A stretch of 64,000 nucleotides of DNA, taken from contig JACBFI010000004.1 in assembly GCA_013391385.1 (NCBI GenBank), forward strand, positions 124,001 through 188,000, given 5' to 3'. Of the stretch, positions 1-64,000 are shown piece after piece. The notes under the pieces were generated by a model. The model made no database searches. It was given only the letters and a program-made list of their open reading frames with translations, and was not told the origin of the DNA. Source of the stretch: Sediminibacterium sp. Gen4. GTDB lineage: Bacteria > Bacteroidota > Bacteroidia > Chitinophagales > Chitinophagaceae. Both the position numbers and the translations under genes were made by a program. The number at the start of each line of letters is the position of its first letter. Positions within the stretch are counted from its first letter, which is position 1.

Positions 1-2
1 CG

Positions 3-1532
3 TTATCGCATTATTTTTCAACCGCAGATCCAAAAGACAGGGTTTGGGTGATCGCCATTTTTAGTGGTAGAAGACCTAAAAGAGCAATTTCTACCACACA
101 GTTAAAACAATGGTGTATTGAATCAACAGATTTACAAGAATGGCTTTTCGAAGAATGCTATCATACAGTAGGCGATCTAGCAGAAACAATCGGACTGCTA
201 CTCCAGCCTACATCATCTACAACAGAAAATTTACCACTGTACTACTATATTGAAAGATTGATTCAACTACAAAATGAGGATGAAGAAGAAAGAAAGAAAT
301 TCATTACAGATGTATGGAAAGAATTGGAAAAAGATGAACTTTTTGTATTCAATAAGTTGATCACTGGTGGATTCAGAATTGGTGTCTCACAAAAAATGAT
401 GGTGAATGCTTTAGCAAAAGCTACAGAACTGGATGCTTCTTTAGTAGCACATAAAATCAGTGGCAGTTGGGATCCTCAAACAATTTCTTTTGATCAATTA
501 TTATTGGAAGACAGTGGCAATAATGATGACTCAAAACCTTATCCCTTCTATTTAGCACATGCATTGGATGGTGAACCTCATAACCTAGGTGACCCCTCTG
601 AATGGCAGGCAGAATGGAAATGGGATGGTATCAGAGGATAGATCATTAAAAGAAATGGAACACATTATGTTTGGAGTCGCGGTGAAGAACTCATGACCGA
701 TAAATTTCCCGAATACATCTCTTTCATTGATTCTATACCGGATGGAACAGTCTTAGATGGTGAGATCATGCCAGCCAAAGACGGACAACCACTTCCCTTT
801 AGTGTTTTGCAAACCAGGATCGGTAGAAAGACCATCACAAAAAAGCAGTTGCTAGAAGCTCCTATTGCTTTTTTTGCATATGACCTCTTAGAGTGGGAAG
901 GAAAAGATATCAGACATGTAACTACTACTGAGAGAAGAGCATTATTAGAAGGTTTCATCACTTCGATTCAATATCAACCTAATATTTATTTATCACCATC
1001 CATTCGTTTCAATAACTGGGATGAGCTCACTAGCATTCGAGAAAATGCACGGGAATACCATGCGGAAGGATTGATGCTCAAAAGAAAAAAAGGACCTTAT
1101 CAAGTAGGAAGAAAAACCGGAGATTGGTGGAAATGGAAAATAGATCCATTAACCATTGATGCGGTGATGATCTATGCACAAAAAGGACATGGTCGCAGAA
1201 GCAATCTCTATACCGATTATACTTTTGCGGTAAAAGATGGAGATAAACTGGTGAGTTTTACCAAAGCCTATTCAGGACTCACCGATAAAGAATTTGCACA
1301 AGTAGATGCTTTTGTAAAAAACAATTCAATAGAAAAATTTGGACCGGTAAGAACCGTAAAACCGGAACTGGTTTTTGAAATTGCTTTTGAAGGAATTGCG
1401 GCTTCTAGTAGACATAAAAGCGGCGTGGCTTTACGTTTTCCCAGAATTAACAAATGGAGAACAGATAAAAAGCCTGATGAAATCAATACATTAGATGATC
1501 TAAAGCAGCTGTTGGCTGTATATGGAAAATGA
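3..1532 (+). pseudogene. ATP-dependent DNA ligase, start outside window, interrupted by in-frame TAG
   Basis: Family: ATP-dependent DNA ligase of the ligase-associated repair cluster, which seals nicks through a lysyl-AMP intermediate. The reading frame is open from the window edge (tail ...YFSTADPKDRVW just before the GTG at 48), so the true start lies upstream. The adenylation motif KWDGIR is at 618-635 (catalytic Lys codon 618-620). Three codons later, at 639-641, a TAG stops the frame. After it the same frame continues without a break to 1532 and carries the other nucleotidyltransferase motifs (AYDLLEWEGKD, EGLMLKRKKG, WWKWKIDP) and the OB-fold. No frameshift is visible. A CAG (Gln) to TAG change is the simplest reading. 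Internal initiation at the ATG at 693 would give a product without the catalytic lysine. The stop overlaps the helicase ATG. This may be a true nonsense mutation, a base-call error or a read-through site. Confidence 0.85.
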
Positions 1533-3994
1533 GCATTACAGAAACACATGGTTATAAAGTAGTAACAGATTGGCTATCCTCAAAAGGGTATAGTCCGTTT
1601 GCATTCCAGGCTGAAACATGGGAACATATTTTCCAACATCATTCGGGTTTGGTGAATGCACCCACCGGTTGCGGTAAAACCTTCTCTGTATTTCTTGGTG
1701 CAGTTATACAATTCATCAACCAACATCCTGAAACATTCAGATCATCAAAGAAAAATGGACTTCAATTATTATGGGTTACTCCTTTACGTGCGCTGGCCAA
1801 AGATATTGGAAGGGCCATGGAAGAAGCGATCCATGAAATAGGGATATCCTGGCAAGTAGGCATCAGAAATGGAGATACTGATACTTCAGAAAGGCAGAAA
1901 CAAAAAAGAAATATGCCTGAAGTATTGATCATTACTCCGGAAAGTTTACATCTTTTACTCGCACAAAAAGGATATCCTGATACATTCAAATCGCTTTCGC
2001 TTATTGTTATTGATGAATGGCATGAGTTAATGGGAGGAAAAAGAGGCATATTGGTTGAACTGGCACTATCACGTTTGGTAGCACTATCAAAACAACAAGG
2101 CACCCAACTTTCCATTTGGGGTATTAGTGCTACTATTGGCAATTTAGAACAGGCGCTGGAAGTATTATTGTATGCTTCAAAAAAGAAAGGGTATATCATT
2201 AAAGCCAATATTCATAAACCCATTGAAGTTCTTTCAGTGATTCCTGATGAGATTGAAAAATATCCATGGGCAGGGCATCTAGGTATCAAATTAGCGGAAA
2301 AGATTGTTCCCATCATTGAACAAAGCAATACCACACTGATTTTTATCAATACCAGAGGGATGAGCGAAACCTGGTATCAAACCTTATTAAATATTGCTCC
2401 ACAATTAGCAGGAGCTATTGCCTTGCATCATGGAAGTATTGAGCAAGAATTGAGACTATGGGTAGAAGATGCTTTACATACCCAAAAATTAAAGGCAGTT
2501 GTTTGTACAGCGAGCTTAGATTTAGGAGTTGATTTTCGTCCTGTTGACACGGTCATCCAGGTGGGATCACCAAAAGGTGTGGCGAGGTTTTTACAAAGAG
2601 CCGGAAGAAGTGGACATCGCCCTGGTGAAGTCAGTAAAATTTATTTCTTACCTACACATTCACTCGAACTTGTTGAAGCTGCTGCTTTAAAAAAAGCAAT
2701 CGGTGAAACAGCCATCGAAACAAGAGAGCCATTGTTACTTTGTTTTGATGTATTACTGCAATATCTCTGCACACTAGCCATCAGCGAAGGTTTCAAAGCC
2801 ATTGAAATGTTTGAGGAAATTAAAACAACACATTGTTTTAGTGAAATGAATGAGCAAGAATGGCAGGAAGTACTTTTACATATCACACAAGGAGGAACTG
2901 CTTTACAACAATATGATGAGTATCGAAAGGTAGAGATAGAGAATGGTATGTACAAAATTAAAAGTCGAAGAATTGCAATGCGTCATCGTATGCATATTGG
3001 CACCATTGTTAGTGATGCAATGTTAAAAGTAAAACTGATGAATGGAAAATTCATTGGTGTCATTGAAGAATGGTTCATTAGTAGACTAGAGCTCGGCACA
3101 GTATTCACATTGGCAGGAAGGAATCTGGAATTGATTGGCATTAAAGAAATGACCGTTACAGTAAAACCTTCCTCCTCTAAAAAGTCAATTGTACCCAGTT
3201 GGATGGGTGGAAGAATGCCATTGACTGCAAATCTGGGCTTGATGTTGAGAAAAACACTAGATGTAGCCTTAACCAAAAAAGCCAAAGAGCCGGAATTAAA
3301 AGCACTCACACCCTTGTTTGAATTACAAGAAACATTATCCCATATACCCAAAGAAAATGAGTTACTGATAGAGCATATTGAAACAAAAGATGGATTTCAC
3401 TTATTCGTGTACCCATTTGAAGGACGTTTGGTACATGAGGCTATGGCGGCTTTATTAGCTTGGCGTATCAGCAGAAAAATACCGATCACCTTCTCCTTTG
3501 TTATGAATGACTATGGCTTTGAACTTTTAAGCGATCAGCCTATTCCGGTGGATGATAGTAATGTGTATGAACTATTCAGTATTGAAAATTTGATGAATGA
3601 TATTACACAGAGTGTCAACTCAGTAGAAATGGCGAAAAGAAAATTTAGGGATATTGCTGTTATCGGGGGATTGATCTTTCAAGGATACCCAGGTGAACAA
3701 AAAAAAGCAAGACACTTGCAATCTTCTGCATCGCTTTTGTTCAAAGTATTTTCAGATTACGAGCCTGATAATTTATTGCTTCGTCAGGCTTATCAAGAAG
3801 TATTTGATCAACAAATGGAAGAAGTGCGACTTAGAAATGCTTTATCGAGGATATTGAAAAGCAAGATCGTCATTCAATTCCCACAACAATTAACGCCATT
3901 CTGTTTTCCCATCAAAGTAGACAGTATGCGTGAGAACATGTCGTCTGAACAACTGGAAGACCGTGTTAGAAAAATGCAACAACAATTACAATAG
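1529..3994 (+). CDS. ligase-associated DEXH-box helicase (Lhr family)
   Basis: Superfamily 2 DNA helicase of the Lhr type, 821 residues, the length usual for the ligase-associated version rather than the roughly 1500-residue Lhr. The Walker A motif APTGCGKT is at residues 44-51, the DEWH box at 162-165, and motif VI QRAGRSGHR at 356-364. The long C-terminal half carries the Lhr-specific winged-helix and DEAD-associated region. The ATG overlaps the ligase stop as ATGA, which indicates translational coupling. In this family the ligase, the helicase, the PdeM phosphoesterase and usually an exonuclease are encoded together and are taken to act in DNA damage repair. That role is inferred from context. 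The frame is intact, so loss of the ligase would leave the partners in place. Confidence 0.93.
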   Translation: MSITETHGYKVVTDWLSSKGYSPFAFQAETWEHIFQHHSGLVNAPTGCGKTFSVFLGAVIQFINQHPETFRSSKKNGLQLLWVTPLRALAKDIGRAMEEAIHEIGISWQVGIRNGDTDTSERQKQKRNMPEVLIITPESLHLLLAQKGYPDTFKSLSLIVIDEWHELMGGKRGILVELALSRLVALSKQQGTQLSIWGISATIGNLEQALEVLLYASKKKGYIIKANIHKPIEVLSVIPDEIEKYPWAGHLGIKLAEKIVPIIEQSNTTLIFINTRGMSETWYQTLLNIAPQLAGAIALHHGSIEQELRLWVEDALHTQKLKAVVCTASLDLGVDFRPVDTVIQVGSPKGVARFLQRAGRSGHRPGEVSKIYFLPTHSLELVEAAALKKAIGETAIETREPLLLCFDVLLQYLCTLAISEGFKAIEMFEEIKTTHCFSEMNEQEWQEVLLHITQGGTALQQYDEYRKVEIENGMYKIKSRRIAMRHRMHIGTIVSDAMLKVKLMNGKFIGVIEEWFISRLELGTVFTLAGRNLELIGIKEMTVTVKPSSSKKSIVPSWMGGRMPLTANLGLMLRKTLDVALTKKAKEPELKALTPLFELQETLSHIPKENELLIEHIETKDGFHLFVYPFEGRLVHEAMAALLAWRISRKIPITFSFVMNDYGFELLSDQPIPVDDSNVYELFSIENLMNDITQSVNSVEMAKRKFRDIAVIGGLIFQGYPGEQKKARHLQSSASLLFKVFSDYEPDNLLLRQAYQEVFDQQMEEVRLRNALSRILKSKIVIQFPQQLTPFCFPIKVDSMRENMSSEQLEDRVRKMQQQLQ

Positions 3995-4012
3995 GTTTGT
4001 TGCCTTGATCAA

Positions 4013-4020
4013 TATCTTTG
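4013..4020 (+). promoter_or_regulatory. candidate -7 box TATCTTTG before pdeM
   Basis: TATCTTTG fits the Bacteroidota -7 consensus TAnnTTTG and ends only 6 bases before the ATG of pdeM. I see no TTG at the expected -33 distance, so this is tentative. A TTG inside the box could be taken for a start codon in the pdeM frame, but the following ATG at 4027 is the better start. Confidence 0.35.
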
Positions 4021-4026
4021 CCCGCT

Positions 4027-4686
4027 ATGACAGCCCCCATACTTCATCAACTTTTGGATCAACATTTCTGGTTATCACCGGAAAGGGTTTTATTTTGGGA
4101 GCAAGAAAAAATATTGATCGTTTCAGATCTTCACTTTGGGAAAACGGGTCATTTTAGAAAAAGTGGTATTGCTGTTCCTCAATCTGTATATAAAGAAGAT
4201 CTTCAAAGACTGTTTGCTCAAATCAGTTTCTTCAAAGCCGAACAATTATTGATTGTTGGAGATCTTTTCCATAGTATCGTTAATAAGGAAATGGATTTTT
4301 TTCTAAAATGGAGAAAAGATATTTCACAGCTACCTTTTCTCTTGATCAAAGGAAACCATGATATTTTATCGAGCAACTGGTATCAGGAGGCATCTATAGA
4401 AGTAAAAAATGAATACAAAATACATCAGTTCATTTTTATCCATGATCCAAACGAATCTGTGACAACTACAGAAGATGGATCATTTATTTTCTCCGGTCAT
4501 CTACATCCGGGTATTATTGTACGGGGCTTGGGCAAACAAAGTCTTCGTTTTCCTTGTTTTTATTTCACAGAAAAGCAAGCTATCCTGCCTGCTTTCAGTC
4601 ATTTTTCAGGTTTAGCCTTGATTGAACCCAAGAAAAAGGATCAGGTATATGCTATTGTGAACCAGTCTATTTTACAAATACAATGA
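4027..4686 (+). CDS. pdeM: ligase-associated metallophosphoesterase PdeM
   Basis: Calcineurin-like metallophosphoesterase of the ligase-associated DNA damage response group, 219 residues from the ATG at 4027. The upstream in-frame TTG at 4018 is rejected because it lies inside a promoter-like TATCTTTG. Two-metal motifs are complete: DLHFGK at 34-39, GDLF at 78-81, GNHD at 109-112 and GHLHPG at 157-162. Family knowledge: binuclear metal phosphodiesterase or nuclease, here probably processing DNA ends for the neighbouring ligase and helicase. It lies 32 bases after the helicase gene and its stop overlaps the next ATG (ATGA), so it belongs to the same unit. Confidence 0.9.
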   Translation: MTAPILHQLLDQHFWLSPERVLFWEQEKILIVSDLHFGKTGHFRKSGIAVPQSVYKEDLQRLFAQISFFKAEQLLIVGDLFHSIVNKEMDFFLKWRKDISQLPFLLIKGNHDILSSNWYQEASIEVKNEYKIHQFIFIHDPNESVTTTEDGSFIFSGHLHPGIIVRGLGKQSLRFPCFYFTEKQAILPAFSHFSGLALIEPKKKDQVYAIVNQSILQIQ

Positions 4687-5582
4687 TCCGGATTGCTTTT
4701 GACCCTATTTATGCGCATCCCCTACCGGAAGGTCATCGCTTTCCGATGTTGAAATATGAATTGATACCCGGACAACTGTTACACGAAGGATCTGTTTCAA
4801 GAGATCATTTCTTTTCTCCCGCTATGTGTGATGAAGGGATTGTATTGCTCACTCATGAGAAAACATACCTGGATAAACTCCTACTACAAACATTAAGTGC
4901 ATCCGAACAAAGACGTATTGGATTTCCCCAATCACCAGAACTTACCAAACGAGAACTTATCATTACACAAGGAACCATTGATTGTTGTGGCTTTGCTTTT
5001 GAAAACGGTGTGGCTTTAAATGTTGCCGGAGGCACACATCATGCATTTGCTGATAGAGGCGAGGGATTTTGTTTATTGAATGATATGGCTGTTGCTGCCA
5101 ATTATTTACTACATCAAAAAAAAGTCAGTAAAATTCTGATCATTGATTTGGATGTACACCAAGGAAATGGCACTGCTAAATTATTTGAAAACAATCCATC
5201 CGTTTTTACATTTAGTATGCATGGCGCACACAACTATCCATTTCATAAAGAACAATCTGATCTTGACATCCCGTTAAAAGATGGTACTACCGGACAAGAA
5301 TATTTACGAATATTACATGAGACACTGCCCGCTTTAATCAGGGAAGTAAAGCCTGATTTTGCATTTTATTTATCAGGTGTAGATATTTTGGAAACAGATA
5401 AGTTCGGAAAACTTAAAGTAACACTTGAAGCGTGTAAACAAAGAGACGCTTTTGTTTTTCAAACATTACAAAAGAAAAATATTCCTGTTGTAGTAGCCAT
5501 GGGTGGTGGATATTCCCCCGATGTACGTATGATCGTAGAAGCACACTGCAATACATTCAGGCTTGCCGCCGATCTCTATTAA
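4683..5582 (+). CDS. histone deacetylase (HDAC/AcuC) family protein
   Basis: Zinc-dependent deacetylase fold, 299 residues, the common size of bacterial class II-like HDAC/AcuC homologues. The substrate-channel motif GTHHAF puts the general-base His pair at 119-120. Zinc ligands are in DLDVHQGNG (Asp157, His159) and SGVD (Asp234), and the catalytic Tyr is Tyr277 in GGGYSP. All active-site residues are present, so an active enzyme is expected. Known substrates in bacteria are acetyl-lysine proteins or small acetyl-polyamines, and the sequence does not say which. The ATGA overlap with pdeM places it in the repair operon, which is an uncommon association. It ends in a stop-to-stop overlap with the convergent DUF5916 gene. 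Confidence 0.9.
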   Translation: MIRIAFDPIYAHPLPEGHRFPMLKYELIPGQLLHEGSVSRDHFFSPAMCDEGIVLLTHEKTYLDKLLLQTLSASEQRRIGFPQSPELTKRELIITQGTIDCCGFAFENGVALNVAGGTHHAFADRGEGFCLLNDMAVAANYLLHQKKVSKILIIDLDVHQGNGTAKLFENNPSVFTFSMHGAHNYPFHKEQSDLDIPLKDGTTGQEYLRILHETLPALIREVKPDFAFYLSGVDILETDKFGKLKVTLEACKQRDAFVFQTLQKKNIPVVVAMGGGYSPDVRMIVEAHCNTFRLAADLY

Positions 5583-8032
5583 ATATCTTTTCGTTTTTTC
5601 TGTAGGGTGAGATAGTCAATAAAATAGATCAGTCTGAATGTGATCTCATTCCCTAATGGCTGTTGAAATACTTGTCGCAGATTATCTACATAACTCTTAT
5701 GTGAAGCCCCGGATATTGGAAAATCTGTTCCCAACCAATTCTTCCATCCAATAATAAAACGACTACCATAATTAAAATCCCAGGTATAGAACATATCCAG
5801 ATTAAAAGCATTGAAATTTTGATCTCTACCGGGAGTAAAAGGTCTTGGAGTGAGCCATCCATCGGGTGTAACATCAAAAAAGCTGACGTATTGAACCTGA
5901 CTCCAATAATGGCGTGTACGTAAGGTAAGATTCATTCTAGGAGTAAAGTTGTAAACACCATTGATGAGCGTAGTAAAGTTGGTAATCTTTCTTCTACCTG
6001 CGATAGGTTCTCCATTGGTATCTCTGTAGGCATAACCAAACTGTCCGTTATCACGATCACGCCTTGTCTCAATATCCAAACTAAAATGTTCATTAAAACG
6101 ATATCGTTGGCCAATACTTGTAACAATAAAAGGGTCATTGGGTATGGGCGATTCTGCAAAGCCAAGATTGAACCTGAAAAAATATTTTTTTCGACTATCG
6201 CTGCTTCCACTCACCCCGGTATACCAATAAGGTGTTTTACGGATCATTCTTCCCGGGGTACGTAAATCAAAATAATCGCGTTGCCAATCGGGCTGCCAGT
6301 TGAAGTTGATACTCAGGTCCCAGAAATTTTTGAAAAACCAGAATGCTCTTGTCTGAATGATAAAATTGGAATAGGCATTAGGCTTATACAAATAACTAGG
6401 TATCAGGGTGAGACTATAGTTATAGCTCAGGAATTTTTTTGTAGGTGTAAATTGATTATAACTCACACGTGCGGTAGTCGTAATTTCATTAGGTGCTTGC
6501 AAAAATCCCAGATCATTGGGATCATATCGATCTGATTCAATGACATTCTGAAACAGATACTGAATTTTACCACTTACTTTTCCATACGACAATACATTCG
6601 TGAATCCATTATAATTTTCTTTGCCTGTAATATGACTGAACCTGCCACTCCATTTAAAGTTCGTACGATTATTTTTATCAAATAAATTCACATCCATAGA
6701 ACTCACATTCGAATTTCTGCTGCCCCCACTTCTCCATACATTGGCATTGGTAAAAGTTACAGAAGATCGGTTCGCTAATGCCTGGTCCAGTACAAAAATG
6801 TTATAGTTCGCCAATGGTTCTGTTTCTATTCTTGTTTGTTGACCGGTGGTTTTATCTTCTATTACAGCATGCATAGGTGCTCCTATCGCATTGAATATTC
6901 CGATACCCAATTTCTTTTTATTTCTTCCGGAAAATTTGGATGCATTGTACAATTGTGTAATTCCGGGATTAGAAATAATGTTCAGGTTCGGATTATTATT
7001 CACCATATTCCTCACCGCATTGTATCCCGCAGGTGTATTCCCTACTCTTCTGGAGTAAAATAATCCCGCCTTATTAAATAACTCTATGCCTTCTGTAAAA
7101 AAGGGTCTATTCTCTTGAAACTGAACTTCAAATGCAGAAAGGTTGAGTACCACATTATCAGAGATCACTTGTCCGAAATCAGGGATGAGTGTGGCATCCA
7201 AGGTAAAGCTCTCATTGATACCGTATTTGAGATCCATTCCTCCGTTTCTTAAAAATTCTGTTTTGGTTTCACCATTGGCATATGGAACAATCCGCGTACC
7301 GGCAGTGACATAAGGAAGAAACGATAAGCGCAAGGGAGGAACAATATTCTTTATATCCTGTAGATTTCCAAACTGATTCACAAATCCATTTTGGTTGGGG
7401 TCAATTTTATTCCAAAACGAGCTTTCATTATTTCGCCTGCTGTATCGTTGAAAATTCACGCCCCAATCCTGAATCTCTTTCTGCGAAAACCGAAGTGCAG
7501 AATAGGGTATTTTCATTTCTACCGTCCAACCGTCTTTTTGCATCTGTACTTTACTTTCCCAAACAGCATCCCAACTATAGTCTGAAGGAGGACCAAACTG
7601 AGAATTCAAATTCGGTAATAAACGACCATCTGATTGTACATTTCGTGATGTAACAAGAAATTGGAATCCGTTCTGATCATCATTGTAGGTATCAAAGAAA
7701 ACACTGAAATAATCAACATCATTGCGTTGTTCGCCATCACGTGAAGTCAATTGTTTACGAATCAGAGATGGATCATCATATAAATAAGCCCCTACATAAA
7801 CAGCCTGATCGCTGTACAATACTTTCACTACTGAACGCTGACTGGCAGGGTCACCAAACTTGGGGCTATTCAAAATAAAATCTTCTGCTGCAGCTGCTTC
7901 TTTCCAGATGGGTTCATCCAACTGACCATCTATTTTAACAGGCACATCAATTTTTAATGCTTTAAGCCCTCGCTCCTGAGCAAACAAACAACTAGTCAAC
8001 GAGCAAGCAATCGATAACAACAATGTCTTCAT
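5579..8032 (-). CDS. DUF5916 outer-membrane protein with CBM9-like N-terminal domain
   Basis: Large secreted protein of about 817 residues. The ATG at 8032 is chosen over an upstream in-frame start at 8080 because it begins a clean signal peptide (MKTLLLSIACSLTSCLFAQ). The N-terminal 200 residues look like the carbohydrate-binding family 9-like fold (KIDGQLDEPIW). The rest, rich in aromatic residues and alternating strands (for example FFTEGIELF, SRRNNESSFWNK), matches DUF5916, a Bacteroidota family predicted to form an outer-membrane beta-barrel. Function is unknown; binding or passage of a glycan-like ligand is only a guess. It converges on the HDAC gene with overlapping stop codons. Confidence 0.85.
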   Translation of the reverse strand: MKTLLLSIACSLTSCLFAQERGLKALKIDVPVKIDGQLDEPIWKEAAAAEDFILNSPKFGDPASQRSVVKVLYSDQAVYVGAYLYDDPSLIRKQLTSRDGEQRNDVDYFSVFFDTYNDDQNGFQFLVTSRNVQSDGRLLPNLNSQFGPPSDYSWDAVWESKVQMQKDGWTVEMKIPYSALRFSQKEIQDWGVNFQRYSRRNNESSFWNKIDPNQNGFVNQFGNLQDIKNIVPPLRLSFLPYVTAGTRIVPYANGETKTEFLRNGGMDLKYGINESFTLDATLIPDFGQVISDNVVLNLSAFEVQFQENRPFFTEGIELFNKAGLFYSRRVGNTPAGYNAVRNMVNNNPNLNIISNPGITQLYNASKFSGRNKKKLGIGIFNAIGAPMHAVIEDKTTGQQTRIETEPLANYNIFVLDQALANRSSVTFTNANVWRSGGSRNSNVSSMDVNLFDKNNRTNFKWSGRFSHITGKENYNGFTNVLSYGKVSGKIQYLFQNVIESDRYDPNDLGFLQAPNEITTTARVSYNQFTPTKKFLSYNYSLTLIPSYLYKPNAYSNFIIQTRAFWFFKNFWDLSINFNWQPDWQRDYFDLRTPGRMIRKTPYWYTGVSGSSDSRKKYFFRFNLGFAESPIPNDPFIVTSIGQRYRFNEHFSLDIETRRDRDNGQFGYAYRDTNGEPIAGRRKITNFTTLINGVYNFTPRMNLTLRTRHYWSQVQYVSFFDVTPDGWLTPRPFTPGRDQNFNAFNLDMFYTWDFNYGSRFIIGWKNWLGTDFPISGASHKSYVDNLRQVFQQPLGNEITFRLIYFIDYLTLQKKRKDI

Positions 8033-8105
8033 GTAAATAAAAAGTGCCGCAAAAATAGCGGAATCAGGTTGCGACGGCATTAAAATTGTACAGACGGAAC
8101 AAGAA

Positions 8106-8134
8106 AAAGCCTGTGATGTAGGATCACAGGCTTT
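8106..8134 (-). terminator. intrinsic terminator after the XRE/S24 gene
   Basis: Twelve-base perfect stem (AAAGCCTGTGAT with ATCACAGGCTTT) around a 5-base loop. Read on the minus strand it is followed by a T-run, and it lies 11 bases beyond the stop of the repressor gene. Confidence 0.8.
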
Positions 8135-8144
8135 GAAGGCTATC

Positions 8145-8900
8145 TTAATTCAATTTCTTTTTCAAAGTACTTACTTGTTCCTGCAAGTTATTGACCATAC
8201 CTGCCAGTTGGTTGACATCCCATCTTGGACCGGCATTGGCTTTTTGAAGAATATAGACAGCTTTCCATACTTCCAATACATCTTCTGAATTTACGTTGTA
8301 GGGCTCATACTGTGGATTATCGCTGATCAACGTAATCTTATTTCTTACCCTGTTATTTTTCATGATGCGTTTGTAAACAACACCTTCATTTCTTGAAAGC
8401 ACAACATAGGTGTTACTATTCTTCACATCTTCCAAATCTTCCACTTTTTCTCCAACAATCACACTTCCACTCGGCGTAGGTAACATGCTATCTCCTACAA
8501 TTTCAAAAGCACGGTATTGTCCGGGAGCCAGCATGGGCAAAGTGAAGGTATTCAGCTCATCCACAAATTCGGGATCTGCATAGCCTGCCAAATAACCCGC
8601 AGCCGCTTTAACCGGCACGAAACGAACTTCTGCCACTTCAGCTACCATTTTCATCTGACGTCTCTTCTCGAGATAAGAACCACCGCCTTTGGTAGCAGTA
8701 AGATCTTTGAGTAAGAAATCTTCTAGACTCAGCTTAAAAATTTGACAGATCTCTTTCACCACTTCCAGCCTTGGCTCAGCACGTTCTTCTTCATACGCAC
8801 CTACCAGTGATCTTTTGATCTTCAGCTTGTTGGCGAATTCCTCCTGCGTCCAGCCACGTAGCTTGCGCAGGTGTCTTAAATTCTTTCCGGCGTTTGACAT
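8145..8900 (-). CDS. XRE-family repressor with S24 (LexA-like) peptidase domain
   Basis: A transcriptional regulator of 251 residues from the ATG at 8900; the longer frame would need a TTG at 8921. The N-terminal helix-turn-helix (about residues 8-65) is followed by a linker and an S24 autoprotease domain. An Ala-Gly pair in VKAAAGYLAG is the likely self-cleavage site. The catalytic Ser138 lies in VGDSM and Lys177 in VVYKR, both as in LexA/UmuD/CI-type proteins. No phage genes are nearby, so this looks like a host regulator. The upstream region holds a palindrome at 8925-8939 that could be its own operator. Target genes cannot be told from the window. Confidence 0.9.
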   Translation of the reverse strand: MSNAGKNLRHLRKLRGWTQEEFANKLKIKRSLVGAYEEERAEPRLEVVKEICQIFKLSLEDFLLKDLTATKGGGSYLEKRRQMKMVAEVAEVRFVPVKAAAGYLAGYADPEFVDELNTFTLPMLAPGQYRAFEIVGDSMLPTPSGSVIVGEKVEDLEDVKNSNTYVVLSRNEGVVYKRIMKNNRVRNKITLISDNPQYEPYNVNSEDVLEVWKAVYILQKANAGPRWDVNQLAGMVNNLQEQVSTLKKKLN

Positions 8901-8918
8901 AGCTAATTGATTTAGCTG

Positions 8919-8943
8919 CAAAATACTAAATTTTTTAGTTCAA
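8919..8943 (-). promoter_or_regulatory. candidate promoter with palindromic operator for the XRE/S24 gene
   Basis: A perfect dyad ACTAAA-TTT-TTTAGT occupies 8925-8939. On the minus strand it lies between a TTG (8941-8943) and TATTTTG (8919-8925). The spacing of 15 bases is shorter than the consensus 19-21, so the promoter call is weak, but the dyad is exact. The same ACTAA...TTAGT word occurs in the blaI promoter. Confidence 0.4.
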
Positions 8944-8966
8944 CCAAAAAAATCTTTCATAGACTC

Positions 8967-9037
8967 AACCCTCCCCTTCCCCTCCCTGCCAGGGAGGGGT
9001 GACGAGCAAAGCGAAGTTGGGGAGGGACGGGAGGGTT
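8967..9037. repeat. nested GC-rich palindrome upstream of surE
   Basis: An inner hairpin has 9-base arms (8979-8987 and 8991-8999) and a 3-base loop. An outer pair, AACCCTCCC (8967-8975) and GGGAGGGTT (9029-9037), encloses it. The sequence is much richer in G+C than its surroundings and reads like a dispersed extragenic element. It ends 14 bases before the surE ATG, so it may also fold in the surE leader. Confidence 0.7.
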
Positions 9038-9051
9038 CGTATCTTGCGGTT

Positions 9052-9843
9052 ATGTCGAAATCAGTAAAAAAAGAAAACAAACCCGTCATTTTAGTGACCA
9101 ATGATGACGGTATCAATGCACCGGGTATTCGTGCTTTAGTAGATGCCGTGAGAGGTTTAGGAAAAATTATTGTGGTAGCACCCGATAAGCCGCAAAGTGG
9201 GATGGGACATGCGATTACGATCGGACAATTGCTTCGTTTACAAAAGTCGAATGTATTTGAAGGTATTGAAGCCTATAGCTGCAGCGGTACACCGGTAGAT
9301 TGTGTAAAGATTGCCGTTGACAAGGTGTTACACCGCAAACCGGATCTATGTATCAGTGGCATCAATCATGGTTCCAACCATTCTATCAATGTGATTTATT
9401 CGGGCACGATGTCTGCTGCGTTGGAAGCTTCCATTGAAAGTATTCCGAGTATTGGTTTTAGTTTAACAGACCTGAGTATTGATGCAGATTTCACAGCAGC
9501 AGGTAAATATGCACGTATCATTGTTGAGAAACTCTTGGGTGGAAGAACATTGGATAAACATTTATGCCTCAACGTCAATATTCCGGCAGTGAGTGAGAAA
9601 TTGATCAAGGGTATTAAGATATGCAGACAGGCATATGCCAAATACCAGGAAGAGTTTGATGAGAGAAAAGATCCGCATGGAAAAAAATATTATTGGCTCA
9701 CCGGAGAGTTTGTAAATTTTGATAAAGGAAAAGATACCGATGTGTGGGCGTTGAAGAATAATTATGTGAGTGTGGTTCCTGTTCAGTTTGATTTGACCAA
9801 TTATCAACTGAAACAGCAACTAGAAACCAAATGGAAATTCTGA
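9052..9843 (+). CDS. surE: 5'/3'-nucleotidase SurE
   Basis: Survival protein SurE, a metal-dependent nucleoside monophosphatase, 263 residues (family 245-270). The N-terminal metal site VTNDDGINAPG (Asp18, Asp19) is complete, and SGTPVDC and SGINHGSN supply further metal and substrate contacts. The protein is soluble. It is followed with a TGATG overlap by a small membrane protein gene. In many Bacteroidota surE is near lpxB, which here lies 3.5 kb downstream beyond a minus-strand BlaI/M56 unit. Confidence 0.96.
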   Translation: MSKSVKKENKPVILVTNDDGINAPGIRALVDAVRGLGKIIVVAPDKPQSGMGHAITIGQLLRLQKSNVFEGIEAYSCSGTPVDCVKIAVDKVLHRKPDLCISGINHGSNHSINVIYSGTMSAALEASIESIPSIGFSLTDLSIDADFTAAGKYARIIVEKLLGGRTLDKHLCLNVNIPAVSEKLIKGIKICRQAYAKYQEEFDERKDPHGKKYYWLTGEFVNFDKGKDTDVWALKNNYVSVVPVQFDLTNYQLKQQLETKWKF

Positions 9844-10136
9844 TGCTGAAAAAAGATAATCTCAAACTAGGAATCGTATTAGGCTTTCTGGCACCTGTGT
9901 TGGGCTTCTTTGGCTATTACCTGATTAAATTCAGACTTTTTTCGTTTCAGGAATTTTTGCATGTACTACGTGTACAGCCTTCGTTGCTAACAGCCATTAT
10001 AAGCTTAGCATTGATTGCCAATGCTGTTGTGTTTACAATTTATGTGAATCAGCAAAAAGATCAAACAGCAAGAGGTATTTTTATTGCGACGTGTATTTAT
10101 GCATTGATTACTTTGACCATCAAGTGGTTATTGTGA
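9843..10136 (+). CDS. small three-helix membrane protein, function unknown
   Basis: Reads 97 residues from the ATG at 9843, which overlaps the surE stop as TGATG; an ATG at 9831 inside surE would add four residues. Three hydrophobic segments are visible: about 10-32 (GIVLGFLAPVLGFFGYYL), 45-68 and 78-97. I do not recognise a family. Coupling to surE and the usual surE-lpxB neighbourhood suggest an envelope-related role, but that is inference. Its TGA stop lies inside the left arm of a 63-base hairpin. Confidence 0.75.
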   Translation: MLKKDNLKLGIVLGFLAPVLGFFGYYLIKFRLFSFQEFLHVLRVQPSLLTAIISLALIANAVVFTIYVNQQKDQTARGIFIATCIYALITLTIKWLL

Positions 10137-10194
10137 TTTGTTAGCCACAGATTCATCCGCCTCAGGCAGATGAATCTGTGGCTAACAAATCACA
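10132..10194. repeat. 63-base near-perfect hairpin spanning a stop codon
   Basis: Perfect 26-base arms (10132-10157 and 10169-10194) enclose an 11-base loop that itself contains GCC-TCA-GGC. The core word CCACAGATTCATC resembles dispersed extragenic palindromes. The left arm includes the TGA of the small membrane protein gene. No T-run follows, so it may slow or stabilise RNA 3' ends rather than act as a classic terminator. Confidence 0.85.
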
Positions 10195-10233
10195 TTATTC
10201 CATCTATTAATATCAGTGAAACAATCATTCTAT

Positions 10234-12747
10234 TCACTCCTCTGATATCGTAAAAGTTACTTTTCTTTCTACAAAGGAAGCAACTGTCTTTTGTTGATAG
10301 ATAGCAGGTCGCCAATTAGGGCCTTTTGTAAAAATTCTTGTCACTTCTTCAGCTGTACCAAAGCCAGGGTCCTCTTTTACTTTAAAGTCTTTGATGACAC
10401 CATTTGGCTGAACAATAAAAGTAACCTTTACAACATACTTACCGGGAGGTGCTCCTTTCTCAATGGGGATATTTAAATTAATATTCTTTTGCAAATATTT
10501 CTGCCATCCTATTTCTCCCCCGGGAAAATCTGCTGGGTGTTCGACCTGTGTTGGTAATGTACTTGGTTGTATATTTTGGGGTATGGCTTTTGAAGGATAA
10601 TAATTTGCTGCATCCTTTACAAGTTTATCAACTCCTTTTTCACCTGCAAATTTTCTGGCAAATTCATTCCTGTTTACAGGATCTTTTAAATCATACCCTT
10701 CAACAGTTGGAGGATCAGTATGTAAATACAATACTTTTACCACATTATGAATTGGTTTAGTATCAGAAATTGTAATCACGTAATCTGGTGATCTATTTTC
10801 TTGTATCTCAGCCCTTTTAGTCGTTATTTGCACGATACTTTTTATCTCTTCATCTGTTAACGCTTTTATTGAAACAGGATCCTTAATCACATTTATCTCT
10901 TGTATCATATCAGAATTCAATCTATTAAACTGATCATAGCTGATTCTTTTCCCATCTAGTAATAATAATAAACCTTCCTGTGATTTGTAACTATCTCGAA
11001 CCTTGACATAAGAATTACCAGATAGTTTTTGAGATTGTGGGTTTGCAGCTTTACCAATTTCTACTTTATTGGCAACGAATTCAAAAGAAGAGCTTGTATT
11101 GTTGAGCATATCCAAATCAATATCTACTACTTCTATTTCTTTGTTTTTCTCTTTTACTGCTAAATATTGCTCAACACCCTGTAAAATGGATAAAGCCATT
11201 TTACTTTGATAAGACTCATCCTTTAATAATTTCAATTCTTCGCGATTACTTACAAAGCCTGTCTCAACAAGTACAGAAGGACATTTCATGGCTTGTAAAA
11301 CATAGATACCATTGGGACGAGATTTGATTCCTAAAAAAGGATTGGCTACTGAACTAATGGTGTTTCCCAAATAATTGGCAAGCAAGTAGCTATTGTCGTA
11401 ATCATTAGATTTCTCCTTTGTAGACAAATAAAGTTCAACACCCTTAGTTGGATTTTCTTTATTGGCTTTACCCTTGATCTGGATAGGCGGAGCCGAGTTA
11501 GTATGTACCGAAATGAATAAATCGGGTGAAAATTTTTGAGCCATCTCAGCAACTTCAACAACCGTATTGAAGACATCACTTTCTCGTGTAAGGACCACAC
11601 GAATATTTGGATTTGAATTCAGCTCCTTGATTTTTTTTGCTAATGCCAGACTTAAATCCGATTCCTTTGTTCCATCATATCCTTTAGCTCCAACATCTTC
11701 TCCTCCATGACCAGGATTGATCACGATTGTGTATGTCCTATTTAAAACCAACGGCTTATAAGGGATAGCAGAGAAAACTTTGTTTGGATCACCAATCACA
11801 TGCGATCTAAAATCACCTACTACATTTTCAACAACCGATGCCACCGAAATAGGTTTATCGATCCTGGATTGTTTACTTCTAAAAGCGAACAGAACAATAA
11901 GTACTGCGAGCAGAGGTAATGCTACCAGTCTACGCAGATAACTGAATCTTGGGTTCTTATGATTTGTCAACATTTGTAACCTCCTTTTGATGGGTGAAAA
12001 AAAGAATGGATGCGTTAGTGGAAACTGTTGCTGCGGATATACCGCCGTCAACAACATCTTTGCTAATGCCGCCGTATCACCATCACGTACCGATCGCTTA
12101 TCTGCAATGAATTCGTGGATCATTTCCATCTCTTTTTTCAATAACCAAAAGAAAGGATTGAACCAGCCTGCAACCAGTATCAACTGTATCAGCATCTTAT
12201 CTACCGAGTGACGTTGCTGTACATGTGTGAGTTCATGTTGCAGGATCTGCTTACCCGATGCGCTTCGGATATCGATCTCATCATTCCAGAAAATATATCG
12301 GAAGAAGGAAAAAGGCGTCCCCTTTGCCTGTGTGATGATCAGAAATATGTTTTCGAATTGTCTGCATGGATGCTGTTTCAGCAATTGATAGATACGATAC
12401 AATCCATGTATCATCATCATCAATAAAAATCCACCTACAGATACATACAGTATAGATAATAAACTTTCCGTACTCCAGTGAAATCCCTTTGATTTCACAA
12501 CAGATTCTAACTCTGTGTTATTATCTGCTACTACTGATAAAAAACGAATGACCCGCTCATGATCACTAAAACTACTGGTCCATTGAATTTTGATCAAAGG
12601 CACGATCCATGATAAGATGGCTACACTTAATAAATAAAAGCGATTGTACTGATGAAATTTTTTATTACGCAGCACCATCCAATAATAGCCCATCATAATA
12701 GCGCTACATAATAAGACCTGCAGAAAATAATAAGCAGTACTCAGCAT
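10234..12747 (-). CDS. M56 (BlaR1-like) membrane protease fused to amidase_3 and TonB C-terminal domain
   Basis: An 837-residue, multi-domain membrane protein. Residues 1-290 hold four or five membrane helices and the M56 zinc-protease motif HELTH (171-175), as in BlaR1/MecR1 signal transducers. Residues about 332-510 are an N-acetylmuramoyl-L-alanine amidase (Amidase_3) with all expected catalytic and zinc residues: His347 in PGHGGED, Glu362, His415 in SVHTN and Glu495 in VETGF. Residues about 590-650 contain a 'DGKRIS...INVIKD' stretch like those in other Bacteroidota M56 proteins, and about 745-837 are a TonB C-terminal domain. The blaI gene ends 3 bases upstream, so the pair forms an operon. 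In BlaR1 the extracellular sensor is a penicillin-binding domain. Here a peptidoglycan amidase occupies that place, so it may sense or cut wall peptides; this is inference. Confidence 0.9.
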   Translation of the reverse strand: MLSTAYYFLQVLLCSAIMMGYYWMVLRNKKFHQYNRFYLLSVAILSWIVPLIKIQWTSSFSDHERVIRFLSVVADNNTELESVVKSKGFHWSTESLLSILYVSVGGFLLMMMIHGLYRIYQLLKQHPCRQFENIFLIITQAKGTPFSFFRYIFWNDEIDIRSASGKQILQHELTHVQQRHSVDKMLIQLILVAGWFNPFFWLLKKEMEMIHEFIADKRSVRDGDTAALAKMLLTAVYPQQQFPLTHPFFFSPIKRRLQMLTNHKNPRFSYLRRLVALPLLAVLIVLFAFRSKQSRIDKPISVASVVENVVGDFRSHVIGDPNKVFSAIPYKPLVLNRTYTIVINPGHGGEDVGAKGYDGTKESDLSLALAKKIKELNSNPNIRVVLTRESDVFNTVVEVAEMAQKFSPDLFISVHTNSAPPIQIKGKANKENPTKGVELYLSTKEKSNDYDNSYLLANYLGNTISSVANPFLGIKSRPNGIYVLQAMKCPSVLVETGFVSNREELKLLKDESYQSKMALSILQGVEQYLAVKEKNKEIEVVDIDLDMLNNTSSSFEFVANKVEIGKAANPQSQKLSGNSYVKVRDSYKSQEGLLLLLDGKRISYDQFNRLNSDMIQEINVIKDPVSIKALTDEEIKSIVQITTKRAEIQENRSPDYVITISDTKPIHNVVKVLYLHTDPPTVEGYDLKDPVNRNEFARKFAGEKGVDKLVKDAANYYPSKAIPQNIQPSTLPTQVEHPADFPGGEIGWQKYLQKNINLNIPIEKGAPPGKYVVKVTFIVQPNGVIKDFKVKEDPGFGTAEEVTRIFTKGPNWRPAIYQQKTVASFVERKVTFTISEE

Positions 12748-12750
12748 ACC

Positions 12751-13113
12751 TTATTTTTTTGCGTTTTTAATCTCTTGTAACAACATTTCCAGTTCACGAA
12801 TACTGATATCCTTTTGCTTTACCATGAAGGATACCGCTTCACTAAAAGAACCTTGAAAATACCCTTCCACCAATGTGCGTATCGTACTGGATGAATACTC
12901 CTCTTTCGATACCAATGGATAGTAACGGTGCATGCGTCCAACCGGAGTGATGCCCACAAAACCTTTTTCCACCAATATTTTCAAAATGGTAGCCACCGTA
13001 TTCGAATGCGGCTTGGGTTCGGGCTGTAGCTCCAAAATATCTTTCAGGAATGCCTCTTCCAGTTTCCAGATGCTCTGCATAATCTGCTCTTCTGCTTTTG
13101 TCAATGGTTTCAT
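12751..13113 (-). CDS. BlaI/MecI/CopY-family transcriptional repressor
   Basis: A 120-residue winged-helix repressor with the family pattern: N-terminal LTKAEEQIMQSIW, recognition helix region HSNTVATILKILVEKGFV, then a C-terminal dimerisation helix region where BlaI proteins are cut by their M56 partner. It lies directly upstream of the M56-amidase gene (3 bases), the standard blaI-blaR order. Two tandem palindromes in its promoter fit autorepression. Known relatives control beta-lactam or cell-wall stress genes; no beta-lactamase is present here. Confidence 0.93.
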   Translation of the reverse strand: MKPLTKAEEQIMQSIWKLEEAFLKDILELQPEPKPHSNTVATILKILVEKGFVGITPVGRMHRYYPLVSKEEYSSSTIRTLVEGYFQGSFSEAVSFMVKQKDISIRELEMLLQEIKNAKK

Positions 13114-13135
13114 GGGGTAAGTTTTAATGACAAAA

Positions 13136-13166
13136 CAAACCTAAAACTAATTTTTTAGTTTTACAA
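13136..13166 (-). promoter_or_regulatory. blaI promoter, TTG-N20-TAGGTTTG
   Basis: On the minus strand, TTG (13164-13166), a spacer of exactly 20 bases (13144-13163) and TAGGTTTG (13136-13143) match the Bacteroidota primary-sigma consensus. Transcription would begin near 13130, some 17 bases before the blaI ATG at 13113. Confidence 0.7.
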
Positions 13167-13180
13167 CTATTTTTTTAGTT
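13142..13180. promoter_or_regulatory. tandem palindromic operators for BlaI
   Basis: The first operator is a 22-base dyad (13142-13163) with perfect 9-base arms, core AAAACTAA/TTAGTTTT. It fills the spacer between -33 and -7. The second (13165-13180) has arms AACTA/TAGTT and covers the -33 element. Position and symmetry suggest binding by the dimeric BlaI repressor encoded just downstream. Confidence 0.65.
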
Positions 13181-13241
13181 ATTCTAAAAAAATTGTCAGA
13201 ATGCCTCAGGGGAATGTATTTTGCGAGGGTTCGAATGAGTC

Positions 13242-13308
13242 GTGAATGGTGAATGGTGAGTAAAGCTGTTTTGCGACTCACCATTCACCATTCACAATTC
13301 ACCATTCA
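13242..13308. repeat. heptad-word palindrome A, upstream of lpxB
   Basis: Perfect 20-base arms (13242-13261 and 13276-13295) flank a 14-base loop. The right side is a tandem array of 7-base words, CCATTCA four times with one mismatch (13281-13308). The array ends 9 bases before the lpxB ATG, so it will fold in the lpxB leader. Confidence 0.85.
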
Positions 13309-13317
13309 CACGATCAC

Positions 13318-14499
13318 ATGAAATACTACCTCATATCCGGTGAAGCCAGTGGCGATTTACATGGCAGTAACCTTATTAAGGAGTTACAAAAAGAAGACCC
13401 GAACGCAGACATTCGTTGTTGGGGGGGTGATTTAATGTCAGCAACTGGAGCTACCCTCGTAAAGCATTACAAAGATTTAGCGTTCATGGGTTTTGTAGAA
13501 GTCATCAAAAACCTACCCACCATTTTACGCAATATCAAATTTTGCAAAGAAGACATAGCCGCATACCAGCCCGATGTTTTGGTATTGATCGATTATCCTG
13601 GTTTTAACTTAAGAATTGCTGAGTGGGCACACAAACAAGGCTATAAAGTAGTGTATTATATCTCTCCACAAGTATGGGCATGGAAAGAAAACAGGGTGAA
13701 ACAAATGAAACAATGCATTGACCTGATGCTTTGTATTCTCCCTTTTGAAAAAGATTACTATAAAACCAAATGGAATTGGGAGGTGGAATATGTTGGACAT
13801 CCTTTGGTGGAAGTGGTGGAGAGGAAGAAAGAGTTGACAGGGGGGGAAGAAAAGTTGACAGTTGATAGTATACAGTTTACAGAGAAGAATACAGATACTT
13901 TAACAACACTGTCAACTCTCAACTCTCAACTCTCAACTAATATCATCGCCCTCCTACCCGGTAGCCGAAAGCAAGAAATTGCCAAAAAACTACCGATCAT
14001 GCTGAGTGTAGCCTCGCATTTTCCTGAATACACATTCGTTGTGGCGAAAGCACCCGGACTGGAAGATGATTTTTACACTCCCTTCTTGAGTACAGCTACC
14101 AACGTAACCAGCGTTCGCAACCAAACCTATGATCTGCTGATGAAAGCGCATGCAGCACTCGTAACCAGTGGAACTGCTACGCTTGAAACAGCTTTGTTTG
14201 CTGTTCCGGAGGTAGTTTGTTATAAAGGAAATAGTATCAGTTATCAAATTGCAAAGAGACTGATCCATATCAAATACATCTCTCTGGTGAATCTCATCAT
14301 GGATAAGCCCATCGTGAAAGAATTGATACAAGATGAACTTACCACCGAAAATCTGATTAGAGAATTAAAACTAATTACACATGATACTTATCATCGACAA
14401 AAAATGATCGATGATTATTCGGCATTAAGGGAGCTTTTATCTAAGGGTGGTAATGCTTCAACACAAGCTGCAAAACAAATCATCAAACTAATATCCTGA
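13318..14499 (+). CDS. lpxB: lipid-A-disaccharide synthase LpxB, with in-frame repeat insertion
   Basis: Glycosyltransferase of family GT19 that joins UDP-2,3-diacylglucosamine and lipid X in lipid A synthesis, at the inner face of the cytoplasmic membrane. It has 393 residues. The family N-terminus ISGEASGDLHG, the YYISPQVWAWKENR segment and the nucleotide-binding LLPGSRKQEI region are intact. Between GHPLVEV and IIALLPGSR lies a polar, Thr/Ser-rich stretch (residues 172-208) encoded by a palindromic repeat that replaces the usual short linker. The reading frame is kept. The gene ends stop-to-stop against the convergent DUF922 gene. Confidence 0.95.
   Translation: MKYYLISGEASGDLHGSNLIKELQKEDPNADIRCWGGDLMSATGATLVKHYKDLAFMGFVEVIKNLPTILRNIKFCKEDIAAYQPDVLVLIDYPGFNLRIAEWAHKQGYKVVYYISPQVWAWKENRVKQMKQCIDLMLCILPFEKDYYKTKWNWEVEYVGHPLVEVVERKKELTGGEEKLTVDSIQFTEKNTDTLTTLSTLNSQLSTNIIALLPGSRKQEIAKKLPIMLSVASHFPEYTFVVAKAPGLEDDFYTPFLSTATNVTSVRNQTYDLLMKAHAALVTSGTATLETALFAVPEVVCYKGNSISYQIAKRLIHIKYISLVNLIMDKPIVKELIQDELTTENLIRELKLITHDTYHRQKMIDDYSALRELLSKGGNASTQAAKQIIKLIS
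13831..13941. repeat. heptad-word palindrome B, in frame inside lpxB
   Basis: The left arm contains GTTGACA, GTTGATA, GTATACA and GTTTACA in tandem (13854-13881). The right arm contains GTCAACT followed by three CTCAACT (13911-13938), the reverse complement of the left word. The affected segment is 111 bases, 37 codons, so the frame is preserved. The same words occur at the end of metX (17399-17426). Confidence 0.8.
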
Positions 14500-15054
14500 T
14501 CAATCGATGAGTTTCACTAGAATGCTGTTTCGATCATATGACTTCAATCTATCCAATTCTTTATTGATCTTAGTTTGCCACTTTACCAATCGATTCCGAT
14601 CGTTGATATGTAAAACATCCTGATCAAATTGCTCATCCATCCTATTTCTGGCAGTATTGATAGAATCGCCAAGCTGCTTCACTTCCTTTTCGAAATTATG
14701 TTTCCTAAAATCACGTGTATACAATAACCCGATTAATAGTCTTTTATGTAATTCTGCTATATCAAAATGTATTTGCTCATGTTGTAATAAATCCAAATTC
14801 GTATTGTTTTTTGTCCAGGAAGCTTTCTTGAGAAAGATATTAGAAAAATTAAACTTTGCAAGTCCTTTTATGAAGGTAACAGCATACCTTATTTCCGCGT
14901 GAGTAAGCGCTTCATAATGAGATTGTTTATCAGGAATCCCTTTAAAATCAGACCATTTTAATTCTGCACCAGTATTCCATACTACTGTATCCTGTTGTGC
15001 ATGAACAACAGTATTTGAAAACAGGATCAGAAAAAAAAGAATAGATAGATGCAT
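14500..15054 (-). CDS. DUF922 family secreted protein (putative Zn protease)
   Basis: A 184-residue protein with a signal peptide (MHLSILFFLILFSNTVVHAQ). Early residues WSDFKGIPD and the motif HEQIHFD (an HExxH zinc signature) fit DUF922, a family predicted to be secreted zinc-dependent proteases. The rest is helical and charged. Activity has not been shown for the family as far as I know. It converges on lpxB with no spacing. Confidence 0.8.
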   Translation of the reverse strand: MHLSILFFLILFSNTVVHAQQDTVVWNTGAELKWSDFKGIPDKQSHYEALTHAEIRYAVTFIKGLAKFNFSNIFLKKASWTKNNTNLDLLQHEQIHFDIAELHKRLLIGLLYTRDFRKHNFEKEVKQLGDSINTARNRMDEQFDQDVLHINDRNRLVKWQTKINKELDRLKSYDRNSILVKLID

Positions 15055-15077
15055 CTAAATCTGCTAAAAGTCGATAA

Positions 15078-15257
15078 TCACCCTCTAAATAAAGGCAGAA
15101 TTACCAACTTAAAAATGATCAACAACACAGCCAAGATGAACATGATCAGAGATATCCTGTTCATGCCATGCATGTATTTCATCCATTGAGTACGTGGCTC
15201 ATTGGGATCTTTTTTTCTTAGATAAAGATATTCTGCCATTTGTTTTAGAATGCCCAT
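15078..15257 (-). CDS. 59-residue single-helix membrane protein (DUF6728-like)
   Basis: A small open frame from the ATG at 15257 to the TGA at 15078. The protein starts MGILKQMAEYLYLRKKDPNE, continues with a second conserved-looking patch MKYMHGMNRIS, and has one hydrophobic helix (about residues 37-56). The 'YLYLRKKDPN...MHGMNRIS' pattern is one I associate with the small Bacteroidota family DUF6728. Function is unknown. It lies between the DUF922 gene and the divergent penicillin acylase gene. Confidence 0.7.
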   Translation of the reverse strand: MGILKQMAEYLYLRKKDPNEPRTQWMKYMHGMNRISLIMFILAVLLIIFKLVILPLFRG

Positions 15258-15295
15258 AGCTCTAATTTAAACAAAAATAACAAGTCTAAATGGAT

Positions 15296-15327
15296 TTGGT
15301 TCTGCAAACCTTAATCAGATAGATTTG
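15296..15327 (+). promoter_or_regulatory. promoter of the penicillin acylase gene, TTG-N21-TAGATTTG
   Basis: TTG at 15296-15298, a 21-base spacer, and TAGATTTG at 15320-15327 match the Bacteroidota consensus. The predicted start of transcription is near 15335, ahead of the ATG at 15350. Confidence 0.6.
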
Positions 15328-15349
15328 TAATACCTCAGATGCTATTGCC

Positions 15350-17395
15350 ATGAAAAAATCATTACTCGTCATCAGTTTGTGTGTTGTATCTCTTTTCTGT
15401 AAAGCTCAGTTTAACATCAACAAGATTGATATCGTTAGAGACAGCTTTGGCGTACCCCATATTTTCGCTCCTACCGATGCTGAAGTGGCATATGGATTAG
15501 CATGGGCACATGCTGAAGACGACTTCTCCACCATTCAACAGTCGTATATGGCCGGTAAAGCCATGTTAGGTGCCTACAAAGGAAAAGAAGGTGCCACCAT
15601 TGATTATATCGTTCATCTCATGCGTATTAAAGAACTGGTGGAAGCTAAATATGAATCGGATATTTCTCCTGCTTATAAAAAACTATTGGAAGGATATGCG
15701 GCAGGTTTTAATGCCTATGCCAAAGCACACCCCAAAGAAATTTTATTGAAACAACTTTTTCCGATAACGCCAAAAGACATGTTACAATACTCTGTATTGC
15801 AGTTATGTGTGTTATCAGGTGCAGATGGTGCATTAAAATCAATATTCGGAAACACCGTTCCGGTATTGGATGATATGAAACCCGGTGGCAGTAATGCTTT
15901 TGCGTTCAATTCTAAGAAAACCACGGATGGACAAACCTACCTTGCCATCAATTCACACCAACCCTTGGAAGGACCGGTAAGCTGGTATGAAGCACATTTG
16001 CAAAGCGAAGAAGGATGGAATATCATTGGTGCTAATTTTCCGGGGGCGCCTACTATTCTCAGTGGTGTCAATGAGTACTTAGGTTGGGCACATACGGTGA
16101 ATGAACCTGATAAGCTAGATGTCTATCAATTGTCAATCCATCCGAACAACAAACTACAATACCTATTCGACGGACAATGGGAAACGCTGGAAGAAAAAAC
16201 AGCGAAGCTGAAAGTAAAAGTATCCGGTATTCGTATTGCTGTGAAACGAAAAGTATATTGGAGCAAATATGGTCCAACAGTGATTACAGAGCGTGGTACA
16301 TTCTCCATTCGTATGCCCGCGCAAATGGATATTCGTGGATTAGAAGAATGGTATTGGCTCAATAAAGCCCGAAACTTTACTGAATTCAAGACAGCCCTTA
16401 ACATGATGGCCATCCCCGGTTACAATATTGTATATGCCGATCGCTACGACACTATTTATTACCTCAGTAATGGCCGCATTCCGGTTCGTGACAAAGCGTA
16501 TAACTGGCGGGGAACCTTACCGGGTAATACTTCTAAGACTTTATGGACAGAGATACATCCATTGGAAAAATTACCGCAGGTTTTGCAACCGGTATCCGGT
16601 TTTGTCTACAATACCAATCATTCTCCTTTTCATGCAACTGAAGGACCGGAGAATTTCAAACTTGTAGATCCGACGATGGGATATGAAACTTTGGAGAACA
16701 ATAGAAGTATGCGTTTTGCCGAGTTGGTAAAGCAATATGATAAAGTTTCTTATGAAGATTTTAAACGTATCAAATACGATGGAAGGTATCCTGGAAAATA
16801 TTCCTTTGCGATTGATATTGATAGTCTGTTCTTATTAAATCCTGATCAGTATCCTCAGGTTTCAGAACTAATACATCAATTAAAACAATGGGATCGTAAC
16901 AGCGACATCCAAAATACAGGCGCAACTATTTTTGCTCATATCAATTACCAAATCTATGCGCTGGCCAGACAAGGGAAAAGGCCTCCTGTACTCACCACTC
17001 CTATTTGCATTAGCTTACTCGAAAACACAAAGAAAGATCTATTACAATATTTCGGCAAAACCAGTGTGCCCTTAGGTGATTATCAAAAACATGTTCGTGG
17101 CGATAAATCCATTCCCCTACCCGGTCTACCGGATGTATTAACTGCCATGTATTCTGTAGCATGGAAAGATGGGATGATAAAAGGCAATCAGGGCGAGAGT
17201 TATATTGAACTGGTACGTTTTACAAAAGAGGGGCCAATCATTGAAAGCATCAATACCTATGGAGCTTCTGCCAAAAAAGGAAGTCCGCATTATACCGATC
17301 AGATGGAACTGTTTACACAACAGAAAACCAAGAAAATGAGTTTGAAAAAAGAAGATTCCTATAAAAACGCCGTGCGGGTGTATCATCCAAAATAA
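15350..17395 (+). CDS. penicillin acylase family (Ntn-hydrolase) protein
   Basis: A 681-residue secreted amidohydrolase (signal peptide MKKSLLVISLCVVSLFCKAQ) of the penicillin G acylase/acyl-homoserine-lactone acylase superfamily. These are made as precursors and cut into alpha and beta chains. The beta-chain nucleophile is Ser181 in PGGSNAF, the expected cleavage point. N-terminal VRDSFGVPHIFA and the later GWAHTVNEPD segment are family marks. The substrate (antibiotic, homoserine lactone or another amide) cannot be told from sequence. It ends 11 bases from the convergent metX stop. Confidence 0.9.
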   Translation: MKKSLLVISLCVVSLFCKAQFNINKIDIVRDSFGVPHIFAPTDAEVAYGLAWAHAEDDFSTIQQSYMAGKAMLGAYKGKEGATIDYIVHLMRIKELVEAKYESDISPAYKKLLEGYAAGFNAYAKAHPKEILLKQLFPITPKDMLQYSVLQLCVLSGADGALKSIFGNTVPVLDDMKPGGSNAFAFNSKKTTDGQTYLAINSHQPLEGPVSWYEAHLQSEEGWNIIGANFPGAPTILSGVNEYLGWAHTVNEPDKLDVYQLSIHPNNKLQYLFDGQWETLEEKTAKLKVKVSGIRIAVKRKVYWSKYGPTVITERGTFSIRMPAQMDIRGLEEWYWLNKARNFTEFKTALNMMAIPGYNIVYADRYDTIYYLSNGRIPVRDKAYNWRGTLPGNTSKTLWTEIHPLEKLPQVLQPVSGFVYNTNHSPFHATEGPENFKLVDPTMGYETLENNRSMRFAELVKQYDKVSYEDFKRIKYDGRYPGKYSFAIDIDSLFLLNPDQYPQVSELIHQLKQWDRNSDIQNTGATIFAHINYQIYALARQGKRPPVLTTPICISLLENTKKDLLQYFGKTSVPLGDYQKHVRGDKSIPLPGLPDVLTAMYSVAWKDGMIKGNQGESYIELVRFTKEGPIIESINTYGASAKKGSPHYTDQMELFTQQKTKKMSLKKEDSYKNAVRVYHPK

Positions 17396-17398
17396 CCA

Positions 17399-17426
17399 CT
17401 ATCAACTATACATTGTCAACTGTCAA
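17399..17426. repeat. heptad-word half-element C at the metX 3' end
   Basis: Four tandem 7-base words, CTATCAA, CTATACA, TTGTCAA and CTGTCAA. Only one orientation is present, so it does not form a palindrome alone. On the minus strand it encodes the last residues and TAG of metX. The words match the element inside lpxB. Confidence 0.65.
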
Positions 17427-18443
17427 CCAGCCACTCAAATGATGACTGATTTGTGCAGTCTCAATAATAAATCCATCATGTCCATAAGTAGAATCGATTT
17501 CAACTAGAGTAGCATTGGGCATATATTCTTTCATAAATCGTTGTTCATCTAACGGACAAAGGATATCGCTTCTGATACCTATGATCAGTACAGGTTGTTG
17601 GATGCTGTTCAGCGCTTTGATCAAGTCTCCACCTCTTCCTCTACCCAAATGATGGGTATCCATGGATTTTGTGAGCAACCAATACGAATAGGCATTGAAT
17701 CGTTTCACCAGTTTCTCGCCTTGGTAGTTGATATAAGACGAAGCCCTGAAATCGTCGATCTTCTCGGGATCAGGATCTGTTTGTGCTTGCTGAAAAATTC
17801 CATAATTACGATAAGTAAGCATCCCAATAGCGCGAGCTGCTTTTAATCCGGCAGCACCGGCTTTCTCATTTTTATCTTTCCAAGTATGATCAGCTTCAAT
17901 AGCAAGTCGTTGCGCTGTATGTATCGCAACACCCCATGCACTCTCAGAAGGTGATGTGGCTATAAGAAATATTTTCTGAATACGTTTTTGTTCCATCATC
18001 GCCCATTCCAATACCTGATACCCACCCATGCTTCCACCCATCAATAAAAATATCTGTTCAATTTGTAAGTATTCACGTAACAGAATATGAGCACTTACCA
18101 TGTCGCGAATGGTGACCGAGGGAAAATCGCTGAAGTAAGGGTCCTGAGTTTTTGGATTCACACTTAAAGGACCGGTAGTACCATAACAGGAGCCAAGGAT
18201 GTTGGCACAAACAATAAAATATTTTTCAGGGTCAATCAAACAATCTTCACCTACCAAACCCTTCCACCAATCTGCACAATCAGCACTAGCTGTTAAAGCA
18301 TGACAAACCCATACTACTTTGGTATCGGCACCTTTCCAAACACCATAAGTGTGATAAGCAATAGTGATTTCAGGCAATACCGTCCCGCTCTCTAAAACAA
18401 ACGGCTGTTTGCTTTTAAAATACTGTAGTTGATTATTCCGCAT
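17406..18443 (-). CDS. metX: homoserine O-acetyltransferase MetX
   Basis: Alpha/beta-hydrolase acyltransferase that makes O-acetyl-L-homoserine from acetyl-CoA and homoserine, the first committed step of methionine synthesis. It has 345 residues, within the family range. The nucleophile Ser138 is in GGSMGGYQ, and the acid Asp and His are in GIRSDILCP and YGHDGF. NILGSCYGTTGP is a MetX hallmark. It is divergent from metZ across about 95 bases, so the two methionine genes may share control. The last residues (LTVDNV) and the stop are encoded by heptad repeat words. Confidence 0.95.
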   Translation of the reverse strand: MRNNQLQYFKSKQPFVLESGTVLPEITIAYHTYGVWKGADTKVVWVCHALTASADCADWWKGLVGEDCLIDPEKYFIVCANILGSCYGTTGPLSVNPKTQDPYFSDFPSVTIRDMVSAHILLREYLQIEQIFLLMGGSMGGYQVLEWAMMEQKRIQKIFLIATSPSESAWGVAIHTAQRLAIEADHTWKDKNEKAGAAGLKAARAIGMLTYRNYGIFQQAQTDPDPEKIDDFRASSYINYQGEKLVKRFNAYSYWLLTKSMDTHHLGRGRGGDLIKALNSIQQPVLIIGIRSDILCPLDEQRFMKEYMPNATLVEIDSTYGHDGFIIETAQISHHLSGWLTVDNV

Positions 18444-18473
18444 TTCAACAGCAAAATAAGGGCATGCATGAAT

Positions 18474-18481
18474 TACATTTG
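18474..18481 (+). promoter_or_regulatory. candidate -7 box TACATTTG for metZ
   Basis: TACATTTG fits TAnnTTTG and lies 57 bases before the metZ ATG in the metX-metZ gap. No TTG is found at -33 distance, so an activator or a weak promoter is possible. I saw no recognisable SAM riboswitch in the gap. Confidence 0.4.
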
Positions 18482-18538
18482 TAAAAATCTTTGGATACGC
18501 GTTTGTTATCCTACGATGATATCATAAATCCATTGCTC

Positions 18539-19702
18539 ATGCCCCATAAAATCACCAATGCCATCCGCATACAAACAGATAAAACCAATGAAATGGAACA
18601 TTCCACACCACTGTTCCTAACCAGTAGTTTTTGTTTTGATGATGCAGAATCTATGCGTGCTGCATTTGCAGATGAAACAGCGGATAATATTTACAGCCGT
18701 TTCAGCAATCCGAATGTCCAAGAATTTATCGACAAAATCTGTGCATTGGAAGGCGCTGAAGCAGGTTATGCCACTGCTTCTGGTATGAGTGCTGTATTTG
18801 GATCTTTTATGGCATTGATGAAAAAGGGAGATCATCTATTATCCTGTAATTCCATTTTTGGAAGTACCCATACTGTTATTTCAAAATACCTGCCGAAATA
18901 CGGAATCGATTATTCGTATGTTGCTGCCACAGCCTCAGAAGCTGAATGGGAAGCAGCGATTCAACCGAATACCCGAATGATCTATCTTGAAACACCTACC
19001 AATCCCGGGTTAGATATATTGGATATGGATATGATCGGCAGGATTGCTCGCAAACACCAGATCATTTTAAATGTAGACAATTGTTTTGCTACACCGGTCA
19101 ACCAACGCCCTATTGAATACGGAGCTGATCTCGTTGTACACTCTGCCACTAAATGGCTGGACGGACAAGGACGCGTACTGGGAGGTGTGATCGTAGGAAA
19201 AAAAGAACTAATCCAGGATATCTATTTGTTTTGCAGAAGCACTGGCCCGGCATTATCTCCTTTCAATGCCTGGATACTGAGTAAAAGTTTGGAAACCTTA
19301 GATGTAAGAATGGAGAGACATGCATCCAATGCCTTGTATATTGCTCAAGCATTGGAAGCGCATCCAAAATTGAGTTGGCTGAAATATCCTTTTTTAAAAA
19401 GCCATCCACAATACGCTATCGCCACCCAACAGATGCAAAACGGAGGTGGTATTGTTTGTTTTGAGCTCAAAGGAGGTTTGGAAGCAGGACGCACATTTCT
19501 AAATCGATTAAAGATGCTTTCATTAACCGCCAATCTGGGAGATACCAGAAGTATTGCGTCTCACCCAGCGAGTACAACCCATGCAAAACTTACCGAAGAA
19601 GAACGTCTGGCAGTGAATATTACACCCGGATTGATTCGTATTTCAGTAGGATTAGAACATAAGGATGATATTTTAGCAGATATCTTACAGGCTTTATCTT
19701 AA
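18539..19702 (+). CDS. metZ: MetZ-type homocysteine synthase (PLP-dependent sulfhydrylase)
   Basis: Cys/Met-metabolism PLP enzyme, 387 residues from the ATG at 18539; a TTG at 18491 would add 16 non-conserved residues. The start MPHKITNAIRIQTDKT and EHSTPLFLTSSF match the family. The PLP lysine is Lys205 in SATKWLDGQGRVLGG, and the DGQGR signature points to MetZ rather than to cystathionine gamma-synthase. It probably uses O-acetylhomoserine from the divergent MetX and sulfide to make homocysteine. Whether acetyl or succinyl ester is preferred is inferred from the neighbour. Confidence 0.9.
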   Translation: MPHKITNAIRIQTDKTNEMEHSTPLFLTSSFCFDDAESMRAAFADETADNIYSRFSNPNVQEFIDKICALEGAEAGYATASGMSAVFGSFMALMKKGDHLLSCNSIFGSTHTVISKYLPKYGIDYSYVAATASEAEWEAAIQPNTRMIYLETPTNPGLDILDMDMIGRIARKHQIILNVDNCFATPVNQRPIEYGADLVVHSATKWLDGQGRVLGGVIVGKKELIQDIYLFCRSTGPALSPFNAWILSKSLETLDVRMERHASNALYIAQALEAHPKLSWLKYPFLKSHPQYAIATQQMQNGGGIVCFELKGGLEAGRTFLNRLKMLSLTANLGDTRSIASHPASTTHAKLTEEERLAVNITPGLIRISVGLEHKDDILADILQALS

Positions 19703-19768
19703 TATGATTCTAATATTTTTAAAGAGGCTGATTCAAAAATCTGAATATCTTTAATTTTAACAATTGCA

Positions 19769-20434
19769 ATGATTAGAATACGTTGGTATGCCCCCCTTTT
19801 TGTTTTTTATTGGATGATTTCTTTGCATGCCAATGCTCAGGAAAATTCGTCGGCTGCTACACTCATCAGGGATATTTACAGTAACTGGTTCAATGATCGT
19901 CCATTTGCTTATCAGGAATGTGATACTTTTTTTTATTCGGATAAGGTAGATACAGCTATCATGAATAAAGTAAAAGCCAATTTTTTATCTGATAAAGAAT
20001 TCAAGGAATGGGACCCCGATCAGGCAGCTTATGTGAAACGAAAAACAAGGTTCACTTTAGAAGAACGGAGATATATTGTTGCACAGTTGGATCTGATTAA
20101 GAACATGAAATGGCCGGCAAAAATGTTTCCTTTTGCCTACATGATCCCTTTAGAAAAGGTAGATCCACTTCTTACTAAAACAGATCAAAGTAAATTAAAA
20201 CCACAGCAGAAGATATGCATGGAAGTACATCATTTTTCATCTCCTATTTTTTTAAGAAACAATACACTCTGCTTTTTCTATTTAGGTAAGAGTACTATTT
20301 TCTCCAAAGAAGGTGCTTTTTGGATCTATGAAAAGATAGAAGGTGAATGGAAAAGATTGGCCAGCATTTACGAATGGTCTGTTGCCAATACAGGCAAATA
20401 CAATAAAGAGATTGATTTCTTCAATATCCCCTAA
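19769..20434 (+). CDS. secreted hypothetical protein
   Basis: Reads 221 residues with a signal peptide (ends near HANAQ at residue 24). The mature part is mixed alpha/beta without low complexity and ends EIDFFNIP. It has aromatic-rich patches (ICMEVHHFSSPIF, FWIYEKIEGEWKRL) that suggest a compact periplasmic or surface domain. I recognise no family. It is preceded by TATCTTTA, close to a -7 box, and stands alone on the plus strand, ending one base from the convergent SDR gene. Confidence 0.65.
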   Translation: MIRIRWYAPLFVFYWMISLHANAQENSSAATLIRDIYSNWFNDRPFAYQECDTFFYSDKVDTAIMNKVKANFLSDKEFKEWDPDQAAYVKRKTRFTLEERRYIVAQLDLIKNMKWPAKMFPFAYMIPLEKVDPLLTKTDQSKLKPQQKICMEVHHFSSPIFLRNNTLCFFYLGKSTIFSKEGAFWIYEKIEGEWKRLASIYEWSVANTGKYNKEIDFFNIP

Positions 20435-20435
20435 T

Positions 20436-21242
20436 TCATTTTTGTATTGCCATTCCCGACATCACTTTTTTCATCACTTTGATCTTTCCCCAGCGAGGTA
20501 AAGTCATCAGAGAATACACCAATAATTTCGTTAACCAACCCGGTAGTACAGTTACTTGTTTTCCCAACGCCTTTAAAATGGGTACGCCAACTTCTTCCGG
20601 TGTTAATGCCTTACCCATGTTCATATGGGCTCGGCTGGCAAATCCACTTGATACGGGTCCGGGTGCTGCTGCCAATACTGCAACATTAAAGGGTTGCAGT
20701 TCTTCTGACAATGCTTCTGCCAAGGATTGGACAAAGGCTTTTGTTGCTGCATAATGAGCCGCATACGGTACACCCTGAAAAGCTACCATTGAACTCAGGA
20801 ATATCATACCACCTCTTTTTTGCTGTGAAAACCTTTGCGCATAATAATGCGACAATATCAAAACAGATTCACAATTGAGTCGCAGCATATTGATTTCTGT
20901 ATGCAGTGAAGAATGCTGTAATAGTCCGGAAGTTCCATACCCCGCAGCCAAAACGAGTAAGCCCACATCTTTATATTGAATTTGCTGAATCAAAATATCT
21001 GTATTTCCTTCCACCGATAAATCCATGGGAATGACTTCTACCTGAACATTGTATTTTACCTGAACGGTATCCCTTACTTCTTTTAATTTTTTCTCATCCC
21101 TTGCAACAATGACCAGATCAAAACCTGCAGACGCCAGCTTTTCAGCCAATTCTTTTCCAATACCGGATGAGGCTCCCGTCACCAATGCAGTTGGACCATA
21201 TTGATGATACAATCGTTTTTTTTCTTTGGGTGATAATAACAT
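20436..21242 (-). CDS. short-chain dehydrogenase/reductase
   Basis: A 268-residue classical SDR. The Rossmann motif is TGASSGIGKE near the N-terminus, the catalytic Ser is in FLSSMVAF and the YxxxK pair is in YAATKAF. The C-terminal hydrophobic segment (LPGWLTKLLVYSLMTLP) suggests membrane contact, as in SDRs acting on fatty or steroid-like substrates. Substrate unknown. It is 18 bases downstream of the DUF2141 gene on the same strand. Confidence 0.88.
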   Translation of the reverse strand: MLLSPKEKKRLYHQYGPTALVTGASSGIGKELAEKLASAGFDLVIVARDEKKLKEVRDTVQVKYNVQVEVIPMDLSVEGNTDILIQQIQYKDVGLLVLAAGYGTSGLLQHSSLHTEINMLRLNCESVLILSHYYAQRFSQQKRGGMIFLSSMVAFQGVPYAAHYAATKAFVQSLAEALSEELQPFNVAVLAAAPGPVSSGFASRAHMNMGKALTPEEVGVPILKALGKQVTVLPGWLTKLLVYSLMTLPRWGKIKVMKKVMSGMAIQK

Positions 21243-21260
21243 AACAACTTATTTAAACTA

Positions 21261-21686
21261 TTAACGAAGTGTGATTTGAATCGTAATGGTTTTACCGGCC
21301 TCAACAGTAATCGCTGCATCTGAAAAAGCAGGCGGCCCCATTTTGATACGTGCATCATTGGAAAAACCGATCGGCTCTTTGGGAAATCCCAGGAAATTCT
21401 TTTTCAGGTCTTTGTTGGCATCAATATCCTGAAAAGCAACGACTCCATATTTTCCGGGTGGTACGTCTTTGAATACAATACTCATCTGCTCGGCATTCAC
21501 GCGCACAGCAGTACCAATCAATTGTTTACCAGGTTTAGGAAAATTGGCTTCCAGAAAGAGTCCTGCCGACAATTCTCCTCCCTTGGATACTGAGATACCC
21601 TTTACTTCAACAATTACAGTGGATGACGATTGCTTGGAAGGATAAAACAACAACAGATGGGCGGTCAATACTAAAAAGTGAATCAT
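21261..21686 (-). CDS. DUF2141 family secreted protein
   Basis: A 141-residue protein with an N-terminal hydrophobic leader (MIHFLVLTAHLLLFYPS). The family pattern is present: VEVKGIS, a middle PPGKYGVVAFQDIDANKDLK, and FLGFPKEPIGFSNDA. DUF2141 proteins are small secreted beta-sandwich proteins of unknown role, common in Bacteroidota. It is likely in one transcript with the SDR downstream. Confidence 0.85.
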   Translation of the reverse strand: MIHFLVLTAHLLLFYPSKQSSSTVIVEVKGISVSKGGELSAGLFLEANFPKPGKQLIGTAVRVNAEQMSIVFKDVPPGKYGVVAFQDIDANKDLKKNFLGFPKEPIGFSNDARIKMGPPAFSDAAITVEAGKTITIQITLR

Positions 21687-21754
21687 ACTGTAGATTTAAT
21701 ACAGCAAAAATGATTCAAGGATCAGTGGAGAAACGATAACAAATGTTTAGATTT

Positions 21755-22324
21755 TTACTTGCGCTGATTTTTCAAGCGACTCAAATGCACCGGTGTGATG
21801 CCCAAATAAGAAGCGATCATATGTTGGGGAACCCTGTTATGGATATTCGGGAAAACTTCTGCTATGGAATCATATCGCTCTTTAGGGGTTAATGCAAACA
21901 TGTTTTTGATCCGGGTATCCTGGTAGATAAAGTAATACTCAGCGATTAATCTTCCGAGTTTATCTCCTTCTCGTAATTCCTGATATCCCCATTCAATAAT
22001 AGACCTAGGCATCACAATGACCGACGTGTCTTCCAAAGCCTGCAAGGAGTAAACAGAGGGTCTTTTTAGCATAAAAGCGGAGTAATCTGCAATGAACTGA
22101 TTTTCCTGAGCAAAATGGATGGTATGCTCTACCCCTTCTTCATCTGTAATCAATACGCGAATCATGCCCTTTTGAATAAAGAATATTTCATTGGGTGTGA
22201 TCAGGGGCTTACTGAGTATTTCATTTTTTTTAAAGCGTTTCTCCAGACAGTGGCTCAGGAAATACTCCAGTTCCTTGTCGGATATCGTGATCATAGCCCT
22301 TATTGTATTTACCAGTGACTCCAT
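21755..22324 (-). CDS. Crp/Fnr-family transcriptional regulator
   Basis: A 189-residue regulator. The N-terminal cyclic-nucleotide-binding fold is typical (KNEILSKPLITPNEIFFIQKG), but no clear cAMP phosphate-binding loop is visible. It ends with a short helix-turn-helix (MIASYLGITPVHLSRLK). This short Bacteroidota type lacks the full Crp wing. Targets are unknown; the divergent MFS gene 116 bases away is one possible target. Confidence 0.88.
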   Translation of the reverse strand: MESLVNTIRAMITISDKELEYFLSHCLEKRFKKNEILSKPLITPNEIFFIQKGMIRVLITDEEGVEHTIHFAQENQFIADYSAFMLKRPSVYSLQALEDTSVIVMPRSIIEWGYQELREGDKLGRLIAEYYFIYQDTRIKNMFALTPKERYDSIAEVFPNIHNRVPQHMIASYLGITPVHLSRLKNQRK

Positions 22325-22440
22325 GAAGCAGTAACTCTTTTAAAAATTTGATTGATTCAACCATAGAAACTGAATAATCTGTAAATTCATCACTTCCTAT
22401 TGTACCTTAAATCTAACGAAACCAACCAAAACAAAGCAAT

Positions 22441-23622
22441 ATGAATACCAAAACAGGATCGCTACTCGCCTCCATGATGTTCTTTCAATACTTCATTTGG
22501 GGTGCCTGGTATGTTACCATGGGAACTTATATGGGCGAATATCTTAAAGCAACAGACGTTCAAAAAGGGGCTGCATATAGTGCGCTAGCCATTGCCACCA
22601 TGATCTCCCCATTTTTTGTAGGAATGATAGCAGATCGATTTTTTGCAGCTCAAAAGATTATGGGTGTTTTGCATTTAATCGGTGGAGCTCTATTATTGTT
22701 TGCTACACAAATTAGCGATAGTAATATTTTCTTTTGGGTGATTTTAGGTTACTCTCTTGTTTATATGCCTACCATCGCGTTAAGTAATAATATTGCTTTC
22801 TCACAGATGACTGACCCCGGAAAGCAGTTTCCCTGGATTCGCGTTTTCGGTACATTGGGTTGGATTGCTGCTGCAGTTTTAATCGGACAACTAGGTATCG
22901 AAAAAACAGCTTCTACCTTCCACATGGCTGCTGCTGTATCTGTAGGATTAGGTTTATTGAGTTTTGTATTACCCAACACTCCACCTAATGGCGCAGATAA
23001 CTCTGCTTCCAAAGCATTGGGCACAGAAGCTTTTGTACTTTTTAAAGAAAGGCCCTACCTTATTTTCTTTATTGCAGCCATCCTTGTTTGTATCCCACTT
23101 TCGTTTTATTACGGTTTTGCTAATATATTCCTAAATGAATTGAATTTTGAGAATGCCGCCGGTAAGATGTCTTTAGGACAAGTATCTGAAGCCGTATTCA
23201 TTCTCGCCATCCCATTCCTCTTCAATAGAATTGGCGTGAAGAATATGATCCTACTGGGTATGGTAGCATGGATTCTTCGTTATGTATTCTTTGCTTATGG
23301 TGATACCGGAAACAACACTTGGATGTTATATGCAGGTATCGTACTACATGGTATCTGTTATGATTTCTTCTTCGTAACCGGATATATGTATACCGAGAAA
23401 AAAGCAGGCGCTAAAATTAAAAATGCAGCACAAGGTCTGTTTACATTCGCCACTTACGGTGTAGGTATGTTCATCGGAACCTGGTTCAGTGGTTATATCG
23501 TTGACATGTACAAAACAGGTGAAACCCACAACTGGCTCAACATCTGGTTCGTACCCGCCTACATTGCCATGGGCGTATTGATTTATTTTATTTTGTTCTT
23601 TAAAGAAAAGAAAACGGCTTAG
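22441..23622 (+). CDS. MFS transporter, nucleoside:H+ symporter-like
   Basis: Integral membrane carrier of 393 residues with about 12 hydrophobic segments. The start FFQYFIWGAWYVTMGTYMG and the MIADRFF loop are typical of the NupG/XapB nucleoside:H+ symporter branch of the major facilitator superfamily. In Bacteroidota, members of this branch often sit beside Gfo/Idh/MocA oxidoreductases in sugar-like catabolic clusters, as here. The substrate could therefore be a nucleoside or a modified sugar; the sequence does not decide. Confidence 0.85.
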   Translation: MNTKTGSLLASMMFFQYFIWGAWYVTMGTYMGEYLKATDVQKGAAYSALAIATMISPFFVGMIADRFFAAQKIMGVLHLIGGALLLFATQISDSNIFFWVILGYSLVYMPTIALSNNIAFSQMTDPGKQFPWIRVFGTLGWIAAAVLIGQLGIEKTASTFHMAAAVSVGLGLLSFVLPNTPPNGADNSASKALGTEAFVLFKERPYLIFFIAAILVCIPLSFYYGFANIFLNELNFENAAGKMSLGQVSEAVFILAIPFLFNRIGVKNMILLGMVAWILRYVFFAYGDTGNNTWMLYAGIVLHGICYDFFFVTGYMYTEKKAGAKIKNAAQGLFTFATYGVGMFIGTWFSGYIVDMYKTGETHNWLNIWFVPAYIAMGVLIYFILFFKEKKTA

Positions 23623-23631
23623 TTGGTAGTT

Positions 23632-23709
23632 GTGAATAGTCAGTAGTGAGTAGTGAATAAAAACGCATACTCACTACTCACTACTCACTACTGACTATTC
23701 ACTATTCAC
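23632..23709. repeat. heptad-word palindrome D between MFS and oxidoreductase genes
   Basis: The left arm has GTGAATA, GTCAGTA, GTGAGTA, GTGAATA (23632-23659). After an 8-base loop the right arm has TACTCAC three times, TACTGAC, then TATTCAC twice (23668-23709). A 21-base stretch of the left arm pairs perfectly with 23682-23702. The first 18 bases of the left arm recur exactly at 37039-37056. Confidence 0.88.
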
Positions 23710-23755
23710 TATGGATCATGACCTATAAGCTATTCACATCACACAACCGTTCCCT

Positions 23756-24952
23756 ATGAAAAAAATTGCCATGCTTGGCTCCGGCTTTATTGGCCGCTTT
23801 TATGCCGATTCATTACAAGGATACAGAAGTCGTGATAAAATTATAAGTATCTATTCGCGCAGAGAAGAAAGTGCCAAAAAATTTGCTGCCGACTATCATT
23901 GCGATCATTGGACTACCAACATGGAAGAATCCATTGCACATCCTGATGTAGAAGTAGTATGTATTGCTCTTCCGAATAATTTACATGAAGCTGCTGTATT
24001 GTTATGTTGTAAACATAAAAAAGCTGTGATCACTACCAAGCCCTTGGGTAGAAATGCAGCAGAAGCCAAAAGAATGTTATTGGCAGTAGAAGAAGCCGGC
24101 ATCTTCAATGGTTATCTGGAAGATCTTGTGTATACCCCAAAATTCATCAAAGCCATGGAAAGCGTTAAAAATGGGGCTTTGGGAAGAATTCTTTGGGCAA
24201 AATCCAGAGAAACGCATCCGGGTCCGCACAGCGAATGGTTTTGGGATATTGAACAAGCAGGTGGTGGATGTATTCTCGACTTGGGTTGTCATTGCGTTGA
24301 GATCACACGCAGCTATATCGGAAAAGATATCAAACCCGTAGAAGTCATGTGTTGGGCTGATACGCAAGTAAAACCCATTGATGCGGAAGACCATGCCATT
24401 GGTTTGGTGAAATATGAAAATGGCGCCATCGGACAATTTGAAGTAAGCTGGACTTTCCGCGGCGGACTCGATCTTCGTGATGAAGTGATGGGTAGTGAGG
24501 GTACCATTTGGATCAATAGTTTTTTGAGAACAGGTTTTGATATGTTCACCACCGGAAAAGGTGCTGATTATGTTGCAGAGAAAGCAGAGAGCAATACCGG
24601 ATGGCTCTTCCCCGTGGGTGATGAATTGAATGAGCTGGGCTATAATCATATGTTCATGGATATGTTCAATGCCATGGAAAAAGGAGTTGATCCAAAAGAA
24701 ACTTTCTATGATGGTTATGTAGTGAATGCGATATTAGACGCTGCTTATAAATCAGCTAAGACTAAACAATGGGAACCTGTACAACTCGATATCTGGCGCG
24801 GACAAACAGGGCTCACCAAAGAAAGTCATTTGGTTGCTTATGATGATGAGCATTATTTGATCAAAGAAGAAATGACGCATTTTGGTACTAAGAAGTTAAT
24901 CCTGAAACATAAAACAACAGGTAAGATCACTGAACGTATACTGGAATCATAA
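23756..24952 (+). CDS. Gfo/Idh/MocA family oxidoreductase
   Basis: NAD(P)-dependent oxidoreductase of 398 residues. The N-terminal Rossmann motif GSGFIGRFYAD is followed by the family EKP-like segment (here TTKPLGRNA), and the C-terminal domain carries a GGGCILDLGCHCVEITR segment with the conserved substrate-binding His region. Such enzymes oxidise sugars or inositols, including 3-keto-sugar formation. With the upstream transporter and the downstream PQQ dehydrogenase, oxidative sugar metabolism is plausible but inferred. Confidence 0.9.
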   Translation: MKKIAMLGSGFIGRFYADSLQGYRSRDKIISIYSRREESAKKFAADYHCDHWTTNMEESIAHPDVEVVCIALPNNLHEAAVLLCCKHKKAVITTKPLGRNAAEAKRMLLAVEEAGIFNGYLEDLVYTPKFIKAMESVKNGALGRILWAKSRETHPGPHSEWFWDIEQAGGGCILDLGCHCVEITRSYIGKDIKPVEVMCWADTQVKPIDAEDHAIGLVKYENGAIGQFEVSWTFRGGLDLRDEVMGSEGTIWINSFLRTGFDMFTTGKGADYVAEKAESNTGWLFPVGDELNELGYNHMFMDMFNAMEKGVDPKETFYDGYVVNAILDAAYKSAKTKQWEPVQLDIWRGQTGLTKESHLVAYDDEHYLIKEEMTHFGTKKLILKHKTTGKITERILES

Positions 24953-25012
24953 ATAAAATAGAAAACAGGCTGCTTTCATACACTGAATACTCTTATCATT
25001 CAATCAACGCTT

Positions 25013-27160
25013 ATGCGTTCTATACTATGTAAGATATTAGTAGTGATGGGAATGATTTCCTGTAACAATCGTTCATATGACGACTGGACAGTGTATGGAG
25101 GCAGCGCTGAAGCCATTAAGTATTCTTCTCTCGTGCAAATAGATAGCACGAATGTTACAGATTTAAAGATTGCCTGGGAATACCATACAGGTGATGCTGA
25201 CACTGCTAAATTTTCTCAGATACAGTGTAATCCCATCATCGTTCATGGAACATTGTACGCTACTACACCAAAATTACAGTTGATTGCATTGGATGCCAAG
25301 ACAGGAAAACTGAAATGGAGTTTCAATCCTGATTCGGCTAATCGCAACAAAGAATTCTACCATTTTATTTTGAATAATAACAGGGGTGTTACCTATTGGG
25401 AGGATAAAGATGATACTCGGATATTGTATACCGCAGGTTCTTCTTTATATGCTGTACATGCACAAACCGGGAAGCTAATTGAATCGTTTGGCAACCAAGG
25501 TAGCGTTGATCTGCATGAGGGACTGGGAAGAGATGTAAAAGATCTGTATGTAGCAGCCACTTCACCCGGAATTATTTATAAAGATTTGTATATTCTTGGT
25601 TCAAGAGTAGATGAAGGTCCAAATGCTGCACCGGGTCATATCAGGGCTTTTGATGTAAGAACAGGAAAAATAAAATGGATATTTCATACCATACCTCAAC
25701 CGGGTGAATATGGTTTTGACAGTTGGGAAGACCCTAATGCATGGAAAAATATTGGAGGAGCTAATAGTTGGAGTGGATTCAGTCTCGACAAAGAAAGAGG
25801 CATCCTGTTTGCTCCAACTGGGTCTGCTTCTTTTGATTTTTATGGCGGTATGAGAAAAGGCGCTAATCTTTTTGCGAATTGCCTGCTAGCACTTGATGCA
25901 GCTACAGGAAAAAGAAAATGGCATTTTCAGTTCATACATCATGACTTATGGGATTATGATATCCCCGCTCCACCGGTACTGGTAAATATTCTCCACAACG
26001 GAAAAAAAATAGATGCAGTTGCACAAACCACCAAACATGGAATGGTGTACGTTTTCAACCGAGAAACAGGTGAACCTGTTTTTCCGATCAATGAGGTGCC
26101 GGTTGATACCACAACAAATATCCCCGGCGAAAAAGTTTGGCCCACTCAACCTATTCCTACACTGCCTAAACCTTTTGTGAGACAAGGCTTTACCGAAGCA
26201 GACATCAACCCCTATTTGGCAGACAGTTCAAAAGCAGCCATCAGAAAACAACTCACTTCCTATCGTTATGGAAAAATGTTTATACCCCCGGGCACACAAA
26301 CAGCAGTTCAGTTTCCCGGTTTGGATGGCGGGGCTGAATGGGGCGGTCCTTCTTTTGATCCTGAAACCGGTTTTTTATATGTTAACGCAAATGAAATGCC
26401 CTGGCTGATGACACTAATGCCTACAACTAAAAGAACGGAACAAAAAGAAACAGTTGCAGCAGCAGGCCAAAGATTGTACACACAATATTGTGTAAGTTGT
26501 CATGGCACCGACAGAAAAGGAACAGGAAATAATCCATCCATACTGCATATTGGTAAAACTTATACCAGCGATGGTTTGGATACATTGATTCGTACCGGCA
26601 GAAGAATGATGCCGGCATTTACACAACTGCATGAGCAAGAACGAAAAGCCGTAATTGCATATATTCTCTCACTGCAAAAAGAAAAAAATAAAACATACAG
26701 TGGACCCAAACAGCCCATTGACAGTTTCAGAAACCTACCTTGGACGATTACAGGTTATTACAAGTTTATGAAAGACGGCTATCCCGCCATTCGTCCACCC
26801 TGGGGATCTCTCACTGCTATTAACCTCAACAACGGTGAACAGGTATGGCAAACAGCTTTGGGAGAATACCCAGCGTTAAAAGCCAAAGGCATCCCGGCAA
26901 CAGGAACTGAAAACTATGGTGGGTCAGTAGTTACAGCGGGAGGATTGGTTTTCATCGCTGCTACAAGCGATAAAATGATCCGTGCATTTCATAAAAGAAC
27001 AGGAAAATTATTGTGGGAACATCCCCTTCCTGCGCCCGGATTTGCCACTCCTTCTATTTATGAAGTAAACGGTAAACAATTTTTGGTGATTGCTTGTGGT
27101 GGCGGAAAACTCGGAACAAAATCAGGCGACAGTTATGTAGCCTTCGCACTACCCGATTAA
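25013..27160 (+). CDS. PQQ-dependent dehydrogenase with internal cytochrome c domain, lipoprotein
   Basis: A 715-residue quinoprotein. The N-terminus ends in a lipobox (VMGMISC, Cys17), so it is probably membrane-anchored in the periplasm. Beta-propeller repeats of PQQ dehydrogenases are visible (LKIAWEYHTGD, GKLKWSF, GKIKWIF, GKRKWHF). A cytochrome c domain is inserted late in the propeller: CVSCH at 493-497 with a Met ligand in MMPAF. The propeller then resumes (GEQVWQTALGEYP, GKLLWEHPLP). This layout suits direct electron transfer from substrate to cytochrome. Glucose or another sugar is a likely but unproven substrate. Confidence 0.92.
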   Translation: MRSILCKILVVMGMISCNNRSYDDWTVYGGSAEAIKYSSLVQIDSTNVTDLKIAWEYHTGDADTAKFSQIQCNPIIVHGTLYATTPKLQLIALDAKTGKLKWSFNPDSANRNKEFYHFILNNNRGVTYWEDKDDTRILYTAGSSLYAVHAQTGKLIESFGNQGSVDLHEGLGRDVKDLYVAATSPGIIYKDLYILGSRVDEGPNAAPGHIRAFDVRTGKIKWIFHTIPQPGEYGFDSWEDPNAWKNIGGANSWSGFSLDKERGILFAPTGSASFDFYGGMRKGANLFANCLLALDAATGKRKWHFQFIHHDLWDYDIPAPPVLVNILHNGKKIDAVAQTTKHGMVYVFNRETGEPVFPINEVPVDTTTNIPGEKVWPTQPIPTLPKPFVRQGFTEADINPYLADSSKAAIRKQLTSYRYGKMFIPPGTQTAVQFPGLDGGAEWGGPSFDPETGFLYVNANEMPWLMTLMPTTKRTEQKETVAAAGQRLYTQYCVSCHGTDRKGTGNNPSILHIGKTYTSDGLDTLIRTGRRMMPAFTQLHEQERKAVIAYILSLQKEKNKTYSGPKQPIDSFRNLPWTITGYYKFMKDGYPAIRPPWGSLTAINLNNGEQVWQTALGEYPALKAKGIPATGTENYGGSVVTAGGLVFIAATSDKMIRAFHKRTGKLLWEHPLPAPGFATPSIYEVNGKQFLVIACGGGKLGTKSGDSYVAFALPD

Positions 27161-27215
27161 AAATTGTTATCTCTCGATTAAAGTTCTCCCTGTTTTCAAT
27201 TGTTGCACTGAATAA

Positions 27216-28454
27216 TTACTCAATATTACAAGCCAGCTTTACCAATACTTCTACTGCCTTCTCCATATCGTACACACTCACCCATTCCTGTTTACTATGA
27301 ATGGCCTGCATGCCGGTGAAAATATTGGCACAAGGTAATCCCATAAAGCTCAGTCTGCTGCCATCGGTACCACCTCTAATAGGTTCTTTTCGCAATACCA
27401 GACCAGCTGCTCGATATGCTTTTTCAGCTCTCTCATTTACCTGTGGGTGTCGGTCAAGTACCTCTTTCATATTACGGTACTGTTCCTTTACTTCAAAGCT
27501 GTAAGAAGTTCCGGGATATTGTCTGATGATTTGCTCACACATTTCACGTAGTCTATTTTCATACACAGTGAGTTGCTCCGTTTCAAAATCGCGTATAATA
27601 AATTCTACGGTTACTTTTTCTGCAATCCCATCCATATGAACAGGATGAACAAAACCCTGTCTTTTTTCTGTTGCTTCAGGACACCATTCAGTGGTGGGTA
27701 AGGCTGCCAGTAATGAAGACACTAGTTTTAATGCATTCACTAATTTTCCTTTTGCATAGCCCGGATGTGCACTGATTCCATAAAATGTAATGACCACTCC
27801 ATCAGCGCTAAAAGTTTCATCTTCATAAGTGCCCAGTTCACCCCCATCCAATGTATAACCAAAATCGGCACCGAGTTTTTGCATGTCCAATTTTTCTGTA
27901 CCCCTTCCCACTTCTTCATCGGGCGTGAATAATATTTTAATGATGCCATGAGGCAGTTCAGGATGTTGCATGAGATAATGAGCCATATCCATGATAATGG
28001 CTACACCACTTTTATCATCTGCTCCTAACAAGGTTAAACCACTGGCTGTAATAATATCTTTTCCGATTTGCTTTTCCAGATAAGGATATGCTTGTGTGCT
28101 GATTTGCTGCGAAGGATCATCAGGCAAAACAATTACCTGTCCTTGATAATTTTTATGAAGAATGGGTTTTACGTTCGTCCCACTACAATCTGGAGCTGTA
28201 TCTACATGACTACAAAAACAAATAACGGGTAAAACTTCATTAGTGGTAGCGGGTATAGCGGCGTACACATATCCATATTCGTCGGTTTCAACTGCATCAA
28301 TACCCATTGCTTTCAATTCATCGGCAAGCAGTTTGGAAAGTGTTTTCTGTTTTTCTGTACTTGGAAAACTATTGCTATGTGGATCACTTTGTGTGTCGAT
28401 TTGAACATAACGCATAAAACGTTCTGCTACGGTAAAGGAGTATTGATGAAACAT
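27216..28454 (-). CDS. pepT: peptidase T (tripeptide aminopeptidase)
   Basis: M20-family zinc aminopeptidase, 412 residues from the ATG at 28454. The longer frame to 28541 would add 29 unrelated residues and overlap the next gene. Zinc and catalytic motifs are complete: SHVDTAPD, LGADDKSG, FTPDEEVGRG and GGTDGSRLS. VAERFMRYVQIDTQSD is the usual PepT N-terminus. It releases N-terminal residues from tripeptides in the cytoplasm. Divergent from the membrane protein gene at 28546. Confidence 0.95.
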   Translation of the reverse strand: MFHQYSFTVAERFMRYVQIDTQSDPHSNSFPSTEKQKTLSKLLADELKAMGIDAVETDEYGYVYAAIPATTNEVLPVICFCSHVDTAPDCSGTNVKPILHKNYQGQVIVLPDDPSQQISTQAYPYLEKQIGKDIITASGLTLLGADDKSGVAIIMDMAHYLMQHPELPHGIIKILFTPDEEVGRGTEKLDMQKLGADFGYTLDGGELGTYEDETFSADGVVITFYGISAHPGYAKGKLVNALKLVSSLLAALPTTEWCPEATEKRQGFVHPVHMDGIAEKVTVEFIIRDFETEQLTVYENRLREMCEQIIRQYPGTSYSFEVKEQYRNMKEVLDRHPQVNERAEKAYRAAGLVLRKEPIRGGTDGSRLSFMGLPCANIFTGMQAIHSKQEWVSVYDMEKAVEVLVKLACNIE

Positions 28455-28545
28455 ACTGCAAAATAATGAAATCAGTTGCTGTATCGACGGATACTTGCAA
28501 TTACCAATTCTGTTTTCTATTTTGTATGCAACCAAAAACAACCAT

Positions 28546-29091
28546 ATGAAAAAAACACTGATCGGCTCAGTTGTGGGAGCGATTATTCTGTTTCTCTGGC
28601 AATTTCTTTCCTGGACAGTTACAGAATTGCATAGACCTGCTCAGGCCTATACACCCAAGCAGGATAGTATCCTACAATACCTCAGTACACAATTCACTGA
28701 AGATGGTACTTATTTCCTTCCTACCTATCCAGACGGAGCAAGTATGGAAGAACAGCAAAAATTGGCTGAAGCATGTGTTGGAAAACCTTGGGCACAAATT
28801 GCTTATCACAAGTCCATGGACATGAACATGGGCGTAAATATGGGAAGAGGTTTGGCCATCAATATTGTGATACTGCTGATCGTATGTCAGATATTTAAAC
28901 TAATGGGAAATCTGTCATTCACTACCATATTCTCTGTCTCATTGGGTATCGGTTTGATCGGATTCTTTAATATATCCTACACCAATCATATTTGGTTTCA
29001 AACGCGTGACCTGATGGCAAATCTAATAGATGCTGTTGCCGGATGGGGACTTATAGGATTATGGCTAGGCTGGTGGCTCAGAAGAAATTAA
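28546..29091 (+). CDS. membrane protein, function unknown
   Basis: Reads 181 residues from the ATG at 28546. One N-terminal helix (IGSVVGAIILFLWQFLSW) is followed by a soluble loop of about 80 residues with a repeated Met-rich patch (MDMNMGVNMGRG), then three helices towards the C-terminus ending WLGWWLRRN. I do not recognise a named family. The Met-rich loop before the second helix is unusual and could bind a soft metal such as copper, but this is speculation. A bidirectional terminator follows. Confidence 0.7.
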   Translation: MKKTLIGSVVGAIILFLWQFLSWTVTELHRPAQAYTPKQDSILQYLSTQFTEDGTYFLPTYPDGASMEEQQKLAEACVGKPWAQIAYHKSMDMNMGVNMGRGLAINIVILLIVCQIFKLMGNLSFTTIFSVSLGIGLIGFFNISYTNHIWFQTRDLMANLIDAVAGWGLIGLWLGWWLRRN

Positions 29092-29106
29092 TTTGAAGTC
29101 ATCATA

Positions 29107-29140
29107 AAAAAAGCTCCGGAAATATTTCCGGAGCTTTTTT
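29107..29140. terminator. bidirectional terminator, perfect 34-base palindrome
   Basis: The sequence is its own reverse complement from 29107 to 29140 (core GCTCCGGAAAT), with six A before and six T after. It lies between convergent genes ending at 29091 and 29158 and should stop transcription on both strands. Confidence 0.92.
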
Positions 29141-29157
29141 GTAATCATTAGTATCAT

Positions 29158-29613
29158 TTATGGAGTGATTATCAGAGAACTAGCTCCATTGATGGAAACC
29201 AATTCCAAATCAAAGATCAGGTCTTCACCTGCCAAAGGATGATTGGCATCCAATACCACCACCGCTTCACGTACTTCTGTAATCACTACCGGAAAATTTT
29301 GTCCGGATCCATTGCTCATATTCAATTGCATGCCTACTTCAGGAACCATATCAGCAGGAAAACGATCACGAGGAAACTCCATGATCATGTGCTCTTCTTT
29401 TTGTCCGTATGCCTGATCAGCAGGGATATGAATGGTTTTTTTATCACCAATGACCATACCGGTAACACCATCATCAAATCCGGGAATCACCATGCCACTA
29501 CCTACTTCAAACTCCAAAGGTTCTCTGCCAGCAGATGAATCAAAAGTTGTTCCGTTGGTAAGTTTACCGTGATAATGCACTTTTACAGTATCACCTTTTT
29601 TTACTTGTTGCAT
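29158..29613 (-). CDS. FKBP-type peptidyl-prolyl isomerase (SlyD-like)
   Basis: A 151-residue SlyD-type isomerase: an FKBP domain (VHYHGKLTNGTTFDSS, then GMVIPGFDDGVTGM) with an inserted chaperone flap domain (about residues 70-125) and return to the FKBP fold (DANHPLAGEDLIF). It lacks the His-rich metal-binding tail of E. coli SlyD. Such proteins catalyse proline cis-trans isomerisation and assist folding in the cytoplasm. It stands alone between a terminator and a divergent muramidase gene. Confidence 0.92.
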   Translation of the reverse strand: MQQVKKGDTVKVHYHGKLTNGTTFDSSAGREPLEFEVGSGMVIPGFDDGVTGMVIGDKKTIHIPADQAYGQKEEHMIMEFPRDRFPADMVPEVGMQLNMSNGSGQNFPVVITEVREAVVVLDANHPLAGEDLIFDLELVSINGASSLIITP

Positions 29614-29783
29614 ATGCTTTTGTTGTGTTGAAAATTGACGGAACTTATCAAAGACATCTGAATCGGAGGACCAGAATAAAAAGTTAAGTTCAGATTAAAT
29701 CATATCGAACTGCAAAAGTACAATCTCTGAATCAAGAATCGCCAAGTATTTTTCAGTAACTTTCAGGCTTCAAAAATGTCTGT

Positions 29784-31073
29784 ATGAAGCAAGTTTTATA
29801 TGTTTTATTGGTCTTGGCTTTTTCCTCTACAACGATTGCCCAGCCTAAATCCGGCGTTCAAAATAAGCAAGAAAAAACAGAAGAAATACCTGTAAAACCA
29901 GCAGCTTTTCGTACCGACGTGTATTTACCTCTTCTTGAAGGGAAAAGGGTCGGCATTTTCGCCAACCATACCGCAACTATTGGCAAAAAGCATCTGGTAG
30001 ACAGTCTGTTCACTTTAGGGATTAAAATAGCAAAGGTATTTGGCCCTGAACATGGTTTCAGAGGAGATGCTGATGCGGGAGAAAAAGTAGATACCTATAC
30101 AGATCCGCAACTGGATATCCCTGTTATTTCTTTGTATGGTAAAAAAAGAAAACCCAGTGCAGAAGACCTTGCCGATGTAGACGTGTTACTCTTTGATATT
30201 CAAGATGTAGGAACTCGATTTTATACTTATATCTCTTCCTTACAAGAGTTCATGGATGCGGCATTTGAACATGGTAAACCATTGATGATATTAGATCGCC
30301 CAAATCCGAATGGGTTTTATATAGACGGCCCCATATTGGATACAGCATACAAGAGTTTTGTAGGTATGCAACCTATCCCCATCGTTTATGGTATGACCAT
30401 GGGGGAATATGCCATGATGCTTGCCGGAGAAAAATGGTTATCGCCCAAAGCCAATGAACGATATGATTATTATCGCAGAGCAGAGAATTCACGCGATACA
30501 CTTTTTCATTTCATAGTCATCAAAAATGAAAATTATGATCATAAAAGCAAATACACATTACCTGTAAAGCCTTCTCCTAACCTACCGGATATGGCTTCTA
30601 TTTACTGGTATGCCAGTACTTGTTTTTTTGAAGGAACCGTATTGAGTGAAGGACGCGGTACAGAACATCCTTTTGTGATTTTTGGTCACCCATACCTACC
30701 AAAAAATATGTACGCGTTCACGCCTATTAGTCGCGATGGGGCTAAAGAACCAAAATTAAAGGACAAACAGTGTTATGGATGGAATCTATTTGGCACAAAC
30801 GAACAAGTATTGAAGAATGTTGACAATAAAATTCAACTGAAATACCTGTTGGAAGCTTATAAACTATTCCCCGATAAAGAGAACTTTTTCATTAAACCCA
30901 AAACCGATCGACCTACTGATTATTTTTTTAATAAACTCGCAGGATCAGATGCGTTGCTGAATCAAATCAAAGCCGGAAAAACAGAAAAAGAAATCAGAGA
31001 CAGCTGGGCACCCGGCATTGCTGAGTTTAAAAAGATCAGAAAGAAGTATTTACTGTATAGAGATTTTGAATAA
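29784..31073 (+). CDS. DUF1343 (NamZ-like) exo-beta-N-acetylmuramidase
   Basis: A 429-residue secreted protein (signal peptide MKQVLYVLLVLAFSSTTIAQ). Family marks are GKRVGIFANHTA, FGPEHGFRGDADAGE, LLFDIQDVGTRFYTY and RPNPNG. DUF1343 contains NamZ (YbbC of Bacillus subtilis), which removes terminal N-acetylmuramic acid from peptidoglycan fragments. A role in wall recycling or in feeding on foreign wall is therefore likely. The gene ends just before a heptad palindrome that runs into fmt. Confidence 0.88.
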   Translation: MKQVLYVLLVLAFSSTTIAQPKSGVQNKQEKTEEIPVKPAAFRTDVYLPLLEGKRVGIFANHTATIGKKHLVDSLFTLGIKIAKVFGPEHGFRGDADAGEKVDTYTDPQLDIPVISLYGKKRKPSAEDLADVDVLLFDIQDVGTRFYTYISSLQEFMDAAFEHGKPLMILDRPNPNGFYIDGPILDTAYKSFVGMQPIPIVYGMTMGEYAMMLAGEKWLSPKANERYDYYRRAENSRDTLFHFIVIKNENYDHKSKYTLPVKPSPNLPDMASIYWYASTCFFEGTVLSEGRGTEHPFVIFGHPYLPKNMYAFTPISRDGAKEPKLKDKQCYGWNLFGTNEQVLKNVDNKIQLKYLLEAYKLFPDKENFFIKPKTDRPTDYFFNKLAGSDALLNQIKAGKTEKEIRDSWAPGIAEFKKIRKKYLLYRDFE

Positions 31074-31080
31074 AAATTAA

Positions 31081-31156
31081 AAAGTCAAAATTCAAAAGTC
31101 AAAAAGATACTCATCCTTCACTTTTGAATTTTAACTTTTGAATTTTGAATTTTATC
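31081..31156. repeat. heptad-word palindrome E, up to the fmt start
   Basis: The left arm has AAAGTCA, AAATTCA, AAAGTCA (31081-31101). The right arm has TTTTGAA, TTTTAAC, TTTTGAA, TTTTGAA, TTTTATC in exact 7-base register (31122-31156). It starts 8 bases after the muramidase stop and ends 2 bases before the fmt ATG, so it forms the whole fmt leader. Confidence 0.85.
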
Positions 31157-31158
31157 AC

Positions 31159-32076
31159 ATGCGTATCATTTTCATGGGAACGCCTGAATTTGCAGTAGCG
31201 TCGCTTGATGCACTTGTAAACGCAGGATATGATATTATAGCTGTTGTTACTGCTCCTGATAAACCTGCAGGTAGAGGACTTAAAATGCATGAAAGTGCTG
31301 TGAAACAGTATGCAGTTGCTCATGGATTGCCATTACTGCAACCGATCAAATTAAAAGATCCTGATTTTATCCATGCACTTCAAGAATTAAAAGCCGATTT
31401 ACAAATTGTAGTAGCATTTCGTATGTTACCTGAAGTAGTGTGGAATATGCCGCCACTGGGCACTATTAATCTTCATGGATCATTGCTTCCGCAGTATCGT
31501 GGTGCGGCGCCTATCAATTGGGCTGTAATCAATGGTGAAAATGAAACCGGTGTTACTACTTTCAAGCTAAAGCATGAAATAGATACAGGTAATATTCTTC
31601 TCCAACGTTCATTCTCCATTGGTGAAAATGAAACAGCCGGTGAAGTGCACGATCGAATGAAAATCATTGGGGCTGAGCTATTGGTAGAGACAGTAAACGG
31701 ACTCAACACGAATACACTTAAAGAAAAATCACAAGATGCCTTCAATGAGCATGCGACATTGAAACATGCTCCGAAAATTTTCACAGAAACATGTATCATC
31801 GATTGGAGTCGCTCTACATTAGATATTCACAATCTGATACGTGGTCTGTCACCCTTCCCAGGTGCTTTAACGAAATTAGATGGAAAGGTTTTAAAGATAT
31901 ATAAGAGCACCAGAGAGCATCAACAACATCAACACCCGATGGGTGCTGTATTTACAGATGGTAAAAACTTTTTAAAATTTGCCACGAGTGATGGGTATAT
32001 CCATGTACTAGACTTACAGTTAGAGGGAAAGAAAAGAATGTCGGTTACTGATTTCCTGAGAGGATATCGTCCTTAG
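31159..32076 (+). CDS. fmt: methionyl-tRNA formyltransferase
   Basis: Transfers formyl from 10-formyl-tetrahydrofolate to Met-tRNA(fMet) for translation initiation. It has 305 residues from the ATG at 31159 (MRIIFMGTPEFA). An in-frame TTG at 31138 would translate repeat sequence and is rejected. The catalytic segment HGSLLPQYRGAAPINWA and HEIDTGNIL are intact, and the C-terminal tRNA-binding domain (LRGLSPFPGALT) is present. Usual length is 305-315. The leader is a heptad palindrome. Confidence 0.96.
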   Translation: MRIIFMGTPEFAVASLDALVNAGYDIIAVVTAPDKPAGRGLKMHESAVKQYAVAHGLPLLQPIKLKDPDFIHALQELKADLQIVVAFRMLPEVVWNMPPLGTINLHGSLLPQYRGAAPINWAVINGENETGVTTFKLKHEIDTGNILLQRSFSIGENETAGEVHDRMKIIGAELLVETVNGLNTNTLKEKSQDAFNEHATLKHAPKIFTETCIIDWSRSTLDIHNLIRGLSPFPGALTKLDGKVLKIYKSTREHQQHQHPMGAVFTDGKNFLKFATSDGYIHVLDLQLEGKKRMSVTDFLRGYRP

Positions 32077-32083
32077 TAAAATA

Positions 32084-32788
32084 TTACTGCGTGAGTTTTG
32101 ACCTGAGAACATCCTTAGAGACGATACCAAAATCCCTCCAAACTTCTTTGCCGTTTTTATAGATAACGAAGGTGGGAAGTGCATCAGCTTTGATATGTTT
32201 CATCACTTCAATATCATTACCACCATCAACTTTTACCAATTTAAATTTAGCCGCAAGTTCAGTTTCTAATTGATGAATCACAGGTTCCATTTTTTTACAA
32301 GGTGGGCACCATTCTGCACCTACATCTACCAATACAATACCGGATTGGATTTTCTTCTCAAAATCATTGACACTTAACTGAGCAACTGTTTGAGAGGCCT
32401 CTAGTTTTTTTCCGGATACCTGCCATGCAGCAGTTCCACCTTTTAAGTTGTAAACTTCTTTGAATCCTTTTTTTAGCAACCATTTTGCCGCCTGTTCACT
32501 TCTCACCCCAGAAGCGCAATACACTAACAAAGATTTCTCGGGATTCAAATGTCGGGTACGCTCTTCAAATTCTTTTTTATTGAGCCAGTCGGCCTGAAGA
32601 GCGCCTTTCAAATAACCTGCTTTGAATTCTCCCGCCGTTCTTACATCGAGTATCTGATAATTTTCAGTATTCAATTTTACTTCAAATTCTGTAACAGATA
32701 TACTCAGTTTTTCTTGCCCATTACTTTCACAAGCAAACAACAACACCCACATAAAAAAGCAACAAAACTTAAGTAAGAAATTCTTCAT
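32084..32788 (-). CDS. rhodanese-thioredoxin fusion lipoprotein
   Basis: A 234-residue protein with a lipobox-like signal (VLLFACESNG). Residues about 30-120 form a rhodanese domain with active-site Cys in VYCASGVRS. Residues about 130-234 form a thioredoxin domain with WCPPC and the cis-Pro region ALPTFVIYKNG. The parts suggest periplasmic sulfur or thiol-disulfide chemistry, with the thioredoxin reducing the rhodanese persulfide; this is inference. It is read after the LysM gene with an 11-base gap, so the two are probably co-transcribed. Confidence 0.9.
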   Translation of the reverse strand: MKNFLLKFCCFFMWVLLFACESNGQEKLSISVTEFEVKLNTENYQILDVRTAGEFKAGYLKGALQADWLNKKEFEERTRHLNPEKSLLVYCASGVRSEQAAKWLLKKGFKEVYNLKGGTAAWQVSGKKLEASQTVAQLSVNDFEKKIQSGIVLVDVGAEWCPPCKKMEPVIHQLETELAAKFKLVKVDGGNDIEVMKHIKADALPTFVIYKNGKEVWRDFGIVSKDVLRSKLTQ

Positions 32789-32799
32789 ATGAGCATCAT

Positions 32800-33741
32800 T
32801 TATTCAAAAAAAGTAAGTGTGACCGTAAACTTTTCATCTTTAATACCCAATGCCGATGCTGCTGCATTATTCATACGTAATAACAATCCTTCATCACCCT
32901 TGGTAACCGGTAGCTGTGAAAGAACCCTGGCGCAAATGCTTTTATTATTGGATGCAGTAATCCGAACAATGGTACCGGGCTTGATATCATTGATCAGTAC
33001 ATAATACTTTCTGTCTGTCCACCCACTAATCGTTTTAAAAGTTGCTGCGTCACCGGAACGGTACTGTTGTACCAATGTCAGATCATCTCTATCGTAGAGG
33101 GAAGCAAAAAAACCTTCATCAGATAGTGTAGCATTATTCTTTTCATCAAGATCGTTATGGAAAACCGGTACTGATTCCTTTTCTTTTACAGGAACTGTTT
33201 TGACTTGCTCAGACACTTGTGATTTTGTTGCTGCTTCAGTTGTAACAATAGACTCAACTGATTTTTCCGTTACAGCTTCTTTTTGTGTTGATACCGGAGA
33301 TGGCTGATCGCTGTTTGTCTTGATATAACCTACCACCAATTCCTGTCCATTTTTCACTCCAGCAGCACCCAATTTATTCCAAGTTTTTAGTTGGTTTACA
33401 GGAACTTTATTGTAACGCTGGCTGATCTTGAATAAGTTATCCCCCTTTACTACCGTATGATAAACAGGTGTTCCCGTTTTCTGCGAGATATCATTGACAC
33501 TTAAAGGTATTTTCAGTGTACTACCTTTTGACAGCACCGAGGATGGACTTCTTCCATTGAAACGTGAAAGTTGAGAAGCCGTTATTCCATAGATGCGCCC
33601 AATGGAGGATAAGGATTCTTTTTCTCCAACTTTATGTTCAATATACATAGCATTGGGCTTACCCTTCAATAACAATTTCTGCTGTGCTGTTACGCAAAAA
33701 CATAACAACAACATTCCAATAAAAATGAATCCTTTTTTCAT
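32800..33741 (-). CDS. LysM-domain secreted protein
   Basis: Reads 313 residues from the ATG at 33741 (signal peptide MKKGFIFIGMLLLCFCVTAQ). Other in-frame starts lie at 33747 and 33759. Two LysM repeats are visible: one from YIEHKVGEKESLSSIG to LSRFNG and one from YHTVVKGDNLFKISQRYN to LKTWNKLG. A Ser/Thr/Val-rich linker follows, then a C-terminal domain (about the last 90 residues, SGDAATFKTISGWTDRKYYVLIND) of the kind that follows LysM in Bacteroidota envelope proteins. It probably binds peptidoglycan. A TACATTTG -7 box lies at 33767-33774. Confidence 0.88.
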   Translation of the reverse strand: MKKGFIFIGMLLLCFCVTAQQKLLLKGKPNAMYIEHKVGEKESLSSIGRIYGITASQLSRFNGRSPSSVLSKGSTLKIPLSVNDISQKTGTPVYHTVVKGDNLFKISQRYNKVPVNQLKTWNKLGAAGVKNGQELVVGYIKTNSDQPSPVSTQKEAVTEKSVESIVTTEAATKSQVSEQVKTVPVKEKESVPVFHNDLDEKNNATLSDEGFFASLYDRDDLTLVQQYRSGDAATFKTISGWTDRKYYVLINDIKPGTIVRITASNNKSICARVLSQLPVTKGDEGLLLRMNNAAASALGIKDEKFTVTLTFFE

Positions 33742-33823
33742 AGCCATTTGCAAGTACAAAGAGTGGCAAATGTAAGGATTTCAGGCCTTACAAGCCATTG
33801 AAGGTGGTATTAATCAATTTTAC

Positions 33824-35179
33824 TTATTGTTTTAAAATACGCCATTCCTGTGGATAGTAGTTATTGATACGATTGGAAAGTGATTTGATCCAACCCAATG
33901 GTAATTCTTCATAGATGACTAGATTCCATCCTTTAGTAGCATCCAGATAAAGATCTTGTCTTCTTAAATATTTTAGGGCTTCCTCCCTATTTATCGTTAT
34001 CTGATTGAAATGATGCAAAGGCAATACACTCATGGCCAACTCATGTGCAGGAATCATATCTTTTCCTTTGAGCTCACCCACTCCTATGCCGGCTTTACGT
34101 ATGTATAAATTGCTTGCCAATTGTTGGAGATCATGATGCCACTTTTCATCGATGAGTCTAAATTGATCGCCCTGTTTAAAAACATAAAAACTTTCTGAAA
34201 TCGGTAAGAAAGCACGAACCTGTTCGATTTCTTGCTTTTGTGGTAATTTCAATGTTGCTGATTTGGCTTTACCAAAAGCCGTGGCTGGACTTTTCTTTCT
34301 AAAAGCAGCTAAGAAGAAACCTTCTCCTTTGAGCTGATCCGGATAAAAGCGATAGCCGGGTGTATGGCTTTTTTCTGCAAAGGTTTCAACAATATTCCAA
34401 TCCTTAGGAATGATAATGGGTGCTGCTTCAAATTCTCCGGAAGACATTAACCAATCTGCTATCATTTCATCTTCTTCTTGAGAATAAGAGCAAGTGGCAT
34501 AAATTAATAACCCATTTTCATTCAATGATGGAATGATATCATCCAATATTCTTTGCTGACGCAGACTACAATGTTGTACATGATCTAAACTCCACTCTGC
34601 AATTGCATCCGGATCTTTTCGAAACAATCCGCTGCCACTACAAGGTGCATCTACCACAATTACATCAAATGTGATTCCTGCTTGAGCAAAATGAGCAGGA
34701 TCATTATTCGTAACGATAACATTGCTATTCCCCCATTTGGTTAAGTTTTCAACCAAAATACTGGCTCTTGATTTAATAACTTCATTACTCACCAATAATC
34801 CATCCGTAAAATATGAAGCAAGTAAAGTAGACTTTCCACCCGGTGCAGCACAGAGATCTAACACTTTTGTATCTTGAGGATCCGGCACCAATTGAGCAAT
34901 TACTTCCCATAAAAACATACTACTAGCATCCTGAACATAATAAGCTCCTGCATGGAACGAGGGATCCAATGTGAAAGATGGTCGTTCATCTAAGTAAATG
35001 CCTAAAGGACACCAAGGAACAGATTGCCCGGTAAAAGGATGACTTATTGATGATTTTTTTGCCGGATTAAAACGAATCGCTGTTACCTGTTCGCCGGATT
35101 CATGAACAGCCTTAAAAGAAGATTCCCGAAATCCTTTGACGGATTGAAGCGATTGAATCAGATCAGGCGGTAGGGTCAT
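33824..35179 (-). CDS. rRNA cytosine-C5 methyltransferase (RsmF/NOL1-NOP2-Sun family)
   Basis: SAM-dependent RNA m5C methyltransferase, 451 residues. The SAM-binding segment is LDLCAAPGGKSTLL. The two catalytic cysteines are in DAPCSGSGLFRKDP and YATCSYSQEEDE. The C-terminal domain (AFLPISESFYVFKQGDQFRLI and later) fits the RsmF-like PUA extension, which suggests 16S rRNA as substrate. It lies 31 bases after pntB in the same direction. Confidence 0.9.
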   Translation of the reverse strand: MTLPPDLIQSLQSVKGFRESSFKAVHESGEQVTAIRFNPAKKSSISHPFTGQSVPWCPLGIYLDERPSFTLDPSFHAGAYYVQDASSMFLWEVIAQLVPDPQDTKVLDLCAAPGGKSTLLASYFTDGLLVSNEVIKSRASILVENLTKWGNSNVIVTNNDPAHFAQAGITFDVIVVDAPCSGSGLFRKDPDAIAEWSLDHVQHCSLRQQRILDDIIPSLNENGLLIYATCSYSQEEDEMIADWLMSSGEFEAAPIIIPKDWNIVETFAEKSHTPGYRFYPDQLKGEGFFLAAFRKKSPATAFGKAKSATLKLPQKQEIEQVRAFLPISESFYVFKQGDQFRLIDEKWHHDLQQLASNLYIRKAGIGVGELKGKDMIPAHELAMSVLPLHHFNQITINREEALKYLRRQDLYLDATKGWNLVIYEELPLGWIKSLSNRINNYYPQEWRILKQ

Positions 35180-35210
35180 GTTGCAAAAGTAAGCAAGCCA
35201 TGATAAATCA

Positions 35211-36659
35211 TTACAATGACTTTATCTCAGCAACCAACTTCTGTAATGCTGCTTTGGCATCACCAAATAACATGGAGGTTTTAGGCTGGAAGAATAATTC
35301 ATTTTCAATGCCTGCATAACCAGGTTTCATGCTACGTTTATTTACAATTACAGTTTTCGCCTGTTCTACTTCTAATATGGGCATACCATAAATAGGTGAA
35401 GCCGGGTCTGTCTTGGCAGCCGGGTTCACTACATCATTGGCTCCTAATATCAGTACCACATCTGTAGTTTTAAATTCATCATTGGCTTGCTCCATTTCCT
35501 GTAGTTTATCATAACTCACATCCGCTTCAGCTAATAATACATTCATGTGTCCGGGCATGCGTCCGGCCACCGGATGGATCGCATAGCTGACATTTACTCC
35601 TTTCTCTTCCAATAATTTTTCCAATTCATGACATACGTGCTGCGCTTGTGCAACTGCCAATCCATAACCAGGCACTATGATGACTTTGTTGGCATAACAC
35701 ATACACACGGCAGCATCAGATAAGGATATTTCTTTGTAATTGCCTTGAGGACCTTTTGCAGCGCCAGCACCTGAGGCAGAACCACCAAAGGAACCGATTA
35801 AAACATTGGTCAGACTTCTGTTCATCGCCTTACACATCAGAATCGTCAATAAGGTACCTGCTGCGCCAACAAGAATACCACCGGTAAGCATTACCTGATT
35901 ATCATACAAAAAGCCCCCACATGCTGCGGCAACTCCCGTGAAAGAGTTCAATAAAGAAATCACAACCGGCATATCTGCACCACCAATGGGTAATACAAAT
36001 AGTACCCCATAGATCAATGCAGCTGCAGCAATCACATAAAACAAATATGTATTACCAGCATGTAAATTAAACACCAAGTAGCCGGCAGTAATTAAGGTAG
36101 CCGCTAATAATACCAGGTTAAAAATTTGCTGTCCGGGAAATGCGAAGTCTTTTATTTTTCCATTGAGTTTGCCCCAAGCAATCATACTTCCGGCAAAAGA
36201 AACCGCACCGATGATCAAACCCAGAAAGATCGTAATCAAAGTGCCGGCCATACTGGGTGGCATAATGGTTGTATGCCATCCCGGAATATTTTCTACTGAA
36301 AAATTCAGCATTTCTGAGATATGTCCAAACTCGTTTACTGATATCAAAGCTGCACAAGCTCCACCCATTCCATTAAATAGACTCACCATTTCGGGCATGG
36401 CTGTCATTTTTACCTTTTTAGCAGCTAGTACACCTACAATGGTACCTAATATGAGTCCGCCGAAAATCCAGCTATAGTTACCCAACTTTTTTCCTTCCTC
36501 TTCATACAAAAAGATGGTTCCGAAAATGGCAATGGCCATGCCGACTGCCGCTACAAGATTCCCTTTTCTCGCAGAATCGGGGTGTGATAGCATTTTCAGA
36601 CCAATGATAAAAGTCAGAGATCCAATGAGGTAACAAACTGTAAGTAGACTTAATTCCAT
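35211..36659 (-). CDS. pntB: NAD(P) transhydrogenase beta subunit
   Basis: Proton-pumping transhydrogenase PntB, 482 residues. About eight membrane helices come first, then the NADP-binding domain III (VIIVPGYGLAVAQAQH, AIHPVAGRMPGHMNVLLAEA, GANDVVNPAA). It uses the proton gradient to drive hydride transfer from NADH to NADP+ and so supplies NADPH. It is last of three pnt genes on this strand (pntA1, pntA2, pntB), an arrangement common outside the Enterobacteria. Confidence 0.96.
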   Translation of the reverse strand: MELSLLTVCYLIGSLTFIIGLKMLSHPDSARKGNLVAAVGMAIAIFGTIFLYEEEGKKLGNYSWIFGGLILGTIVGVLAAKKVKMTAMPEMVSLFNGMGGACAALISVNEFGHISEMLNFSVENIPGWHTTIMPPSMAGTLITIFLGLIIGAVSFAGSMIAWGKLNGKIKDFAFPGQQIFNLVLLAATLITAGYLVFNLHAGNTYLFYVIAAAALIYGVLFVLPIGGADMPVVISLLNSFTGVAAACGGFLYDNQVMLTGGILVGAAGTLLTILMCKAMNRSLTNVLIGSFGGSASGAGAAKGPQGNYKEISLSDAAVCMCYANKVIIVPGYGLAVAQAQHVCHELEKLLEEKGVNVSYAIHPVAGRMPGHMNVLLAEADVSYDKLQEMEQANDEFKTTDVVLILGANDVVNPAAKTDPASPIYGMPILEVEQAKTVIVNKRSMKPGYAGIENELFFQPKTSMLFGDAKAALQKLVAEIKSL

Positions 36660-36692
36660 GGCATCTATTTTCGTACTGTTTCGAGAACAGTA

Positions 36693-37001
36693 TTATTTTT
36701 TCTTTTTAAACATTTCTAACATTCGGTCTGTCACCACAAAACCTCCTACCACATTCAATGTGCCTAATACAACAGCTAAAAATCCGATGATCAATGCAAC
36801 ATAATTACCGGGCTCTACTTTTCCCATTACAATAATGGCTCCAATAATCACCACTCCGTGTATCGCATTGGCACCACTCATTAAAGGTGTATGAAGCACA
36901 CTGGGTACTCTTCCGATTACCTCAATACCCAAAAACACAGATAATATCACGATGTAAATGATATCGATGTGAGATTGTATCCAGTTTAATATTGTTTCCA
37001 T
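36693..37001 (-). CDS. pntA: NAD(P) transhydrogenase alpha subunit, membrane part
   Basis: A 102-residue protein equal to the C-terminal membrane part of E. coli PntA: three helices (IVILSVFLGIEVIGRVP; NAIHGVVIIGAIIVMG; ALIIGFLAVVLGTLNVVGG). The split of PntA in two chains is normal for this group and not damage. It lies 33 bases before pntB. Confidence 0.94.
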   Translation of the reverse strand: METILNWIQSHIDIIYIVILSVFLGIEVIGRVPSVLHTPLMSGANAIHGVVIIGAIIVMGKVEPGNYVALIIGFLAVVLGTLNVVGGFVVTDRMLEMFKKKK

Positions 37002-37028
37002 GATGATAATTTCATTTTTAACGGTTGG

Positions 37029-37135
37029 TGAGTCTGTAGTGAATAGTCAGTAGTGAATAGTGAGTGGTATAGACAATCAAAAAACTACTCACTACTCTCT
37101 ACTAACTATTCACTACTCACCACTCGCTCATTCAC
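37029..37135. repeat. heptad-word palindrome F across the pntA1 3' end
   Basis: The left arm has GTGAATA, GTCAGTA, GTGAATA, GTGAGTG (37039-37066). The right arm has TACTCAC, TACTCTC, TACTAAC, TATTCAC, TACTCAC, CACTCGC (37086-37127). The pntA1 TAG (37106-37108) and its last residues lie in the right arm. The first 18 bases of the left arm are identical to those of the element at 23632. Confidence 0.87.
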
Positions 37136-38224
37136 TATATTCCCTCCATGCGTAATACAACATCCTTTTACAATATCATCTTCAAAATTCAGGGTTATAT
37201 TACCTTCTTTAGTAATGATGAGTTGTAGGAAATTCAATACATTTTTGCCATAGAGTTTACTGGCATCCCATGGCATATCTGCTGCCAAATTACTATTCCC
37301 CATGATGGTGATGCCTTGATGCATAATGGTTGCATTGTTTTGAGTAGCGAATACATTACCACCGGTTGCAGCAGCTAAATCAATGACCACACTTCCGGGT
37401 CTCATGCTATTCAACATGGTTTCATTGATGAGTAGTGGCGCTTTTTTTCCGGGTATCTGTGCGGTTGTAATGATGATATCAGACTTAGCAACAGATGCTG
37501 CTAATCTTTCCTGTTGTCGTTGTTTATATTCTTCGGATTGTTCAACGGCATAACCGCCGGCTTTAGAAGCGTCTGCAGCGCCTTCTACCTCTATGAATTT
37601 AGCACCCAAACTCATCACTTCTTCTTTTACAGCAGGTCTTGTGTCAGACACTTCTACTACTGCCCCGAGTCTTCTTGCAGTAGCTATAGCTTGCAATCCC
37701 GCCACACCTGCCCCGATGATTAAAACCTTAGCTGGAGGAATACTTCCGGCCGCTGTCATGAACATGGGAAAATAACGTGGGGACAATGTTGCAGCTAGTA
37801 ATACAGCCCGGTATCCTGCAATATTGGCCTGACTACTCAACACATCCATGCTCTGTGCACGGGTGGTTCGAGGTATCATGTCTAGGCTAAAGACAGTGAT
37901 CATTTTTGAAGCCAGGTGCTTCATTAGTGCAACATGAAATAAGGGTTGAAATACCCCTACCAGAATAGCACCTGATTTCATTTGCATGATTTCTTCCGAA
38001 GAAAGCGGATGAATCGTCAGAATAAGATCAGCTTGTTGTAAAATTTCTGTTCTTGCTTTCAGGGAAGCATTTTTAGCTGCATAGCTATTGTCATCAGCAA
38101 AAGCTTGTATTCCGGCACCCACTTCTGTCCATACCGTAATTGCTTGCTTTGTTAGCACTTCTGCCTGTTCAGGTAAGAGTGATACCCGTTTATCATTTGT
38201 TTCATTGAGTATACCAAGAATCAT
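37106..38224 (-). CDS. pntA: NAD(P) transhydrogenase alpha subunit, NAD-binding part
   Basis: A 372-residue soluble domain I of the transhydrogenase, related to alanine dehydrogenase. It begins MILGILNETNDKRVSLLPEQ. The NAD site is VLIIGAGVAGLQAIATARRLGA and RAQSMDVLSSQA is the conserved loop. The final residues NERVVSSE and the stop are read from a heptad palindrome, so the C-terminus has been rewritten by a repeat. The pntA2 gene follows after 104 bases occupied by the same element. Confidence 0.95.
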   Translation of the reverse strand: MILGILNETNDKRVSLLPEQAEVLTKQAITVWTEVGAGIQAFADDNSYAAKNASLKARTEILQQADLILTIHPLSSEEIMQMKSGAILVGVFQPLFHVALMKHLASKMITVFSLDMIPRTTRAQSMDVLSSQANIAGYRAVLLAATLSPRYFPMFMTAAGSIPPAKVLIIGAGVAGLQAIATARRLGAVVEVSDTRPAVKEEVMSLGAKFIEVEGAADASKAGGYAVEQSEEYKQRQQERLAASVAKSDIIITTAQIPGKKAPLLINETMLNSMRPGSVVIDLAAATGGNVFATQNNATIMHQGITIMGNSNLAADMPWDASKLYGKNVLNFLQLIITKEGNITLNFEDDIVKGCCITHGGNIVNERVVSSE

Positions 38225-38314
38225 GTTTCAATTTAAGCTATTTTTTAATTAGAGGCAAACGAGGCTTTCCATTCCTCATTTTGTGAGACCATTTCTTCTA
38301 AAAGATAGCTGCTT

Positions 38315-39112
38315 TTAAAAACGAATTGCCAGATGCTGTTTTATTTTGAATTCATTGCGAAAGAATACAAGTCCGATAAAGAAGAGATCGATTGTTAGGG
38401 TAACAGAAGGGTGTTGCTGAATCTCATTCCAGGCTTTTTCCATTTCAGCACTCCAATGAATATCATCAAAAATGAGTATGCTATATTCATGCGTATGGTC
38501 AAGTAACTGGTGAAAATAATGGATAGTAGGTGCGTATCGGTGATTTCCGTCTATGAATGCAAAATCAATGGCAGGTTTATTTGCAAGCCAAGCTGGCAAC
38601 GTATGATCAAAATTGCCTTCAATGATGCGAATATTTTTTATACCCAGCTTTTCAAAATTTTCTTTTGCTACAGCAGCGATGGCAGTAGATCCTTCCATAG
38701 TTGTTAATGTGGCTGAAGGATTGGCCATAGCTAAATAAGAACTAGTAATGCCTAGAGAAGTACCTAATTCAAGTAAATATTGCGGCGCGTAATGATCTAT
38801 GATTCTGAATAACAGTTGCCCGAATTTAACAGACTTCAATGCAGACTTAGCAATCGTAGCAACAGCCCTCTGATTGGTTTTACTAATTCTTGACCCCGCA
38901 CCAAAATCTTCCACAGATAAAATTCGTGTATCATTCAACATCAATTTTCTAATATTCTCGATGGGCTGATAAGCATAAAAATTTCGATCATCATTTAAAA
39001 CACGCTGAATAAAATCAAACACAAAAGGAGAATGCACTCCATGCCCTTTGCCATTTTGGGCCGTTATATAATAATACAGGTATTTACCTGCCAGTTGAAT
39101 GGGTGAATACAT
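38315..39112 (-). CDS. class I SAM-dependent methyltransferase
   Basis: A 265-residue protein. Motif I is LLELGTSLGITSSYLA, an acidic residue follows in TTMEGS, and FAFIDGNHRYAPT and IFDDIHWSAEM resemble O-methyltransferases with a metal-binding Asp-Asp pair. N-terminal NGKGHGVHSPFVFDF is seen in many Bacteroidota homologues. The substrate is unknown. It is the last gene of a thyA-folA-membrane protein run, with a 3-base gap. Confidence 0.85.
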   Translation of the reverse strand: MYSPIQLAGKYLYYYITAQNGKGHGVHSPFVFDFIQRVLNDDRNFYAYQPIENIRKLMLNDTRILSVEDFGAGSRISKTNQRAVATIAKSALKSVKFGQLLFRIIDHYAPQYLLELGTSLGITSSYLAMANPSATLTTMEGSTAIAAVAKENFEKLGIKNIRIIEGNFDHTLPAWLANKPAIDFAFIDGNHRYAPTIHYFHQLLDHTHEYSILIFDDIHWSAEMEKAWNEIQQHPSVTLTIDLFFIGLVFFRNEFKIKQHLAIRF

Positions 39113-39115
39113 AGA

Positions 39116-39613
39116 TTAAACAATTTTATGCCTCACTTTTTTCTTTCTTTTCTGAAAAGGCAGTTCCCGAAGTAGCCAAAGTAAGGCATAAATGGTACAA
39201 AGGAGAGATAGGTAGTGCAATACTTTAAAGAGTAGGTTATAATCATTCCATGATCCTGTACCCCCGCAATAAATGACTATTAATAAAATAATGGCCAACC
39301 AAGGCGTATTCCTGCACTTACGAATGAGAAATAACCAGGGAAGAATGATCATACTCATCAATCGATAAAAAAATGCATCTGGTTCTACCGGTGGCAGATC
39401 CTCCATTTTCATTCCTGATTGTTTAATGAGTTCCTGCGCCAATTGTGCCATATCTATCAATTGCTGCACTAAAAAAACAGCATACCCAATGGTGATAAGA
39501 GAAGTTGCAGCAAGCAGTGCTTTTGCATAAGCACGATAGGGAAATTGTTTCCACCATGAGAACAGTATCAAAAAGGGCGCAGTTACAGCAAATGCAATTT
39601 CAATAAACGCCAT
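39116..39613 (-). CDS. membrane protein, function unknown
   Basis: A 165-residue protein with about five hydrophobic segments (AFAVTAPFLILFSWW; LLAATSLITIGYAVFLV; LMSMIILPWLFLI; LAIILLIVIYCGG; YLSLLCTIYALLWLL) and a basic tail (KRKKKVRHK). I recognise no family. It lies between folA (11 bases) and the methyltransferase gene (3 bases), so it is part of that transcript. Confidence 0.7.
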   Translation of the reverse strand: MAFIEIAFAVTAPFLILFSWWKQFPYRAYAKALLAATSLITIGYAVFLVQQLIDMAQLAQELIKQSGMKMEDLPPVEPDAFFYRLMSMIILPWLFLIRKCRNTPWLAIILLIVIYCGGTGSWNDYNLLFKVLHYLSLLCTIYALLWLLRELPFQKRKKKVRHKIV

Positions 39614-39624
39614 GCTGTTGAATT

Positions 39625-40116
39625 TTAAGATCGCTCCCAGCGTTGAAAGGTAAAGGCAAATGCATGTTTGGCATCTGCGGGATAAGGTTCATCAAATACC
39701 AACTGCCAATCAGCAGATAGTTCCGGAAAAAAAGTATCCGCCTCAGGCTCAGCTTGAACCCTTGTCAGGTATACTTTATGTGCAATGGGTAAAGCTTCTT
39801 TATAAATCTCACCACCACCCGCCACAAAAACTTCCTTATAATCAGCCGATTGGGCAACAAACAAAGCATCCCGTAAAGAATGTACAACCACTATTCCATC
39901 AGGTTTCCAGTCTTTTTGCCGCGTGATCACAATATTCAAACGACCGGGTAATGGTTTACCGGATAATGACTCAAAAGTTTTTCTACCCATCACCACAGGC
40001 ATCGCCCAAGTGATCTTTTTAAAGAACTGAAGATCCTTCGGTAAATGCCACAACAATTGATTGTTCTTACCAATCCCATGATTGGTAGCTGCCGCCACAA
40101 TGAGAGAAACGATCAT
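39625..40116 (-). CDS. folA: dihydrofolate reductase
   Basis: Reduces dihydrofolate to tetrahydrofolate with NADPH. It has 163 residues from the ATG at 40116; an upstream in-frame TTG at 40122 is rejected. VSLIVAAATNHGIGKNNQLL, WHLPKDLQFFKK (active-site Asp), VVMGRKTFESL and FVAGGGEIY are all typical. It lies 88 bases after thyA on the same strand, the usual thymidylate-folate pairing. A TATCTTTG box ends 4 bases before the ATG, so it may have its own promoter. Confidence 0.96.
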   Translation of the reverse strand: MIVSLIVAAATNHGIGKNNQLLWHLPKDLQFFKKITWAMPVVMGRKTFESLSGKPLPGRLNIVITRQKDWKPDGIVVVHSLRDALFVAQSADYKEVFVAGGGEIYKEALPIAHKVYLTRVQAEPEADTFFPELSADWQLVFDEPYPADAKHAFAFTFQRWERS

Positions 40117-40119
40117 AAT

Positions 40120-40127
40120 CAAAGATA
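40120..40127 (-). promoter_or_regulatory. candidate -7 box TATCTTTG before folA
   Basis: On the minus strand TATCTTTG is followed by ATT and the folA ATG within 4 bases. With transcription starting about 5-7 bases after the box, the mRNA would have almost no leader. No TTG at -33 was found. Confidence 0.4.
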
Positions 40128-40145
40128 CGGCAAGAGTAGAATCTT

Positions 40146-40196
40146 TGATTTCTTGATCTGCGATTTCTTGATCTTCATTTACAGATCAAAAAATCA
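40146..40196. repeat. imperfect palindrome in the thyA-folA gap
   Basis: TGATTTCTTGATCTG (40146-40160) pairs with 40182-40196 with one mismatch. The left word is repeated directly at about 40162-40174. It resembles the heptad palindromes in layout but not clearly in 7-base register. Confidence 0.55.
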
Positions 40197-40204
40197 TAGA
40201 TACC

Positions 40205-40999
40205 CTACACCGCTACCGGCGCTTTAATATGCGGATGACACTGGTAATTTTCCAATGTAAAGTCTTCAAATTGGAAACTGAAAATATCTTTTACGGATGG
40301 ATTCAACTTCATGGTGGGTAAATCATAGGGTGTTCTGCTCAATTGCAACTTGGCTTGTTCAATATGATTGTTGTATAAATGGGCATCCCCGAAACTGTGT
40401 ACAAAATCTCCATATTGCAAGTCACAAACTTGTGCAATCATCATCGTCAATAGTGCATAAGAAGCAATATTGAAAGGTACTCCCAGAAATACATCCGCAC
40501 TACGCTGGTATAACTGACAACTTAATTTTCCATCCGCCACATAAAACTGAAATAAAGTATGACAGGGCATCAAAGCCATTTTCGGGAGATCTGCTACATT
40601 CCAGGCACTAATAATCAATCTTCTGCTATCCGGATTTTTTTTGATTTGTTGAATCAGATCAGAGATCTGATCAGTAACTTTTCCATCAGCTCCCTCCCAG
40701 CTACGCCATTGTTTTCCATAAACAGGTCCTAACTCTCCTTTCTCATCAGCCCATTCATTCCAAATACTCACGCCATGATCATTCAGGTATTTGACATTGG
40801 TATCTCCTTGTAAGAACCAAAGCAATTCATAAATGATACTTTTCAGGTGCAGTTTTTTGGTGGTAACCAAGGGAAACCCTTTTTGTAAATCAAATCTCAT
40901 TTGATAACCAAAACAACTGATTGTACCGGTTCCGGTTCGATCGGTCTTTTGGGTTCCATGGTCAAGAATATGCTGAAGTAATTGATGATATTGCTGCAT
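40205..40999 (-). CDS. thyA: thymidylate synthase
   Basis: Makes dTMP from dUMP using methylene-tetrahydrofolate. It has 264 residues from the ATG at 40999, the same length as the E. coli enzyme; an in-frame TTG at 41017 is rejected. The catalytic Cys146 is in [23 protein letters not shown], the phosphate-binding [10 protein letters not shown] segment and [11 protein letters not shown] are intact. It is first in a thyA-folA run. Confidence 0.97.
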
Positions 41000-41067
41000 G
41001 GACGCAAAATACGTCAAGGCAGACTATGATATCCGGTAAAATTAGGAATGTTGAGAAGCTGTGAATT

Positions 41068-42255
41068 CTAGGCTGATTTTCTACGTGCCAACTCTCTTTT
41101 TATCAATGATAATTCGCGACCTGTTTGTCCACTAACACTGCTATTTTCCTGTGCACGACGCATGAGATACGGAATAACATCCCTGATAGGACCAAAAGGC
41201 AGGTATTTGCTTACACTAAATCCTTCCTTGGCAAGGTTGAATGTGATATTATCGCTCATCCCATATAATTGAGAAAAATGTATATGTGGATGGTTATGTG
41301 GTATATTTTTTTGATCTAATAATTCTGCCGTCAATAAGTTACTGGCTTCATTATGCGAAGCAATAATCACGGCAATCTGATCTAAATGATCAATACAGTA
41401 ACGTACTGCTAAATCATAATCTTTATCTGAAGCCTCTTTATCGGGTTGTATAGGAGAAGGATAACCCATTTCCTTGGCTCTTGCCCGTTCTTTTTCCATA
41501 TAGGCACCACGAACCAGCTTAACACCTAGCAAAAATCCTTGTTGTTGTGCGATCTGATGGGATAGCTTAAGGAAATGCAAACGATCGTGACGATATAACT
41601 GTATAGTGTTATACACCACTACTTTTTGCTTATTAAAGATCTCCATCATTTCCATGGTGAGTCTATCAATAGGATCTTGTATCCAACTCTCTTCTGCATC
41701 TACCAATACACCAATATTTTTTTCAGCTGCAATCTCACAAATGGCATACATCCGTTCCCGAACCCTATCCCATTCATCAATTTCTACTTCATGATCGTGA
41801 ATACCACTGCGTAAACGAGGTGCCTCATTGAGTGTTTGTAATAAAGAGAAACGGGCCAGTCCGGTAACTTTTATACTGATAAACGGAATATTGGTTTGCG
41901 TAGCAGCATAATTGATCACGCGAATAAATTCCTCAGTAGCATGATCGAAACTGTCTTCTCCTTCTTTTCCTTCCACCCCATAATCCAAAATCACCTGAAC
42001 ACCATATTTTCCCAACACAGCCCCTACACCTGCTGTTTCTTCCAGTGTTTCTCCGCCTACAAATTGTTTGAAAATGGTTTTACGGATGATGCCATGTACG
42101 GGCAACCCTGTTTTCATAATAAAAGGCGTTAGCCGCGTACCCAATTGTACAAACCAAGGATAGCCCATGGTACTGAATAGGAATTTTGCACTTTTCAGTT
42201 CCTTGTTCGATTTATATGCGAAAGCATTTTCGGTATTGTCAAAAGAGATATTCAT
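41068..42255 (-). CDS. proline dehydrogenase
   Basis: FAD-dependent proline dehydrogenase of about 395 residues, the single-function type that oxidises proline to pyrroline-5-carboxylate. The ATG at 42255 (MNISFDNTENAFAYKSNKEL) is preferred to one at 42264. TIM-barrel and FAD/proline site motifs are visible: SIKVTGLARF, VLVDAEESWIQ, GVKLVRGAYMEKER, and a C-terminal YLMRRAQENSSV. No P5C dehydrogenase is nearby. Confidence 0.9.
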   Translation of the reverse strand: MNISFDNTENAFAYKSNKELKSAKFLFSTMGYPWFVQLGTRLTPFIMKTGLPVHGIIRKTIFKQFVGGETLEETAGVGAVLGKYGVQVILDYGVEGKEGEDSFDHATEEFIRVINYAATQTNIPFISIKVTGLARFSLLQTLNEAPRLRSGIHDHEVEIDEWDRVRERMYAICEIAAEKNIGVLVDAEESWIQDPIDRLTMEMMEIFNKQKVVVYNTIQLYRHDRLHFLKLSHQIAQQQGFLLGVKLVRGAYMEKERARAKEMGYPSPIQPDKEASDKDYDLAVRYCIDHLDQIAVIIASHNEASNLLTAELLDQKNIPHNHPHIHFSQLYGMSDNITFNLAKEGFSVSKYLPFGPIRDVIPYLMRRAQENSSVSGQTGRELSLIKRELARRKSA

Positions 42256-42337
42256 TGCTAACATTCGTTCGTACTGCGAATATCGGTGCTGTAACGTTTA
42301 AAAAAAAGATTTTATACAGCAAAGAAAGAACTGACGA

Positions 42338-43051
42338 TTAAATAGCCTGATGGTTAAAGGGCTGTAACACCATTTCACTAACCACTCCACTAGCCGGCTG
42401 CTGGCAAAGGAACCATATGGCTTTGGCAGCCTCTTCAGCTACCACCATCTTATCACGTTGAACCCGAAGATCGATGGTATCCCAGAAAGGACTATCCACG
42501 CCTCCTAAAAATAAATTGGTGATACGTATTTCCGTTCTTTTTAATTCCTCACGAATACTTTGCATCATCCCTACAAGTCCATATTTACTAGCACTGTAGG
42601 CAGCCGCACCCGCCATCGGAACTTTTCCCAACACCCCTGGAATATGAATGATTAAACCCTTTTTTGCCTCCTTCATAGCAGGTAAAATCGCTTTGGTTAC
42701 CCAAAAACTACCAATCAGATTCACCTGAAGAGTTTGTATGAAATCTTCCGTGGTTAGCGTATCCATCGACTTAATAATGCCAATTCCTGCCGCATTGATC
42801 AGGATATCCATCGGGCCATCTTGTTGAATCGCCCCAATGGTATCAAAGACATCCTTTTCACTGGTTAAATCCATCTGAAATTGTCTGTTGGTTGCAATAC
42901 CCGCCTGCTCACCTGCTGCTGCCAATTTTTCTTGATTTCTGCCCGTTATGAATACAATAGCACCTGAACCGGTCAGTAATTTGGCCAATCGCATACCAAT
43001 GCCCCCTGAGGCGCCTATCAATAATACTTTTTTGCCTTTCAGTGATTCCAT
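42338..43051 (-). CDS. short-chain dehydrogenase/reductase
   Basis: A 237-residue classical SDR: LLIGASGGIGMRLAK for cofactor binding, INAAGIG as the NAG-like motif, and YSASKYG with the Tyr/Lys pair. The substrate is unknown. It is divergent from the photolyase gene (57 bases between starts) and on the same strand as proline dehydrogenase, from which it is separated by 82 bases. Confidence 0.88.
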   Translation of the reverse strand: MESLKGKKVLLIGASGGIGMRLAKLLTGSGAIVFITGRNQEKLAAAGEQAGIATNRQFQMDLTSEKDVFDTIGAIQQDGPMDILINAAGIGIIKSMDTLTTEDFIQTLQVNLIGSFWVTKAILPAMKEAKKGLIIHIPGVLGKVPMAGAAAYSASKYGLVGMMQSIREELKRTEIRITNLFLGGVDSPFWDTIDLRVQRDKMVVAEEAAKAIWFLCQQPASGVVSEMVLQPFNHQAI

Positions 43052-43108
43052 AACAAGAATTTATGGGCTTATAAACAATAAGCAACCCATTTTGTTTTGG
43101 ATAACAGT

Positions 43109-44605
43109 ATGAATGCCGAAATATCACTACTGTTTCCACATCAATTATTCGAAAAAAACAAAGCACTTGCAACGGGGCGAGAAGTATATCTAATTGAGGA
43201 ATTTCTTTTTTTTAACCAATATGCATTTCATCAACAAAAACTGGTTTTACATCGAGCTTCGATGAAAGCTTATGCTGATTTGTTAATCAAGAAAGGATTT
43301 AGGGTATCGTATATTCCTGCAACTGACTCCAATGCTGATATCCGTATATGCATCCCCACACTGGCACAAAAAGGCATCCGCACCATACATGTTACAGACC
43401 CAACAGATGAGTGGTTGATGAAACGAATACAACATGCTTGTGAAAAAAATAATATTGAACTGGTCCTTTACAACAATCCTAACTTCATCAACACCCCAGA
43501 AGCAATCAATGAATATTTTTCGGGTAAGAAAAATTATTTCCAGACTGATTTTTATATCCAACAAAGAAAACAAAAAAACATACTGTTAACAGATAAAGGA
43601 CAAGCCCTTGGTGGCAAATGGACTTTTGATACAGATAACCGAGAAAAATATCCCAAGAATACTCCGGAACCACATCAACCATTTCCTTCCATTAATCCAT
43701 ATGTAGAAGAAGCCATCCATTATATTCAGAAACAATACCCCAATAATCCGGGTAAAACGGGAAATCCCTTTGGTAATTCTCCTCATTTTTATCCAACTAC
43801 ACATTCTGAAGCACAACAATGGTTGCAGGCGTTTTTAAAAGATAGATTTGCATTATTTGGCCCTTATGAAGATGCCATAGTGAAAGGTGCTTCTATTTTA
43901 CATCATAGCGTTCTTACCCCAATGTTGAATATTGGCTTATTGGATCCGAATAAGATTATAGAATCTGCCATGGAGACCGGAAGTCAACAAGACATCCCTT
44001 TAAACTCTTTGGAAGGATTTATTAGACAAGTGCTTGGATGGCGGGAATTTATCAGAGCAGTGTATCAACGTGAGAATGTGAAACAAAGAACGCGTAACTA
44101 CTGGGGTTTTACAAGAAAAATACCTGCATCATTTTGGACAGGGACTACCGGCATAGTACCTGTTGATGATGTCATCAAAAAAGTATTAAAAAGTGGTTAT
44201 GCCCATCATATTGAACGCTTGATGATCTTGGGAAATTTTATGTTGCTCTGCGAGTTTGATCCTGATGAAGTATATCGTTGGTTCATGGAGCTCTTTATTG
44301 ATTCCTATGATTGGGTGATGGTTCCGAATGTATATGGCATGACGCAATTTGCTGATGGTGGACTCATGACTACCAAGCCTTATATCAGCGGCAGTAACTA
44401 CATTATGAAAATGAGCAATTATGAAAAAGGGAATTGGCAACAAGTGTGGGATGGATTGTTCTGGCGTTTCATGCATGTGCATCGAGATTTCTTTTTACAA
44501 AATCCCAGACTCGGAATGTTGGTCAAAACCTTTGATAAAATGAAAGAAGAAAAGAAACAGGCTCATTTGAAAATAGCTGAAACATTTTTGACTTCTCTTA
44601 CTTAG
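43109..44605 (+). CDS. cryptochrome/photolyase family protein (FeS-BCP/PhrB clade without Fe-S cysteines)
   Basis: Photolyase-like flavoprotein of 498 residues; the ATG at 43109 is chosen over a TTG at 43097. The N-terminal antenna domain (LLFPHQLFEKN) and the FAD-binding C-terminal half (GWREFIRAVYQRE, IERLMILGNFML, MTQFADGGLMTTKPY) match the prokaryotic 6-4 photolyase/cryptochrome group related to Agrobacterium PhrB. That group normally binds a 4Fe-4S cluster by four Cys. Here the equivalent places read Tyr389 (EVYRWF), Glu439 and Asn442 (NYEKGNW), and the loop with the fourth Cys appears deleted. The two genes that follow encode a flavin reductase and a second photolyase-like protein. Confidence 0.88.
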   Translation: MNAEISLLFPHQLFEKNKALATGREVYLIEEFLFFNQYAFHQQKLVLHRASMKAYADLLIKKGFRVSYIPATDSNADIRICIPTLAQKGIRTIHVTDPTDEWLMKRIQHACEKNNIELVLYNNPNFINTPEAINEYFSGKKNYFQTDFYIQQRKQKNILLTDKGQALGGKWTFDTDNREKYPKNTPEPHQPFPSINPYVEEAIHYIQKQYPNNPGKTGNPFGNSPHFYPTTHSEAQQWLQAFLKDRFALFGPYEDAIVKGASILHHSVLTPMLNIGLLDPNKIIESAMETGSQQDIPLNSLEGFIRQVLGWREFIRAVYQRENVKQRTRNYWGFTRKIPASFWTGTTGIVPVDDVIKKVLKSGYAHHIERLMILGNFMLLCEFDPDEVYRWFMELFIDSYDWVMVPNVYGMTQFADGGLMTTKPYISGSNYIMKMSNYEKGNWQQVWDGLFWRFMHVHRDFFLQNPRLGMLVKTFDKMKEEKKQAHLKIAETFLTSLT

Positions 44606-44625
44606 CCACTCCTCAAAAATCATGT

Positions 44626-45108
44626 ATGCCAAAAAGACCCTGGAACCGAGTGAATCTTCCTGTTTATTCCATCTCTAGCACAGATGGAAAAGGGAATTTC
44701 AATATGCATATCATTACTTATGCCAACCAAATCAGCATGAACCCTAAACGTTTTGTTTGTGGTATTTATGAAGGCACTAAGACATTGGAAAATGTGGTAG
44801 GCCATAAGGAGTTTGTTTTACAACTGCTATCCGAAAAACAATACCGACTTGTAGACTTACTAGGTAAAAAATCAGGACATCAATTCAACAAGATGGAGCG
44901 ATTGGAAAAAAGAAAACTTATTACAGAGTGGAATGGGTTTCCTGTTTTAAAAGATGCTTTAGCAGTCATATTATTGAGCGCTATCAGCAGTTTTCCCGGC
45001 GGGGATCATACCGGATTTCTGTGTGATGTGGTACAATATAAAAATCTCAATGAAGGAGATCCATTGACACTAGACACTCTTAGAGCACATAAACTGATTA
45101 GAATATGA
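44626..45108 (+). CDS. flavin reductase family protein
   Basis: A 160-residue flavin reductase-like split-barrel protein (RPWNRVNLPVYSISS, then MHIITYANQISMNPKRFVCGIY, ENVVGHKEFVLQLLS). Such proteins bind FMN or FAD and reduce flavin with NAD(P)H. It starts 20 bases after one photolyase gene and overlaps the next by ATGA. A supply of reduced flavin to the photolyases is a reasonable inference, because these need FADH- for repair. Confidence 0.88.
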   Translation: MPKRPWNRVNLPVYSISSTDGKGNFNMHIITYANQISMNPKRFVCGIYEGTKTLENVVGHKEFVLQLLSEKQYRLVDLLGKKSGHQFNKMERLEKRKLITEWNGFPVLKDALAVILLSAISSFPGGDHTGFLCDVVQYKNLNEGDPLTLDTLRAHKLIRI

Positions 45109-46202
45109 GTAATCAAAGATTTCCTACAGAATTATCAGTTATTCAAAACCGTATTGCAGCAATTAATCCCATAGCATACGCCAAAACAAGAAATTTCTTA
45201 ACGGGTGCTGTTACAAGATTGTCTCCTTATTTATCAAGAGGAGTAATTTCTTTATCGCAAATTCAATCATCCATATTAAAACGATACACTGTATATCAGT
45301 CAGAAAAACTATTACAGGAGCTGGCTTGGCGAGAATATTATCAACGTGTATGGCAGGCTAAAGGCGATCTTATCTTTTCGGATCTTAAACAAGAGCAGCC
45401 TCAAGTCCATCATTTTCAAATGCCTGTTGCTGTTTTAAAAGCTGCGACAGGAATACAAGCAATAGACGAGGGGATTGAAACTTTGTATGCAACCGGATAC
45501 ATGCACAACCATCTTCGTATGTATACTTCCATGCTGAGTTGTAATATTGGAAAAGCACATTGGCGATTGCCATCACAATGGATGTACTATCATTTATTAG
45601 ACGGGGATCTTGCCAGTAATGCTTTGAGCTGGCAATGGGTAGCGGGAAGTTTTAGCAGTAAAAAGTATGTGGCGAATCAAGAAAATATCAACAAGTATAC
45701 TGGGACCAATCAAATGAACAGTTTCCTTTCTGTACCATATGATGCTTTTGAAGATTTAGCTGTACCGGAAATACTCAAAGAGAAAAATACACTATCCTTA
45801 GCAACCGTTTTACCAGAATCCGATCGGATCAATGAGCAAGAAAAGAATGTTTATGTTTACAATGGTTATCAACTGGACCCCGAATGGCATCAGGGAGAAT
45901 CCGGACAAAGAATTCTTTTATTAGAACCTACGCATTTTGAGAAATATCCTGTCAGCGAAAAAGTATTATCATTTATCATCGAGATGGCAAAACAAAATAT
46001 TCCTGACATCAAACTGTTTACAGGATCATTTCAAGCGTTACAAGAACAATTTTCTGACGCAACCATTTATTACAAAGAACACCCACTCACCCAACATTAT
46101 AAAGGCATCCAAGAACCCAGAAAATGGATGTTCCCTGAAGTAACCGGATATTATCCTTCTTTCTTTGCTTATTGGAAGAAATGTGAAAAGTATTTGCGAT
46201 AA
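45105..46202 (+). CDS. photolyase-like FAD-binding protein without N-terminal antenna domain
   Basis: A 365-residue protein that begins directly in the photolyase FAD-binding helical domain: LSPYLSRGVIS, ELAWREYYQRVW, GYMHNHLRMYTS and LDGDLASNALSWQWVAG. The usual 120-residue antenna domain is missing. Instead about 110 residues follow the FAD domain (from RILLLEPTHF to the end) with an alternating strand/helix look, as if an alpha/beta domain had been placed at the other end. The start overlaps the flavin reductase stop. DNA repair or light sensing is possible; the FAD-contact motifs are intact. Confidence 0.85.
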   Translation: MSNQRFPTELSVIQNRIAAINPIAYAKTRNFLTGAVTRLSPYLSRGVISLSQIQSSILKRYTVYQSEKLLQELAWREYYQRVWQAKGDLIFSDLKQEQPQVHHFQMPVAVLKAATGIQAIDEGIETLYATGYMHNHLRMYTSMLSCNIGKAHWRLPSQWMYYHLLDGDLASNALSWQWVAGSFSSKKYVANQENINKYTGTNQMNSFLSVPYDAFEDLAVPEILKEKNTLSLATVLPESDRINEQEKNVYVYNGYQLDPEWHQGESGQRILLLEPTHFEKYPVSEKVLSFIIEMAKQNIPDIKLFTGSFQALQEQFSDATIYYKEHPLTQHYKGIQEPRKWMFPEVTGYYPSFFAYWKKCEKYLR

Positions 46203-46218
46203 TTTCAGAAATTCGCGG

Positions 46219-47316
46219 ATGACTATTACAGAAATCGAGATCTATAAGTATTCCATTCCCATGGTGCCCTTTACGATTGCTACCGGTACCATGCATTATG
46301 CGCAGAATATTTTCATAAGAGTACATACCAGTGAAGGTATTACAGGTGTTGGCGAATGTTCTGCCTTTCCCATGATCGCTGCAGAAACGCAAGCCACTTG
46401 TTTTGAAATGGCAAAAGATTTTGCCAGACTTTGGAAAGGAAAAAATCCATTATCAATAGATGAGCGTTTGCATGAATTAGACCTTTTTACAGCCGGCAAT
46501 TACACTGCCAAAAGTGCTTTTGATCTCGCCCTGTATGATATCTCAGCAAAACATGCAAAACAACCACTCTATCAATTTTTAGGAGGTCAGCAAAAAAGAA
46601 TTGAAAGTGATCTTACCATTGGTATTGCTGATCCGGAAACAATGGCGGAAACGGCTCTTTCCTTTAAGCACAAAGGGGTGAACATGATCAAAGTGAAGTT
46701 GGGTAAAGATGTTGCTACTGATATAGAGCGTATCAAAAAAATAAGAAATGCTATTGGAGATGCCATTATTCTAAGAATCGATGCCAATCAGGGTTGGTCT
46801 TTTGAGGATGCAGTCACTGCATTGACTTCAATGGGGCAATACAATATTCAGTTCTGTGAACAGCCCATGCGAAAATGGAATGATCACTTACTGCCTGAGC
46901 TTTGCAAAATATCTCCCATACCTATTATGGCAGATGAAAGCGTGTTCACACATCATGATGCAGCGAGAATCATCAGCAACAATGCTTGTCATTATATCAA
47001 TATTAAATTTGCAAAAAGCGGGGGCATCAGAGAAGCGATACGTATCAATGAAATAGCTGAACAACATCATATTCAGTGCATGTTAGGAGGTATGTTAGAA
47101 AGTAGGATTGCACTCACGGCCAAAGTGCATTTTGCAATGGCTACAGAGAATATCAAATTCTATGATTTGGATACCTGTTTACTCGGGCATCAAGAAGACC
47201 CTGTAAAAGGAGGCGTCTCGTATGCAGGCATGGAGCTGCAACTAACTGATGCTTACGGAATTGGCGCTGATGTTGATGATCAATATCTATCAAAGTTAGA
47301 GCACATCATTATTTAG
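46219..47316 (+). CDS. dipeptide (L-Ala-D/L-Glu) epimerase, enolase superfamily
   Basis: A 365-residue muconate-lactonizing subgroup enolase member; the ATG at 46219 (MTITEIEIYKYSIP) is preferred to one at 46165 inside the previous gene. The catalytic Lys is in MIKVKLG, metal ligands are in LRIDANQGW, QFCEQPM and MADESVF, and the second Lys is in INIKFAKSGG. These fit the Ala-Glu epimerases that act on murein peptides during wall recycling. Specificity is an inference from family resemblance. Confidence 0.9.
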   Translation: MTITEIEIYKYSIPMVPFTIATGTMHYAQNIFIRVHTSEGITGVGECSAFPMIAAETQATCFEMAKDFARLWKGKNPLSIDERLHELDLFTAGNYTAKSAFDLALYDISAKHAKQPLYQFLGGQQKRIESDLTIGIADPETMAETALSFKHKGVNMIKVKLGKDVATDIERIKKIRNAIGDAIILRIDANQGWSFEDAVTALTSMGQYNIQFCEQPMRKWNDHLLPELCKISPIPIMADESVFTHHDAARIISNNACHYINIKFAKSGGIREAIRINEIAEQHHIQCMLGGMLESRIALTAKVHFAMATENIKFYDLDTCLLGHQEDPVKGGVSYAGMELQLTDAYGIGADVDDQYLSKLEHIII

Positions 47317-47346
47317 TAAGCGCATACACATCATTCACAGTCCTTC

Positions 47347-47377
47347 TTGAAGGACTCCCCCTTCTACCTTATCTTTG
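47347..47377 (+). promoter_or_regulatory. promoter of the thioesterase gene, TTG-N20-TATCTTTG
   Basis: TTG at 47347-47349, a 20-base spacer and TATCTTTG at 47370-47377 give a full match to the Bacteroidota consensus. The ATG follows at 47395. Confidence 0.7.
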
Positions 47378-47394
47378 ACGAAATTTAAACAATC

Positions 47395-47910
47395 ATGGAA
47401 GGGAAAAAAGTGAGTGAGAGTTTTACCATCATGAATGAATTGGTACTCCCAAATGATACCAATACTTTCGGAAATCTAATGGGTGGACGTTTGATGTACT
47501 GGATGGATATTGCTGCGGGTATTGCTGCGGGCAGACATTGCAATACCCCTAGTATGACCGCATCGGTAGATAATTTAAGCTTCAAGAACCCAATCAAGTT
47601 GGGAAATGTGGTACATATTGAAGCGAAGGTTTGTCGCGCATTCAATACTTCCATGGAAATCCATATCAAAGTCTGGGGAGAGGATCTGCTACATCAATAT
47701 AAATATGAGAGTAATGAAGCATTCTTCACTTTTGTTGCTTTAGATCCCAACGGGAAACCAAGAAGAGTTCCTGAATTGATTCCTGAAACAGAGGAAGAAA
47801 AGCGATTATTTGATGGCGCTTTGAGAAGAAGACAAATTCGTTTGATTCTGGCCGGTAAAATGAAGCCTGATGATGCCAATGAACTAAAAGCGCTATTTAT
47901 TAAAGATTAG
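47395..47910 (+). CDS. acyl-CoA thioesterase (hotdog fold)
   Basis: A 171-residue single hotdog domain of the BACH/YciA type. The active-site segment is NDTNTFGNLMGGRLMYWMDIAAG, and the VHIEAKVCRAFNTSMEI and EAFFTFVALD strands follow. It hydrolyses acyl-CoA; chain-length preference is unknown. It has its own promoter and converges with the acyltransferase gene. Confidence 0.92.
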   Translation: MEGKKVSESFTIMNELVLPNDTNTFGNLMGGRLMYWMDIAAGIAAGRHCNTPSMTASVDNLSFKNPIKLGNVVHIEAKVCRAFNTSMEIHIKVWGEDLLHQYKYESNEAFFTFVALDPNGKPRRVPELIPETEEEKRLFDGALRRRQIRLILAGKMKPDDANELKALFIKD

Positions 47911-47916
47911 CACTCA

Positions 47917-48684
47917 TTACTTATCCAGAACACTTAGTAAATGGTGTCTCCCTTTAAGCATATAATCTTTGCTTTGTTCAATCGCGTCCATGACTTGATC
48001 TAGAATAACATCAATGGGTTGAGTATAATCAATGATCATAGGTTCTTTGAATCTAATAGATAGTACAGAGCCTTTTTTCTTGAATGCCAATCCTTTTTTA
48101 TTAAAAGCCCTCCAAAATCCATTGATCACAACAGGTACTACTACCGGCTGGTTGTTTTTGATGATATGGGCAGTTCCTTTTCTTCCGGGAGCAAAGGGTT
48201 TTGTAGTACCCTGAGGAAAAGTGATGACCCAACTTTTATCCAATGCCTCATCAATTTTCTGTGTATCAGACTCATCACGATGTCTTTGAACATCTTTCCC
48301 TTCTGCACGCCATGTTCTTTTAACAGTAAGTGCACCACCTAGCTTAAATAAACGACTTAACCAGTTTCCGTTCATGGTTTCTTCCGCAGCTACGAAATAT
48401 ACGTTGGTGAAAGGATTTAATAAATAAAACGGGAGCCCCAGTTTGTTTTGTTTTCGCCACTTTACAGCACAAAAAATATGGATAAAGGCAATCACGTCAG
48501 CAAAGTAGGTTTGATGATTGCTGACAAATAACACATTCTTTCTGGGTAAACGCTGAAGATGTTCAGTGCCTTCAATTTTTATAGTATTTACGATGGCCAG
48601 ACCCGGATAAGAAAATATACCTACAATGGCATATACAATCGAACGGATAACTTTAATATGCTTTAGGCGTTCAGTTAATCGCAT
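47917..48684 (-). CDS. lysophospholipid acyltransferase (PlsC family)
   Basis: A 255-residue membrane acyltransferase from the ATG at 48684; the frame to 48729 is less likely. The catalytic motif is NHQTYFADV (NHx4D-like), followed by FVAAEE and FPQGTTKPF (the EGT-like motif, here QGT). VVVPVVINGFWRAF is the later block. It probably esterifies lysophosphatidic acid or a related lysolipid at the inner membrane. Confidence 0.88.
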   Translation of the reverse strand: MRLTERLKHIKVIRSIVYAIVGIFSYPGLAIVNTIKIEGTEHLQRLPRKNVLFVSNHQTYFADVIAFIHIFCAVKWRKQNKLGLPFYLLNPFTNVYFVAAEETMNGNWLSRLFKLGGALTVKRTWRAEGKDVQRHRDESDTQKIDEALDKSWVITFPQGTTKPFAPGRKGTAHIIKNNQPVVVPVVINGFWRAFNKKGLAFKKKGSVLSIRFKEPMIIDYTQPIDVILDQVMDAIEQSKDYMLKGRHHLLSVLDK

Positions 48685-48814
48685 AGGGTTGATAGTTGGC
48701 AAGTCGTGCAAAATAAGAAATGTAATCAAATTGTTAAGTGATTGTTCAAAAAATGAGCCTTAGAGGTTCAAAAAATAGAAGTGGAAAGATACTTTTGCGC
48801 TGTAAAATCAGATT

Positions 48815-49480
48815 ATGGAATTGAACACGGTGATTTTTGACATTGATGGACTTTTGATCGACAGTGAACCGCTTTGGAATGAAGCAGCTACCGAATTGTT
48901 TCAACAGTATGGAGTGAATATGACTGAGGAACAGTATAAAAGTACCACAGGACTCAGAACCAAGGAATTTGTGCAATGGTGGTTTCATTATTTTAATATT
49001 GGTGAATCTGAAATGAAACGTGCAGAACAAAAAATAGTGGAACTGGTATTACACAAGATTGAAAAGAAAGGAAAAATTATGCCCGGAGTAGATTATATTT
49101 TCGATTTTTTCCAGCGCAAATCATTCAAGATTGGCCTTGCTACTTCCTCTCCTCCTTCCTTGATTGATCTGGTAGTCAATATTGCCGGGATCGGCAAATA
49201 CTTACACGCTACTGCTTCAGCAGAAGACTTAGCATATGGAAAACCTCATCCTCAGGTATATCTGAATTGTGCAGAATTATTGGGTAGTAAGCCTACAAGT
49301 TGTATTTGTTTTGAAGATTCTTTTAATGGCTTAATCGCAGCAAAAGCAGCCCGCATGAAGTGTGTCATTGTACCACATGTATCTCAATTAAAAGATGAAA
49401 GATGGGGGGCTGCTGATTTGAAATTATCTTCTTTGCAAAATTTTGGCGAATTACATTTTGATCTAGTGAATGGCTTATAG
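48815..49480 (+). CDS. HAD-IA phosphatase (hexitol phosphatase HxpB-like)
   Basis: A 221-residue haloacid dehalogenase. The nucleophile and acid are Asp9 and Asp11 in FDIDGLL, motif II is LATSS, the Lys is in YGKPHPQVY and motif IV is CFEDSFNG. The helical cap between motifs I and II resembles 2-deoxyglucose-6-phosphate/hexitol phosphatases. The last codons and the TAG are part of a heptad palindrome. TACTTTTG, a possible -7 box, lies at 48790-48797. Confidence 0.9.
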   Translation: MELNTVIFDIDGLLIDSEPLWNEAATELFQQYGVNMTEEQYKSTTGLRTKEFVQWWFHYFNIGESEMKRAEQKIVELVLHKIEKKGKIMPGVDYIFDFFQRKSFKIGLATSSPPSLIDLVVNIAGIGKYLHATASAEDLAYGKPHPQVYLNCAELLGSKPTSCICFEDSFNGLIAAKAARMKCVIVPHVSQLKDERWGAADLKLSSLQNFGELHFDLVNGL

Positions 49481-49547
49481 CATATGGGTTATAGCTTATA
49501 GTGTATTGCTATAAACTATAAGCTATAACCCATATGCCACTAAGCCA
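49471..49547. repeat. heptad-word palindrome G at the HAD gene 3' end
   Basis: The left arm has GCTTATA, GCATATG, GGTTATA, GCTTATA (49473-49500). The right arm has TATAAAC, TATAAGC, TATAACC, CATATGC (49510-49537). Perfect 23-base pairing joins 49480-49502 and 49515-49537 with a 12-base loop, and TGGCTTA/TAAGCCA close the base. The TAG of the HAD gene (49478-49480) lies in the left arm. Confidence 0.9.
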
Positions 49548-49554
49548 ATAGCTA

Positions 49555-49587
49555 AAAAGCCCCGATCATTTACTGATCGGGGCTTTT
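49555..49587. terminator. bidirectional terminator between HAD and OmpA genes
   Basis: Fourteen-base perfect stem (AAAAGCCCCGATCA with its complement) around the loop TTTAC, A-run on one side and T-run on the other. It lies between convergent gene ends at 49480 and 49611. Confidence 0.92.
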
Positions 49588-49610
49588 CTTATTTGAGACT
49601 AATCAAAAGA

Positions 49611-51149
49611 TTAGTTTCTGCTTTTCAAATTTGGATGTGGAGCTGGTACTGTATTTGGACCCGCTTCCAGTGTACCTTGAAGATCAACTGTATTAGCATC
49701 GCCATCTTGGCCATAAGTGAAGATGAAACGATTTTCAGAAACACCTTGCTTTTCAACCAGGTATTTAATTACAGCGTTTACACGATCCCAGCTCAACTGC
49801 TGAGAAGCTTTGCTTGATGCAGCGTATCCGATTACTTTGATATTACAAGCTGGATTAGCATTGATTCTTGCTGCTACACCATTCAGAATGTTTTGAGCAT
49901 CTTTAGAAAGTGTTGCTTTTCCTTTGAACTGAATGCTTGGTAAGCTACCGATGTTACACTGAGGTGCAGCTTCAGCAGGCTTCATGTTAGCGATCATGTC
50001 TTTGATCTCTTTGCAACATGCAGGCTCAGGACAAGTACCGATACCATCATTGTTTACAGGGAAACATTTTTGAGGAGTCAACAGTTCCTTGTCTTTGTAA
50101 TCAGGAATACCGTCACCGTCTGTATCTTTCGCACGACCATGTGTATCAACAGGAGCACCGGCAGGTGTGTTAGGCTCAAGATCAAACTGATCAGTAACAC
50201 CATCTTTATCAGCATCAGGAAGCACCACTTTAGGCATCTTCATGTGAGAAGGTGAATTCAACTCGCTGTAAACGAAGTTGTTTGGATTGAGCCACCACAA
50301 AGGCTGTACTTTCTTAGAAGCATTACCAATGTTAACATTCACACGCGCACTGGTAAAGCCTAAATAATCGTTACTGTTACCGGCTCTAACTCCATCCAAG
50401 AAATCATAACCAGGAACTGTATAAGTGTATTTGTGTTCAAGACCAATATTCACTTTATTGCTCATCTTGAAAGCAATACCCAAACCTAAATTAAGACCAT
50501 GGTAGAGTGTATATGCTTGTCTTCCGTTGATAGTAGCACCACCAAATGTTGTAATGGTACCTGCCTGACTATTGGCGAAAGTCTCATTTTGGTTGTAACC
50601 ATAGAAGATGCTATAACCACCTGGTTGTGCACCACCTGGTCTTCTATATAATACATTAGAAGCATTTAATGCATAACCCGCTAAAACGTAAACATTTGTT
50701 TTAGGATTGCCACGATAATGACTGGCAGCATTTAATGATGCGATTACATCAAAACCTAGCTGATAAGTTCTGTTTTTGTAGTCAGGACGACCAACTGCAG
50801 CCTGAAAAGCATTGGCTTCACCAGAATTCCACAGACCAGTCAAACCGGTTCTAACAGAAAAGGTATGATTCAGTGCTTTACGCAAAGAAACAGTAGCACC
50901 AAATCCTGTTTTAGATTTGATATCTCCTGTAATAGATGAAGCACCTACACCAAATCCTAATTCCCACTGGTTACGTGGTGCTGCAGGATAAGGGTACTGG
51001 TTATTCAGGAACTCATTATGCTGGGGTAATTTCTTTACAGAAATTTTGGAAGTATCTTTCCAATCCCATCCCCAATCTGTTTGAGCCATACCGATCGACT
51101 GTATCAGAACGATCAGTGCCAGTGTTAAAATGTTCTTTTTGCTTGCCAT
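49611..51149 (-). CDS. OmpA-family outer-membrane protein with thrombospondin type 3 repeats
   Basis: A 512-residue protein from the ATG at 51149, where a signal peptide begins (MASKKNILTLALIVLIQSIGMAQ). An N-terminal beta-barrel of about 280 residues with many aromatic residues is followed by calcium-binding type 3 repeats (DADKDGVTDQFD, DTDGDGIPDYKD). A C-terminal OmpA peptidoglycan-binding domain closes it (INANPACNIKVIGYAASS, RVNAVIKYLVEKQG). It joins the outer membrane to the wall. A strong promoter precedes it. Confidence 0.93.
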   Translation of the reverse strand: MASKKNILTLALIVLIQSIGMAQTDWGWDWKDTSKISVKKLPQHNEFLNNQYPYPAAPRNQWELGFGVGASSITGDIKSKTGFGATVSLRKALNHTFSVRTGLTGLWNSGEANAFQAAVGRPDYKNRTYQLGFDVIASLNAASHYRGNPKTNVYVLAGYALNASNVLYRRPGGAQPGGYSIFYGYNQNETFANSQAGTITTFGGATINGRQAYTLYHGLNLGLGIAFKMSNKVNIGLEHKYTYTVPGYDFLDGVRAGNSNDYLGFTSARVNVNIGNASKKVQPLWWLNPNNFVYSELNSPSHMKMPKVVLPDADKDGVTDQFDLEPNTPAGAPVDTHGRAKDTDGDGIPDYKDKELLTPQKCFPVNNDGIGTCPEPACCKEIKDMIANMKPAEAAPQCNIGSLPSIQFKGKATLSKDAQNILNGVAARINANPACNIKVIGYAASSKASQQLSWDRVNAVIKYLVEKQGVSENRFIFTYGQDGDANTVDLQGTLEAGPNTVPAPHPNLKSRN

Positions 51150-51199
51150 AATTATTGATTGATATTTAATGAGAACTTCTTTTGTTTCAAGAAACATTG

Positions 51200-51230
51200 C
51201 AAATTTACATATTATGAAACAAATCGGCAA
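51200..51230 (-). promoter_or_regulatory. promoter of the OmpA gene, TTG-N20-TAAATTTG
   Basis: On the minus strand TTG (51228-51230), 20 bases, then TAAATTTG (51200-51207). The predicted start near 51194 gives a leader of about 45 bases before the ATG at 51149. The rest of the 51150-51359 gap is AT-rich and holds nothing else I can name. Confidence 0.7.
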
Positions 51231-51359
51231 TATTTATACAAATATATTGTTTAATCTTTTCACCAACAATATTCATACCAGACTCAATTTCAACGCAGAA
51301 CGCTGCATCCGGCAACCAATTGTTGCTTACGATGGCTATATTGCAACTTATTAAGAACG

Positions 51360-52322
51360 ATGGAATTAGCTAAAAAAGTAATATCAGAGGAACTGGTTCA
51401 ATTTGAAGGGCATTTCCGAGAAGCTGTCAAAAGTAGGGTGGCTTTACTGGACCGCATCATGCAGTACATCGTAAAACGGAAGGGTAAGCAGTTAAGACCC
51501 ATGTTCGTATTACTGAGTGCCCGACTGGGTGGTGAAGTCAATGATAGTACCTATAGAGCTGCGTCCTTAGTAGAACTTCTCCATACCGCCACCTTGGTAC
51601 ATGATGATGTGGTAGATGACGCTATGGAACGCCGCGGCTTCTTTTCAATTAATGCACTTTGGAAAAATAAAATCGCTGTTCTTGTAGGCGATTATCTGCT
51701 CTCAAAAGGACTTTTATTATCGCTGAATAATAAAGATCATGAAGTACTTAGCATTTTATCTGAAGCAGTAAGACTCATGAGTGAAGGTGAATTACTCCAG
51801 ATAGAAAAAGCCAGAAAACTAAACCTAAAAGAATCCATTTATTACGAAATAATCAATGGCAAAACCGCCTCTCTTTTAGCCTCCGCCTGCGCCGCAGGGG
51901 CATCCACTACTTTTACCGATCAACAAGACGTAGAAAAAATGAGACTGTTCGGTGAAAAAGTAGGAATGGCATTTCAAATCAAAGACGACCTCTTTGATTA
52001 TGGGTCGGAAGATGTGGGAAAACCTACCGGCAATGATATTAAAGAGAAAAAATTAACCCTGCCGCTGATCTATACCCTGAATCAGTGTACAGCAGATGTT
52101 AGAAGAAAGATCATCTATATCATTAAAAATGAGAACACACAAAAAGACAAAGTAAAATTTGTTATTGATAGTGTGATTGCCACAGGAGGCATTGCATACG
52201 CTACACAAAAAATGTTTGCTTTCCGTGACGAGGCTTTAGAAATATTACACCAATTCCCCGTTTCACCTTTCAGGGATGCATTGGAAGAACTGGTTCGTTA
52301 TACAACAGACAGGAATTATTGA
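51360..52322 (+). CDS. polyprenyl diphosphate synthase
   Basis: Trans-prenyltransferase of 320 residues, octaprenyl or related chain length. The first Asp-rich motif is VHDDVVDDAMERRG, the second is QIKDDLFDYGS, and KGKQLRPMFVLLSARLGG binds the isopentenyl substrate. It makes the side chain of menaquinone or the like. The recJ ATG overlaps its stop, so the two are coupled. Confidence 0.93.
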   Translation: MELAKKVISEELVQFEGHFREAVKSRVALLDRIMQYIVKRKGKQLRPMFVLLSARLGGEVNDSTYRAASLVELLHTATLVHDDVVDDAMERRGFFSINALWKNKIAVLVGDYLLSKGLLLSLNNKDHEVLSILSEAVRLMSEGELLQIEKARKLNLKESIYYEIINGKTASLLASACAAGASTTFTDQQDVEKMRLFGEKVGMAFQIKDDLFDYGSEDVGKPTGNDIKEKKLTLPLIYTLNQCTADVRRKIIYIIKNENTQKDKVKFVIDSVIATGGIAYATQKMFAFRDEALEILHQFPVSPFRDALEELVRYTTDRNY

Positions 52323-54031
52323 TGACCAAAAGATGGAACATATTAAATGCTGATGCTGAGAAAGCCTCTTCTCTCCATGAAGCTTTAAAAATCAATAAAA
52401 CGCTTTGCACGATTCTCGTTCAACGAGGCATTGATACTTACGAAAAAGCAAAAGATTTTTTTAGACCACAACTATCACAACTGCATAGTCCTTGGATGAT
52501 GAAGGACATGGATAAAGCTGTTACCAGAATACTTCACGCTTTTCAACAACATGAAAAAGTGCTGGTTTTTGGAGATTATGATGTTGATGGCACAACAGCT
52601 GTTGCATCCATGTACCAGTACCTGTCTGCTATTTATGACCAAGTTGATTTTTATATCCCCCACCGTTATCGTGAAGGATATGGCGTTTCAAAAATGGGAA
52701 TTGATTATGCAAAAGAAAACGGGGTTACACTCATCATATCGCTAGACTGTGGTATCAAATCAGTTGATTTGATTGCTTATGCAAAATCAATCAACATAGA
52801 TTTTATTATTTGCGATCACCACTTACCCGATCAGGAATTACCTCCTGCCGTCGCCATTCTGAATCCCAAACAAGTGGATTGTACATACCCCTACAAAGAA
52901 TTATGTGGATGTGGCGTAGGTTTTAAATTGATGACAGCCATTAGTGAAAAACTATCCCTTCCGGAAAGTACACACCTCGCATATTTAGATCTTGTAGCCA
53001 CAGCTATCGCTGCAGATATTGTTCCGATTAGTGGTGAAAATCGAATACTTGCCTATTATGGTTTGGAAAAAGTGAATCAAAATCCTTGCGCAGGTATCAA
53101 AGCTTTGATGCAATTGGCTGCTGTTCAAAAAAAGATGCATATCACAAACTTGGTTTTTATCATAGCTCCAAGGGTAAATGCTGCAGGCAGAATGGATGAT
53201 GCAAAAAAAGCGGTTCAGCTCTTTATTGAAAAAGATCCTGTGAAAGCCATGGCTTTTGCTGAAATGCTACACAGTGATAATGCAGATCGCAGAGAAGCAG
53301 ATAGTACTATAACCGAAGAGGCTTTGGCATTAATTGAAGCCGACCCCATATTTGCCAATAAAAAAACAACCGTTGTATACCAAGAACATTGGCATAAAGG
53401 GGTAGTAGGAATCGTTGCCAGTAGATTGATTGAAAAACATTATCGTCCAACAGTCGTATTGACCAAAAGCGGAGAATATATTGCCGGTAGTGCCCGAAGT
53501 GTTGCCGGTTTTAACTTGTATGAAGCCATTCATGCTTGCCGTGAACATCTGTTAGGATATGGAGGGCATTTTGCAGCAGCCGGCATGACTTTATTACCGG
53601 AGAAAGTGAATGATTTTGCTGCTGCTTTTGAACAAGCAGTACAAGAACAAATACAACCAGAACAACTCATTCCGGAAATCATTATTGACACTCCTATTCA
53701 CTTTGAATCAATTACACCTACACTTTATAGTATTCTAACGCAAATGGAACCATTTGGTCCGGATAATATGCGACCGGTTTTTATTGCGGAGAAAGTATAT
53801 GATACCGGTTTTTCAAAAATTGTAAAAGAACAGCATATCCGATTTGTTGTAAAACAAAAAAATATCACCTTCACAGGTATCGGCTTCAATATGGCAAATA
53901 AATTCGAGTTACTGCAACATCAACAACCACTTGATCTCGTTTTTACACTTGATGAAAATGAATGGAATGGAGAAAAAACCATCCAGTTGAAAATGATTGA
54001 CCTGAGATTAAGTAACGGATCCAATCTTTAA
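52322..54031 (+). CDS. recJ: single-strand-DNA-specific exonuclease RecJ
   Basis: A 5'-3' ssDNA exonuclease of 569 residues. DHH-domain motifs are FGDYDVDGTTA, SLDCG and CDHHLPD. NAAGRMDDA and the DHHA1 segment LGYGGHFAAAGMTL follow, and a C-terminal OB-like domain closes it. It works in recombination and mismatch repair. The 3' end overlaps the convergent ferredoxin-reductase gene by 24 bases. Confidence 0.96.
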   Translation: MTKRWNILNADAEKASSLHEALKINKTLCTILVQRGIDTYEKAKDFFRPQLSQLHSPWMMKDMDKAVTRILHAFQQHEKVLVFGDYDVDGTTAVASMYQYLSAIYDQVDFYIPHRYREGYGVSKMGIDYAKENGVTLIISLDCGIKSVDLIAYAKSINIDFIICDHHLPDQELPPAVAILNPKQVDCTYPYKELCGCGVGFKLMTAISEKLSLPESTHLAYLDLVATAIAADIVPISGENRILAYYGLEKVNQNPCAGIKALMQLAAVQKKMHITNLVFIIAPRVNAAGRMDDAKKAVQLFIEKDPVKAMAFAEMLHSDNADRREADSTITEEALALIEADPIFANKKTTVVYQEHWHKGVVGIVASRLIEKHYRPTVVLTKSGEYIAGSARSVAGFNLYEAIHACREHLLGYGGHFAAAGMTLLPEKVNDFAAAFEQAVQEQIQPEQLIPEIIIDTPIHFESITPTLYSILTQMEPFGPDNMRPVFIAEKVYDTGFSKIVKEQHIRFVVKQKNITFTGIGFNMANKFELLQHQQPLDLVFTLDENEWNGEKTIQLKMIDLRLSNGSNL

Positions 54032-55045
54032 TTCAATATCTCCATCAATAGGATAGCCTGTACAAGTTAATATTCTACCATTGCCTATCTCGTCTTCCAT
54101 CAATACCTCATTTTTATACATCCAAACTTTCCCTTTCACACAGGTTGCAGAGCAAGTTCCACATTGACCGGCTTCACAACTAAAAGGTAATTGTACTCCA
54201 TTACGTTTGGCAGACTGTAAAATGGTATCCGGATATTTACTTATCCATGATACTTGTTTTCCTTTTTCAATGATAGTGATGGTATGTGCAGTTACATCTG
54301 GAGGAACTTTTGTTACCGATGGATACTCAATGACAAACTGCTCTTTTTTGATTTGTTCATTCACAAAACCCATCCCACGGGCAACGATGGTAATCATTAA
54401 CATATATTGAAATGGGCCACACAAATACAACCAGGTATTCATTTTGTTATTCCCCACTTCTTTAGTAAGTATTTCGCTCACTATTGAACTACTCAATCTG
54501 GCTTTTCGATAATCAGACTCATCACTAAAGAAGAAATAAATTGAAAATAGTGAGCTATAGTCAGAAGCAAGTTTCATAAGCTGCTCATAAAAAATGACAT
54601 CCTTCTTTGATTGATTACTATATACCAATACAATTCGCTCAGTCATTTGACTTTTTAGCAATGCCTTGATTTGCGAATAAATAGGTGAGATTCCGCTTCC
54701 TGCAGCGAAGAAAATAAAGCTATTTTTTGAATTGATTCGACTTGTATGAGGCAAAATAAAAAAGCCCGCAGGAGCGAGTCCTGTAAGAACATCCCCTACT
54801 TTCACTTTTTCAACCAATATTCGCGAATAAGAACCATTAGCAACTCTTTTGACAGTTATACTTAATGGCTCATCCGGAATGGATGATATGGAATAACTTC
54901 TTCGCTCCTCCTTACCATTCCGATTTGAAAAAATAAACGTAATGAATTGTCCTGCTTCATATTCAATGGTATCATTTTGCGCATCCAACACTAAGGTTAC
55001 AACGTCATGTGTCTCCTTAATCACGCTTTTTACTAAATATTGCAT
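54008..55045 (-). CDS. ferredoxin-NADP reductase-type oxidoreductase with C-terminal 2Fe-2S domain (PaaE-like)
   Basis: A 345-residue electron-transfer protein. FAD-binding: ERRSYSISS. NAD(P)-binding: FFAAGSGISPIYSQI and LYLCGPFQYM. The C-terminal plant-type ferredoxin domain carries the cluster cysteines in CEAGQCGTCSATC and ILTCTGYP. The layout equals PaaE, the reductase of the phenylacetyl-CoA epoxidase and of similar oxygenases. No oxygenase lies nearby, so the partner is unknown. Confidence 0.92.
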   Translation of the reverse strand: MQYLVKSVIKETHDVVTLVLDAQNDTIEYEAGQFITFIFSNRNGKEERRSYSISSIPDEPLSITVKRVANGSYSRILVEKVKVGDVLTGLAPAGFFILPHTSRINSKNSFIFFAAGSGISPIYSQIKALLKSQMTERIVLVYSNQSKKDVIFYEQLMKLASDYSSLFSIYFFFSDESDYRKARLSSSIVSEILTKEVGNNKMNTWLYLCGPFQYMLMITIVARGMGFVNEQIKKEQFVIEYPSVTKVPPDVTAHTITIIEKGKQVSWISKYPDTILQSAKRNGVQLPFSCEAGQCGTCSATCVKGKVWMYKNEVLMEDEIGNGRILTCTGYPIDGDIELKIGSVT

Positions 55046-55101
55046 GCGATCGTATTCATTACTATGAAAATAATCATTACAGATGAGTATATAGATATAA
55101 A

Positions 55102-55125
55102 AACGGTCCGCATAAGCAGACCGTT
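55102..55125 (-). terminator. intrinsic terminator after htpG
   Basis: Stem AACGGTC/GACCGTT with a 10-base loop, followed on the minus strand by a run of T. It lies 23 bases beyond the htpG stop. Confidence 0.85.
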
Positions 55126-55147
55126 ATATAATTAGCTCTTTATATCA

Positions 55148-56995
55148 TCAAGCTTTAACCTGTTCAGTTTGCAGCAATTCAACACTTCGATGGATGAAAT
55201 TGGTAAGATCATTCCCTTTGAGTAATCCTTGTGAAAGCAGGGCCAGATCTGCGAGGTTACGAACCTGTTTTTGCTGTACATCAGTATTCGTTTCTTTCAG
55301 CAACTGCTGATAAATAGGATGATTTCCATTTACCGTGAGTGTTACTTCATCAGGCATCTGAGCATAGAACGCAGTCATACCACCGCCAACACCTGCCATA
55401 TCTTTCATACGGCGCATAAATTCCGGGCGGGTAGCAATGACCGGAGCTGTTTCCGGACTCAGTCCTTTGACTTCAGTTGTTACATGTAAATCGGGAATTG
55501 TCAATGTAAACAGTTCTTTTAGTTTATCAGACTCTTCTTGATTTAAAACAGATTGATCAGACTCCTGTTTATCAATCAAGTTATCTACGATATCAGCATC
55601 CACTCTTACAAAGCTTACATTCTCCCATTTCATTTCCATGGTATTAATGAAGGCCGCATCCACCAGTGTTTCCATTTTAACAACGGTATATCCTTTCGCC
55701 TTACATGCTTGAACATAAGCATCTTGCTGAACAGGATTGGTGGTATATAAAATGATCTGTTTCCCTTCTTTATTTTTTTGTAATGCCTCTGTGGCTGTTT
55801 TATATTCTTCCAATGTGTGGAATTTTCCTTCCACATCTTCCATGATGAGAAACTTATTGGCTTTTTCCAGGAACTTATCATCAGTCATCATACCATACTT
55901 CACAAACAATCCCAGACTCTCCCATTTTTCTTCAAAAGAAGTTCTTTCATTACGGAAAATTTCTTCCAGCTTGTCTGCTACCTTTTTAGTGATATGCGCA
56001 TTGATTTTTTTCACATTCGGATCACCTTGTAAATAGCTTCTACTTACGTTCAGTGGAATATCCGGACTATCAATCACACCATGTAACAACATGAGAAACT
56101 CAGGAACAATATCTTTTACTTCATCCGTAACAAATACCTGATTACAGTACAACTGAATCTTGTCTTTTTGGATCTCATAACTCTGTTTGATCTTAGGGAA
56201 ATATAAGACACCCGTTAAATTGAATGGATAGTCTACATTGAGATGAATCCAGAAAAGTGGTGTTTCTCCAAATGGATATAGCTCACGATAGAATTTTTCA
56301 TAATCTTCTTTAGATAATTCCGAAGGCTTTTTGATCCAGATCGGATGGGTATTATTAATGGCTTTTTCTTCCTCTTCTTTTTTCTCACCTGCTTCAGAGA
56401 AGTAAATGGAAATAGGTAAAAATTTACAGAATCGTTCCAGAATACCTTTGATACGTGAAGCTTCTAAAAATTCTTTGCTCTCTTCATTGATATGCAATAC
56501 AATTTTAGTTCCGCGTTCATTGTAATCGGTTTCATAGAGCTCATACTCGGGACTACCGTCACAACTCCAGAAAACTCCACTTCCATCTTTAAAACTTTTT
56601 GAATGGATATCCACTTTATCGCTCACCATGAATGCACTATAAAAACCCAATCCAAAATGACCGATGATACTCGCGTCTTTGTACTTATTGACAAATTCTT
56701 CTGCACCACTAAATGCCACCTGGTTAATATACTTATCTACTTCTTCTGCGGTCATACCCACACCACGGTCTATGATGCTCAATGTCTTTTCTTTTGCATC
56801 AAGCACCACATCGATGCGCAATTCACCAATATCGCCTTTTGCTTCACCAATAGAAGAGAGTGTTTTTAGTTTTTGGGAGGCATCTACGGCATTACTCACC
56901 AGTTCACGAAGGAAAATTTCATGATCACTGTAAAGAAATTTTTTGATGATAGGGAAAATATTCTCCGTTTGTACACGAATCTGACCTTTTTGCAT
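55148..56995 (-). CDS. htpG: molecular chaperone HtpG (Hsp90)
   Basis: Bacterial Hsp90 of 615 residues. The GHKL ATPase motifs are present: FLRELVSNAVDASQKLK, SIIDRGVGMT and IIGHFGLGFYSAFMV. The middle domain includes the conserved catalytic Arg region (PLNVSRSYLQ), and a C-terminal dimerisation domain follows. It assists late folding and stress recovery. Single gene with its own terminator. Confidence 0.97.
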   Translation of the reverse strand: MQKGQIRVQTENIFPIIKKFLYSDHEIFLRELVSNAVDASQKLKTLSSIGEAKGDIGELRIDVVLDAKEKTLSIIDRGVGMTAEEVDKYINQVAFSGAEEFVNKYKDASIIGHFGLGFYSAFMVSDKVDIHSKSFKDGSGVFWSCDGSPEYELYETDYNERGTKIVLHINEESKEFLEASRIKGILERFCKFLPISIYFSEAGEKKEEEEKAINNTHPIWIKKPSELSKEDYEKFYRELYPFGETPLFWIHLNVDYPFNLTGVLYFPKIKQSYEIQKDKIQLYCNQVFVTDEVKDIVPEFLMLLHGVIDSPDIPLNVSRSYLQGDPNVKKINAHITKKVADKLEEIFRNERTSFEEKWESLGLFVKYGMMTDDKFLEKANKFLIMEDVEGKFHTLEEYKTATEALQKNKEGKQIILYTTNPVQQDAYVQACKAKGYTVVKMETLVDAAFINTMEMKWENVSFVRVDADIVDNLIDKQESDQSVLNQEESDKLKELFTLTIPDLHVTTEVKGLSPETAPVIATRPEFMRRMKDMAGVGGGMTAFYAQMPDEVTLTVNGNHPIYQQLLKETNTDVQQKQVRNLADLALLSQGLLKGNDLTNFIHRSVELLQTEQVKA

Positions 56996-57109
56996 GGCTC
57001 ACTTGTTTTGGCGCAAATGAACAAAGAAAATACCAAAGCAGCCGAAACTGACAGGTTGACAAGTTATCCACAAAGCGGAAAATTAATAATAGGTTGATGC
57101 TACGAAAAA

Positions 57110-57138
57110 TTGTCATTGTAGGGGAAATTCTACATTTG
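57110..57138 (+). promoter_or_regulatory. candidate promoter of the T9SS nuclease gene
   Basis: TTG at 57110-57112 and TACATTTG at 57131-57138 are separated by 18 bases, one short of the usual range. The ATG is at 57164. Confidence 0.5.
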
Positions 57139-57163
57139 TCTTTCCAAAAATAAACTCAAATCC

Positions 57164-60100
57164 ATGAGAAAACTGTACCCGATCCGTTTTATCGGAATGC
57201 TTTGCCTTGCTTTAGTTGCTATCGTAACAGAGGCGCAAACCATCGGATGGAACTTTACAACCGCTACCCCTTCCACCACTACCGCAAATATTATCGCTTC
57301 TGATATTAGCAGAGGAAATAATAATGGTACTACCAATGAATTAATCACCACTAATTCTCCTTCTAGTACCTATCCAGGCTTTTCTGCAGGTGGTAATGCA
57401 GGTGCTGCCGCCAGAATTGGTGCCCTGAATACCGGAGCCAGTGGAAGCGCATATTTCGAATTTACACTTACACCTGCCGGTGGATATGCATTCAATCTTA
57501 CGGGTATTAATTTTGGTACCAGAAGTACAAGTACAGGCCCACAAGCGTATAGTATCCGTTCTAGCATCGATAATTATACTTCTGATATTGTTACAGGTAC
57601 TATTGTTGTTGCCGGTACGCCATGGGCATTAAAAACCCATACAGGTCTTGCCATTTCATCTTCTACCCCGATTACATTCCGGATATACGGATATAACGGT
57701 ACAGGTTCGCCTGGTGCCAATACCACCAACTGGCGCATTGATGATCTTTCACTCTCTGTAAGTGCAAGCGTTCCAACCAATATATCAACACTTTCAGCAC
57801 TTTCTTTGAGTAGTGGTTCTTTAACCCCTTCATTTGCTTCCAATAATTTTTCTTACAGCAGTACAGTTCCTGCCTCTGTAAATAGCATTACGGTTACACC
57901 TGTTGCTACTGATGCACTGGCAGCGATTACAGTAAACAGTTTACCTGTTACCAATGGAAATACTTCTCAAGCCATCAGTTTAAATACAGGTGTTAATACC
58001 ATCACCGTAAATGTGACGGCTCAGGACGGCATCACTGTTTCCACATACAATATCCAGGTTACGCGCGAAACACCCGGTAATCCTTTATTATTTGTAAATC
58101 CAACCAATTTTAATCTAGGGAATCAATGTATTAATACCACCACCAATACATCTTTTACTGTTAACGGAACAGATTTAGATGGCAGTCCGGTTACCATTAC
58201 TGCTCCCGACGGATTCAGTGTTGCTACCACTGCCAATGGCAGTTTCGGAAACAGCATCCAACTGAATTATACCGGTAGCACATTAAACCCTACTACTGTT
58301 TATGTACGTTTTACGCCGGTTGCCGTTCAGTCCTATCAAAATAATTTTACCCTTTCTGGCGGCGGAACTGCGCTGTCTTATCCTGTAGATGGAAACGGGG
58401 TGAATAGTACCGCTTCTGTCAATACACAACTCGTCAGCAATATCGGATCCACCACTGCTACGCTTGGAGGAGATATCACCAATACAGGATGCTCACCTGC
58501 ATCTATATATGGATTTGAATACAGCAGCACGAATAATTTTGCCAATGGTACAGGCACTGTTGTTGGCTCCAATAATTTATCAGGCAATAGCTTCAGCGCT
58601 TCTCTGAACGGATTAACGCCCAATACCACCTATTACGTTAAAGCCTTTGTTACCAATGCCGGTGGAACTGCTTATGGTCTACAACAGTCGTTCATTACTA
58701 CTGCCAAACCTGTTATCATGGCAGAACAGATTGCATTGGCTTATACACAAAACTTCGATAATATTTCCAACTGGTCTAATGGTTTTGTATCTGATAATGG
58801 TGCCAACAATTTTGGTCCTGTTGCAGTGAATACCAATGGTCTTATCCCTAGTGGCACCAGAACTACCACTGCTACCAACACATTTGCTACCAGTACTTCA
58901 ACAGGTGTTCAACGCGGAAATGGCAGCCTTGTTTTATTGGCAACAGGTGCAACAGACAATACCGCTGCTATAGCTGTTGATCTTTTACTCGACTTTACCG
59001 GAGTGAATGCAGGAACCATTGGTTTTAACTGGGCTTCTGTCAACAACAGTACCGGTGATAGAAAAGGTTCTCTTCGCGTATACGGAAGTATCGATGGAAT
59101 CAATTTCACTGAAATTACAGCTGCAGCTGTTTTGAATATTACCAATAACGCACCAACCAGCGGAACCATATCAGGTATTGCATTACCGGCTAATTTCAGC
59201 AATAACCCAAATGCAAGGTTAAGATTCTATTATCATAACGGCACTGGAGGAACATCAGGTTCTCGACCAAAGATCAGCATTGACAATCTTATTGTGAGAG
59301 GGTATACACCTGGTGATGTAACTGCACCACTCGTTAGCAGCTATAACCCTGCTCCGGGTTCAACAGGTATAACTCCTTCAGGTGCTATCTCTGTAACATT
59401 TAATGAAACGATTGTTCCCGGTACAGGCAATATTACCCTGCACAATACCACCAATGGTACCAGTCAGGTATTCAGTATCACTGATCCGGCAGTTACCATA
59501 GCTGCAGAAACATTGAGTTTGAATACCAATCTTTCGGCATTCAAATCGTACTATGTAACAATAGATGCTGGCGCTTTGGAAGATCTGGGTGGAAATGCTT
59601 TTGCAGGTATTGCTGCAAATACCTGGAACTTTACTACCGGTGCACCTCCTACCAGTTTCAATTTTAATGATTGTATCAATAATCTTCCGGGAGGTTTTAC
59701 ACAGTATAGTGTTACAGGTGCTCAGGTTTGGGGTTGTACTACATTTGGTAAAACAGGTAATGGCGTTCAGATCAATGGTTTTGTGAGCGGTGCTCAGACA
59801 AATGAAGACTGGCTTATTTCACCCATATTTGACCTATCCGGTTTTGATTATCCATTATTGAGTTTTGCATCACGTGTTCGTTTTGCAGGACCGTCTTTAA
59901 AACTGATGGTGTCTACTAACTATACAGGCACCGGAGATCCAAACCTGGCTCAATGGACTGAAATCAATGGTCGTTTTGCAGAGCCTGAATCGGATGTATG
60001 GACCACCAGTGAGCAGATTGATCTATCTGCATTTAAAGGAGCGAATGTATCTATAGCTTTTGTGTATACTTCTTCTCCTGCATTAAACGCAGCCAGATGG

Positions 60101-62800
60101 ACATTGGATGATTTCAACATTACCAACTCAGCAACACCTGCAGCACCGGGTATTGATATTCGTGGCGGGAATATTGATTTTGATTATATAGCAAATGGAC
60201 AAATTTCTGCCAACAGAACATTCTCTGTTGAAGGATATAATGTAACAGCCGATATCACCATCAGTGCACCCACCGGTTTTGAAATCAGTTTGGATGGTAA
60301 TAGTTTCACTTCTTCATTACATATTCCAGCTGCCGATGCCAATTCACGTAAAACAATTTATGCTCGTTTCAGACCGGTAGCTGCTGATCAAAATTATACG
60401 GGTCAGATTAGTGCTGTAATCACCGATGTGAATGGTACCATTACGGGCATGAGTTTTACAGGCACATCACTCAGAACATTGAAAGTAGTCAACTGGAATC
60501 TTGAATGGTTTGGCAGTACTGCTTCAGGCTTAGGTCCTACCAATAAAAATTTACAACAACAAAATGTACAACAAGTACTAACCAGCTTGAATGCTGATCT
60601 GTATGCATTGGTAGAAATCGTTGATACACTCAGATTTAAGACAGTTGCCGAAGCATTACCGGGCAACTATGGATATGTTGTAAATGATTATGGTTCCTAT
60701 GCAGATGATGTAAATGATCCAGACTATGCCGGTGCACAAAAACTTGGATTTATTTACAATAAAGATATTATCAAAAAAATAAGCACCAGAGGTGTTCTAC
60801 GAAACAGCACTGGCAATGCTTTTAATAGTTGGGCTAGCGGTCGTTATCCTTTCTTGATGCAAGCAGAAGTAACATTGAATGGTGCTACCACTTTGGTTGA
60901 CTTTATTGTGATCCATGCGAAAGCCAACACAGGAAACACTGCTGATAAAATTGAATCGTATAACAGGCGAAAAGCAGGTGCAGATGAATTAAAAGATTCT
61001 TTAGATGTTATGTTCCCCAATAGCAAGATCATCATATTGGGTGATATGAATGATGATTTTGATAAAACCATCACCACGGAAGTAGCACCAAATACGGTTA
61101 GCTCCTATAGCTCATTTTTGAATGATGTTGCTAATTATAACCCCGTGACTTTGCCATTGAGTTTAAGTGGTAATAGTTCAACGGTATCTTTCCCTGACAT
61201 GATTGATCACGTAATTACTTCCAGTGAGTTGAACATTGCATATGTGCCCAACTCAGCCAAAGTGTACAGAGATGTATTAACACTGATCAATAGCTATGCC
61301 AGCACTACTTCAGATCACTTCCCAATCATTACCAAGTATGACTGGCGCTATTTCAGTAAACCTGTCATTACACTGTCTGATCTAGGATTCTTTGCAGATC
61401 AAGGAACATGTTCTGCTCATATTACACTTCCAACACCAACAGTTACCGGGTTTAATGCTATCAGTTCGATTACAAGTAATGCGCCTGCTAGTTTCCCTGT
61501 AGGTGTAACCAGCGTAATCTGGACAGCAGTTGATCAGTACGGCAATACATCCACAAAGGAACAATTGATTACTGTTAGTGACAATCAAAAGCCTTTAATC
61601 AAGGCACCTGCTACTGTAAGTGTTGTAAATGACAATGGAACCTGTGGTGCAGAGATCAGTTCATTGGGTACACCAGAGGTTTCGGATAACTGTGGTATCG
61701 CAACTATTACCAATAATGCTCCGGCAATTTTCCCGGTAGGAAGTACAATTGTTGTTTGGACTGTAACAGATATTCACGGCAATGTTTCAGACACTTCACA
61801 TCAAACAGTAACTGTAATCGACAATCAACCTCCTGTTGTAAAATCAAAAGCTATTACTGCAACATTGGTTAATGGCACTGTCTCTATTTCAGCAAATGAT
61901 GTAAATGATGGCAGTTACGACAATTGTGGTATTGCTAGTATGAGTATTTCGAAAAGTATTTTCAACTGTAATAATATTGGAAACAACAGCATTGAATTTA
62001 CTGTAACAGATATCAATGGAAATACCAACACCACAAACGTCACTATAACCGTAGTAGGTAGTACAACTACTGCTAATATTCAGATTGTACCTTCTGAAAC
62101 AACTTTTACAGGAGGTAATGCAAACAATATCTACTTGGGTTATGGAGCACAATCAGCTAGGTTGAATGTTACTGCCAATGGTGGGGCTCCTTATACTTAT
62201 AGTTGGACCGGTAGCACGGGTTTGAATAATTACAACTCTTCTAACCCGGTATTTACTCCAAGTGTGGCAGGCAACTATAGTTTCACAGTAACTGTATCCA
62301 ATGCTTCCGGATGTACCACTACCGCCTCTGTTAGTTTCTGTGTAAGAGATATCAGAGTACCTGGTACTAATGGTAAGAAAGTGTATCTCTGCCATAACAA
62401 CCAGACCCTTGAACTGAATATCAATGCAGTGGATGCACATCTACGCAATCACTCAGGAGATAAATTGGGAAGTTGCACACAACAAGGATGTACGGTAACT
62501 ACCAGCAATAGTATTGGAAGTTTCACACAAACAATCAGTGAAGAAACAGTGAATACGATTGAGGTTAAGGTTTTACCAAATCCAAGCAGTGATTATTTCA
62601 CCTTGAAAATTTCAAGCAAAAATCAAAATCCTGTTCAGTTGCGCATAACCGATGCAAGTGGAAGGGCTATGGAAACTCGCAATAACTTGAATGGAAACAG
62701 TACTGTACAGGTAGGTCATAGACTTAATCCAGGCAGTTACTTTGCAGAAGTAATTCAAGGATCAGAAAGAAAAGTAGTTCAGCTTATTAAAATCAAATAG
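57164..62800 (+). CDS. giant T9SS-secreted protein with endonuclease/exonuclease/phosphatase domain
   Basis: A 1878-residue secreted protein (signal peptide ending TEAQT). In order: a lamin/anchor-like beta region; a cadherin-like sandwich (STLSALSLSSGSLTP); immunoglobulin-like domains; an SbsA-like Ig domain (APLVSSYNPAPGSTG); a choice-of-anchor J region (PLLSFASRVRFAG); an EEP nuclease domain at about 1106-1395 (NWNLEWF at 1110, ILGDMNDDFD, SDHFPIITKYDWR); two or three HYR-type modules (DNCGIATI, VIDNQPPV); a PKD-like domain; and a type IX sorting domain in the last 80 residues (VKVLPNPSSDYF). It is probably anchored on the cell surface or released, and degrades extracellular DNA or RNA, perhaps for phosphate or nucleoside uptake. 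Confidence 0.9.
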   Translation: MRKLYPIRFIGMLCLALVAIVTEAQTIGWNFTTATPSTTTANIIASDISRGNNNGTTNELITTNSPSSTYPGFSAGGNAGAAARIGALNTGASGSAYFEFTLTPAGGYAFNLTGINFGTRSTSTGPQAYSIRSSIDNYTSDIVTGTIVVAGTPWALKTHTGLAISSSTPITFRIYGYNGTGSPGANTTNWRIDDLSLSVSASVPTNISTLSALSLSSGSLTPSFASNNFSYSSTVPASVNSITVTPVATDALAAITVNSLPVTNGNTSQAISLNTGVNTITVNVTAQDGITVSTYNIQVTRETPGNPLLFVNPTNFNLGNQCINTTTNTSFTVNGTDLDGSPVTITAPDGFSVATTANGSFGNSIQLNYTGSTLNPTTVYVRFTPVAVQSYQNNFTLSGGGTALSYPVDGNGVNSTASVNTQLVSNIGSTTATLGGDITNTGCSPASIYGFEYSSTNNFANGTGTVVGSNNLSGNSFSASLNGLTPNTTYYVKAFVTNAGGTAYGLQQSFITTAKPVIMAEQIALAYTQNFDNISNWSNGFVSDNGANNFGPVAVNTNGLIPSGTRTTTATNTFATSTSTGVQRGNGSLVLLATGATDNTAAIAVDLLLDFTGVNAGTIGFNWASVNNSTGDRKGSLRVYGSIDGINFTEITAAAVLNITNNAPTSGTISGIALPANFSNNPNARLRFYYHNGTGGTSGSRPKISIDNLIVRGYTPGDVTAPLVSSYNPAPGSTGITPSGAISVTFNETIVPGTGNITLHNTTNGTSQVFSITDPAVTIAAETLSLNTNLSAFKSYYVTIDAGALEDLGGNAFAGIAANTWNFTTGAPPTSFNFNDCINNLPGGFTQYSVTGAQVWGCTTFGKTGNGVQINGFVSGAQTNEDWLISPIFDLSGFDYPLLSFASRVRFAGPSLKLMVSTNYTGTGDPNLAQWTEINGRFAEPESDVWTTSEQIDLSAFKGANVSIAFVYTSSPALNAARWTLDDFNITNSATPAAPGIDIRGGNIDFDYIANGQISANRTFSVEGYNVTADITISAPTGFEISLDGNSFTSSLHIPAADANSRKTIYARFRPVAADQNYTGQISAVITDVNGTITGMSFTGTSLRTLKVVNWNLEWFGSTASGLGPTNKNLQQQNVQQVLTSLNADLYALVEIVDTLRFKTVAEALPGNYGYVVNDYGSYADDVNDPDYAGAQKLGFIYNKDIIKKISTRGVLRNSTGNAFNSWASGRYPFLMQAEVTLNGATTLVDFIVIHAKANTGNTADKIESYNRRKAGADELKDSLDVMFPNSKIIILGDMNDDFDKTITTEVAPNTVSSYSSFLNDVANYNPVTLPLSLSGNSSTVSFPDMIDHVITSSELNIAYVPNSAKVYRDVLTLINSYASTTSDHFPIITKYDWRYFSKPVITLSDLGFFADQGTCSAHITLPTPTVTGFNAISSITSNAPASFPVGVTSVIWTAVDQYGNTSTKEQLITVSDNQKPLIKAPATVSVVNDNGTCGAEISSLGTPEVSDNCGIATITNNAPAIFPVGSTIVVWTVTDIHGNVSDTSHQTVTVIDNQPPVVKSKAITATLVNGTVSISANDVNDGSYDNCGIASMSISKSIFNCNNIGNNSIEFTVTDINGNTNTTNVTITVVGSTTTANIQIVPSETTFTGGNANNIYLGYGAQSARLNVTANGGAPYTYSWTGSTGLNNYNSSNPVFTPSVAGNYSFTVTVSNASGCTTTASVSFCVRDIRVPGTNGKKVYLCHNNQTLELNINAVDAHLRNHSGDKLGSCTQQGCTVTTSNSIGSFTQTISEETVNTIEVKVLPNPSSDYFTLKISSKNQNPVQLRITDASGRAMETRNNLNGNSTVQVGHRLNPGSYFAEVIQGSERKVVQLIKIK

Positions 62801-62818
62801 CGACATCCACCTAAATAC

Positions 62819-62850
62819 AAAGAGCGTCCATTGAAGGACGCTCTTTTTTT
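62819..62850. terminator. terminator after the nuclease gene, shared with the convergent gene
   Basis: Eleven-base stem AAAGAGCGTCC/GGACGCTCTTT, loop ATTGAA, then a run of T. It starts 19 bases after the plus-strand stop and touches the stop of the minus-strand gene. Confidence 0.92.
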
Positions 62851-64000
62851 AATTGCCGGTTACAACAATATTATCGATTCTAAAAGTTGTTGTAAGCTTG
62901 GCATTCTGTACGGGGGGATCATTGCCTTCATACCGAAATGCAATATGTACTTTCCCTTTCAGATGATGTAAACTCACATCTCCTGAATGAATCCATTCTT
63001 TCGAATAGCCGTTCATTGAACCTTTTGCAATGACAGCCGGTAATACTGCCCATTTGGCTTTCCATGGTGTATCACCTCCATCATAGTTGGTCGAAACCAA
63101 TACTTGCAATACCGCTCCATTATCAAAACCATCTTTGGTGGAAAATCTTAAAACTTCATTACTGGAGAGATCAAGATTGATAACAGGAAGTATCAGCCAA
63201 CTAATCACTACTTGTTCTCTCGTTGCAAATGCACTGATCTCTGCACATGGATTTCCTGATACAACTTTAGAAAGAAAAAACTTTCCCCCGGTTTCACTAA
63301 TATTCTTAATATGCGGAATGGATATCAGGCTATCTGCCGCTTGTGTTGAAAAATCTTCCGCATAGATCTGTTTTGGTCCCGTAGCTGTACAACGCAATCC
63401 ATTCATTTGAACATCACTTGTATCTCTGAGTAATAACTGCTTTTGTGTTCTGAATACACTATATATTCCCGTGATATCACCATGTCCCCTCGATGTAAGT
63501 GCTGATGCAAATTTTGCAAATCCGCTGGTACGAACATAAACACTTCCGATACCACAGGTTCGAAGCGTATGTGCAATCGTTTGTTTATTAACAGCATCGG
63601 CATAGGGCTTTGCTGTATCAGAATGATCGAACTCAACTTGTGTAAGGGTCACCAACATGCTTTGAAGTGAATCGTTTAGACCTTGTATACTTAGTTTAAT
63701 CGGTAGTACCTTTTGATCAAGATCTCCTTTTACAATCACCCGATCAAACAAAGGCTGGGGAATGGGTATGAGTTCAGGAAATTGAGGATTGGATCGATTC
63801 ACTCCTGCACCTAATTGTACCATTCCGCCATAATCTCCCAACCAAAGTCCTTTTAAGCGAATAAAAAGCTTTCTCCCGATCGGATAAATATTAAATAGAG
63901 AAAACCCATCTAAACGAACAGTAATTCCTGCAGTACTATCTTGTATCACAATTGACTTATAAAAGTTGTCTGTTCTGTCATTAGCAGTAACAACCCCTTC
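62849..64000 (-). CDS. DUF5689 / choice-of-anchor J secreted protein, N-terminus outside window
   Basis: The frame is open to the window edge (EGVVTANDRTDNFYKSIVIQD at the edge), so the start lies beyond 64000. An in-frame GTG at 63949 is not the real start. The visible 383 residues hold a DUF5689 domain (SIVIQDSTAG, FIRLKGLWLGDYGGMVQLG) and a C-terminal choice-of-anchor J sandwich (VLRFSTKDGFDNG, RIDNIVVTG). These domains are common in surface lipoproteins of Bacteroidota. No sorting domain is at the C-terminus. It converges with the nuclease gene, whose own anchor J region is similar. Confidence 0.85.
   Translation of the reverse strand, partial: EGVVTANDRTDNFYKSIVIQDSTAGITVRLDGFSLFNIYPIGRKLFIRLKGLWLGDYGGMVQLGAGVNRSNPQFPELIPIPQPLFDRVIVKGDLDQKVLPIKLSIQGLNDSLQSMLVTLTQVEFDHSDTAKPYADAVNKQTIAHTLRTCGIGSVYVRTSGFAKFASALTSRGHGDITGIYSVFRTQKQLLLRDTSDVQMNGLRCTATGPKQIYAEDFSTQAADSLISIPHIKNISETGGKFFLSKVVSGNPCAEISAFATREQVVISWLILPVINLDLSSNEVLRFSTKDGFDNGAVLQVLVSTNYDGGDTPWKAKWAVLPAVIAKGSMNGYSKEWIHSGDVSLHHLKGKVHIAFRYEGNDPPVQNAKLTTTFRIDNIVVTGN

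What the first reader, a model, noticed from the sequence alone, without database searches (positions are those of the whole stretch)
13831..13941. Heptad palindrome inserted in frame inside lpxB
Seen: 37 codons between GHPLVEV and IIALLPGSR are made of GTTGACA-type words and their complement. LpxB is essential in most Gram-negative bacteria, and the frame is kept, so the element is tolerated in a linker. It shows that these elements move or grow inside genes and can create protein sequence. The same words stand at the metX end, 3.5 kb away.
Basis: seen in the sequence. Interest (0 to 1): 0.75.

Follow-up and report, generated by a model that had tools for sequence, protein, structure and literature searches.

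The report
Genome-specific seven-base palindromes inside essential genes
A palindrome built of seven-base repeats sits inside lpxB, a gene for making lipid A, and some related bacteria carry the same kind of palindrome at the same spot but spelled with other seven-base words, so a spreading repeat seems to keep rewriting a flexible stretch of a core protein.

Summary
The lpxB linker (13831-13941) is built largely of 7-nt words (78 of 111 bases; shuffles mean 15, maximum 47), an imperfect palindrome, about 24 codons over the norm. It is no one-off insert. Of 121 relative loci, 20 carry a 7-nt array in this linker (0-1 at control periods), in words that differ between lineages, with at least 17 changes on a tree. 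Words are genome dialects: this genome's word occurs 34 times there, 0 times in 18 relatives. Two ValS linkers, the lpxB 5' spacer and the metX 3' end recur too. Palindromes are polar, G-rich arm first: 55 of 60, 1 reversed. In two close pairs both arms changed together; same-genome copies share arms far more than loops. Best reading: heptad palindromes evolve in concert by slippage, arm-to-arm copying and word spread; tolerant linkers are rewritten in frame. Heptameric repeats and in-frame palindromes are each known; this combination was not seen in the listings of nine searches. Enzyme, polarity and the number seven stay unexplained.

The parts
13318..14499 (+). lpxB, lipid-A-disaccharide synthase, 393 aa, host gene of the element
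   Evidence: Pfam LpxB E 7.5e-89; TIGR00215 258.9 bits, cut-off 190.25; E. coli LpxB structures 5w8s/5w8n match on both sides of the linker
13831..13840 (+). isolated first G-type word (GAGTTGACAG), followed by a G/A-rich stretch
   Evidence: sequence; word coverage map
13853..13882 (+). 5' (G-type) arm: TTGACAG TTGATAG TATACAG TTTACAG; the third word lacks the TGA that would be an in-frame stop
   Evidence: sequence, codon walk, hairpin scan
13883..13907 (+). loop between the arms
   Evidence: sequence; fold
13908..13939 (+). 3' (C-type) arm: CTGTCAA then tandem CTCTCAA-type words, 4.4 units of period 7
13242..13309 (.). second heptad palindrome (GTGAATG / CATTCAC words) ending 8 bases before the lpxB start; recurrent site in relatives
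   Evidence: 17 of 115 lpxB 5' spacers, the window's included, have a lag-7 score >=16
17402..17429 (.). heptad words (TATCAAC..TGTCAACTGTCAAC) over the 3' end of metX; they supply the last MetX residues and its stop
   Evidence: lag-7 score 14, under the cut of 15 used for relatives; the orthologous site carries heptad palindromes with other words in G042, G050 and L132/L015
23632..23702 (.). same kind: heptad palindrome (GTAGTGA words), 9 bases after a predicted gene 3' end
31085..31148 (.). same kind: heptad palindrome (AAAAGTC / AAAATTC words), 11 bases after a predicted gene 3' end
37037..37117 (.). same kind: heptad palindrome (GTAGTGA words) over a predicted gene 3' end
49481..49536 (.). 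same kind: heptad palindrome (TTATAGC / GCTATAA words) between convergent predicted genes

Best explanation
The segment is one of roughly two hundred (extrapolated from 28 in 464 kb) heptad palindromes in this genome: a 5' arm of tandem 7-nt words, a short local loop, and a 3' arm of the complementary words. They are probably not inserted as units. Hairpin-forming sites persist at tolerated positions, mostly gene 3' ends and a few flexible protein linkers. Their arms lengthen and shorten in 7-nt steps (slippage), each arm is copied from the other (template switching), and favoured words spread between loci of one genome (ectopic copying or conversion), so each genome acquires its own dialect. 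In lpxB the site is the linker between the two domains; selection keeps only states that stay in frame and free of stops, so the linker is rewritten again and again in different lineages. Shown: heptad anatomy, recurrence at the same sites, genome-specific words, paired change of both arms in two close pairs, loops far less alike than arms, low model confidence of the linker. Inferred: slippage, template switching and ectopic copying as the molecular steps; tolerance without loss of LpxB function; no need for a transposase.
For: 20 of 121 lpxB loci have an array (lag-7 score >=16) in the linker, 0-1 at eight other lags; on the tree 21 of 122 rows with arrays need at least 17 changes. Dialects: GTTGACAGTTGAYAG 34 in the window genome, 0 in 18 others; GGTTTGTGGTTTGTR 20 in G075, 5 in G062, 0 in 17; GGAGTTRGGAGTYDG 39 in G058, 79 in G065, 0 in 17. 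The exact 15-mers stand in the lpxB linkers of G000, G058 and G065; the G075 linker has the same word type but not that exact 15-mer. Hairpins of period 7: 28 in 464 kb of the window genome, 0-1 at other lags; 0 in 200 kb each of G010 and G017. L132 against L015: same loop, each arm differs by 14 bp; L157 against L161: matched GTC/GAC to GTG/CAC change. Eight same-word elements: arm similarity 0.885, loop similarity 0.404. Two ValS linkers recur. Only linker residues 178-205 have pLDDT<50.
Against: The steps were not observed; no strain pair with and without an element was at hand. The 55:1 polarity and the period of exactly 7 follow from none of the proposed steps. The eight elements were chosen for sharing a word, so high arm similarity is partly built in, and two of the ten listed (the window's own and L113) were left out; loops are a little more alike than all 300 shuffles (0.404 against a maximum of 0.394), so part of the loop may travel. 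At ValS site 2 four genomes share a word (AAATTCA type), which may be inheritance. One locus with a low lag-7 score (L168) has the longest linker, 61 aa, so length alone is not the element's doing. Y1 transposase genes are commoner in heptad-positive genomes.
Confidence: 0.6

Rival explanations
1. Non-autonomous mobile palindromes (MITE- or REP-like) moved as units by a transposase, for instance a RAYT/Y1 enzyme, that sometimes land in frame in tolerant linkers.
For: Y1_Tnp at E<=1e-3 in 10 of 13 heptad-positive and 3 of 48 heptad-negative genomes of the genus (Fisher 8e-7). Same-word families of many copies within a genome. One Y1 gene (L095) has a heptad palindrome 36 bases away, in a genome counted as negative by the pattern.
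Against: G023, G042 (100% complete) and G054 are heptad-positive without a Y1 match; among genomes of 2.7 Mb or more the association falls to 8 of 12 against 2 of 8 for strong hits (P 0.17; with weak hits 10 of 12 against 2 of 8, P 0.02). Of 28 Y1 places 20 were fetched; 16 of these 20, the window genome's only one included, have no heptad array within about 2.5 kb or up to the contig end. Loops are not shared like arms. Several unrelated words per genome. The same orthologous sites are used with different words.
Confidence: 0.12
2. Functional RNA or DNA hairpins (terminators or 3'-end stabilisers at gene ends, a translational pause in lpxB) kept by selection for structure, with freely drifting sequence; the heptads are a by-product.
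For: 22 of 26 classifiable palindromes lie within 20 bases of a predicted gene 3' end, only 2 between divergent genes and 1 inside a gene. Orthologous junctions keep a palindrome while words change. Compensatory change L157/L161.
Against: 48 of 61 genomes of the genus lack TCA-type arrays, and G010 and G017 show no heptad hairpin in 200 kb each. Several array-bearing lpxB linkers have one arm only, and most linkers no array. A terminator inside lpxB or 8 bases before its start should be harmful (inference). Drift does not readily give genome-specific words at dozens of loci.
Confidence: 0.12
3. Purely local slippage and palindrome correction at each site, without any exchange between loci; shared words reflect common starting sequence or mutational bias.
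For: 7-bp-step changes in both arms of one element in close relatives; heptameric simple repeats are over-represented in many bacteria (PMC4692102, passages).
Against: 34 exact matches of a 15-mer at many loci of one genome and none in 18 relatives is hard to get locally; a variant word (GTTGTTA) shared at similar places in both arms of three elements, L007, L117 and L118.
Confidence: 0.12
4. Sequencing or assembly artefact of short-read assembly in repeats.
For: Some G058 contigs end in long arrays, so array lengths may be wrong.
Against: Arrays lie inside contigs, keep reading frames, and occur in named isolate genomes such as Sediminibacterium magnilacihabitans DSM 22423 (L132), Niastella yeongjuensis DSM 17621 (L155) and Pinibacter (L157, L161).
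Confidence: 0.01

Closest known systems
TAACTGA heptamer direct repeats of Beggiatoaceae, Cyanobacteria and five Bacteroidetes (MacGregor 2015, PMC4679880; abstract and sections 9, 10 and 15 read)
   Same: 7-nt tandem words, mostly intergenic, some within ORFs; one orientation has stops in all frames; indels mostly in 7-nt steps between close strains; Bacteroidetes with other heptamers alongside.
   Different: One word, direct repeats with a single indirect repeat in the main genome, mostly just before start codons; here palindromic, polar, many words in genome-specific dialects, mostly at gene 3' ends, and recurrent in the same protein linkers.
GGGNATC G-rich heptamer repeats of Xanthomonas and Nostoc (PMC4692102; passages read)
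   Same: Period 7, spread over the genome, variable copy number, favoured near stop codons and between aligned ORFs, rare between divergent ORFs and in coding regions.
   Different: One G-quadruplex-forming word type rather than many words in two complementary arms.
Rickettsia palindromic elements, RPE (passages in the review PMC10969869 and in PMC6649704; original papers not read)
   Same: Palindromic DNA in frame inside many unrelated protein genes, tolerated by the proteins.
   Different: RPEs are about 150 bp elements of ten families, each with a conserved peptide; here no fixed sequence, 7-nt words, different words at one site.
Coding palindromes of Nematomorpha mitochondrial genes (PMC6649704; passages read)
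   Same: Inverted repeats in coding genes, gained and lost repeatedly, arms kept identical; template switching discussed as one possible mechanism.
   Different: Mitochondrial; no heptad words and no shared dialect between loci in the passages read.
REP elements and RAYT transposases (PMC3733652; abstract passages and other passages read)
   Same: Short hairpins, many copies, species-specific families, some within genes.
   Different: REPs carry GTAG or CGTC tags at one end; heptad arrays were not mentioned in the passages read; RAYT genes are flanked by REPs or TIRs.

Membership tests
Heptameric tandem repeats (TAACTGA / GGGNATC kind) | tandem words of period 7, in excess over other periods | tested here: met
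   28 hairpins at lag 7 against 0-1 at lags 5, 6, 8, 9, 10 in 464 kb; 23 arrays at lag 7 against 0-3 at lags 5, 6 and 8-13; lag 14, a multiple of 7, gave 21
Heptameric tandem repeats (TAACTGA / GGGNATC kind) | one conserved word | tested here: not met
   many words per genome and genome-specific words
Rickettsia palindromic elements | in-frame palindrome in protein-coding genes | tested here: met
   lpxB (imperfect palindrome). In-frame heptad arrays also in ValS (two sites) and a 335-aa ORF in L125; whether those three are palindromic was not tested
Rickettsia palindromic elements | fixed family sequence of about 150 bp recurring at unrelated sites | tested here: not met
   own-genome matches to the element are 71-91% over about 30-100 bases, arms mainly; loops far less alike than arms
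REP / RAYT system | Y1 (RAYT) gene present in genomes with the repeat | tested here: not met
   10 of 13 heptad-positive genomes have a match; G023 (70% complete), G042 (100%) and G054 (93%) have none
REP / RAYT system | RAYT gene flanked by the repeats | tested here: not met
   4 of 20 fetched Y1 loci (of 28 places) have an array within about 2.5 kb; the window genome's has none
MITE | constant terminal inverted repeats and target-site duplication | tested here: inconclusive
   no constant termini seen by eye between word families; no empty-site strain pair to test duplication
Template-switch (quasipalindrome) corrected inverted repeats | arms change in concert between close relatives | tested here: met
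   L132/L015 14 bp in each arm; L157/L161 matched substitution; two pairs only, and other pairs in that call (L155, L158 and L160 against relatives) were not spanned or too diverged, or showed unequal change
Template-switch (quasipalindrome) corrected inverted repeats | dependence on replication or exonuclease genotype | not testable with these tools
   needs mutants

The most novel reading that the evidence does not exclude
A cellular activity writes genome-specific heptads onto DNA 3' ends, telomerase-like. If both ends of a break were each extended at the 3' strand with the same G-type word and then joined, the product would be a G-word arm, a unique filler loop and a complementary C-word arm, always in that polarity, with words specific to the genome. 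Permissive protein linkers would then be among the scars that survive. This would explain the 55:1 polarity, the dialects, the unlike loops and the patchy distribution, which slippage and template switching do not explain together.
Probability: 0.07. Interest if true: 0.95.

Novelty: new variant of a known kind. Interest (0 to 1): 0.72.

Why it matters
Heptameric repeats have been noted in bacteria without a mechanism. Here they show rules that can be tested: period 7, fixed polarity, arms that change together, words that are private to a genome, and conserved sites whose words turn over. Because some sites lie in linkers of core enzymes (LpxB, ValS), the same process is a repeated natural experiment in making new protein sequence, with many independent outcomes to compare. 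If the words spread between loci, this is concerted evolution of very short dispersed sequence in bacteria, and finding what copies them would be new biology.

Tried and rejected
Simple reading as a lone insertion: rejected by the recurrence with other words. RAYT/Y1 transposition: tested by presence, by flanks and with size matching; weakened, not excluded. End joining by Ku: Ku in 1 of 61 genomes, so not a general cause. Loss of the palindrome nuclease SbcD: SbcD above cut-off in 3 of 61 genomes, 1 of 13 heptad-positive and 2 of 48 heptad-negative; it does not explain the patchiness.

Limits of the tests. The TCA-type pattern used for the genus survey sees only part of the words: G051 scored zero but has a CCATCGC palindrome, and G010 scored zero but has a short GTTGTTA palindrome at metX (L015); 'heptad-negative' therefore means negative for that pattern. 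The reversed-pattern controls were also high in heptad-rich genomes, because arrays match them too, so they are no background estimate there. The window's own metX end scored 14, under the cut of 15 used for 29 metX ends (5 of 29 reach it, one of them, L023, probably not a true array). At the lpxB 5' spacer lag 8 gave 7 of 115 against 17 at lag 7. The dialect test on sampled hairpins gave 59 of 422 pairs within and 32 of 524 between genomes sharing a 12-mer, 5 of 2000 permutations as high. The 40-kb G042 sample had no hairpin by the strict scan although the genome is rich in TCA-type arrays. In the two-genome comparison only one of two G050 hairpins lay in aligned sequence. lpxB of G054 was cut by a contig end and not used; of 38 genomes with a match, 30 loci were handed out. 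The rivals are not mutually exclusive, so their odds need not sum to one. One search stopped with a missing file and with an error; both questions were redone. Literature: nine searches; no report of genome-specific heptad palindromes was seen in the rows listed; one search returned nothing because its terms were too narrow, and the library lacks most subscription papers.

Full report
What is there. lpxB (13318-14499 +, 393 aa) is a sound LpxB by Pfam, NCBIfam and solved relatives. Between YVGHPLVEV and LLPGSR lies a stretch made largely of 7-nt words: an isolated GAGTTGACAG, a G/A-rich stretch, a 5' arm TTGACAG TTGATAG TATACAG TTTACAG (13853-13882), a loop, and a 3' arm of CTGTCAA/CTCTCAA words (13908-13939). 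Word coverage is 78 of 111 bases against a shuffle mean of 15 and maximum of 47. The palindrome is imperfect but folds better than all 200 shuffles. Three TGA words in a row must put a stop in every frame; in the window the third word lacks its TGA and the frame stays open. In another locus (L131) the third word is GTCAATG where GTGAATG would stop (sequence).

Where it sits in the protein. E. coli LpxB (5w8s) aligns up to residue 168 of the query and again from 207; the segment between is 17 residues in E. coli and 38 here. In an AlphaFold2 model from 29 sequences (mean pLDDT 86.3) the only stretch under 50 is residues 178-205. It lies between the two halves of the protein and is probably flexible.

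It recurs at the same place with other words. The segment is 28-61 aa long. A lag-7 score of at least 16 of 21 was reached in 20 of 121, against 0 or 1 of 121 at lags 5, 6 and 8-13. Words include GGAGTTG (L069), GTTTGTG (L070), TCACGTC (L071), CTCCTAA with TCACCAT (L072), GTCAAAA (L074), GTCAGAC (L079), GTCGGGA (L139), AAGGAAC (L175) and AACCTTA (L136). Arrays elsewhere in the same open frames occurred in 7 of 121, and in each the array lies in the part of the stop-to-stop frame before the lpxB start, not in the domains. On an LpxB tree built without the linker, 21 of 122 rows with arrays need at least 17 changes (FastTree). Loci 84% identical (L136, L179) share a word; loci 82% identical (L136, L145) do not.

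Other sites do the same. ValS was compared in 18 of 19 genomes searched (G021's match was not used, being only 29% identical). At site 1 arrays stand in G000, G048, G062, G065 and G075; at site 2 in G000, G042, G048, G050 (two copies) and G054; none in G003, G010, G011, G013, G017, G023, G046, G052, G058 or G061 (G023 and G046 were partial). At site 1 words differ, except that G065 and G062 share a left arm and G048 and G062 share TCACCAC-type words; at site 2 the window genome differs and the other four share an AAATTCA-type word. At site 2 the length hardly changes, so heptads can replace sequence. The lpxB 5' spacer has lag-7 arrays in 17 of 115 (0, 0, 7, 1, 1 at lags 5, 6, 8, 9, 10) and the metX 3' end in 5 of 29 (0 at those lags). 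The junction between metX and the convergent gene before it (acylase-like; name recalled) holds three different words in the window genome, G042 and G050.

Anatomy. In 464 kb of the window genome there are 28 heptad palindromes at lag 7 and 0-1 at other lags; none in 200 kb each of G010 and G017. With 16 more in 80 lpxB loci and 16 in samples of G062, G058 and G050, 55 of 60 have a 5' arm with G>C and a 3' arm with C>G, and 1 the reverse (binomial 1.6e-15; elements are not fully independent). A palindrome reads alike on both strands, so this is a property of the element, not of orientation. Of 26 classifiable palindromes in the window genome (2 more lay at stretch ends), 22 lie within 20 bases of a predicted gene 3' end, 2 lie between divergent genes, 1 is in a gene and 1 is farther off (simple ORF-based gene calls).

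Dialects. The window's lpxB word (GTTGACAGTTGAYAG) occurs 34 times in its own genome and in none of 18 others, 12 of them heptad-positive. GGTTTGTGGTTTGTR, the word type of the G075 linker, occurs 20 times there, 5 in G062, 0 in 17; the exact 15-mer is not itself in the G075 linker. That of G058 and G065 occurs 39 and 79 times, 0 in 17; 26 of the 39 in G058 are overlapping matches in two contig-end arrays. TCA-type arrays occur in 13 of 61 genomes of the genus and are absent from 48; 12 of 20 genomes of 2.7 Mb or more have them, 1 of 41 smaller ones.

How it changes. S. magnilacihabitans (L132) and G010 (L015), 93% identical in lpxB, share the loop of the metX-end palindrome with few substitutions, while each arm differs by 14 bp, two words. 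Pinibacter L157 and L161 (91%) show GTC..GAC against GTG..CAC at paired positions. Other pairs in that call were less telling: some elements were not spanned, L155 and L158 were too diverged to read, and L160/L164 changed mainly in one arm. So where it can be read, loops descend normally and arms change together. Yet in eight of ten listed GTTGACA elements of the window genome, arm similarity is 0.885 and loop similarity 0.404 (shuffled loops 0.36, maximum 0.394); the set was chosen by its word, so the arm figure is partly built in. If loops descend normally but are unlike between copies, the arms spread without the loop. This is the main ground for ectopic copying of words rather than transposition of units; it is an inference.

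What could drive it. Y1 transposase: associated (10 of 13 against 3 of 48) but missing in heptad-positive G023, G042 and G054, mostly not flanked by heptads, and weak after size matching. Ku: 1 of 61. SbcD above cut-off: 3 of 61. No responsible gene was found.

Comparison with the known. Heptameric repeats are described in Bacteroidetes, Cyanobacteria, Beggiatoaceae and Xanthomonas (PMC4679880, PMC4692102), in-frame palindromes in Rickettsia (through PMC10969869 and PMC6649704), and arm homogenisation, with template switching as the mechanism or a candidate, in yeast genes and nematomorph mitochondria (PMC8604942, PMC6649704; passages, the former's abstract included). The present elements share traits with each but fail a defining feature of heptamer repeats (one word), RPEs (fixed family sequence) and REPs (RAYT gene and flanks). 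The genus name Sediminibacterium is inferred from the nearest named LpxB loci, not given for the window by any tool. That LpxB and ValS are essential is general knowledge, not tested here.

Noticed in passing
window 10234-12747 (-) and 12751-13113 (-): A BlaR1-like membrane peptidase with an amidase-like motif (INPGHGG) in its middle, next to a BlaI-like repressor, sits between the surE-like gene and lpxB; names are recalled from sequence motifs, not searched.
   Followed up: no
L095 2837-2908: A CCATCGC heptad palindrome 36 bases from a Y1 transposase gene in G051, a genome that scored zero for TCA-type words.
   Followed up: partly
L212 12234-12325 and L215 334-431: Two G050 elements look nested: outer arms with GATAAAA/GTGAAGA words and a related inner hairpin.
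   Followed up: no
G058:C118:2-100, G058:C121:1-99, G058:C82:6-99, G058:C100:6-99: Contigs begin in long perfect heptad arrays, so assemblies seem to break at them and long arrays are probably under-counted.
   Followed up: no
61 genomes of the genus: A clear SbcD (above cut-off) is present in only 3 of 61 genomes, although palindromes are common in some.
   Followed up: partly
L164: A contig titled Streptomyces griseus MAG carries an lpxB 89% identical to the Chitinophagaceae locus L160; the title is probably wrong.
   Followed up: no
G050:C111 and G050:C23 (L272, L277): Two near-complete valS copies in one genome, differing in the heptad stretch; contamination, strain mixture or duplication.
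   Followed up: no
L062 993-1026 and 1498-1526; L125 11870-11903: Further in-gene heptad arrays of the window genome: two in valS and one in a 335-aa ORF with CATGGAC words.
   Followed up: partly
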